A DNA stretch of 39,865 nucleotides from assembly GCA_003601605.1 (NCBI GenBank), contig PIXZ01000010.1, positions 1 through 39,865 of the forward strand, written 5' to 3'. The DNA is from Candidatus Bathyarchaeota archaeon. Lineage in GTDB: Archaea > Thermoproteota > Bathyarchaeia > Bathyarchaeales > Bathycorpusculaceae. Made by a program: the position numbers and the translations under genes. Positions 1 to 39,865 of this stretch are shown piece by piece. Every line of letters begins with the position of its first letter. Position 1 is the stretch's first letter. A model generated the notes under the pieces. The model was not told the DNA's origin, ran no database searches, and saw nothing but the letters and a program-made list of their open reading frames with translations.

Positions 1-1
1 C

Positions 2-487
2 CAAGCAGCAGCCGTAGGCGACATATTCGTAACAACAACAGGCGATATAAACGTGATAAGAACAGAGCATATGCAAAAAATGAAAGACAGTGCAATACTT
101 GCAAATAGCGGTCATTTCAACGTGGAAATAGACATAAAAGGCTTAGAAAAAATTGCAGTCTCAAAAAGAAAAATGAGACAAAATCTAGAAGAATATACTT
201 TGGAAGATGGAAGAAAAATATATCTTCTAGCAGAAGGAAGGCTTATAAACTTGGCAGCAGCGGAAGGACATCCTTCAGAAGTTATGGACATGTCCTTTGC
301 AAACCAAGCTTTATCCGTAGAATATCTAACTAAAAAAGAAAGGTTGCCGCCAAAAGTGTATTCGGTGCCAAAGGAAATAGATGAAATGGTGGCAAGGCTA
401 AAGCTAAATGCTATGGGAATAAAAATAGACGAGTTAACAGAAGAGCAAAAGAGATATTTAGCAACTTGGGAAATGGGAACAATATAG
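2..487 (+). CDS. ahcY: Adenosylhomocysteinase, C-terminal part (5' truncated by window edge)
   Basis: Frame open from base 2 ([19 protein letters not shown]...). Motifs [22 protein letters not shown] and [22 protein letters not shown] are typical of S-adenosylhomocysteine hydrolase. Confidence 0.95.
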
Positions 488-548
488 GCAATTGTTTGGA
501 AGCAATGGTAAACTTTAAAAAGAGTGTGAGAGTAAACATGGTTTAAAT

Positions 549-908
549 GTGGTGAATAGTGAAATGGTTAGTAAAGATCAAACAATAGGTGGAATAATAT
601 TCATAGTATGTTTAGTTGTAGCCATCTTCTATCTGGTAACACTCTTTTATCCACAATGGCTTGGAGTTTTCGGAGGAAGCGTGGATGCTGCCCAAGTACA
701 ATTCTGGGTTATTGCTGTGCCTGTTTTCATTGCTTTCATAGCGGTGATGGGCATAGGCGCATGGATAGGTTGGACTATGGCAACAACGCCACCGCCGAAA
801 CCAATAGAAGAAATCACAAGCGAGATTGAGGAGAAAAGCGAAGAAGAAACTGAACCAACCGTGGCTGAAGAGAAAAAGCCTGAGAGAAAGAAGAAAAGCA
901 CAAAATAA
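549..908 (+). CDS. Small membrane protein: two predicted TM segments and a highly charged C-terminal tail
   Basis: ORF with two hydrophobic stretches, then an E/K-rich tail. The true start may be the ATG at 573. Confidence 0.6.
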   Translation: MVNSEMVSKDQTIGGIIFIVCLVVAIFYLVTLFYPQWLGVFGGSVDAAQVQFWVIAVPVFIAFIAVMGIGAWIGWTMATTPPPKPIEEITSEIEEKSEEETEPTVAEEKKPERKKKSTK

Positions 909-957
909 CAATTCGTCTACAAGCGCTTCTCAACAATTTACTCGCTTTAACTATATT

Positions 958-1329
958 CTAGAAGCCCAACATTTTTAATGCAAAATGCAAACCTATGTAA
1001 ACCGCCGCGGAAATTCCAAACATAAGTACTATTATTTTCGGAGAAATTGAAACAAACGGTGTTTCTTCACCTTTAGGCTGTATTTCGTATTCTTTGATTT
1101 CGTGGGTTTCCGCATCTACCCGCACAATGGCTATCATTTTTTTTAACTCCACTTCTACCATGTAGATTCCCTCTTCCAAAGAAACTCTTTTAGGCTTCAG
1201 ACCGCTCTTGTTTCCAATTCTTTTAAGAAAACCTGTAGCAATTGCTGTAACGGTTTCAGCGTTCAATGGTCTATTCTGGGAAGCTGCAGACGTAATGACG
1301 GAAGTTCTTCTTTGCACGGCTTTTGACAA
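958..1329 (-). CDS. Hypothetical protein with a C-terminal TM segment
   Basis: 123-aa ORF; C-terminus IIVLMFGISAAVYIGLHFAL is hydrophobic. Confidence 0.55.
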   Translation of the reverse strand: MSKAVQRRTSVITSAASQNRPLNAETVTAIATGFLKRIGNKSGLKPKRVSLEEGIYMVEVELKKMIAIVRVDAETHEIKEYEIQPKGEETPFVSISPKIIVLMFGISAAVYIGLHFALKMLGF

Positions 1330-1406
1330 CTAGGCTGTCTCCTACTCGTTTAATAGGGAACCCTCAGGATGTTTAAAAGGACATGTGTGTATCATTCGCA
1401 AACAAC

Positions 1407-1805
1407 CTATTCCGTTACTTTTTTGAGCATGCACTGCACAATTTTCTCGCACATCATACATTCTTCGGGTATCTTTCCTTTTTTAGACCGTTCGGCAAGG
1501 TAACCGAAATAATGTGGACAGCCTTGTTTTTCTGGAGCTGGGTGGGGTTTCTCTTGTTTCAGAATTGGTTCTTTTTCTTCTACACTTACTGTTTTCTTTT
1601 TCCTAGACTTCGGCTTTTCTTTTGCAATTGGTTTTTCTTTTTCTATGGTTATTTCTGCCAAACAGTAAGGGCAAGCATCATAAACCTCTACTTTTTTCGC
1701 GCTTCTATTTTCAGCTTTTAGAGGGTTAGTGAAAACTCTACCGCACAGCGGATTAGGACACGTATAAATGCGCTCTTCGCTTACTGACCCTTTTTTCTTT
1801 GGAAT
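1407..1805 (-). CDS. Small multi-zinc-motif protein, N-terminally extended relative to the ORF track (probable ATT or ATA start)
   Basis: In-frame upstream extension (M/I)PKKKGSVSEERIYTCPNPLCGRVFTNPLKAENRSAKKVEVYDACPYC-LAEITIEK... adds cysteine motifs to the tracked ORF (1407..1661). A GGGAGG Shine-Dalgarno lies just upstream; an in-frame TAA is at 1823-1821. Confidence 0.6.
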   Translation of the reverse strand: MPKKKGSVSEERIYTCPNPLCGRVFTNPLKAENRSAKKVEVYDACPYCLAEITIEKEKPIAKEKPKSRKKKTVSVEEKEPILKQEKPHPAPEKQGCPHYFGYLAERSKKGKIPEECMMCEKIVQCMLKKVTE

Positions 1806-1908
1806 AGCTATTCCTCCCGTTTAGGTTATAACTTCGGATTCCGAGTTTATAGTCTTAATGAATCCAAAATTAATATTCTAAATACCTACCATTAGTGAAA
1901 CTGAAATG

Positions 1909-2487
1909 CTAAGGGGACGCCAGCTTTTTAAGGTCTTCTTCACCTTCTGCGTAGCCAGAAGCTATCAAAACATCGCCCACTTGAATTCTCGTTTCGGGTT
2001 TGGGTCGAACACATCTGTCGCCTCTTCTTATGGCGAGAACCCACATACCAGTTTCCTCTGGAACCTTAGCTTCTCTCAAGGTTTTATTTACGAGTGAAGA
2101 GTTTTCAGATACAGTTACATATGTGATTGTTTCTTCAGCTTCTTCTATAGTAAGTTTTAGCACTGGGTGAGGCTCTATTTCTCTTAATACAACTTCAGCT
2201 ATTTCCGCTGCTGCATCTGCTATTTTTTCAGTTACAACACCTAACCTTATTAGACCCAAGAACCCCTTGGCTTCTTCTTTCTTAAAGCCGCTGGACAACA
2301 CAAGTAATTCAAAATCCGTGTGCAGTTTATCTACGTATTCCTCCAGCTTCTGCACTTCTTCAGCTAGTTCTCTGCTATTCATTAACAACGAGGAATAAGC
2401 CAGATCCATCATCAGTTCGGAAGTGTCTTTAAGCTCAACAAACTTTTCCACAATTTCCTCAAATTTTCGTCTACGCTTTTTAGACAC
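1909..2487 (-). CDS. PhoU-like / TrkA-C domain protein (COG3273-type), paralog 1
   Basis: Helical PhoU-like N-terminus (SELMMDLAYSSLLMNSRELAEEVQKLEEYVD) followed by a TrkA-C-like domain (VLAIRRGDRCVRPKPETRIQVGDVLIASG). Confidence 0.8.
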   Translation of the reverse strand: MSKKRRRKFEEIVEKFVELKDTSELMMDLAYSSLLMNSRELAEEVQKLEEYVDKLHTDFELLVLSSGFKKEEAKGFLGLIRLGVVTEKIADAAAEIAEVVLREIEPHPVLKLTIEEAEETITYVTVSENSSLVNKTLREAKVPEETGMWVLAIRRGDRCVRPKPETRIQVGDVLIASGYAEGEEDLKKLASP

Positions 2488-2491
2488 GCCG

Positions 2492-3100
2492 CTAATCCTC
2501 CAGTTTGCGTAGTTTTCCTTTGCAGAGTTCTTTGAATTCTTTTAAACCAGCAGAAGTTCCGCGGGCAATAAGAATGTCATCAATCGCGATTTTTTCGTTC
2601 TCTTTTGGGTCTATTATCCAGTCTTTGTTTCTGCGGATAGCAATTATGTCCACACCCATTCTTGCTGCCAGTTCCAATTCTCCTATTGCTTTTTCAGCTA
2701 AGATAGAATCTTTTGCCACTTTAACTCTCATTAAACGTTCTTCAACTTTTTCGAAAATTTCGCCTACTATAGGGTGTATGCCGATGTTTTGGGTTACTAT
2801 GGCAGCTATATCTGCGGCAGCGTCAGAGATTTTGTCTGCGGCAGACGCTACTGTAGATACACCGGTTAAGGCTTCAGCATCTTTGGAGTCTCTTGCTGCA
2901 AGCATTATTTCCATTTCTAGTAGGTAAGATGAGACATCAACACGGTTTTCAAGCTCTAAAACGTCTTCCGCCAGCTCCCTATCGTTAAAAAGAGCCGCAG
3001 AATATGCTAGGTCTATCATTAATTCTGAAAGGTTCTTCATTTCAAGCAGAAGCTCTCTCACTGATGTTGGGTGATATTCGATTTTTTCGAAGCGGGGCAT
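2492..3100 (-). CDS. PhoU-like / TrkA-C domain protein (COG3273-type), paralog 2
   Basis: Same architecture as the adjacent gene (SELMIDLAYSAALFNDRELAEDVLELENRVD ... IIAIRRNKDWIIDPKENEKIAIDDILIARG). Confidence 0.8.
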   Translation of the reverse strand: MPRFEKIEYHPTSVRELLLEMKNLSELMIDLAYSAALFNDRELAEDVLELENRVDVSSYLLEMEIMLAARDSKDAEALTGVSTVASAADKISDAAADIAAIVTQNIGIHPIVGEIFEKVEERLMRVKVAKDSILAEKAIGELELAARMGVDIIAIRRNKDWIIDPKENEKIAIDDILIARGTSAGLKEFKELCKGKLRKLED

Positions 3101-3169
3101 ATTTTTGAGGGCGCTCCAACTGACTATATGATAGAAGGATTTTAATTAATTATTCTTTTCTAAAACAGA

Positions 3170-4348
3170 TTATCCTATTAAAAATAGTGCAGCGAGCAAG
3201 GCTATGGTTGTGATGCTGTCGGCTATGGAACTTTCGATAGGGATAACAAAGTTGTCCGGGTCTAAGCCTTTTTGAAACGTTAAAATTGCCACTGCATAAG
3301 ATATTAGGATGATTGCTGCCGCTGCAAATAGGTTGGCTGTTAATAAGAGAGCGGTGAAATTGAGAAAGGTAGAAAACGAAAACATGTTGTTAACAGACAG
3401 TGATAAGGCTGAAAATAGAAGAAACATTATTAGGGACGCTGCCCATGCTGCAAAAATTTGTTTGGAATGGTCTCGTAAGCTAGAAAAAGAAGGTTTAAGC
3501 AAGCCTAATGCAAGTTTTGTTGTCGCCGTAGACCCCACAACAGAACCCACGTCTCCAACAGTGTCAATTAAAGCTGGATAAACAGTGTAAATTTCCTTAC
3601 GCCCCTCTATTCTGTTAAGAACTGTGCCTGTGATGTTAACAATAAAAGCTACAATTACTAATGTGGCGAACGATTCTTTTATTGTTTTAACGAACTCGTT
3701 TTTTCTGAAGTCTCGAATCACTATGTAAAAACTTAAGCATATATGGAACAGTGCAACCAAAACAACAGCATATTTAGAAACGGTGTATAGACTAAGCGTA
3801 AAAATGTAGCATAGCGTTATGAAAATGTCAGCAACAGTTGACATTACTGGATATTGGATAACGTCTGGGTCTAAACCCTTTTTGAAGGTTGTAAAACCAA
3901 CGCCCATTGTGAAAAAAGAAAGAACCAATCCAAAAGTCATGGTGGAAACAACAACAGCAAAAATATCAAAAAATCCTGTAGGAGAAACCTCCCAGAAAAA
4001 GCTGCCAAAAAGCATCGAAACGCCGCTCATAACAATGCTGGTTTCCAAAGTTATAACAATCACCGCATCAAACAACGCGTAAAAAGTTTTGGTGTTTCCA
4101 AAAAATTTTGGATAAATGGTACCTAAGTGCAATGCTGTGCCTAAACGCCCACTAAACAATCCGCTTATCATTCCCCGAGCACTTAAAATGGCAGGGTAAA
4201 CCGCTATAGTCCATGGGTATAATTGGAAAATGTTAAAGTAGTAAGCCACAAAGAAACCAGCTAATATGCCGCCAAAGTCGAAGGAGTAAGCCATTAAGGC
4301 TTCTCGAAAGGTCTTAGAAAATGCTTGGGAATTTTTAGAATTTGTCAT
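3170..4348 (-). CDS. MgtE/SLC41-like divalent cation transporter membrane protein with two repeated domains
   Basis: Polytopic membrane protein. Internal repeat FKKGLDPDVIQYPVMSTVADI / FQKGLDPDNFVIPIESSIADS. Adjacent to PhoU-TrkA_C genes as commonly seen in archaea. Confidence 0.82.
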   Translation of the reverse strand: MTNSKNSQAFSKTFREALMAYSFDFGGILAGFFVAYYFNIFQLYPWTIAVYPAILSARGMISGLFSGRLGTALHLGTIYPKFFGNTKTFYALFDAVIVITLETSIVMSGVSMLFGSFFWEVSPTGFFDIFAVVVSTMTFGLVLSFFTMGVGFTTFKKGLDPDVIQYPVMSTVADIFITLCYIFTLSLYTVSKYAVVLVALFHICLSFYIVIRDFRKNEFVKTIKESFATLVIVAFIVNITGTVLNRIEGRKEIYTVYPALIDTVGDVGSVVGSTATTKLALGLLKPSFSSLRDHSKQIFAAWAASLIMFLLFSALSLSVNNMFSFSTFLNFTALLLTANLFAAAAIILISYAVAILTFQKGLDPDNFVIPIESSIADSITTIALLAALFLIG

Positions 4349-4449
4349 CGGCTAAGAGCCTCCCCTTCCTTTTGAAGCATCAAAAAATAATAATCAGAGA
4401 AAACTTCGGTGGGAAAACAGAAATTGTTTAGTTTAGATACGGCAACATT

Positions 4450-4602
4450 TTGAGGGCTCTCTATCTTGGGCAACCGTGTTGAACAGCGGAGTTTGTTGTG
4501 CGTAATGTTGGCTAGCCTCATCTTGTGCACCTTCTGAACTTTCTATTCCTTCACCCATCCATACACACCTCTTGGATATCGCTTGTTTCAGTGAGCCCTC
4601 AA
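4450..4602 (-). ncRNA. Candidate structured leader RNA or sRNA upstream of the MgtE-like gene
   Basis: On the minus strand, TGAGGGCTC ... GAGCCCTCA (9-bp perfect closing helix) encloses ~135 nt with further hairpin potential (CCGCUGUUCAACACGG). Short ORFs here look non-coding. It sits ~100 nt upstream of the transporter ATG. Confidence 0.35.
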
Positions 4603-4755
4603 GCTCCACTCTCATTTTCGCTCCTAAACCCTAGAGAGTGATACAAAATTCCTTAAATAAGTTTCCAACAATGCTTACACAAAATCCATATTAAGAATTC
4701 ATAACGGTTTTAATTTTCCAGATTCTAACCCCTTCTTGTCTAAAAGGTGAAAAAC

Positions 4756-4923
4756 TTGTATACAGCATGGATAAAAATTGACGAAACTCTCCCATGGATT
4801 GAAATACAAAGAGATTATGCTACAAAGAAAGAAGCGAAAAAAGCAGCAAAAAAAGTGCTAAGCAACGCAAAAATCAAAATCGCAAAGATATCAGCCACAA
4901 CAAAAGTTTCACGCAAAAAATAG
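4756..4923 (+). CDS. Small lysine-rich protein, 55 aa (absent from ORF track)
   Basis: TTG start preceded by AAAAGGTG. Translation (M)YTAWIKIDETLPWIEIQRDYATKKEAKKAAKKVLSNAKIKIAKISATTKVSRKK*, protein-like composition. Confidence 0.55.
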   Translation: MYTAWIKIDETLPWIEIQRDYATKKEAKKAAKKVLSNAKIKIAKISATTKVSRKK

Positions 4924-4938
4924 ACCGTCGCTTCCTGA

Positions 4939-6177
4939 TTAATAAAGCTCTATCAAATAGTTCCTTAATTTTCTAAAAGTTTCCATTTCTTGCCTAATTT
5001 TTCTCTCCGCTTCAAAATCATCCAGTTTTAATGCCTCCTTCACGAAAGCCCCAACTTTCCCAATCCAAAGAACTCTTAAAGCATCTAACACATATTCTCT
5101 TTCAAATTGTTTACAACGCTTAAAACCAACAAGAAAAGAATAAACAATTTTTGCCCAAGCTTCGCTAGAAAGAGAGAACTCTTCAGGTTTCGCCTTTCTA
5201 AGTTTTTCAACTTTATTGAACAAATCTTGGGGTAAAATAGTTTGGTAAAATTTTTTATAATTTTCAAAACCCTTTTTGTAGGTTTCCATAATATTTCGCA
5301 AATCCACTGAAACAGGTTCGGGTGTTCCAAAAGCCTTCTTTTCGCCTACAGTTTCAACTTTTTGAAAGCCTGACACTTTCTTCCAGCTTGTCTCGTAATT
5401 TTCAACACAGGTAAACATGGAGCCTACAACTTCTCGAAACATGGAAGCTAAATGTTTAGAAGGGTCTTTGGGCTCATGAATTTTTGTCCCCAAAAAAGCT
5501 TGTTTTACTTTGAATTTTTTAGCCAATGCAGTGTGCGTTTCAAAAATATCTATGCCGAATTTTGGCACATAAGGTGTCCGCCACAGAGGAGATTCCAAAA
5601 GTGTTTGAACAAACTCTATCGAAAGACCAAAATCTCCGCCAATGGGTTGTCTAATTTCCTTGCCGTATAGACTTGAGGTAAGAGGATAGCAAAGAAAGTT
5701 AGTAATTGTACCATCATATTTGTGTCTTACATAAAGTGGCGCTACAAATCCTGCACCAGCAAATATAGGCGACAGTAATAGTTTAACCCAGTCAGGGGTT
5801 ATGCTGCGCAAATCAGAATCCAAAAGTGCTACTGCTTCGGCCTCAAGAAGTTGTGCGGCTTCAAAAATTGCTTTGACAGCTGAACCTTTGCCAGAAACAC
5901 CGACATAGGTTGTGGAAACTAGTTGGGCTTTAGAAGGTAGTCGTATAGCATTTACCACGTCTAAAGTTCCATCGGTAGAACCGCCATCCGAAACAAAAAT
6001 TACTGATTTTCGTTCTGGGAAATAGGTTTCTAATGCCTTCGCAGCCTGATGCACCACATAGTTAATGGTGTGAGCATTGTTGAAGGAGGAAATTCCAACG
6101 ATAATGTCGGCTGCTTTTATTTTTTTCAGAGCTTTTCGTGTGGCAGATGACAAAGCAGAGCAGTAAGCTTTTTTCAT
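4939..6177 (-). CDS. Glycosyltransferase family 2-like (GT-A fold; distantly GT81-like)
   Basis: GISSFNNAHTINYVVHQ, VSDGGSTDGT, GKGSA, LLDSDLRSITPDW and PIGGDFGLS motifs. Confidence 0.85.
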   Translation of the reverse strand: MKKAYCSALSSATRKALKKIKAADIIVGISSFNNAHTINYVVHQAAKALETYFPERKSVIFVSDGGSTDGTLDVVNAIRLPSKAQLVSTTYVGVSGKGSAVKAIFEAAQLLEAEAVALLDSDLRSITPDWVKLLLSPIFAGAGFVAPLYVRHKYDGTITNFLCYPLTSSLYGKEIRQPIGGDFGLSIEFVQTLLESPLWRTPYVPKFGIDIFETHTALAKKFKVKQAFLGTKIHEPKDPSKHLASMFREVVGSMFTCVENYETSWKKVSGFQKVETVGEKKAFGTPEPVSVDLRNIMETYKKGFENYKKFYQTILPQDLFNKVEKLRKAKPEEFSLSSEAWAKIVYSFLVGFKRCKQFEREYVLDALRVLWIGKVGAFVKEALKLDDFEAERKIRQEMETFRKLRNYLIELY

Positions 6178-6221
6178 GTTGAAAGTTCCATCGCGACTAA
6201 TTGTAGCAGATTTTTACACGT

Positions 6222-6236
6222 AATTAGTTAAATACT
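6222..6236 (+). promoter_or_regulatory. Putative archaeal TATA box upstream of the GT4 gene
   Basis: TTAGTTAAATACTTT, centred about 27 nt before the ATG at 6256; consistent with a leaderless start. Confidence 0.4.
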
Positions 6237-6287
6237 TTATTAATAAGCCATTTTAATGTCATTCAAAGAAACAAGGGGGCTGTTTAA

Positions 6288-7541
6288 ACGTCCAAAATAG
6301 GAATCGTCCACTTTACCGCACCTCCGAAAAACATTGCTGGTGTAGAAGTAGTAATCGATTACCACTCAAGATTTTTAACTAAACACGGCTATAAAGTTCG
6401 GATAATTTTTGGAAAGGGAGGGGGGCTAGAATATAATAGCCTAGAGGAATATAAAATTCCACTTCTCTCACCTGAAAACCCTCGAGTCCAAAAAGTGCAA
6501 AAAGAGATTCTTGAAAAAAATAGGGAAACTGAAAACTTCAGAAAATTAAAAGAAGATTTAAAAAAGGAGCTGAAAAAGGCTTTTTCAGGTCTTAACGCGT
6601 GTATTGTTCACAATATTCCATCTATGCCTTTTAACTTTGCAGCCACCGCCGCAATAAATGAGCTTGTAGACGAAGTGAAAACACGCTTTATTTTTTGGTT
6701 ACATGACACCATTCTTGTTAGAGACGAATGGCAAGATTATATCGGTAAATTTCCGTTAACATTACTACATTACAAAAACAAAAGAATCACTTTTGTAACT
6801 CCCACTAATTACAGAGCAAAACAGTTCGCCTCTTTAAAACCACCTTATGACATTCCTAAAATAATTGTAATTCCCAACGGGGTCAGCGTAGAAGAATACT
6901 TGAAAATAGACGAAATTACCAAACAACTAATGAAACGCCTCGGGCTCTCCTTCAACGATTATATAATAGTTACACCAGTTCGAATACTGCCGAGAAAAAA
7001 CATTGAACTTGCATTAAACGTAGTTCACGAGCTAGCCCACCTTACAGGGAAAAGAAGGAGAATAAGACTTCTTATCACCGGTCCACCAGGCACAGACCCC
7101 GAATCCGTTGCTTATGAAAGCAAGCTCAAAGAAATTATAAAAATGAGAAGATTAGAAGACAAAGTCATATTTTGCCACAACCTAATCAGCTTTAAAAGAC
7201 AACGTTTTAACGACAGGATTGTTAAGTGGAGCGTCGCGGACGTTTACAACATAGCTGACCTCGTCTTTATACCAAGCAAAGAAGAAGGCTTTGGACTTCC
7301 AGTAATAGAAGCAGGAGCAGCAAGAAAGCCTATCTTCTGCTCAAGAATCCCTCCATTTCAAGAATTAATTAGAGAAGACATAGAAGGTCACATGTTCGAT
7401 TTAAATAACGCTCCTGAAGACATTGCTTTCAGAATCTATAAAATGATGCTTGAAAGCACCGTGGATAACAATTTCGACCAAGTTATAGAAAAATATGATT
7501 GGGAGTCGATAGTTACAAAAAGGTTGATACCATTACTTTAA
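6288..7541 (+). CDS. Glycosyltransferase family 4; reading frame interrupted at its 5' end
   Basis: Frame opens after a TAA at 6285-6287 and encodes KIGIVHFTAPPKNIAGVEVVIDYHSRFLTKHGYKVRII..., a GT-B N-terminus missed by the track start at 6495. GT4 motifs VTPVRILPRKNIELAL and FIPSKEEGFGLPVIEAGA. Confidence 0.85.
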   Translation, partial: TSKIGIVHFTAPPKNIAGVEVVIDYHSRFLTKHGYKVRIIFGKGGGLEYNSLEEYKIPLLSPENPRVQKVQKEILEKNRETENFRKLKEDLKKELKKAFSGLNACIVHNIPSMPFNFAATAAINELVDEVKTRFIFWLHDTILVRDEWQDYIGKFPLTLLHYKNKRITFVTPTNYRAKQFASLKPPYDIPKIIVIPNGVSVEEYLKIDEITKQLMKRLGLSFNDYIIVTPVRILPRKNIELALNVVHELAHLTGKRRRIRLLITGPPGTDPESVAYESKLKEIIKMRRLEDKVIFCHNLISFKRQRFNDRIVKWSVADVYNIADLVFIPSKEEGFGLPVIEAGAARKPIFCSRIPPFQELIREDIEGHMFDLNNAPEDIAFRIYKMMLESTVDNNFDQVIEKYDWESIVTKRLIPLL

Positions 7542-7567
7542 TGAAACTGAATACTTGAGGCGTACCG

Positions 7568-8773
7568 TTGCAGATTTCTGTGATAATACCTACCTATTGG
7601 ACATCCGTTAGACAGGAAATCAGATGTTTGAAGCAAGACGCTGTATATGACCATCCAACTCCAATAGAAGAACAAGGCACCCTTTCGCGGTTATTAAACA
7701 ACCTAAAGAAAACCGATATGCCAAAAAAGTCGACGATAATAACGGTTATAACAGCTGTAACTCATCAGGCTCTTGAAAAGAAAGCAGAAGAGAAAGTTAA
7801 AAGAATTTTAAACAGTTATGAAAGCGATTTTAATGTAAAACAGTTTTCAGCCTCTACCCTAAAAAAGATAGAAACAGAAGAAAAAAGTCTGTCAAAGCTT
7901 CTCAGCCTCTACGGCTATTCCAATGTCCGCAACCTAGGGTTAGCAACAGCCCAAATTCTCAATTCAGACATTATAGTTTTCTTAGACGATGACGTAATTG
8001 TTAATGACAGAGAATACTTCCGTAAAGCAACAGAATTCATCGGAAAACATATCGAAAAACAGCTAGTCGGAGGCATCGCTGGCTATTACGTAAACAAAGA
8101 TGGCAACTACTATTTAGATGTTGACAGAAAAGCTTGGTGGAGAACTGGATGGCCGAAAGAAGAAAAGATGAACCTAGCCTTTAAAGTAATAGAAAGCAAG
8201 CGAAGGCTTGTAGAAACTACTTTTGCCTTTGGCGGCAACATGGTTCTCCACCGGAAAATGTTCGAAAAGATTCCCTTCGATCCTTATATAACTCGTGGGG
8301 AAGACATGGATCTACTTGTAAACGCCAAAATGTTAGGCTTCAAATTTCTTTTAGACACAAAATTAAAAGTGGTACATCTTCCCGGAAAAGGAAAGAAATT
8401 ATGGACAGAAATGCAACAAGACTTGTACAGGTTTCTTTATATGCGAGAGAAAATTCTATCACAGAAATATGTCAAAAACATAAGAAAACTGCCTATTTCT
8501 TGCCTTGAACCATACCCGGGATACTTTTTACGTGCAACAATGCCGATTAAATTTGCCCTCTCAAGTGGTTTAAACAGTCTGCATTCTTTTCGGAAAGGAG
8601 GTTGTGAGAGTTTCAGGGCTTTCACTAGAAATTTAATGCATATTCCTCTTGCTATTAAATTCGCCAAAGAGCATGCTCTAAATTATTTTAAATTTCAGAA
8701 AAAATGGGCAGAAATTATGCCTAAACTTAGAGAATGCAAAAAGTTAAAAAGGATTTTAGACGGCCCAACTTAG
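7568..8773 (+). CDS. Glycosyltransferase family 2
   Basis: ISVIIPTYW, DIIVFLDDDVIV, FGGNMVLHRKMFEKIPFDPYITRGEDMDL motifs. Confidence 0.85.
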   Translation: MQISVIIPTYWTSVRQEIRCLKQDAVYDHPTPIEEQGTLSRLLNNLKKTDMPKKSTIITVITAVTHQALEKKAEEKVKRILNSYESDFNVKQFSASTLKKIETEEKSLSKLLSLYGYSNVRNLGLATAQILNSDIIVFLDDDVIVNDREYFRKATEFIGKHIEKQLVGGIAGYYVNKDGNYYLDVDRKAWWRTGWPKEEKMNLAFKVIESKRRLVETTFAFGGNMVLHRKMFEKIPFDPYITRGEDMDLLVNAKMLGFKFLLDTKLKVVHLPGKGKKLWTEMQQDLYRFLYMREKILSQKYVKNIRKLPISCLEPYPGYFLRATMPIKFALSSGLNSLHSFRKGGCESFRAFTRNLMHIPLAIKFAKEHALNYFKFQKKWAEIMPKLRECKKLKRILDGPT

Positions 8774-8785
8774 CCTTTCTCGATG

Positions 8786-10195
8786 TCAGCTTAAAAGCCC
8801 GCATTCTTTAAGCCTTGACCATGTGCTTTGATTACATCTTCTTCGAAGCATTTCTTTGAGAACAAAGTAGTTTCTGGTTCTCTCGTTTATTCTTCTCCAA
8901 GACGGATAACTGAAATAGCGTGGTCTCTTTTCTTTAGACTTACCCTCTAAAACCTCAAAAATAACTTGTTGTAGCCGTTTTTTCTTCTCTAAATCATCCT
9001 CTCGAGAATACAACAAGTTTTTTTCTATTTCTTTAATTTGTGAAGCCGTTTTTTCATAGTCATCGATAAGACGAGTAACGTTTTCTTCATAGGAAACAAT
9101 GAGTTGCTCTTTTTCTTCTCTGGTTAAAGGTCTCCCCAACTTTTCATCAATCAAACGAAAAACAAAGTCAACAATTTGGTAAGCCATGTTTTCAAGACGT
9201 TCAAAACGTTGCCCTATGTGACGGTAAATATCTAAATCCAACTGTGCTATGGACGTTGGACCAATCAAATCATATGTTTGAAAGAGCAGAGAAGTTTCTA
9301 TGGCGTAAGTATTAGGAAAATTCAGTTGCTCCATAGTGTCCCGTGAAACAGCAAACTCTCCAGCAAGAGGGTACTTCATGTTTTCTAAGCCTAAATACAG
9401 CTTAAAGGTTTCAACAATAGACCTTAAAAGAGGCATCGCAAGAAGGCGGCAGATACGCCCTCCAAGAAAAACCTTTTGCGGGTCTGTTTTGGTAACGGTT
9501 AATCTGGTGTAGTATGCCTTAACAAGTTTAATAGCCGCTTCTTGAATATTCCAAGAGTATATAATTGGATGGCAAAGTCCTGTGATAAATTCTTTTTGAA
9601 AGTTCATTATGTCCGCATCCACAAAGCATAGGATGTCTCCTCTTGTTAAAGGAACGGAAAGCCATAGTCCAGAACCCTTTCCTGGAAGTACACCAAAATA
9701 TCCGGTTACTCCAAACACGCCGTATTTTGCAAGCAATTTGGTTATGTTTGGGTCGAATTGATGAATCACCTTTAGAAAGAAGTCGATAAGTCCTCTTTTC
9801 GCTCTTTCTTTTTGGCTTCTATACTTGTTAAGCAGGTCCACTTGTTCTCTGAAGAGACCGAGTTCTTCGTAGGCTATTTTTACAGTTTTTTCGAGAATTG
9901 TGAAGTCTGGTTCTCCATTTTCATCTCGTGTAGCCCCCATAATGATTATTTCGTCTAAGTAGCCTGCGTCTACCAACTCGCTACACTCTGCCAAGATTCT
10001 GTGAAGCGTAGTTTCTTCTATTTCGAGGATTCCTTCTGGCTCAAATTTTGTGGGAATTACAAGAGAAATTGATAAAGGAGAAGATAAGCCACCCTCGTCT
10101 AATACAAACGTGTTAAACTTTTCTTGTATACACTCCTCAAACGTGAATCTTCGATAGCTACCTAAGTCTAATACTTTACCTTCTTTCGAAAACAT
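8786..10195 (-). CDS. gpgS: Probable glucosyl-3-phosphoglycerate synthase (GT81-like)
   Basis: FGVLPGKGSGLWLSVPLTRGDILCFVDADIMNF, FLGGRICRLLAMPLLRS, YPLAGEFAVS and LDIYRHIGQ motifs match the GpgS-type family. Confidence 0.75.
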   Translation of the reverse strand: MFSKEGKVLDLGSYRRFTFEECIQEKFNTFVLDEGGLSSPLSISLVIPTKFEPEGILEIEETTLHRILAECSELVDAGYLDEIIIMGATRDENGEPDFTILEKTVKIAYEELGLFREQVDLLNKYRSQKERAKRGLIDFFLKVIHQFDPNITKLLAKYGVFGVTGYFGVLPGKGSGLWLSVPLTRGDILCFVDADIMNFQKEFITGLCHPIIYSWNIQEAAIKLVKAYYTRLTVTKTDPQKVFLGGRICRLLAMPLLRSIVETFKLYLGLENMKYPLAGEFAVSRDTMEQLNFPNTYAIETSLLFQTYDLIGPTSIAQLDLDIYRHIGQRFERLENMAYQIVDFVFRLIDEKLGRPLTREEKEQLIVSYEENVTRLIDDYEKTASQIKEIEKNLLYSREDDLEKKKRLQQVIFEVLEGKSKEKRPRYFSYPSWRRINERTRNYFVLKEMLRRRCNQSTWSRLKECGLLS

Positions 10196-10204
10196 TTCTA
10201 TCTT

Positions 10205-10885
10205 TCAATAATTGCTACATCTCTCTAAAAAAGTTTTCAATCTACTTATCAGCTCGTAAAAATCTGTATGCACAACTATATCAGCAACTTTAGTGATAAC
10301 CTCATCTTTGGGTCGGAAGGCTACTCCAATCTTGGCTTTTCTAATTATGCACAAATCGCTTTGTGAATCGCCTACTGCAAGTGTTCTGTTGTTTTCTATC
10401 GAATATTCTTTTAGAAGTTCGTTCATAACATGCAACTTGCAAACAGCCTTTCTCTGACAGTTCTGTTGCCCCTCTTTCTCCCAACCCATCGGCATAACAA
10501 TATTCCCCGTAACAACACCGTTTTGTACTTCCAAAATGTTGCCTTTCACAATGTCTACGCCTAACTTTTTGGCTAACCTATGTGCAAGAAACTCGTAAGA
10601 GTCGGTTACTATTGCAGTAACAAAGCCTCTGGATTTAAGAAAATTTACAAACTCTTTTGCTCCGTTCACAACTGGAATCTTGTCAAAAATTTCCTCCAAC
10701 TTTGAAGCTTTTATTCCAGAAAAAAGCTTGGCAATTTTTAAGCTTACCTCGTAAGCCCACATATTTTTAGAAGCTTCGTCAATTTCCATGAGACTATCTA
10801 AAAAACCTAGCTTTTCACATAACACGTCAACCGTTCTACGCTCTAAAAGTGTTCCATCCATATCTAAAATAGCGAGCCACTTCAT
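10205..10885 (-). CDS. HAD-superfamily phosphatase (SerB-like); candidate (mannosyl)glucosyl-3-phosphoglycerate phosphatase by context
   Basis: LAILDMDGTLLE, IVTDSYEF and AVGDSQSDLCIIRKA HAD motifs. Its ATG overlaps the stop of the upstream GT4 (ATGA). Confidence 0.8.
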   Translation of the reverse strand: MKWLAILDMDGTLLERRTVDVLCEKLGFLDSLMEIDEASKNMWAYEVSLKIAKLFSGIKASKLEEIFDKIPVVNGAKEFVNFLKSRGFVTAIVTDSYEFLAHRLAKKLGVDIVKGNILEVQNGVVTGNIVMPMGWEKEGQQNCQRKAVCKLHVMNELLKEYSIENNRTLAVGDSQSDLCIIRKAKIGVAFRPKDEVITKVADIVVHTDFYELISRLKTFLERCSNY

Positions 10886-12021
10886 GAAAGAACCTCACGA
10901 TAAACCTGCAATGTTTGTTCAGCCGCTTTATCCCAAGAAAAAAGCCGCAAAACCCTTTTTCTCGCTTCCAAACCCATACGAACACGCCGCTCTTTGTCCT
11001 TTAACAAAGAAATCAAAGCGTCAGCCAGCGCCCCAACATTTTTCGGCTCTACCAGTAATCCTGTACGGTTATTTTCTACAACTTCTGGTATAGCACAGGT
11101 GTTAAAGGCTACCACTGGTTTTCCACACGCTTGAGCTTCAGCTGGCGTTAAACCGAAACCCTCCCAAAGACTAGGATAGCAAAAGACATCGCAACATGCG
11201 TAAAAGTTGGGAACAACATGGTCGGGAACATACCCTGCGAAAATTGTAGCTTTTTTAATTCTTAACTTTTTAACAAGCCGCCAGAGGTCTGGTGTATCGT
11301 AACGGATAGCGCCGCCTATTAAAAATTTAGCTTTAGGCACTTCTTTCAAAACAAGGGGAATAGCCTCTATTAGAAACTGCACACCCTTATATGGGGCTAA
11401 CCTACCCAAATACAGAACAACGGGCGAATCACCCAATCCGTAAGCTTTTCTAATATTGTCTCCATTTACTTTAGGATTAAATCGTTCCGTATCCACACCA
11501 TTGTATATAACTCTAATTTTATTTTCTTCAACAAAATACTTGGCCACCAACTCCCTCTTTAAAAATTCACTTACAGTAATTATTCGGTCTACTTTAAAGC
11601 GCAGAGCAAAAAAGGTTCCGATTCTGTGATCTACCATTTTAAGCTTTTGTCTATAGCTCCGCCATGGTTTTACAGGTGCAAATCCATGATAAGTAAACAC
11701 GTGGGGTTTTTCAAAAACACTGGCAGCAACATTCCCTGCAAAAATGCATGGATGATACTGGGTATGTATTATATCGAAATTTTCGAGAACCTTTAAACTT
11801 TTGAATGGAAATATCATGTTCCTGATGAAAGGAACATTCTCTCCTTTAAAGTTAACCTCATAAATTCTGATTGCTTGCGGTTTAATTTCAGCTTCTCGAC
11901 ATACAACAGCAACTTCGTTTCCAGCTTTCTCCACCCTTTTCGCAATTTCCATCATGTGAGTTACTAAGCCAGACCCAGTATGCAAAGATGAACGAACATA
12001 GGCTATTCGCAAAAACATCAC
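10882..12021 (-). CDS. Glycosyltransferase family 4
   Basis: Full GT4: RIAYVRSSLHTGSGLVTHMMEIAKRVEKAGNEV, VIYNGVDTERFNP, YLGRLAPYKGVQFLIEA, CYPSLWEGFGLTPAEAQACGKPVVAF. Confidence 0.92.
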   Translation of the reverse strand: MMFLRIAYVRSSLHTGSGLVTHMMEIAKRVEKAGNEVAVVCREAEIKPQAIRIYEVNFKGENVPFIRNMIFPFKSLKVLENFDIIHTQYHPCIFAGNVAASVFEKPHVFTYHGFAPVKPWRSYRQKLKMVDHRIGTFFALRFKVDRIITVSEFLKRELVAKYFVEENKIRVIYNGVDTERFNPKVNGDNIRKAYGLGDSPVVLYLGRLAPYKGVQFLIEAIPLVLKEVPKAKFLIGGAIRYDTPDLWRLVKKLRIKKATIFAGYVPDHVVPNFYACCDVFCYPSLWEGFGLTPAEAQACGKPVVAFNTCAIPEVVENNRTGLLVEPKNVGALADALISLLKDKERRVRMGLEARKRVLRLFSWDKAAEQTLQVYREVLS

Positions 12022-12162
12022 CTACATGTAGTAAGTAAGGAGTAGTCAACGTAAATAGCGTAAACATAGAATTCTTGCAAATCATTATAAATGTTACGTG
12101 CCATTTTAGCTGTGCAGATTCATTACTTATATGAAATAGTGCAAGTATACTGTGATTGGTTT

Positions 12163-13272
12163 ATGAGACTTACATTTGTGATCATAACAAGAAATCGTCC
12201 CCAAAAAATAAGAAATTTAGTGGATTCTATTCTTAAAACAGAATTAGATTCATTTTCAATAGTCTTGATAGATGACAGCGACAGAGAAAAATTTTTGGAA
12301 AATAGAAGATTTCTCCAGTCTTTATCTGTACCCTTTAAACACTTTAGCTCCATTCAAGCGGGAGAAAACGTTCAAAAAACTTTAGAAAAAATAAAATTGC
12401 CCGAGAAAGAAAGAAATTTTATAAACACTTGCACGGGTTTAGCCTCTCCCTTTAACGGTTACCAATTAATTTTTGATAGTGGTTTGCGGTTTGCTCCCTA
12501 TGCTCCAGCAAGAAACTTAGGAATTTACTGTGCTGCAAAATTTTTTAATCCAGAAATAATCCTTTTTTTAGATGACGACTGTCTACTTCTTTATCCAAAA
12601 AAACTGAAGAGCCATTTAAAACTTATTGGAACAAAACTAGGTCAAAAAACCATTGTTGCTGTATCAGGGCTTTACAAGGATATTCCAGTTTCTAAACAAA
12701 AAGCAGAAAAAATTCTAGAGAAAATTGTAGGAGTCCTTCGCGGAATGGATTCATTCTTAAGAAAGTCATTTAAAGTAGAAAGTGATAAGCGTTTTGTAGT
12801 TATGCCCCCTCACATGTTGGGTGGTGCACTCATTTTAAGCCGAGAAGTCTTCTGCAGCATCCCTTTTGACCCTTATGTAGCGAGAGGTGAGGATCACGCC
12901 TATGCCCTAGATCTAAAAAAGTTTTTAGGCGAAGGAAAAGTTGCTGTTAGAGATAACTACTTCGTAGTTGGGCATTTTAAGGAAGAAGAGCCCAAAAAAG
13001 ACAACGTAAATGTTCTTCGGGACATTTTTAGGTTTGTTTACATGCGCGTTAAAACTGGTCAAGCATTTATTCCATTCTTCACTTTGCGATGGTTATGCCT
13101 TTCCCTTTTTCGGTTATTCACAAATCCCTTGCAATGTAAAAATCAATTAAACGAACTGTTAACCTTATTGCTTCTTGCACCCAAGTTTGCAAAAAGCAAT
13201 GCATACAAGTATAGAGCAAACATAAAAGCATGGAGAAAGTTTCTAAAAATTGCCATTAAAAATGGTCACTGA
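12163..13272 (+). CDS. Glycosyltransferase family 2 (paralog of the 7568..8773 gene)
   Basis: MRLTFVIITRNRPQKIRNLVDSIL, IILFLDDDCLL, FCSIPFDPYVARGEDHAY. The ATG at 12163 fits the family start better than the tracked 12091. Confidence 0.85.
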   Translation: MRLTFVIITRNRPQKIRNLVDSILKTELDSFSIVLIDDSDREKFLENRRFLQSLSVPFKHFSSIQAGENVQKTLEKIKLPEKERNFINTCTGLASPFNGYQLIFDSGLRFAPYAPARNLGIYCAAKFFNPEIILFLDDDCLLLYPKKLKSHLKLIGTKLGQKTIVAVSGLYKDIPVSKQKAEKILEKIVGVLRGMDSFLRKSFKVESDKRFVVMPPHMLGGALILSREVFCSIPFDPYVARGEDHAYALDLKKFLGEGKVAVRDNYFVVGHFKEEEPKKDNVNVLRDIFRFVYMRVKTGQAFIPFFTLRWLCLSLFRLFTNPLQCKNQLNELLTLLLLAPKFAKSNAYKYRANIKAWRKFLKIAIKNGH

Positions 13273-13344
13273 TTTTGACGTGGCATTGTTCGGATGGTGC
13301 TTCAAAAACTTCGTACATGGTCAAAATCTAAACAGTGTTTACCC

Positions 13345-14388
13345 CTAGCGCTGAGAAGTATCAAGTTTTGCAAAAATCTCTGATTTCTGATTTAATTCAT
13401 TTGTTTTCTGTCCCTCAATTTCTTGGAACTCCTCAACTTTGTTCTTAAATGATGCGGTTCTTTTTGCAACCTTAAACATTCTGAGCCATTCAGTGTCGGA
13501 TAAAAATAATCCCGAATACGCTCCAGCATAACAAGCTATTCCGCATCTTTCGCATATGGGTTTGATTCCATTCTCGTCTGCGCTGGATATGACGCATGGT
13601 TGTTTTGTTTTGCCGCTGCTATCCAAGTTTACAAAAAACCATGTTGGACAGTTCGCGGTCCATTTTCCATCTCTAAACAGGTTTAGCTGTTTTGATGTGT
13701 TGGCAATAAAATCTGGATGTTTTTCTTTTATTTTTAATAACTTATCTATGGTGTTGTTTCTTAGTTTTCCATAGGGCAACCATAATTTGTCATCATAAGA
13801 GAAGGGTGTATGAAATTGAAACGTGATAGCTCGAGCAAGGCTATACCATTCGTTGACAACGTCTTCCACGCATTCATAGTTTAAACTGTTTATTGTCATG
13901 TTAATGACAACGTTTACTTCAGGATGTTCCATAACGTTTCGTTTCACTTTACTGTATATTTTCATACCTCTGATTGCGTCGTGAATGTTTTCTGTTCCGT
14001 CTATTGAGATGAAGTAGCCAACGCCAAAATCGATTAATGGCAGGGTTCCGTTTGTCACTATGGTAACGTAGCGCCATTTCATCTCACTAAGAATTGCCTC
14101 AATAACGTCTGGTCTAAGAAGCGGTTCGCCGCCTGTAAGGCTGATGGATATTACATCGTTTTTTATGAATTTTTCCCTTACGACATTTCTCCATTCATCG
14201 GCACTCAATTCTTTATGCGGTGTTCTATTCAGCCACCAATAACAATGTTTACATTTCAGATTACAAAAATTTGTAATGTCAGCAGAACCAAATATGGGCA
14301 ATTTTTTCTTTAAATACCTTATTTGAATTATCTTATAAGCAACTTTTGTAACGCCAACTAGTTTTTTCAAATTAGAAAACCCATGCAT
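13345..14388 (-). CDS. Radical SAM protein with a C-terminal cysteine cluster
   Basis: DITNFCNLKCKHCYWW (CX3CX2C), SLTGGEPLLRPD, and C-terminal CVISSADENGIKPICERCGIACYAG. Confidence 0.88.
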   Translation of the reverse strand: MHGFSNLKKLVGVTKVAYKIIQIRYLKKKLPIFGSADITNFCNLKCKHCYWWLNRTPHKELSADEWRNVVREKFIKNDVISISLTGGEPLLRPDVIEAILSEMKWRYVTIVTNGTLPLIDFGVGYFISIDGTENIHDAIRGMKIYSKVKRNVMEHPEVNVVINMTINSLNYECVEDVVNEWYSLARAITFQFHTPFSYDDKLWLPYGKLRNNTIDKLLKIKEKHPDFIANTSKQLNLFRDGKWTANCPTWFFVNLDSSGKTKQPCVISSADENGIKPICERCGIACYAGAYSGLFLSDTEWLRMFKVAKRTASFKNKVEEFQEIEGQKTNELNQKSEIFAKLDTSQR

Positions 14389-14630
14389 GATTAATTATTT
14401 ACCTTCTCTTCTGTTTCTTTCCACCACGGGCTCTTCTAGTTTGATGTCCCCTTGTTTTCTTACGGCGAGTGCTCTCTTTGGCTTTTCTACGGAATCCTGT
14501 TCTCTACTCTTGTTCATTCACCTCATCTCTCTCAAAATATCAACAGCATCCTTTCCAAAAAAGCTTCTGTTAAAAATACAAGTCTGCTTTTTCTACTCAT
14601 ATTAAATTACATTAAATGGTTCGGTGTAAA

Positions 14631-14758
14631 CGCCGGGGAAGGGATTCGAACCCTTGCGAGCCCGAAGGCCCACTGGCTTACTTGTTCATTTTCAGCCCCT
14701 TTTGTACAAAGCTTTTTGGATCTCGAGGCCAGCGCGTTAACCACTCCGCCACCCCGGC
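14631..14758 (-). tRNA. tRNA-Ser(CGA) with a ~43-nt intron in the anticodon loop
   Basis: Minus strand: acceptor GCCGGGG/CCCCGGC; D-arm GCGGAGTGGTTAACGC; anticodon stem CTGGC/GCCAG split by the insert after CTCGAG; variable arm TGGGCCTTCGGGCTCGC; T-arm AAGGGTTCGAATCCCTT. No encoded CCA. Confidence 0.9.
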
Positions 14759-14794
14759 AAGTGAGAGAAAGGGTGTTTTTGTCTAAAAACGTTT

Positions 14795-15631
14795 TCATAG
14801 CTTCTTTTTCAGTAACGATGGAAAGAGCCATTTTTTCCCGGTTCTACGCTTTCTCTTATCCCATTCAAACAATAGTCTCACTGCTTCGTTTGCCACTTTT
14901 ATGGCGTTTTCTTCACCTGCCCCTTCTTTAAACTGGTTTGTGCACCTGTTAGCGTATACGGCGCAAACAGTTCCTGCCCTTAGCCCGTGAAGGTTTGCCA
15001 AAGTGAAAAGGGTTGCTGCTTCCATTTCAAAATTTAACACTCCCGCTTTTTGAAGAATTTTCAACAAATTGGGGGCTATTGGCGGATAGTTGCTTGATGG
15101 AGCGCGGTTTTGTCCAGCATAAAAGTCCGCTGTGGTGGCTGTTACGCCCACATGATAGTTTGTTATGCCTAAGCTTTCAGCCGCCTCGATTAAAGCCAGT
15201 AAAACTTCATAGTTGGCTGTTGCAGGGTATTCAGGAATAATATAACAGTTGCTTGTACAGTCAAGGCGAACTGCTGCAGAAGAAATAATTAGATCTCCGC
15301 AATTAATCCCCTTGCTTATAGCGCCGGTGCTACCAACTCGAATAAACGTTTGGACTCCTATACGCGACGCCTCGTTAACAACAATAGCCATGCAAGCCGG
15401 ACCAATACCGCTGGATAGGGCAGAAACTGGAACTCCTTTGTATTCGCCAGTGAAACTGCAAAATTCCCGACGGCGTGAAATTTCTTTAGCAAAATCCCAA
15501 TGTTTAGCGATTTTGGGGACACGGTCAGGGTCACCCGGTACGAGCAGGTATTCTGCTAAGTCGCCTTTTCTGCAATTAATATGGTACTGTCTGTTGGCAT
15601 GAAAAGTGTGGGGCATTCTTGCATACCACAA
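14795..15631 (-). CDS. udp: Uridine phosphorylase / nucleoside phosphorylase family
   Basis: LLVPGDPDRVPKIAKHWD, SSGIGPACMAIVVNE, FIRVGSTGAI, FEMEAATLFTLANLHGLRAG. Confidence 0.9.
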   Translation of the reverse strand: MWYARMPHTFHANRQYHINCRKGDLAEYLLVPGDPDRVPKIAKHWDFAKEISRRREFCSFTGEYKGVPVSALSSGIGPACMAIVVNEASRIGVQTFIRVGSTGAISKGINCGDLIISSAAVRLDCTSNCYIIPEYPATANYEVLLALIEAAESLGITNYHVGVTATTADFYAGQNRAPSSNYPPIAPNLLKILQKAGVLNFEMEAATLFTLANLHGLRAGTVCAVYANRCTNQFKEGAGEENAIKVANEAVRLLFEWDKRKRRTGKKWLFPSLLKKKL

Positions 15632-15661
15632 TAAAGATTAAGCCTTCACCATTTAATAATA

Positions 15662-15964
15662 GTGCTGAAATATTGGAGAATACGTTTATTGGACAAAGAA
15701 GCTAGAAGAACAAAATATGATATTTACGCTGATGTGATAGAGGTTATTGCAAAAAAGGGAGTTTGCTCGCTGACAAGGGTGTCTTATGGGGCGAACATGC
15801 CTGTAGACAGGGCGAAGAAAATTTTGGCTTTTCTTGTTTCTCACGGTTTTATCCGAGAAGTTCTCATAGGTGAACGTAAAAAATATAGGGCTACAAAATG
15901 GGGCTTAGAGTATTTAGAGACTTTCAAGCGGATGAAAAGGTTTTTCGCAGCCTTAAAAGAGTAA
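15662..15964 (+). CDS. Winged-helix transcriptional regulator-like protein
   Basis: YADVIEVIAKKGVCSLTRVSYGANMPVDRAKKILAFLVSHGFIREV...YRATKWGLEYLETFKRM resembles archaeal wHTH regulators. Confidence 0.75.
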   Translation: MLKYWRIRLLDKEARRTKYDIYADVIEVIAKKGVCSLTRVSYGANMPVDRAKKILAFLVSHGFIREVLIGERKKYRATKWGLEYLETFKRMKRFFAALKE

Positions 15965-16072
15965 ATATGAAGAGATAGTAACAACTTGTAATCACAGTAT
16001 GTCTTCTCTTTAAGTGCGTCGCCTTTTAAAGCCTCTAAAACAACGTATCCTTACAAAAGGAGGCTCGTAAGA

Positions 16073-16159
16073 ATGGAAAAATGTTTGGAAGAACTATTAA
16101 GAATGGAACAAATAAGGGCAGAAGCAATAGAAATTATTAGAAGGCGCTTCCTGTGCTGA
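16073..16159 (+). CDS. Candidate 28-aa microprotein
   Basis: ATG preceded by AAAAGGAGGCTCGTAAGA (very strong SD). Translation MEKCLEELLRMEQIRAEAIEIIRRRFLC*. Confidence 0.4.
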   Translation: MEKCLEELLRMEQIRAEAIEIIRRRFLC

Positions 16160-16235
16160 AAGAAACAGTCACAAATCGTGAGTTGCCCTTTTTAAACAGT
16201 AATTAAGCGAATAACTGCTGGGAGGAAGATAAGAA

Positions 16236-17456
16236 ATGAATAGTAATGTTTCAATACCTGCACATCAAACTTCAACTTTGGATGTTGTTGAAGGCAACTT
16301 ATCACTGGGGGAACATGCAACTGTAAAAGGCATGGGAAAGCCATCCTCTCTAAAAGTTTCTGGAACAATATACTGTGAAGGAGATAACATCTTCGAATGC
16401 AATCTTTCAGCAAGAAGTCTAGAAGCAGATGGTGATGTTACAGTTTATGGAAACTTAACCGTAGAAAATCGTGTTAGAGTTGAAGATGGACGGCTAGAGG
16501 TTTATGGCAGTATGTCCGCTAAAAGCGTTGATATCGACGAGTCTCTTCGCGTTAATGAACATTTAACTGTTGAAGAAGTTGATGTAGGCGGAAGCATAAA
16601 AGTTGAGGGAAATGTTAAAGCGAAGGAAATAGATGTGGGCGGAAGCTTCAGAAGCAAGGGAGAAACTGTTGCTGAAAAAATAGATGTGGGCGGAAGCGTT
16701 TCAGTGGAATCTAAAGTAGACATAATTGAGTTAGAAGTCGGCGGAACAGCAAAAGTTAATGGTGGCAAAATTCGCCGCATAGATGTGGGCGGAAGTTTCG
16801 AATCGGAAAACTCTCTAGAATTCGAGAAAATAGATGTGGGCGGAACTGTTCGCTTATCTGGCGACAACAAAGGTTTAGAAATAGAAGTTGGCGGCTCTTT
16901 AAAGGTTGAAGGTAATTTAGAGTTCGAAGAAATAGAAGTTGGAGGAAAAGTGGAGATTTCTGGTTCGGGTAAAGGTCAGGAAATGGATGTTGGTGGCAAA
17001 GTAGAAGTCGGCGGCTCTTTAACCCTTTCTGAAAGTCTTGAGGTAGGGGGAAAAGTGGAAGTAGGGAGAAATATATCTGCGAAAAATATTGAAGTCGGCG
17101 GAGTTTTAGACGCGTACAAGGTGGAAGCTGAGAATCGTGTGGAAGTGGGCGGTTCAATAACAACAATGGAAGGTGTAATCGCGCGTTTTGTTGAAATAGG
17201 GAAAAGAGGAAAAGTTCGAGGCTTAATAAGAGCAGAGAGAGTGGTTATCGGAAAAGAAGCAAGTGTGGAAAACATTTACGGAAAAGAAGTTTATCTCAAA
17301 AATGGAGCTATTGCAAAAAGCATTTACGGAGAACATGTTAAAATAGAACCTCACTGCCACATATTGGGTGAATTACATTATACCAATGAGTTGAAAATTG
17401 GTGAGAACGTTACATTAGCTAAAGAACCTCAAAAAGTGAACAAAATCCCGTTTTAA
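16236..17456 (+). CDS. Bactofilin-like (polymer-forming cytoskeletal / DUF583-like) beta-helix repeat protein
   Basis: SD GGGAGGAAG before the ATG. Over a dozen VGG motifs spaced ~16-17 aa (VDVGGSIKVEGNVKAKEIDVGGSFRSKGETVAEKIDVGG...). Confidence 0.75.
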   Translation: MNSNVSIPAHQTSTLDVVEGNLSLGEHATVKGMGKPSSLKVSGTIYCEGDNIFECNLSARSLEADGDVTVYGNLTVENRVRVEDGRLEVYGSMSAKSVDIDESLRVNEHLTVEEVDVGGSIKVEGNVKAKEIDVGGSFRSKGETVAEKIDVGGSVSVESKVDIIELEVGGTAKVNGGKIRRIDVGGSFESENSLEFEKIDVGGTVRLSGDNKGLEIEVGGSLKVEGNLEFEEIEVGGKVEISGSGKGQEMDVGGKVEVGGSLTLSESLEVGGKVEVGRNISAKNIEVGGVLDAYKVEAENRVEVGGSITTMEGVIARFVEIGKRGKVRGLIRAERVVIGKEASVENIYGKEVYLKNGAIAKSIYGEHVKIEPHCHILGELHYTNELKIGENVTLAKEPQKVNKIPF

Positions 17457-18451
17457 ACCTCCTTCTTCTTATGGTTTTTTGGCATAACCAAGTCTGCAAT
17501 ATCCACACTATGCTCATACACCTGCCGTAGAAAAGAAGCTATCGCCAAAATTTGAGGCACAACATCCAAGGATTGCTCTCTTGCAACTTTTTCTATGTTA
17601 GCAAAAGTCTTGTCTATCCTTTCTCTCATGCCTCTGACGTTCTCTGCTAAGGTGATGTCGCCAGAAAAGAAAGCTCTTAAAGCGTTTTCATGAGCTTCAA
17701 AACAAGCCGTGTGAAAATCAACAAACAATTTTTTAAGGTTCTCAACCAATGGTTTCCCTTTCAACTCCATAACCTTTAGTGCAACACGAACACATTCATC
17801 TCCAATGGCTTCTACAAGACTCGCAGCCAAACGGTAATCAAGACACTCGATAGGGCTTACTCCTAACTTATCGCTTAAACTTGGGTTTTGAATTACTGTA
17901 CGCAAAATCCGCACTAGGAGAAAATACAGTCTATTGCTTTCGTTATCTCGCGCCATAACACTTTTTGCCAATTGCACATCTGCATCCACTAGAGAGTTAA
18001 CGACGTCTCGGTGCATACTTGCAACTATTGCGTAACCTCGGCGGAGAATTTTTTCAGGTGGAAAACTTGACGGTTCAAGTAAACATTGTAAAACAATGTT
18101 AGAGTAATCTTCTTCAACAATTTCAAGCCCTATCAAACGGCTTACAGTTTTCTTCACAACATCCCTAACCTCAAAGCTAATACGTTCCTTTGCCTCTACA
18201 CGAATAATGTCAAAACCAAGCAGATATGCACCCACAATTTCACGACTTAAATATGGTCCAGACTTAAGGTTCATAACATGGAGGGAAGGCTCAACACCGT
18301 GCTTAGGATCTATAAGGAGCCTACCGTCACTGGTCTCTTTAAGAGCGACGACGCTGCCTCGTTTGAGGCTGTAGCGTTCAGCCCAAGCCTTTGGAAGGCA
18401 AACGAAAAATGTTCCGCTTGGTGTTCGTTGCACTTTACGCAATTCGCTCAC
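17453..18451 (-). CDS. AbrB-like plus PhoU-domain regulator
   Basis: ELRKVQRTPSGTFFVCLPKAWAERYSLKRGSVVALKETSDGRLLIDP (SpoVT/AbrB-like), then PhoU-like helices. GTG at 18451 is a likelier start than the tracked 18511. Confidence 0.82.
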   Translation of the reverse strand: MSELRKVQRTPSGTFFVCLPKAWAERYSLKRGSVVALKETSDGRLLIDPKHGVEPSLHVMNLKSGPYLSREIVGAYLLGFDIIRVEAKERISFEVRDVVKKTVSRLIGLEIVEEDYSNIVLQCLLEPSSFPPEKILRRGYAIVASMHRDVVNSLVDADVQLAKSVMARDNESNRLYFLLVRILRTVIQNPSLSDKLGVSPIECLDYRLAASLVEAIGDECVRVALKVMELKGKPLVENLKKLFVDFHTACFEAHENALRAFFSGDITLAENVRGMRERIDKTFANIEKVAREQSLDVVPQILAIASFLRQVYEHSVDIADLVMPKNHKKKEV

Positions 18452-18548
18452 TCTACATAGCCCCCATTTATAGTTGATATTCGGAACTGGAATATTAACA
18501 CATCTAAACAAAAACTAGATATATAAATTTACATGTAAGTGTTGAAAA

Positions 18549-19136
18549 TTGAAGACAAAAGTCATAATTGGTATAGACCTAGCTGGAAAGAAAGAAAATC
18601 CCACGGGAATAGCTTTATTTAAAAATGCAACAGTAAATGCCAGACTTGTCTACACAAATGAAGAAATTTTAGAGAGCGTCTTTAAGAATACTCCCATACT
18701 TGTAGCCATAGATTCGCCTTTAAGCCTTCCAAAAAAGGGTTCAATGAGAAACTCTGACAGAGAAATGATAAAAAGAGGATACCGAGTTTTCCCTCCAACT
18801 CTACCAGCAATGAGGCAACTGACATTGCGTGGCATAGAAATAAACAAGTTAATAACCGAAAAAGGATATAAAACAATAGAAGTGCATCCCACATCCGCCC
18901 GAAAAGCGCTTAGCATGCCATTAAAGGATTGGAGGGAAGCACAGAAAACATTCGAAAAGATGGGGTTGAAAGGAGACATTCAGCAGAGAATGTTAACGAG
19001 TCACGAAATTGATGCAGTAACCTGCGCTTTAACAGCATTTCTCTATTTAAATAGCCAAACAGAAGCCATAGGGGATGACGAAGAAGGGTACATAATAGTG
19101 CCGCAAAAAAGAGACTGGAGAACGTTACAGTTATGA
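18549..19136 (+). CDS. DUF429-family RNase H-like protein
   Basis: IGIDLAGKKENPTGIAL, VAIDSPLSLPKKG, FPPTLPAMRQLTLRG, TIEVHPTSARKAL, HEIDAVTCALTA. Confidence 0.85.
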   Translation: MKTKVIIGIDLAGKKENPTGIALFKNATVNARLVYTNEEILESVFKNTPILVAIDSPLSLPKKGSMRNSDREMIKRGYRVFPPTLPAMRQLTLRGIEINKLITEKGYKTIEVHPTSARKALSMPLKDWREAQKTFEKMGLKGDIQQRMLTSHEIDAVTCALTAFLYLNSQTEAIGDDEEGYIIVPQKRDWRTLQL

Positions 19137-19456
19137 GTGAAAACGAAAAATTGCAAAAAGCTGTCGATCTGGCAATTGCATCAGGATACCAGCTTAAAAA
19201 AGATGCTTTCGAATTTCTAACAACTGCAGCCGTAACAGCAGATCCAACAGAAATTATGAACAAAGCATTGCAAAAAATAGAAAGTTTAAAAGAAAAACCC
19301 CTTTTTATTGGTAGAGATACACTAGAAGAATTATTAGAAGAAGAACCAAAAATAGCAGAAGAAATCACTCCAACGCCTCAAACAGTTAAGATGGTAGAGG
19401 GAAAAAGAAAGTTTCAACCTTTCGCAAAAGAGGTTGAATCACATCAAAATAATTGA
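19133..19456 (+). CDS. polB: DNA polymerase D small subunit (DP1), N-terminal segment; frame ends early
   Basis: Overlaps the upstream stop (ATGA). Helical N-terminal domain and linker ending ...KRKFQPFAKEVES, which is where intact DP1 normally continues into the OB domain. Confidence 0.7.
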   Translation: MSENEKLQKAVDLAIASGYQLKKDAFEFLTTAAVTADPTEIMNKALQKIESLKEKPLFIGRDTLEELLEEEPKIAEEITPTPQTVKMVEGKRKFQPFAKEVESHQNN

Positions 19457-20666
19457 AGACCCTACTGACAAATTAAACACAAGTGGAACAATTGAAGACT
19501 ATCTAGGATATTTTAGAGATAGATTCAAGCGATTAGAAAAACTGTTAAGACAAAGGCTAGATGTAAGAGCCGCTGCATCAATTATTGACGCCTTAAAAGC
19601 CCCAAAAAACACACGATTAAAAATAATTTGCATGATAACAGAGAAAAGAGAATCAGAACGGAAAACCTTGTTAACAATCGAAGATCTGCATGCCAGCACT
19701 ATAGCCCTTATACCACAAAATGCAAGTGAAAAACTGCAAAAAAAAGCGCGCCTCCTTCTGCTGGACCAAGTTGTTTGTCTAAGTGTTATGAAAACGAGAA
19801 GCAATCTCTTAATAGTAGAAGACATCATTTTGCCGGATGTTGCCCAAAAAACTCCGAGAAAAGCGTCAGTACCAGTTTACGCCGTTCTCACATCAGACCT
19901 TCATGTTGGAAGCACAAAGTTTCAAAGAGAAGCATTTAACCGGTTCATATTATGGCTTAACGGCAAATATGGAAACGAAAGACTGAAAGAGATAGCAAGC
20001 CACGTAAAATATGTTCTTATCGCCGGAGATATAGTAGATGGAATAGGCGTTTACCCCAACCAGCTAAAAGAATTGGCAATAAAAGACATTTACGAACAAT
20101 ACAAGTTTGCAGCAAAATATTTGGAACAAATACCCGACTACATAGAAGTTGTAATTATTCCTGGAAACCATGATGCCCCCAGAAAAGCCCTACCCCAACC
20201 AGCAATATCAAAAGATTTTCTCACCCTACTACAGGAATCAAGAAACATTTACTCTCTTGGAAACCCATGCTTCTTAACCCTCCACGATGTAGAATTCTTA
20301 TTATACCACGGGCGTAGCCTAGACGACATCTTATCAACTGTTCCAGGCGCAAACCATTCCAACCCGGAAAAAGCAATGAAAGTTCTGCTACAAAGCCGCC
20401 ATCTAGCCCCTGTATACGGTGAAAAAACGCCCTTATCCCCCGAAGAGAAAGACTTTCTAGTTATTAATCGCGTTCCAGACGTTTTTCACGCTGGGCATGT
20501 TCACGTTTTAGGCTATACAAACTATAGAGGAGTTCTGCTAGTAAACTCTGGAGGTTGGCAGGAGCAAACAGATTATATGCAAAGGCTTGGATTAACGCCA
20601 ACACCGGGAAAAGTTCCAGTGGTAAACCTTCAAACTTTGGATGTTACAGTAATTTCTTTTTCTTAG
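19434..20666 (+). CDS. polB: DNA polymerase D small subunit (DP1), OB-fold and calcineurin-like PDE domains
   Basis: IKIIEDPTDKLNTSGTIEDYLGYFRDRFKRL, LTSDLHVGS, IAGDIVDGIGVYPNQ, IPGNHDAPRKALPQP, VFHAGHVHVLGY. Confidence 0.95.
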   Translation: MNHIKIIEDPTDKLNTSGTIEDYLGYFRDRFKRLEKLLRQRLDVRAAASIIDALKAPKNTRLKIICMITEKRESERKTLLTIEDLHASTIALIPQNASEKLQKKARLLLLDQVVCLSVMKTRSNLLIVEDIILPDVAQKTPRKASVPVYAVLTSDLHVGSTKFQREAFNRFILWLNGKYGNERLKEIASHVKYVLIAGDIVDGIGVYPNQLKELAIKDIYEQYKFAAKYLEQIPDYIEVVIIPGNHDAPRKALPQPAISKDFLTLLQESRNIYSLGNPCFLTLHDVEFLLYHGRSLDDILSTVPGANHSNPEKAMKVLLQSRHLAPVYGEKTPLSPEEKDFLVINRVPDVFHAGHVHVLGYTNYRGVLLVNSGGWQEQTDYMQRLGLTPTPGKVPVVNLQTLDVTVISFS

Positions 20667-21226
20667 GAAAGCCCACGGGCAATTAACCTGGCAACACGAA
20701 CTGGTTCTGGAACCCTTCCACAAACAGACAAAGCTCTAATAATACTGGAAGCCCATTTCACACCTGCTCCAATAACATTAAAGTGTAAAGGCGGCTCACC
20801 AGCCAAAACTGAAACTTGACTGAAATTGGCTGTTTTTTCAAAAACTTTCCAGCGTAGTTCCCAGTCTTCGAAATGCCGTTGAAGAGCATTCTTAACTGCC
20901 CTGTTATCTGGTTTGGTACGTGTTATCACGATAACGGGTTTTGCAAATTTTTCTTGAACAAGAAACGGATTTATAACATTAAAGCCTGCAAAAGATATTC
21001 CAGCAAGCATCACTACCTTAAACTTCCAGCCTTTTAGGGTTTTAATGAAAATTTCCGTGGCATCTAAACCATCGACGGTTATTTTAGCTGTTCTCACATC
21101 CTTGATCCATGTCCCCTTAAACAGGACTGCGGCAAGAATTGCCTTTTCAGTTAAGCCTTTCTGAAAACTTCCATCCTCAACTCCGACTACGGGCAGATCT
21201 TGAAAGAGATTTGGCATCATATTCAA
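20663..21226 (-). CDS. DUF99 family protein
   Basis: VVGVEDGSFQKG, VVMLAGISFAGFNVIN, VIVITRTKPDNRAVKNAL are characteristic of archaeal DUF99. Confidence 0.88.
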   Translation of the reverse strand: MNMMPNLFQDLPVVGVEDGSFQKGLTEKAILAAVLFKGTWIKDVRTAKITVDGLDATEIFIKTLKGWKFKVVMLAGISFAGFNVINPFLVQEKFAKPVIVITRTKPDNRAVKNALQRHFEDWELRWKVFEKTANFSQVSVLAGEPPLHFNVIGAGVKWASSIIRALSVCGRVPEPVRVARLIARGLS

Positions 21227-22427
21227 TCAGTCGCCCAAGCCTACTATCATCAGAAAAAACGTTTCTAATAAGAGTACGGGATAACTCTAACCTAATCTTT
21301 TTAGTGCGACCATAACGCCCCATACTTACAACCTTAGCGTTCACCAACCCCATAGAATCCAGCTCATTAATCAAAGTGCTTAAACGACGCTGCGTCAAAG
21401 GAGCAACACCAAGTTCCCCGCAAAGCTCAGAATAAATCTCATAAATCTCACCCGTAATAGCCCGGTGCACTCCAGCCCTACTGAGATGATAAATGCTTAA
21501 AAGCACAAGCTTAGAATGCAAAGTCAGATTTTTTATTGCCTCAAAAACACGGTTATGTTCTATACAGCTCTCAGCCTCCCGAACGTGATCTTCCAAAACA
21601 ATTTGGGCACCCTTACGTTCTGCAACTTCACCAGCAACACGAAGCAGGTCCAAAGCTCGTCTGGCATCTCCATGCTCGGCCGCGGCTAAAGCTGCACAAA
21701 GGCTGACAGCAGCGTCTGATAATGCCCCTTCACAGAAGGCAATTCGTGCACGTTCAAGAAGAATGCTTTTCAGTTCGCTAGCATCGTAAGGTCTAAAAAC
21801 AATTTCTTCTTCGCTAAGAGTGCTAAAAACGCGTGGGTCGAGAAATTCTTTTAACCTTAGGTCGTTTGATATTCCAATAATAGATAATTTGCTGTTGCGT
21901 AAAGTCTCGTTTATTCTTGTCAACTCGTAAAGAAGCCCGTCACCACGAGCCTTTATTAGCACGTCAATTTCATCCAGAACAGCAATGAACAATATTTTTG
22001 AGGAATCTAAACCATTTTTAAACCTATCAAAAACTTCTCCAACAGATAATCCTGTAAAAGGTACAGACACCCCAATATTTTTACACAAACTCGAAAAAGT
22101 GCGATATTCAGACCCCACCATGCGACAGTTAACATAACAAAATCGCACTGGAGCGTCAAACTCCTTTGCCTTACTTTCAAGATAACTCAACACATATTTG
22201 GTAACAGCAGTCTTTCCTGTACCGGTTTTACCATACAAAAAGACGTTGGAACATCTTACGTTTTTAAGGACAGGGGCAACAATTTCACCTAATCGTCTAA
22301 TCTGTTCTTCCCGATGTGGCAACTTTTCAGGTAAATAATCATGGCGGAGAACCTCTCGGTCTTTGAAAATGTGTGAACTTGTTATTGACTTGTTAAATAT
22401 TTCCTCAAGTATGTTTCCATCAGTCAT
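21177..22427 (-). CDS. cdc6: Orc1/Cdc6 replication initiator (AAA+ with winged helix)
   Basis: VFLYGKTGTGKTAVTKYVL (Walker A), ILFIAVLDEIDVL (Walker B), ARRALDLLRVAGEVAE (sensor 2). ATG at 22427 is preceded by GGGAGGAG, favoured over the tracked 22499. Confidence 0.95.
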   Translation of the reverse strand: MTDGNILEEIFNKSITSSHIFKDREVLRHDYLPEKLPHREEQIRRLGEIVAPVLKNVRCSNVFLYGKTGTGKTAVTKYVLSYLESKAKEFDAPVRFCYVNCRMVGSEYRTFSSLCKNIGVSVPFTGLSVGEVFDRFKNGLDSSKILFIAVLDEIDVLIKARGDGLLYELTRINETLRNSKLSIIGISNDLRLKEFLDPRVFSTLSEEEIVFRPYDASELKSILLERARIAFCEGALSDAAVSLCAALAAAEHGDARRALDLLRVAGEVAERKGAQIVLEDHVREAESCIEHNRVFEAIKNLTLHSKLVLLSIYHLSRAGVHRAITGEIYEIYSELCGELGVAPLTQRRLSTLINELDSMGLVNAKVVSMGRYGRTKKIRLELSRTLIRNVFSDDSRLGRLIEYDAKSLSRSARSRS

Positions 22428-22546
22428 GAAAGCCTTCTCCTCCCTCTGATTTTTCAAGGGTAACACCTCATTTTCGTGTGGAGTAATAAAGCCTATCATA
22501 CAGAAAACTAAAGTTTAAGCACAAAATTCCTTTTAAAGCAAAGGCA

Positions 22547-22568
22547 CACCCCATCTTTTCTAGTGGAA
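22547..22568 (-). promoter_or_regulatory. ORB-like element 1
   Basis: Minus strand TTCCACTAGAAAAGATGGGGTG. Confidence 0.8.
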
Positions 22569-22600
22569 CTCCGTGTTTTTTCTTTAGAGAGAAATGTTGA

Positions 22601-22618
22601 TTTCTGTTGAAACAGAAA
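22601..22618. repeat. Perfect inverted repeat in the origin region
   Basis: TTTCTGTT-GA-AACAGAAA; both strands resemble a mini-ORB core (CTGTTGAAAC vs CAGTGGAAAC). Confidence 0.65.
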
Positions 22619-22723
22619 TATACTCCAGTAGGTAAGAACATTAAAGCTAATAAAACTGTTCTTGTATAGAAAACTAAACTTCTGCAATATCTTACTTTCA
22701 ACTGGCATTTGTTTGAAAAATAC

Positions 22724-22745
22724 TTCCACTGGAAATATAGGGGTC
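22724..22745 (+). promoter_or_regulatory. ORB-like element 2
   Basis: TTCCACTGGAAATATAGGGGTC: dyad core plus G-string. Confidence 0.85.
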
Positions 22746-22932
22746 TCCCACTTTTGCATATTTTTGTTAATTGTTTATCTCAGAGTTCTAATGCGCACAT
22801 AAACTAATTCTTTTAATATGCTCTATTGTTCACTTTTTGTTAAAATCTTGTGAAGTTGATTTAGTTATACAATTTTTCCTACGAGTTTTTCGGTAAAATT
22901 AACTTTTTTATGTCTTTTTTCTGTGAAATAAC

Positions 22933-22954
22933 CACCCCTACATTTCTACTGGAA
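22933..22954 (-). promoter_or_regulatory. ORB-like element 3
   Basis: Minus strand TTCCAGTAGAAATGTAGGGGTG. Confidence 0.85.
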
Positions 22955-23155
22955 AAAGAGGTATAATTCTAAACCAATTTCCTTTTTTGTTTTCAAGAAA
23001 ACGTGAAGCTTGTAAAACCTAAAACAGTGAAATTTTTGTTTCTTTTACCTTTTTAAGCATTCTAGTAAGCATTTTCATTTTACCTTTTAACCGCAACACC
23101 TATAACTTGTGAACTGTAAAATTGTGAACACTAGATAAAGGTGCATTCTGTTTAA

Positions 23156-23590
23156 ATGCCAGCGAGAAAAATGCGCATCGAGCTATTCGACAGCGAAGGC
23201 AACAAATATACTGTGTCCTTTGAAGGACAGATAACTAGAGATAAAGCTCTTCGTTTGTTAGATTTGGTGGAACTTTTAGGCGGGATGCCTGAAGGCGAAG
23301 CACTCGCTGTTGGTAACAACCCTTTAGCGGCACCTACTAACCTCTCTAAATACGACAAGGTTCGCATAGCAATTCAGAAGAATTTTCCGCTCGCATGGTT
23401 TTCTTCACGAGAAGCTCAAACAGTATACGAACAAGAGTTTAAAGAACCTATCAGTCTAAGCACCGTAGCAACTTACCTATCCAGAATGGCGAATAAAGGT
23501 CTTCTTCTAAAAACGGGCTCTTCAAACCGTTTGAAATATAGACTTGCACCAACATATACTCCAGCCATACTTAAACAAAAAACACCTTAA
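23156..23590 (+). CDS. Winged-helix protein flanking the origin
   Basis: RIAIQKNFPLAWFSSREAQTVYEQEFKEPISLSTVATYLSRMANKGLLLKTGSSNRLKYRL is wHTH-like; distinctive N-terminal beta-rich region (MRIELFDSEGNKYTVSFEGQITRDKALRLLDLVELL). Confidence 0.75.
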   Translation: MPARKMRIELFDSEGNKYTVSFEGQITRDKALRLLDLVELLGGMPEGEALAVGNNPLAAPTNLSKYDKVRIAIQKNFPLAWFSSREAQTVYEQEFKEPISLSTVATYLSRMANKGLLLKTGSSNRLKYRLAPTYTPAILKQKTP

Positions 23591-23594
23591 CCTA

Positions 23595-24311
23595 CTAGCT
23601 TTCCGCTTTTTTCAAAATCTTCTCCATTTCTTTCTTTATACGATACTTAAAAGGAATTTTATTTGTATCTCTTTCTAAATAGCCTTCCTCGTAAAGTTTT
23701 TTCATAAGCCTTGCCGTGTGCTCCCTGCTAAGCTTAATTCTTTCCTTTATTTCAGGAGCAGTTTTAGGCCCTTCAGAAGATAGCATTTCCAAAACTGTTA
23801 ACTCCGTCTCGGTCAAAGGTGCAATGGCCTTCTCCCTCTTTATTGGTATTACTGCCTCAATTTTTCCCTCTTGAACTGAAGGAAAGCTTACTGTTGCCTT
23901 CTCCTCCAACTCCGAAACTTTCACTGACAACTGCTTCTGTGATTTCGTAACATCACGCAGTTCCTTCTCAAACAAATCAAGCTTAGCCAACAAATCTTTT
24001 TTATCCTCTAAAATAGGCTCAACTTTGCTTTCCAAAGAACTCAATCGTTTTTCAATACTTGACATCTTCTCAGAAGCACTCCCGCTTTTGGCGGAAACAG
24101 CCTCTAACTTGTAAGCAATAGCTTCAACCTTTTCCGCTTCTTGCCTAAGCTGCCTGTTAAAACTTAAAATAATATCTTTAAGAACATCTCTCGCTTTCTC
24201 GTACTCCTTTTTAACACCACGGAGCTGCCTGTAATACTCAAGTGCAGCACCCACAGTTATCGCAGCTAAAACGCCTGTAAGAATTGCCATCACTTCAATC
24301 ATATAATACAC
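23595..24311 (-). CDS. Membrane-anchored coiled-coil protein with a C-terminal winged helix
   Basis: N-terminal TM (IEVMAILTGVLAAITVGAALEYY), long heptad-rich middle, C-terminal LTETELTVLEMLSSEGPKTAPEIKERIKLSREHTARLMKKLYEEGYLERD (MarR/TrmB-like wHTH). Confidence 0.75.
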   Translation of the reverse strand: MYYMIEVMAILTGVLAAITVGAALEYYRQLRGVKKEYEKARDVLKDIILSFNRQLRQEAEKVEAIAYKLEAVSAKSGSASEKMSSIEKRLSSLESKVEPILEDKKDLLAKLDLFEKELRDVTKSQKQLSVKVSELEEKATVSFPSVQEGKIEAVIPIKREKAIAPLTETELTVLEMLSSEGPKTAPEIKERIKLSREHTARLMKKLYEEGYLERDTNKIPFKYRIKKEMEKILKKAES

Positions 24312-24314
24312 CTT

Positions 24315-24591
24315 TGTGATTTAAGTGTGATTAAATGTGATTTGATATGTAATATCACACATCACATTTTCTTCATTTTACATTTAAAGGTTATGGTAAA
24401 AATCGAGAAATAAAACTCTATGATGTCACACATCACAAGAAAAACTGTGGCTTCCCCTATTCGGAGGTCTTGGCAAATAAGCCTTTTTGGAAGCTTTTCA
24501 AGAGTTTAACGCCTTTTTTGATAAGTATTTTAAACGCGTTGTAACAGTCAAAGAAATTGACTAATACTTTGATGTGATTTGTGACATCACA
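24315..24591. repeat. Cluster of TGTGAT / ATCACA boxes (candidate operator or protein-binding array)
   Basis: TGTGAT at 24315, 24326, 24336 and 24573; ATCACA at 24354, 24361, 24432 and 24586; includes the dyad TTGATGTGATTTGTGACATCACAA. Confidence 0.6.
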
Positions 24592-25066
24592 AGAAGCCTT
24601 CTGACGGATTTGATAGCTTTTTTAGCCCTTTTTCAAGCTCTTCTCTTAATATTTCTATGAGTTTTAGTTGGTCATTTTCATGTAGGCCTTTGTTTGCCAA
24701 TGTTTTGTATGCGTCTAAATATTCCTTTAATTTGTTGGCTATTTCTAAATATGGGTCGAGAGTTGTGCTTTCAAAAACTCCTAGGTATCCTAAAAGAAGT
24801 ATGGTGTAGATAGATTTTACAACGTTTTCTTTTGCCTGTTTTAGTGTCCTATTAAAGGCTCCGCGGCTTATTTTTGCCTTTGTTAGCCTTAATCTTGCTT
24901 TTTCGTCGTATTTTAAAGGTTTTCTGGCGATATTTTCGGATAGGATGTCGATGAGCAGTGTTTCTAGCTGTGTTTTTGTTAAATGGCTTTTTTTAGCCAG
25001 TATTTTCACAATAGGGTCGTTTAAGGAGGTTAAAAGCCATGTCTGAACGCTTTCTTTCAGCTTCAA
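24587..25066 (-). CDS. Conserved-looking hypothetical helical protein
   Basis: 159-aa ORF with helical composition and a possible HTH (LRLTKAKISRGAFNRTLKQAKENVVKSIYTILLLGYLGVF). Confidence 0.6.
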   Translation of the reverse strand: MKLKESVQTWLLTSLNDPIVKILAKKSHLTKTQLETLLIDILSENIARKPLKYDEKARLRLTKAKISRGAFNRTLKQAKENVVKSIYTILLLGYLGVFESTTLDPYLEIANKLKEYLDAYKTLANKGLHENDQLKLIEILREELEKGLKKLSNPSEGFL

Positions 25067-25212
25067 ATTTTGTTCACTTCCTCGTAATGGCTAATGGATA
25101 CATTTTTGTATACGGGCCCTATTAAACCTAACTGTTTCACCATCATTTTCATAATCTTCTTAACGTAAACATTTTATGCACAAAATATCAATGAATGATG
25201 AGGTAAAAACCG

Positions 25213-26385
25213 TTGACCCCAAAAATTAAGCCCACAGAACGCTTTAAAAATGTAAAACCCTCTGGAATTCGCCGATTTTTCAGTTTAGCTCAAAAAACAC
25301 CTGAAAGTATCAATTTAAGTGTAGGAGAACCAGACTTTACACCTCCAAAACACGCTTTGAAAGGTGGACTGCAAGCAGCAAAAGAAGGTAAAACTCACTA
25401 TGCGCCAACTAACGGTATTCAGGAGCTTAGAGAAGCCTTGGCACAGAAAGCTTACCGCGAATACGGTCTCAGTTATGACCCAGATTCTGAAATTTTAATA
25501 ACTGTTGGTGGGACAGAAGCTGTTTTCTTAGCCCTATTCAGTCTAGTAAATCCGGGTGAAGAAGTTCTTATTTCAGATCCAGGGTTTGTATGTTACGAAC
25601 CAGGAGTGTTTTTGGCTGGGGGTGTACCTGTCCGTTTTCCTTTGTTTGAGAAGAACGAGTTTAGGCCTTCTGTTGATGATGTGATGTCACTTATCACAGA
25701 GAAGTCACGTGTGATGATATTAAATTTTCCCAATAATCCAACAGGGGCCGTGCTTTCTTATGATGAAATGGCTTCTTTGGCGAAAATTGCTGTTGAACGT
25801 GACATGATTGTGATTTCAGATGAGGTTTACGAGAAAATAGTTTATGACGGTGTGAAACATTATTGTCTTGCAACTTTTCCTGGAATGCGGGAACGCACAT
25901 TGGTGGTTAACTCGTTTTCCAAAACTTACGCAATGACCGGTTTGAGAGTGGGATATGTTTACGGGCCTAAGGAGCTTATTTCTCCTCTTTGGCTTGCTCA
26001 TCAGTATGCTGTGGCTTGTGTGGATACGTTGGCGCAACGCATAGCCTTAGCTGCCTTAAAGGGGCCTCAAGATTTTGTTGAAAACATGGTGCAAGAGTTT
26101 GATAGACGGCGGCGGCTCGTTTACAAAAGGCTTAATGAAATTGAAGGTTTTCGGTGTCTTCTTCCGAAAGGAGCTTTCTACGTTTTTCCAAGCATAAAAG
26201 ACTTTGGCATGTCTTCTGAGCATTTTGTAGAGTTTTTAGCGAAGGAGGCAAAAGTTATTACGGTTCCAGGTTCAGCATTTGGCAACTACGGTGAAGGATA
26301 TATTAGAATTTCTTATGCTGCAGCCTATAAGAAGTTGGAAGAAGCGTTAAATCGCATTGAAAAAGCTGTGAAAAAACTACACTAG
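25213..26385 (+). CDS. Class I/II pyridoxal-phosphate aminotransferase (aspartate aminotransferase-like)
   Basis: INLSVGEPDFTPP, HYAPTNGIQELREA, LNFPNNPTGAVLSYDEM, VVNSFSKTYAMTGLRVGY. Confidence 0.95.
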   Translation: MTPKIKPTERFKNVKPSGIRRFFSLAQKTPESINLSVGEPDFTPPKHALKGGLQAAKEGKTHYAPTNGIQELREALAQKAYREYGLSYDPDSEILITVGGTEAVFLALFSLVNPGEEVLISDPGFVCYEPGVFLAGGVPVRFPLFEKNEFRPSVDDVMSLITEKSRVMILNFPNNPTGAVLSYDEMASLAKIAVERDMIVISDEVYEKIVYDGVKHYCLATFPGMRERTLVVNSFSKTYAMTGLRVGYVYGPKELISPLWLAHQYAVACVDTLAQRIALAALKGPQDFVENMVQEFDRRRRLVYKRLNEIEGFRCLLPKGAFYVFPSIKDFGMSSEHFVEFLAKEAKVITVPGSAFGNYGEGYIRISYAAAYKKLEEALNRIEKAVKKLH

Positions 26386-26389
26386 TCAT

Positions 26390-27223
26390 TTATATGTTTT
26401 CAGCGCTTTTCTTGAGGGCGTCAAAAAGCTCTGGGCGTAAGTCTTTCAGCGTGGGAACAAAAGTTTCAATGGGTTTTATGTCGCTGTAATTCACATCACA
26501 CATCACAAGGTCTTCTTCGTCGTATTTTGCTTTAACAAGAACTTTTCCATTAGGGGCGATAAGACGGCTTCCTCCCCAGAATTGTAGGCCGTTTTCAATG
26601 CCAACAAGGTTTACATAGGCAAGAAAAGCCGTGTTTTCGATGGCTCTTGCGGCTGTTAGGATTTCAAAAAATGTTTTACGAACAGCTGGCGAAGCGGAAA
26701 TGCAAACTATGAGTTGTGCTCCTTTTAGTCGGGTTAGGCGGCTGACTTCTGGAAAGAAAATATCATAACATATGATTAAGCCTATTTTTCCAATTTCTGT
26801 ATCAAAGGCTACGGCTTGGTATCCTGGGCGGAAATACCTTTTTTCTTCAAAGACACTGTGGGTTGGGAGATACATTTTTCGATATTTTCCAATGTACCCT
26901 TTTGGGCCCACTAGAACTGCTGTGTTGTAGATTGTTGCTTGGGTTTTTTCACTTAGTTCGGGCATGCCGAAAACGATGTACGTTTGGGTTTTTTCCGCTA
27001 TTTTCTCTATGACTTGTGTGGAGGGTCCAGGTATTGTTTCTGCTAGTTCGTAAATTTGGTCTCTGACCACATAACCTGTTAAGGATAGTTCTGGAAAAAC
27101 TATGAGGTCGGCTGATTGGTTCTTGGCTTTTTCCACAAAGTTTTCAATTTTCTTTAGGTTTTCTTTTTTGTCTGCTCGTTTGCAGCCGATTTGTGCTAGG
27201 GCTATTTTGAATTTTTCTTTCAT
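26390..27223 (-). CDS. Nitrilase-superfamily carbon-nitrogen hydrolase
   Basis: ALAQIGCKRADKKENLKKIE, LIVFPELSLTGY, KYRKMYLPTHSVFEEKRYF, GLIICYDIFFPEVSRL (E-K-C triad motifs). Confidence 0.92.
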   Translation of the reverse strand: MKEKFKIALAQIGCKRADKKENLKKIENFVEKAKNQSADLIVFPELSLTGYVVRDQIYELAETIPGPSTQVIEKIAEKTQTYIVFGMPELSEKTQATIYNTAVLVGPKGYIGKYRKMYLPTHSVFEEKRYFRPGYQAVAFDTEIGKIGLIICYDIFFPEVSRLTRLKGAQLIVCISASPAVRKTFFEILTAARAIENTAFLAYVNLVGIENGLQFWGGSRLIAPNGKVLVKAKYDEEDLVMCDVNYSDIKPIETFVPTLKDLRPELFDALKKSAENI

Positions 27224-27236
27224 TTTCTGTCACACT

Positions 27237-28127
27237 CTAATAGTCGCGTGGGAGTCTAAAGTCTGCTCCTATGGTTCGATATTCAAGCTTTGGTGTTAAT
27301 AAAATTCTTCTTTTGTGTTCTGTTGAAAGCCATCTTTGTTTTATTTGCTTCACTAGAGTTTCATTTATTCTTAACTGGCTTGCTATTTCTTCTGTTTTCA
27401 TGAAATGTTCAAGTCCGTAGAGAATTAAGTCAAGGTTTTCATATTTTATGCCTAGTTCTTTTTCTGCGGATTGCTCTGGCCACAGGGTGGGTGATGGTGG
27501 TTTTTCAATTATTTCGTCTGGGATGCCTATGTGCTTGGCGAGCTTTTGCACTTGGGTTTTGTATAAGTCCATTATTGGGTGTATGTCTGCTGCCACGTCT
27601 CCCCATTTTGTAAAATATCCTATCATTGTTTCGGATTTATCAGAGCTTCCACACACTAGCATGCCAAGTTTGTTTGCGTAATAGTATATGTAAATCATCC
27701 GCGTTCTGGCTTTGATGTTGCCTTTGCACACTTTGTCTAATGGGTCAAATATGGGTATGGAGTTGTAGAAGTTTTCTAAAGTGGGCGTAATATCTACAGT
27801 TTCTGTTTTTATACCAAAATTTTTTGCGACTAGTTTCGCATGTTCAACATCCTTCTTGTTATAGGTTTCCTTTTCCGGTAGAATAAGCCCTAAAACTTTA
27901 TCACCGCCAATTGCTAACGCTGAAAGGGCAGCTGCTGTGGAGCTGTCAATCCCGCCTGACATTCCTAAGACTATGCCTTTTGCTTGTGTTTTAGAAACGT
28001 AATCTTTAATGAAACGCTTTATTTTGGATGCAACTTCTGCCCAGTCCAAATCTAGAACTGATGGTTTTAACTCCAATGTTGTTGCCTCGTTTTTTATGGA
28101 GTAGTAGAGGTATTTAAGGACAAACAT
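27237..28127 (-). CDS. nadE: NAD+ synthase
   Basis: GIVLGMSGGIDSSTAAALSALA, CGSSDKSETMIGYFTKWGDVAADIHPI, EKPPSPTLWPEQSAEKELG. No glutaminase domain is present. Confidence 0.95.
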   Translation of the reverse strand: MFVLKYLYYSIKNEATTLELKPSVLDLDWAEVASKIKRFIKDYVSKTQAKGIVLGMSGGIDSSTAAALSALAIGGDKVLGLILPEKETYNKKDVEHAKLVAKNFGIKTETVDITPTLENFYNSIPIFDPLDKVCKGNIKARTRMIYIYYYANKLGMLVCGSSDKSETMIGYFTKWGDVAADIHPIMDLYKTQVQKLAKHIGIPDEIIEKPPSPTLWPEQSAEKELGIKYENLDLILYGLEHFMKTEEIASQLRINETLVKQIKQRWLSTEHKRRILLTPKLEYRTIGADFRLPRDY

Positions 28128-28174
28128 AAAATATTGGTGTGTTCCACTTTTAGAGGTATAGAAGGAATAAGGCT

Positions 28175-28441
28175 ATGGGGCGAAGAAGAAGAAAGGTTGT
28201 TCGCATTCCTAAGAAGCGTTTGCCCAAATTCTTCTCTTGCCCAAAGTGTGGAAAGGAAGCGGTTAGGGTTGAGATTTTCAGAGAGGAAGGGCGTGCAGTT
28301 GTAGGCTGTGGCAGTTGCGGTGTTAAAGACGAATTCTTTATTAAGCCCGCCCAAAGTGAAATCGACGCTTACTGCATGTTTACGGACAAGTTTTACGGAA
28401 GCTTTAGAAAGACTTCGCCATCTCAATCTGAAAGTAGTTAA
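28175..28441 (+). CDS. Elf1-like zinc-ribbon transcription elongation factor
   Basis: [49 protein letters not shown]. Confidence 0.82.
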
Positions 28442-28459
28442 GTTTGGGTTGGAGCCTTT

Positions 28460-29212
28460 ATGGTTGGGCGTGTTGAAAAATATCTTCTTGAAAAAATAAA
28501 GAGTGAAAATTCTATTCATATCACGCTTATAGACCCTGAAAAAGTAACTGCCTCTCAAGCTTCTGCTGTAGCTGCCAAAGCGAAACTTGGTGGAACATCA
28601 GCGATAATGATTGGAGGCTCAACCTTTACCTCAACAAAACACTTGGACACTGTTGTTAAAGCTGTTAAGCGTACAGCAAAGCTTCCAGTAATACTGTTCC
28701 CAAATAATGTTACGGGAATAAGCCGTTACGCTGATGCCATATGGTTTATGTCCCTCTTGAATTCGGTTGACCCCTACTTCTTGGTTGGCGCCCAAATTTT
28801 AGGTGCGCCCATGGTTAAAAAGTACCGTTTGGAACCAATTCCTATGGGCTACATTATTGTAGGTGATGGCGGTACTGCGGGTGTTGTGGGCAAGGCTGTT
28901 CCGATACCTTATAATAAGCCAGAACTTGCTGCGGCTCATGCTTTGGCTGGGCAATATTTGGGTATGCGTTTCATTTATTTGGAGGCGGGTTCTGGGGCTA
29001 GAAAACCTGTTCCGTCTGGAATGATTCGTGCTGTTAAAAGCTATATTGATGTGCCTTTGATTGTTGGGGGTGGTATAAAAACTAGGAAGCAAGCGTTAAC
29101 TGCTGCTGCTGCTGGAGCGGACATTATTGTTACTGGGAATATTGTTGAAAACGCTGAAGTTAAGGATAAAGTTTCAGAAATTATTAAGGGTATAAAAAGC
29201 GGTAGGTTGTGA
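28460..29212 (+). CDS. Geranylgeranylglyceryl phosphate synthase
   Basis: HITLIDPEKVTASQA, GGTSAIMIGGSTF, PVILFPNNVTGISRYADAIWFMSLLNS, LEAGSGARKPV, LIVGGGIKTRKQA. Confidence 0.95.
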   Translation: MVGRVEKYLLEKIKSENSIHITLIDPEKVTASQASAVAAKAKLGGTSAIMIGGSTFTSTKHLDTVVKAVKRTAKLPVILFPNNVTGISRYADAIWFMSLLNSVDPYFLVGAQILGAPMVKKYRLEPIPMGYIIVGDGGTAGVVGKAVPIPYNKPELAAAHALAGQYLGMRFIYLEAGSGARKPVPSGMIRAVKSYIDVPLIVGGGIKTRKQALTAAAAGADIIVTGNIVENAEVKDKVSEIIKGIKSGRL

Positions 29213-29529
29213 TTTTTGTGACGTGTTTTGAAAACTATTTTTATGCTTTAAAAAAGGCTTTAGGTAACGAAACAGTTTACGATGTTTGGCCTGATTTTGA
29301 GCCTCAATATGATGAGCAGGAATATGCTTGGACAACTTTGAGAGGTTTGGGCGAAGTTTTGCTTTTAAACTGTGGAGTCTGTGATGGGCCTTCAGATTTG
29401 AGGCATGCGCGTTGTAAAGAATGTGTTAATAAAAGAACCAAAATTGCGAATGAGGCTTATCAAAAGGCTGTTGGTCGTTCGAAGGAGAAATGGTCTACTA
29501 TATTTTTATGTAGAATTCACACGGAGTAA
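29209..29529 (+). CDS. Hypothetical small protein with paired cysteine motifs, coupled to GGGPS
   Basis: GTG start overlaps the GGGPS stop; contains NCGVCDG and ARCKECVNK. Confidence 0.65.
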   Translation: MIFVTCFENYFYALKKALGNETVYDVWPDFEPQYDEQEYAWTTLRGLGEVLLLNCGVCDGPSDLRHARCKECVNKRTKIANEAYQKAVGRSKEKWSTIFLCRIHTE

Positions 29530-29621
29530 CCACTAGTATCTAATCGCGTTTTTGATTTTTTCATGTCACAAAACCAAAATAAACTATAACTTGCGAAAAG
29601 AGTTGTGCGGAGACAAGGAAA

Positions 29622-32600
29622 TTGAACAACAACAATATGAGCGAAGCCTATCAGCAATACGTGAAAACTCTGGAAAAAAAGCTTGAACAATTATATGGTA
29701 TAAGCGAAGAAGCTAGGAAAAAGGGATTAGACCCCACGCTAACAACGGAATGTAGAATCGCTAAAGACTTGGCAGATTTAGTTGAAGGCTTGGTGGGACC
29801 GAAAGGCGTTGCAGAAAGCATTAGAGAATTGAGTGACAAACTCTCAAGAGAAGAACTTGCTTTTAAAATAGCGGAAGAAATTGTTTACGGCAAATTTGGA
29901 CATATGGATGAGGAAAAGGCTGCTGAACAAGCCATACGCACTTCTCTCGCTATCTTAACTGAGGGGCTTACAGCTGCTCCGCTTCAAGGAGTAGCCAGAG
30001 TAAAAATTAAAACTAATCGTGACCGAACGCGGTATCTCGCCATCTATTTTGCTGGTCCCATTAGGTCGGCTGGAGGAACAGATCAGGCTTTAACTTTGGT
30101 TGTGGGCGACTTTGTTAGGCGGTTGTTGGGTCTTGACCGTTACAAGCCTACAGAAGAGGAGATTTCGCGTTTTATTGAGGAGATGCGGCTTTATGAACGT
30201 GCTGTTGGACGTTTTCAATATCATATTTCAGATGAGGAGCTTAGAAAGGCTCTCGAGTGGCTTCCTGTAGAGGTTACTGGCACAGAATCAAACCCTGTTG
30301 AAGTTTCTTCTTATAGAAATCTGCCAAGGATTGAAACTAACCGTGTTAGAGGGGGTGCTCTTCGTGTTGTAAATGACGGGGTTGTTGGGCGTGCTCCAAA
30401 AGTTTATGCAATAATTGAAAGGCTTAAGATTCAAGGTTGGGATTGGCTTAAAGAGTTTCGCCAAAAGTCTGCACACAAGTCTGCTGGCTTTATGGACGAA
30501 GTTATTGCAGGACGCCCAATCTTTTCTTTTCCGTCAAGACGTGGAGGCTTCCGTCTACGTTATGGTAGAGCCCGAAACACTGGTTTGGCTGCTGTGGGTG
30601 TTCATCCAGCAACTATGCTTGTGCTTCAAGGTTTTGTGGCGGCGGGCACACAATTACGTTTGGAGCTTCCCGGGAAAGGTGGAATAGCTGTTCCTGTTGA
30701 TAGTTTAGAACCTCCTATAGTTCGTTTGAAGAACGGGTCTGTGGTTCGTGTGTCTGTGGAAAACTTTGGTGGGTTGAAGGATGGTATAGAAAAGATTTTG
30801 TTTTTAGGCGATATTTTGATTAGCTTTGGCGATTTTCTCTATAATAGTAAGCCTCTTTCACCTTCTGGGTATGTGGAAGAGTGGTGGGCTGAAGATTTAA
30901 GAAAAAGCATTTTTGAAAAGTTTGGTGGAAACCTTGCGAAGGCGTCTGAAGCAACGCAAATTCCAATCGGCAAGTTAGAAGAATTTTTGAAGAACCCGTT
31001 TGTTTACAAGCCAAGCCTTAAAGAAGCCATAACAATATCTTCATTGTTGCATATCCCGCTTCACCCATCCTATACCTTTTTCTGGTCTTTCCTCCAGTCA
31101 ACAGACAATCTGGAATTACTTAAAAAATGGCTTAACAGTGCAAAAGTATCGCTGGATGGCAATATCGCTTACAATGTTGTTGGAGACCTTGTGGCAGAAG
31201 TGAAAGAGGCTTTAGAAACAATATGTTTGCCTCATAGCGTGACTGATGGGAAAATTGTTGTTAAGGGCGATGATGCTGGAGCTTTTGCATTTTCCTTAGG
31301 ATATGGACGCGAAACAAGCGTAGACTTTTCCTCAGTTTCTTCTGTTTTAGAGGCTGTTAGTTTGCTTTCTGGTGTAGAGGTTAAAGAAAAAGCGCCAACT
31401 CTTGTGGGTGCGCGTATGGGTAGACCGGAAAAGGCTAAAAGGCGTGAAATGAAGCCTTTGGTTCACGTTCTCTTTCCGGTGGGTTTGGCTGGGGGTTCTC
31501 ATAGGGATGTTGTTGAGGCAGCTAAGAAAGAGAGGGTTTTTGTGGAAATTGTTAAACGGAAATGTCCCAACTGTAATACGGTTACTTTTAGCGTTAAATG
31601 TCCCGCTTGTGGTTCTGAGACGGTTTTTGAGAGAACTTGTCCTCGCTGTGGTCGAATACAAAACAGTGAAGGTGTATGTCCAGTATGCAAGGTGCCGGTT
31701 GTCTGCTATCAGAAGCAGTTTGTAAACTTTAAAGAAATGCTTGGGAAAGTATGCAAAAATTTGAACGTGCCCATTCCTAAACTCTTGAAAGGCGTCAAAG
31801 GTTTGACGAATGAAAAGAAGATTCCAGAAATTCTGGAAAAAGGCGTTTTACGTGCAAAATACAATCTATCAATATATAAGGATGGTACAATCCGTTTTGA
31901 CGCTACAAACGCTCCATTAACTCATTTTAAACCATCAGAAATCGGAGTTCCCGTTGAAAAGCTTGCAGAGCTTGGTTATACCCATGATATTGACGGCGAA
32001 CCCTTGACACGTGAAAGCCAAGTTTGCGAACTAAAGATTCAAGACGTTATTATCCCCGTGAAATGTGCCCAATACTTTGTTCGTGTTGCAAACTTTCTTG
32101 ACGAACTGCTGGAGAAAGTGTATGGGCTACCATCCTATTACAATGTTAAGAAAATTGAAGACCTTGTGGGGCACATCGTTGTAGGTTTAGCTCCTCACAC
32201 TTCAGTCGGCATTTTAGGAAGAATAATCGGTTTTACAAGCTTGAACGTGTGTTATGCGCATCCTATTTGGCACTCTGCAAAGCGAAGAGACTGTGACGGG
32301 GACGAAGACACGTTAATGCTTGCTTTAGACACGCTCATCAACTTTTCCCGTGAATATTTGCCCGCCCAGATAGGTGGAATAATGGATGCTCCACTGCTTT
32401 TAATACCAGTGGTTAAAACTATGGAGGTGCAGAGGCAAGCACATGATGTGGACGTTGCAAAAGAATACCCTTTAGAGTTTTATGAAAAGACATGGGAGAA
32501 CGCGGAAGCCAAAACTGTAAGCAGTCTTGTAGATATTATTGAGTATAGGCTTGGTTCAGAAGCACAGTTTGAAGGCTTCCACTTTACGACGCCGGTTTCT

Positions 32601-33044
32601 GACATCAATATGGGTAATGCGGAAAGTTCTTACAAACGGTTAAAGACGATGATTGACAAGCTTAACAGTCAGATGGAATTGGCGGAAAAAATAGAGGCTG
32701 TAGACGCTAAACATGTTGCCTTAAAGGTTTTAACAACTCATTTTATCCGTGACATTTCTGGAAACCTTCGTGCCTTTTCTACACAAAGCTTCAGATGTAA
32801 ATCTTGCAACAAACGTTTTAGAAGACTGCCTCTTCGCGGTTCATGCCCTTTCTGTAAGGGTGAATTAACCCTCACGGTTTATCGGGGTGGAATTGAAAAG
32901 TATTTGGAGGCAGCCCAGCGTTTGGTTGAAAAGTATGAGTTGCCGCAATACTATATTCAGAGGATTATGCTTGTAAAAGAAGAAATTGACGCTTTGTTTG
33001 AAGGGAAAAAGCCGAAGCAAATCAGTTTGATGGACTTTGCTTAA
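29622..33044 (+). CDS. polC: DNA polymerase D large subunit (DP2), intein-less
   Basis: KTNRDRTRYLAIYFAGPIRSAGGTDQAL, HPIWHSAKRRDCDGDEDTLML catalytic region, multiple zinc CxxC motifs, C-terminal PIP-like QISLMDFA. The start may be the ATG at 29637. Confidence 0.97.
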   Translation: MNNNNMSEAYQQYVKTLEKKLEQLYGISEEARKKGLDPTLTTECRIAKDLADLVEGLVGPKGVAESIRELSDKLSREELAFKIAEEIVYGKFGHMDEEKAAEQAIRTSLAILTEGLTAAPLQGVARVKIKTNRDRTRYLAIYFAGPIRSAGGTDQALTLVVGDFVRRLLGLDRYKPTEEEISRFIEEMRLYERAVGRFQYHISDEELRKALEWLPVEVTGTESNPVEVSSYRNLPRIETNRVRGGALRVVNDGVVGRAPKVYAIIERLKIQGWDWLKEFRQKSAHKSAGFMDEVIAGRPIFSFPSRRGGFRLRYGRARNTGLAAVGVHPATMLVLQGFVAAGTQLRLELPGKGGIAVPVDSLEPPIVRLKNGSVVRVSVENFGGLKDGIEKILFLGDILISFGDFLYNSKPLSPSGYVEEWWAEDLRKSIFEKFGGNLAKASEATQIPIGKLEEFLKNPFVYKPSLKEAITISSLLHIPLHPSYTFFWSFLQSTDNLELLKKWLNSAKVSLDGNIAYNVVGDLVAEVKEALETICLPHSVTDGKIVVKGDDAGAFAFSLGYGRETSVDFSSVSSVLEAVSLLSGVEVKEKAPTLVGARMGRPEKAKRREMKPLVHVLFPVGLAGGSHRDVVEAAKKERVFVEIVKRKCPNCNTVTFSVKCPACGSETVFERTCPRCGRIQNSEGVCPVCKVPVVCYQKQFVNFKEMLGKVCKNLNVPIPKLLKGVKGLTNEKKIPEILEKGVLRAKYNLSIYKDGTIRFDATNAPLTHFKPSEIGVPVEKLAELGYTHDIDGEPLTRESQVCELKIQDVIIPVKCAQYFVRVANFLDELLEKVYGLPSYYNVKKIEDLVGHIVVGLAPHTSVGILGRIIGFTSLNVCYAHPIWHSAKRRDCDGDEDTLMLALDTLINFSREYLPAQIGGIMDAPLLLIPVVKTMEVQRQAHDVDVAKEYPLEFYEKTWENAEAKTVSSLVDIIEYRLGSEAQFEGFHFTTPVSDINMGNAESSYKRLKTMIDKLNSQMELAEKIEAVDAKHVALKVLTTHFIRDISGNLRAFSTQSFRCKSCNKRFRRLPLRGSCPFCKGELTLTVYRGGIEKYLEAAQRLVEKYELPQYYIQRIMLVKEEIDALFEGKKPKQISLMDFA

Positions 33045-33086
33045 GAAAACTTTTCTATTCTAAAAGCTATTCTTTTTTGGTAAGGC

Positions 33087-33359
33087 ATGTTAAAAGAGGC
33101 TTATCACCCTAACGCGTACTTGACAAGCATAAGAAATGTTAAACTTGGGCTTAAAGCAAGAACTAAGATACTGAAGGTTCTGGAGTCGCGTTCTCTTGAA
33201 ACCAAAAACATTGCTAGAGAGGCAGGTCTTCACTATCATGTTGTTCGGTATCATCTAAAACTTTTGGAAAAAGAAGGCATAGTTCAACGCAAGGGCAGTA
33301 GACCCTACGTGTGGGGGCTTACGGGCTTGGGACAAAAACGCTTAGTTGATTTGCGTTAG
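33087..33359 (+). CDS. ArsR-like winged-helix protein
   Basis: KARTKILKVLESRSLETKNIAREAGLHYHVVRYHLKLLEKEGIVQRKGSRPYVWGLT. Confidence 0.82.
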   Translation: MLKEAYHPNAYLTSIRNVKLGLKARTKILKVLESRSLETKNIAREAGLHYHVVRYHLKLLEKEGIVQRKGSRPYVWGLTGLGQKRLVDLR

Positions 33360-33646
33360 AAAGTGCATTGGCAAGGCGATTGTTGACATTTCGGGCATTT
33401 CCCCGCGTACTTGTTTAACGCTGCCTTTTCTAAGTCTATGCCAAGAACGTTTGCAAGAGAAGCCAACCATGCAATAACATCGGCAAATTCGTCTTCCAAA
33501 GCCTTTTTTTCATGCAGTTTTAATGCTTCGCCTAATTCTTTCACTTCGTCCACAAGCCAATCAAACGTTCCTTCTACGCCGCGTTGAGAATCTCTATGAA
33601 AATACAACAACTGATGCATCATTTCCTGAAATTCTGATATGTGCAA
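33356..33646 (-). CDS. MazG-like nucleotide pyrophosphohydrolase with a C-terminal Cys tail
   Basis: GTFDWLVDEVKELGEALKLHEKKALEDEFADVIAWLASLANVLGIDLEKAALNKY, then CPKCQQSPCQC. Confidence 0.87.
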   Translation of the reverse strand: MHISEFQEMMHQLLYFHRDSQRGVEGTFDWLVDEVKELGEALKLHEKKALEDEFADVIAWLASLANVLGIDLEKAALNKYAGKCPKCQQSPCQCTF

Positions 33647-33762
33647 GCTTTTTCACCAACCCTTTTGAAAAGAGGATACAACATTTAAGATAAAAGCTTA
33701 CTGATTACTGGTGGAAAACGGGACCAGAACTCTTCGAGTGCAACTTTAACTTTTAACATCCT

Positions 33763-34212
33763 TTAATCTTGCAAACTCTTTTGTTCCTTTCCAATTATGT
33801 GTATGACTTTAACTTTTTTCCTTTCTAAATGTGCAGAAACGAATCTCCGATGGCAATATTTCGGGTTGGCTTCCATACACATTATACACGTCCGCTTTTC
33901 CTTGGCAGTTTCTAAAAGCTTCTCTATTCCTTTTCTGAAAAGTTTTGTTCGCATATGCCTTTTGTATCCGCCTTTTCTGTAGCCCCCTAACTCTCTGCCA
34001 AGCCAAACATATTCTATACTGTTTTCTGGAAGCCACTTTTCCAGCTTTTCTTTTTTGAAATGTTCAATTTTTGATGTTGGAAAACGACGGATATCTGCAA
34101 TAACTTGGATTTTATGTTCTTTTAGTAGTTCTAAGAAGTTTTCCTTAGAGCGGTTGCTATGTCCTACAGTCCATAGGATTATTTGTGTGCTGTCGCTCTT
34201 TTCCATTTTCAA
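33763..34212 (-). CDS. DUF488 family protein
   Basis: WTVGHSNRSKENFLELLKEHKIQVIADIRRFPTSK, CIMCMEANPKYCHRRFVSAHLE. Confidence 0.92.
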   Translation of the reverse strand: MKMEKSDSTQIILWTVGHSNRSKENFLELLKEHKIQVIADIRRFPTSKIEHFKKEKLEKWLPENSIEYVWLGRELGGYRKGGYKRHMRTKLFRKGIEKLLETAKEKRTCIMCMEANPKYCHRRFVSAHLERKKVKVIHIIGKEQKSLQD

Positions 34213-35546
34213 CGGATTTTAATGTATTTGTAGGCTTCAACCGCATTTTCAAAGCAGTAATGCACTTTCTGATAATCCTTGCGAAACTCTGCCACGTCTG
34301 CCCTTACCTTTTCAAGCGGCTCTTTATCTATTATCACGCGTTTGATAAACTCTGCTATTTCCTGCATTTCCGACTCTTTCATTCCCAGTCTAGTAACTTC
34401 TGAAACCCCCAGTCTTATTCCGCCCGGATGCTGGAAATGTCTTCCTTCCTTAATGTCCCAGGGCAGCAAGTTCCTGTTTATGATAATGTTCGCCTTTTCC
34501 AAAGTTTCTTCTATGGTGCCTCCGTCGCCATACTTTGTTATGTCAATCAAAATCACATGAGATTCTGTAAACCCTTTGTGTTCAGCCAACACGTTAAAGC
34601 CTCTTTCATAAAGTGCTTGAGCCAAAGCCTTCGCGTTTTTCACTATTTGGCTAGTGTATTCTTTTCCAAACTCAAGCATCTCCGCACATGCGATAGTAAC
34701 ACCCGCCACTGCATGCAGATGATGGTTGCTAACCATTCCAGGGAAAGTCGCTCGCTTTATCTTATCCGCATATTTTTCCCAAGAGAGGACTCCACCGTGT
34801 TGAGGTCCGAAAAATGTTTTGTGAGTGCTTAAACTGACTACGTCTGCCCCTTCTCTAAGAGGGTCTTGGAATTGTCCTCCAGCTATTAAGCCTGCCACGT
34901 GGGCTGCGTCATATCCGACAGTTGCTCCTACAGAGTGAATGGTGTCGGCTAATTCTTTTACTGGGTGGGGAAATGGGAAGACGCTTGCACCGAACATTAC
35001 AAGTTTAGGCGGTCTATTTTCGGCGACAAGCTTTTCAATTCTCTGTTTAGCCCTGTCAACGTCTATATTCAACTCTTTATAATCTAAAGGCAAGTACTCA
35101 ACAATCAAACCGTGAACAGCCCCTGCTGTGCCTCCAAGCTTTTTCTTGCCCATAGTTATATGTCCACCGCAAGGAATAGACAACGCCATCATAGTGTCGC
35201 CCGGCTCTGTAAAAGCCGTGTAAACAACAAGATTTGCAACCACGCCGGAAATGGGTCTTACATCTACGAACTCCGCGTTAAAAAGCCTCTTCATAAGTTC
35301 AATACATTTGAACTCTACTTGGTCTATGTAGCGGCATCCAGCATAGACGCGTTCTCCAGGCCATCCCTCGGCATAACGGTTTCCGAAATCTGATGTGAGA
35401 GCTTCACGGACAGCGGGGCTTGGAATGTTTTCGCTTGCTATTAACGGGATGCTTTCTTTAAACCATCTGTGATGCTGTTGTAAAAGGTCAAAAACGTGAT
35501 TATACTCTTCTCTCGAACTTTTCATAGTAAACACCTTTGCATTCAC
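34209..35546 (-). CDS. glyA: Serine hydroxymethyltransferase
   Basis: LIASENIPSPAVREAL, NRYAEGWPGERVYAGCRYID, VSLSTHKTFFGPQHGGVL, HPGGIRLGVSEVTRLGM. Confidence 0.95.
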   Translation of the reverse strand: MNAKVFTMKSSREEYNHVFDLLQQHHRWFKESIPLIASENIPSPAVREALTSDFGNRYAEGWPGERVYAGCRYIDQVEFKCIELMKRLFNAEFVDVRPISGVVANLVVYTAFTEPGDTMMALSIPCGGHITMGKKKLGGTAGAVHGLIVEYLPLDYKELNIDVDRAKQRIEKLVAENRPPKLVMFGASVFPFPHPVKELADTIHSVGATVGYDAAHVAGLIAGGQFQDPLREGADVVSLSTHKTFFGPQHGGVLSWEKYADKIKRATFPGMVSNHHLHAVAGVTIACAEMLEFGKEYTSQIVKNAKALAQALYERGFNVLAEHKGFTESHVILIDITKYGDGGTIEETLEKANIIINRNLLPWDIKEGRHFQHPGGIRLGVSEVTRLGMKESEMQEIAEFIKRVIIDKEPLEKVRADVAEFRKDYQKVHYCFENAVEAYKYIKIR

Positions 35547-35647
35547 ACTATCTTTCTACGAAATAAAAAATCTTTTGAGAGTAACGTAACATTAATAATG
35601 GAGAATCTGCTAGCTAAAGTTAGTGCCAGAGATAAAGGTGCATACGG

Positions 35648-35815
35648 ATGAGTAAGAAAAAGAAAGAAAAGTCTGCGCCGATGCCTGCTGCAAGCGCTGG
35701 GTTACTGCGATTTTTTGAAGAAGAAACAGAAGGCGTTAAAGTTAGACCAGAGCTTCTTGTGGGTTTTGCAATAGCCCTAATAGTAATATGCGTGTTAGCC
35801 AATGCCTTCTTATAA
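35648..35815 (+). CDS. secG: Preprotein translocase Sec61-beta (SecG) subunit, 55 aa (absent from ORF track)
   Basis: MSKKKKEKSAPMPAASAGLLRFFEEETEGVKVRPELLVGFAIALIVICVLANAFL*: GLLRFFEEE and a single C-terminal TM are typical of archaeal Sec61-beta. SD AAAGGTG upstream. Confidence 0.9.
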   Translation: MSKKKKEKSAPMPAASAGLLRFFEEETEGVKVRPELLVGFAIALIVICVLANAFL

Positions 35816-35830
35816 GGGTTTGAAAGCGCC

Positions 35831-36118
35831 TTAACGCCGAGAAGGTGAATGTAAAACTTCTATCCGCTGAACAGAGTTAAGGTGCAAAAATATTTCACTT
35901 CTTTCTTCTCTGCTGGCAACCTGCGGTATAGGCTGAGCAATTGTTGCCCTTAATATGATCGCTTCAGCTTCAGAAAGCCATATTCCAGCGGGTTCACGGG
36001 TAACTGCGGTTAGTGTGCCTTCGAAACCGTAGGACGGGTCTAAAATAACACGTAGTTTTTTCCCTAAATTTTTTTCTAGCATGTGGAATATTGTGGGTGG
36101 GATGCTCTGCTCTGGCAT
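35831..36118 (-). CDS. LSm/Sm-like domain protein
   Basis: IFHMLEKNLGKKLRVILDPSYGFEGTLTAVTREPAGIWLSEAEAIILRA...SVQRIEVL is Sm-fold-like. Confidence 0.65.
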   Translation of the reverse strand: MPEQSIPPTIFHMLEKNLGKKLRVILDPSYGFEGTLTAVTREPAGIWLSEAEAIILRATIAQPIPQVASREERSEIFLHLNSVQRIEVLHSPSRR

Positions 36119-36360
36119 AGGGTTCGCAAATCTTCTATAATTGTTGTCTCGTAAATAAAACCATTGCTCTCCACAATAAACATTAGATTTTATGATTTGA
36201 AACGGTTAAGTTCGTTTTGTCCCTATACCTTTTTAATTATTTTGTGTTAAAAAAGCAAGTTCTGTTACGCAAGGTTTATTTCAATTTTGTTGTTTCTTGG
36301 ATTTTCGACACTTTAATATGTTTAAGAGTATCTGATAGAAAATCTAACTGGAAGGAAGCG

Positions 36361-38190
36361 ATGGTGGCGACTGAAAAATCGTTAAACGAGTATCTGGATG
36401 GGGCTGTTAAACATTATTCTTCCTTGTTTAAGCTTCCTTCATACCGAAAAATAGTTCTGTTTCTAGCCTTCATTTGTATAGGTGGCGGCTTATTTTCTAC
36501 ACTTTTAATTTTCACAAGTTTTGATGGCTTACTTTACGGTTTTCTTCTGGGCGTTTCGCTTTTTTCTACAACTGTTCTTTCAGACTGCATTGTTAATGCG
36601 GTTGTTTTAAAAGGCGATTTAATTTATGATTTGCGAAGAACAGAAGCTCTTTCCCTTTTCTGTTGGGTTATATGGTTTCTTTTCATTTTTCTTAGCGCCG
36701 TTATTGGCAGCTTTTTCGATTTTAATTGGTGGATACGCCTTTCGCTGCTGGGTTTTTCAGCAGTGCTAATTTCCCGTTCAACGATTTTCGCCTACACATC
36801 AAACATAAAATCTAAAGCTAGATTGTTAACAGCTTCCATTCTTCAACCAATCTTGTGTCTTATTCCATTCGTAGCGCTTTGGACGAAAATCGGCTACACA
36901 TTTACCCCCTACTTTTTCCTGTTTTTACCCTTCTCTATAATCGTAAGCCTTTTTTCAAGCTATTTCTTCATCTTTCTTTTGAACCGTTTGAGTGAAAACA
37001 CGCTTGGCATATCTTCTATGGAACTTTTCAAGGCTTTTCTACTTAACTGGGTAATAGGCCTGCACGCTCCTTTTGAAGAGTTTTTGGAGAAGTTAGGTGA
37101 AAAGAGAGATGTGGAAGTGTCGCTGCTAAGGTTTGATTCTTCCAAACCAAAGGCTGTTATAGCTGTTCCATCTGTTCACCCAGGACCTTTCAAAAATGTT
37201 GGAAGCAGCCTTTTGCCTTCGATGCTGAAGAGTAGTTTAGAGAAAGAATTGAATTGTGTTGCTTGTGTTCCTCATGGTTTGCTTGGGCACGAGTTTGATT
37301 TGGCTTCTCAAGGGCAAACTGAAAAAGTAATTAACAGCGTTTTGAAGTCTGCGGTGTTTGACGCTTGTGAAGAAGCAAAAGCTACGCCCTTCATTGAGGT
37401 TAGTAATGGTTTGGCTACGGCTTGCTGCCAAATATTCGGTAAAACCGCCTTGCTTTCGTTTACTCTTGCGCCGAAGACAACTGAAGACTTTCCACAAGAA
37501 CTAGGATTGTTTGTTTGCCAAGAAGCACGAAAACACGGTTTGGATTACTGTATAATTGTTAACGCCCACAACAGTATTGATGGAACAGTGAATATCGACA
37601 AAACGTTAGATGCCCTCAAACAAGTTGCCGTTGAATGCTTGGAAAAAGCGGCTTCTCAAAAGAAATCGCCCTTTGAGATAGGTGCTGCCACAGTTTTTCC
37701 CAACGAGTTTAGCCTTCAAGACGGTATGGGTCCCGGGGGCATTACCGCAGTTGTTGTCAAGGTAGGCGAGCAAAAGACCGCTTACATTGTTATTGACGGT
37801 AACAATATGATTTCTGGGCTACGCGAAAAAATCTTGTCTGCCGTTCGCTCCATGAGCGTGGAAGCGGGAGAGGTTTTTACAACAGACACTCACTCGGTAA
37901 ACGCTGTGATATTAGGCGAACGGGGCTATCACCCTATAGGCGAAGTTATAAACCATGAAAAGCTAATCAAACATGTTAAGAACGCCGTGACTACGGCTAT
38001 TTCTAATTTGGAACCCGCTAAAAGTGCTTGCCGCCGAATAACAATTTCAGACATAACAGTCATTGGAGAAAAACTCTTGGAAAAACTCTGCTTTCTCGTC
38101 GATAAAACAATTCAGAGAGCGAAAAAAATAGTGGTTCCCATATTTGCAGTTACAGGCTTAATTCTAATGTTGTTTTTACTGCTTGTTTAA
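36361..38190 (+). CDS. DUF2070 family archaeal membrane protein
   Basis: N-terminal multi-TM region, then [71 protein letters not shown] at 36361 is a more plausible start than the tracked 36217. Confidence 0.87.
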
Positions 38191-38233
38191 GCTAACACTA
38201 ATAAAGATAAAGCGATTCAATTTTCAATTCTCA

Positions 38234-38806
38234 ATGGAAGGGAGAAGTGTGCTTAAAGAAATCAGAATCCACGGACGCGGCGGACAAGGAGCGGTAACCG
38301 CTGCGCAGTTGTTGGCACACGCAGCTTTCTTAGAAGGTAAATGCGTTCAAGCCTTTCCATACTTTGGTGCAGAACGACGAGGAGCTCCGGTGAAAGCTTT
38401 CACAAGGATAAGCGATGAGCCAATACGTATACACAGCCAAATTATCAATCCTGATTACATTGTAGTTTTATCTCCCGAACTCATGCAAATTGTAAACCTA
38501 ACTGAAGGTTTGAAAAAAGAAGGCTTGGCTCTCATAAACACGACAAAAAAACCTGAAGAAGTTAACTTAAATGGCTGGAGAGTAGCCACCGTGGATGCAA
38601 CTGGAATTGCACTTGAATTAGGCTTGCTTGTCGCTGGATTTCCAGTTGTTAACACCTCAATTTTAGGAGCTTTCGCAAAAGCAACAAACGAAGTTAAACT
38701 TGAAAGCGTTTTGAAAGCCATAAAAACAACATGGTCTGGAAGCGCTGGAGAGAAAAACGCTAAGGCAGCGGAACTTGCCTATGAACGGTTGATAAAAGGA
38801 TGGTGA
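38234..38806 (+). CDS. porG: 2-oxoacid:ferredoxin oxidoreductase gamma subunit
   Basis: [53 protein letters not shown]. Confidence 0.92.
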
Positions 38807-38811
38807 AATAA

Positions 38812-39865
38812 ATGCTTGTTATACCAAAAAACCGTAAAGAAATGCCCGTTACAGCGCTATCTGTTCCAACAGTCGGAAGCGCCGGAAAAACAGGCTTTTG
38901 GAGAGACTTCAGACCCGTTTGGATTGAACTTATCTCACCATGCACATACAACTGTCCAGCCCACAATAACATTCCAAAAATTTTCGAACAAATTAGAAAT
39001 GGAAAAATCGAAGAAGCAGCAAAAATACTCTTAGAAACAAACCCTTTCCCATCCATCACAGGAAGAGTTTGCCCCCACTTTTGTGAACAAAATTGTAACC
39101 GCAGCGAATATGATGAAGCCATATCCATAAGGGCTGTGGAGAGGTTCTTAGGCGACCAAATCCTTGAAAAAAAGACTAAAAGTGATTTCCTTGAAATTTC
39201 TGCAGAAACAGATAAGAAAATTGCCATAATAGGTTCTGGACCCGCCGGTATTTCAGCAGCCTATTACTTAAGAAAGGCAGGACATAGAGTAACTATATTT
39301 GAAAGCGAAGAAAAACCAGGTGGAATGCTCACATACGGAATACCCCCCTATAGGCTTCCAAAAGAAATAGTGGAGAAAGAAGTAGCTGCACTCGTTGAAA
39401 TGGGCGTAGAAATTAAAACTAAAACGGCTATAGGTGGAAACCTAACTTTTGAAGATAATATCAAGCGGGAATTTGATGCTGTACTGTTAGCGGTTGGTGC
39501 ATGGAAAGAAAGAAACATCGGGATACCGGGTGAAGAACTCATGATGGCGGGATTAGACTTTCTAAAAAGAGTAAATAGAGGATTAAAAGAGCCTCCAGGA
39601 ACGGATGTAGCGGTTATAGGTGGAGGAAACGTTAGCATAGACGTCGCTAGGACTCTGAAAAGGCTAGGTGCCAAGCCGACGATTCTCTATAGGCGGACGG
39701 AAAAGGAGATGCCTGCCATAAGTGAGGAAATAGAGAAGGCAAAGGAAGACGGCATAGAATTTCGTTTTCTAACTCAACCCGTAGAAGCGTCAAAGAAAGA
39801 CGATAAAATAGTGCTTAAATGCGTTAGAATGAGGCTTGGGGAGCCGGATGCAACTGGAAGAAGAA
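38812..39865 (+). CDS. GltD-like FAD/NAD(P)-dependent oxidoreductase (3' truncated by window edge; not in ORF track)
   Basis: MLVIPKNRKEMPVTALSVPTVGSAGKTGFWRDFRPVW..., CTYNCPAHNNIP, GRVCPHFCEQNCNR, KIAIIGSGPAGISAAYYL, GGMLTYGIPPYRLPK, VAVIGGGNVSIDVARTLKRLGA. Confidence 0.92.
   Translation, partial: MLVIPKNRKEMPVTALSVPTVGSAGKTGFWRDFRPVWIELISPCTYNCPAHNNIPKIFEQIRNGKIEEAAKILLETNPFPSITGRVCPHFCEQNCNRSEYDEAISIRAVERFLGDQILEKKTKSDFLEISAETDKKIAIIGSGPAGISAAYYLRKAGHRVTIFESEEKPGGMLTYGIPPYRLPKEIVEKEVAALVEMGVEIKTKTAIGGNLTFEDNIKREFDAVLLAVGAWKERNIGIPGEELMMAGLDFLKRVNRGLKEPPGTDVAVIGGGNVSIDVARTLKRLGAKPTILYRRTEKEMPAISEEIEKAKEDGIEFRFLTQPVEASKKDDKIVLKCVRMRLGEPDATGRR

Follow-up and report, generated by a model that had tools for sequence, protein, structure and literature searches.

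A conserved array of origin recognition boxes beside orc1-1 as the probable chromosomal replication origin of Bathyarchaeia

The locus described here is very probably a chromosomal origin of the oriC1 type, belonging to an archaeon of the Bathyarchaeia. It lies within a contig stretch of 39,865 nucleotides (the window), in which three 22-bp elements of the origin recognition box (ORB) type stand beside an orc1-1/cdc6 gene. Two of them, ORB-A and ORB-B, are inverted and face one another across a 187-bp AT-rich stretch (Table 1). The trio recurs with unchanged order and orientation at 60 of 64 Bathyarchaeia orc1 loci, where it is usually accompanied by a conserved box of another kind and by a divergently transcribed gene for a predicted winged-helix protein. 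Our search of the literature, which was not exhaustive, found no description of a Bathyarchaeia origin.

Table 1. Features of the proposed origin region, in coordinates of the window
Feature	Position	Strand	Basis or description
orc1-1/cdc6 initiator gene, 416 aa	21177..22427	-	Pfam, NCBIfam and PDB relatives
Degenerate fourth ORB-like element near the orc1 start	22463..22483	-	CTCCACACGAAAATGAGGTGT, 3 mismatches
Conserved block 5' of orc1, TTTAGTTTTCTGTATGATAGGCTTTATT	22485..22512	-	Conserved columns in a 59-sequence alignment
ORB-C, nearest to orc1	22547..22568	-	22-mer; ORB motif match and conservation in relatives
ORB-B	22724..22745	+	22-mer; ORB motif match and conservation in relatives
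AT-rich segment between the facing ORB-A and ORB-B, candidate unwinding element	22746..22932		73.8% A+T
Non-ORB box, TTCACA-N5-TTAACA-N3-AGTGAA	22829..22854	-	Centre 91.5 bp from ORB-A
ORB-A, farthest from orc1, facing ORB-B	22933..22954	-	22-mer; ORB motif match and conservation
TATA-like CTATAA of the divergent gene	23100..23105	+	Sequence reading; conserved in relatives
Two TTGTGAA half-sites, period 15, just 3' of CTATAA	23107..23128	+	
Divergent winged-helix protein P0002, 144 aa, no named family	23156..23590	+	Conserved place, predicted winged-helix fold

The ORB array and its initiator gene

The three 22-mers occur with 0 mismatches at exactly the coordinates and on the strands that an earlier note on this DNA had assigned to them, and a search of the window returned no further 22-mer site at up to 3 mismatches. 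Dinucleotide-shuffled windows gave a mean of 0.03 matches, and none of 100 shuffles reached three. Moreover, these are the only three sites in the 1.09-Mb assembly to which the window belongs (70 contigs, 80% complete), so the 22-mer does not have the frequent occurrence elsewhere that the earlier note had named as a reason to abandon its reading. With a looser ORB pattern, the next-best sites of the whole assembly have 2 mismatches and are background-like. The identification of the elements as ORBs is borne out by the 'Common' archaeal ORB motif of Ori-Finder 2 (PMC4164010), from which the 22-mers depart by 3, 1 and 2 mismatches, with 0.02 expected by chance; they are also similar to the archaeal consensus CTTCCAGTGGAAACGAAAGGGGT quoted in PMC4153887. 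Against a criterion of at least two ORBs matching TCCA[CG]T[TG]GAAA[TC][GA]AAGGGGT, the window has three. Judging from their sequence, we take the three repeats to be true binding motifs of a chromosomal replication origin of archaeal type. A degenerate fourth ORB-like site near the orc1 start was absent from the earlier note; at the corresponding place, near -55, 31 of 60 loci carry an element within 2 mismatches of TTCCANNNGAAANNNNGGNGT, as against 0.07% of shuffles.

By its database relationships, the neighbouring gene product is an initiator of the Orc1-1 type. It matches Pfam Cdc6_C (5.9e-30) and Cdc6_lid as well as the NCBIfam ORC1-type DNA replication protein (1.3e-151), and its closest PDB relatives, 2qby_A (Cdc6 homolog 1) and 2v1u_A, are related over about 380 residues each, including the C-terminal winged helix. 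The alignments are consistent with the start proposed earlier at 22427 on the minus strand, and the conserved block just upstream of it is probably the orc1 promoter. The nearest Orc1 among relatives has 85% identity, and the 52 named relatives are recorded as Bathyarchaeota, Bathyarchaeum or Bathycorpusculum, with one record labelled 'Crenarchaeota archaeon'. A second orc1 paralogue lies on a separate contig of 14.5 kb, which has no ORB-like site at up to 3 mismatches. The PolD subunits DP1 (19434-20666, plus strand) and DP2 (29622-33044, plus strand) are encoded on both sides of the origin, within 10 kb, a placement largely kept in relatives. Farther away, at 14631-14758 on the minus strand, is a tRNA missed by ARAGORN and matched by Rfam at 51.4 bits, which probably contains an intron, since 128 bases are matched against a 71-position model.

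The array was compared across 64 Bathyarchaeia orc1-1 loci, a few of them representing the same genome twice. At the 60 loci with the trio, ORB-A lies on the orc1 strand, ORB-B is reversed and ORB-C is again on the orc1 strand, at median positions of -605, -355 and -171 from the start of the orc1 match. Spacing is 249 ± 27 bp from A to B and 184 ± 9 bp from B to C. The earlier note had regarded absence of the 22-mer from syntenic orc1 loci as fatal to its proposal, and the comparison came out the other way. Among the four remaining loci, two (L061 and L037) end at a contig edge, bin345 (L084) has ORB-B and ORB-C only, and L095 (HyVt-197), the most divergent orc1 locus, has its ORBs differently arranged. 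Clustered at 80% DNA identity, the upstream regions of the 60 loci yield 54 clusters and, in the alignment, the DNA between the elements shows little conservation over much of its length, which argues that the ORBs are held by selection and not by recent descent alone.

In 12 relatives the ORB cluster was found at orc1-1, no second cluster was found, and other one-mismatch matches were about as frequent as those of a reversed-pattern control. In the f18 genomes searched with the ORB pattern, the orc1 locus gave no match at up to 1 mismatch, and their ORBs are thus more diverged or different. In 12 genomes lacking the winged-helix protein, the matches of the ORB search were mostly background.

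A conserved box in the AT-rich segment and a divergent winged-helix gene

The earlier note had described the DNA between the facing ORBs as very AT-rich, and this description holds: its A+T content compares with 60.1% for the window as a whole, and only 0.05% of 187-bp windows are equally rich. Alignment of the loci reveals in this segment a conserved and apparently hitherto undescribed box of the general form TTCACA-N4/5-TTCACA-N1-5-TGTGAA. A candidate is found in 59 of 60 loci, and 55 of 60 have one at up to 3 mismatches, as against 1 of 300 shuffled gaps; the B-C gaps of the loci contain no box, and L095 has none at up to 4 mismatches. The copy in the window is the best site of its assembly (1 mismatch), the next best having 3. 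Phylum-wide, the form with a 5-base gap occurs at background level, a pattern that also misses loci with a 4-base gap. Measured to its centre, the box keeps 92.1 ± 0.6 bp from ORB-A's inner edge (59 loci), whereas its distance to ORB-B is 127 ± 24 bp. The box is thus fixed to ORB-A, in an A-B gap that ranges from about 122 to 249 bp across loci. A position midway between A and B, which is true of the window by chance, was rejected, the mean fraction over the loci being 0.43. Between ORB-B and ORB-C, at 22607-22683, there are more conserved blocks, TTTAGTTTTCTATACAAGAA and GAGTATATTTCT, the first of which is similar to the block upstream of orc1.

Across the origin from orc1, and divergent from it, lies the gene for P0002. 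Both this conserved gene and the box inside the AT-rich segment had been missed by the earlier note. A homologue is divergent from orc1 in 45 of the 48 named loci; of the exceptions, one is a truncated locus, bin345 lacks a homologue, and the distant homologue of L095 is arranged in tandem with orc1. P0002 scores above the cut-off of no model in Pfam or NCBIfam, and its similarities are weak ones to winged-helix proteins. Structure prediction (mean pLDDT 74, pTM 0.47) gives a winged helix at residues 65-130, preceded by a less certain beta-hairpin-helix part. With this model, Foldseek returned modest matches, mostly to winged-helix DNA-binding proteins and none at E ≤ 0.001. A profile of this protein family has matches in 237 of 400 genomes from the phylum. 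The place beside orc1 extends to other taxonomic families: outside that of the window's genome, 39 of 59 genomes have the gene divergent from orc1-1 at a distance of 525-907 bp, and six more may have the same arrangement across the point where a circular record begins; in families f24, f28 and f39 it is not adjacent to orc1-1.

The next gene, at 23595-24311 on the minus strand, encodes a protein with a coiled-coil-like N-terminus (weak SMC similarity) and a MarR/Lrs14-like winged helix. Of 48 loci, 42 have a homologue close to the origin, and in bin345 the homologue directly adjoins orc1.

The leader of the P0002 gene carries the TTCACA half-sites of the box in reverse-complement form. They follow the CTATAA sequence, presumably a promoter element of this gene, and two TGTGAA copies 14-16 bp apart are present in 30 of 46 such leaders but in none of 2300 shuffles. 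The shared half-sites, the position and the conserved neighbourhood suggest a link between box and protein, and we tentatively hypothesize that P0002 binds the box; together, the two suggest an additional factor at the origin. The combined absence of the winged-helix protein, the box and ORB-A from bin345 was considered as evidence of co-loss and set aside: with the next gene now beside orc1, it may be one contiguous deletion (22 kb of that bin345 sequence are masked).

We regard it as possible rather than probable that the box serves the divergent gene as a distal operator and plays no part in replication, a reading that concerns the box only and is compatible with the locus being an origin. 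In its favour are the same half-sites in the gene's leader and the rather uniform spacing between ORB-A and the gene start (198 ± 4 bp). However, the distance from the box to ORB-A, constant within 0.6 bp, is tighter than that spacing, and the box lies about 300 bp upstream of the gene start, inside the AT-rich segment.

Strand bias and other readings of the locus

The earlier note had proposed that a skew extremum be sought here. Among relatives, such an extremum was seen near the locus in G064 but not in bin345. G064 is a single 2.73-Mb contig, about half of whose length was sampled. Its cumulative gene-orientation, T-A, GC and GC3 curves peak or bottom out at 2.16-2.24 Mb, close by the ORBs (2.272 Mb), and reach the other extremum at 0.84-1.12 Mb, a range that includes the antipode of the ORBs (0.906 Mb; p 0.0006-0.01, block permutation). 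The T-A signal survives regression on gene orientation, with 0 of 5000 permutations as high, but the GC signal is not significant after the same regression (p 0.09). In gene co-directionality, 7 of 137 tested positions rank above the actual one, the best six lying at 2.06-2.24 Mb. In bin345 (1.09 Mb), whose locus has only two recognisable ORBs, skew is not significant (p 0.43-0.52). Support from skew is that of one genome and is not general.

It could also be argued that the elements are mainly Orc1 operators for orc1 and the divergent gene, and that replication begins elsewhere or by recombination. The array does sit between two divergent genes, with a degenerate ORB near the orc1 start, and some archaea are described as replicating without an origin or Cdc6 (PMC5663688). 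We nevertheless consider this reading very unlikely, as ORB-A and ORB-B are some 200-500 bp from either gene start and are turned towards one another over the most AT-rich segment, keeping the ORB-DUE-ORB layout of Sulfolobus, and as the strand-bias extremum of G064 is near the locus; moreover, autocontrol by Orc1 and origin function are mutually compatible. That the locus is a former origin, now dormant and retained by its linkage to orc1 while another origin works, would fit with the dormant origins reported in haloarchaea (PMC4595724) and with the roughly 20% of the genome missing from the assembly, but is highly improbable given the constraint on sequence and spacing across 54 divergent locus clusters and the second ORB cluster seen in 0 of 12 relatives searched. 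A further origin may lie in the missing 20% of the genome.

The simplest reading of the sequence evidence is thus an oriC1-type origin, as which we class the locus as a whole. We infer that it would be active, with Orc1 binding, MCM loading, unwinding and initiation taking place here. In the Sulfolobus model outlined in PMC12141716, Orc1-1 sits on ORBs that point towards each other and guides MCM to the DNA between them. By analogy, Orc1-1 would bind the facing ORB-A and ORB-B and recruit two MCM hexamers into the AT-rich segment between them, where unwinding would occur and from where forks would depart both ways. Extra affinity, or control of orc1 by its own product, could come from ORB-C and from the degenerate ORB-like site close to the gene's start.

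Relation to known origins and significance

As Sulfolobus oriC1 is presented in PMC12141716, the likeness extends to the ORB motif with its G-string, the inverted ORBs across an AT-rich segment, the adjacent orc1-1 and the presence of a non-ORB element between the facing ORBs. The region between the ORBs differs in length, about 122-249 bp in the present loci, where Sulfolobus has an ORB3-DUE-ORB2 region of 130 bp, and Bathyarchaeia have another kind of conserved box together with a conserved divergent winged-helix gene. The Sulfolobus pair of ucm and its protein UBP is similar in plan, with a second conserved element in the unwinding segment and a small DNA-binding protein proposed for it. 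However, UBP binds DNA through beta-hairpins and forms a strand-swapped dimer, whereas P0002 is a predicted winged helix encoded beside the origin; UBP has more than 300 genomic sites, whereas the box described here, counted as a whole, is essentially unique in its genome. UBP is, according to PMC12141716, a relatively recent acquisition of Desulfurococcales and Sulfolobales. Because fold, site number and phyletic range are unlike, we classify neither the box as a ucm nor the protein as UBP. Another winged-helix gene beside an origin is that of WhiP, the initiator of Sulfolobus oriC3 (PMC4010727; the name is expanded in PMC4164010); compared by description, this is a further likeness, but the Bathyarchaeia origin is of the ORB/Orc1 type.

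With some reserve, we could speculate that the winged-helix protein has long accompanied Orc1-1 in this phylum; it would bind the box at its fixed distance from ORB-A, control its own gene through the half-sites and aid helicase loading or release, a role like that proposed for Sulfolobus UBP with an unrelated fold. In PMC12141716 the authors ask whether analogous proteins act at the origins of more divergent archaea. The layout of the Bathyarchaeia locus offers a test bed for this question as well as a ready definition of oriC for an uncultured class. A concrete candidate is the conserved P0002 gene, which belongs to no named family and neighbours orc1-1 in at least 39 of the 59 other genomes.
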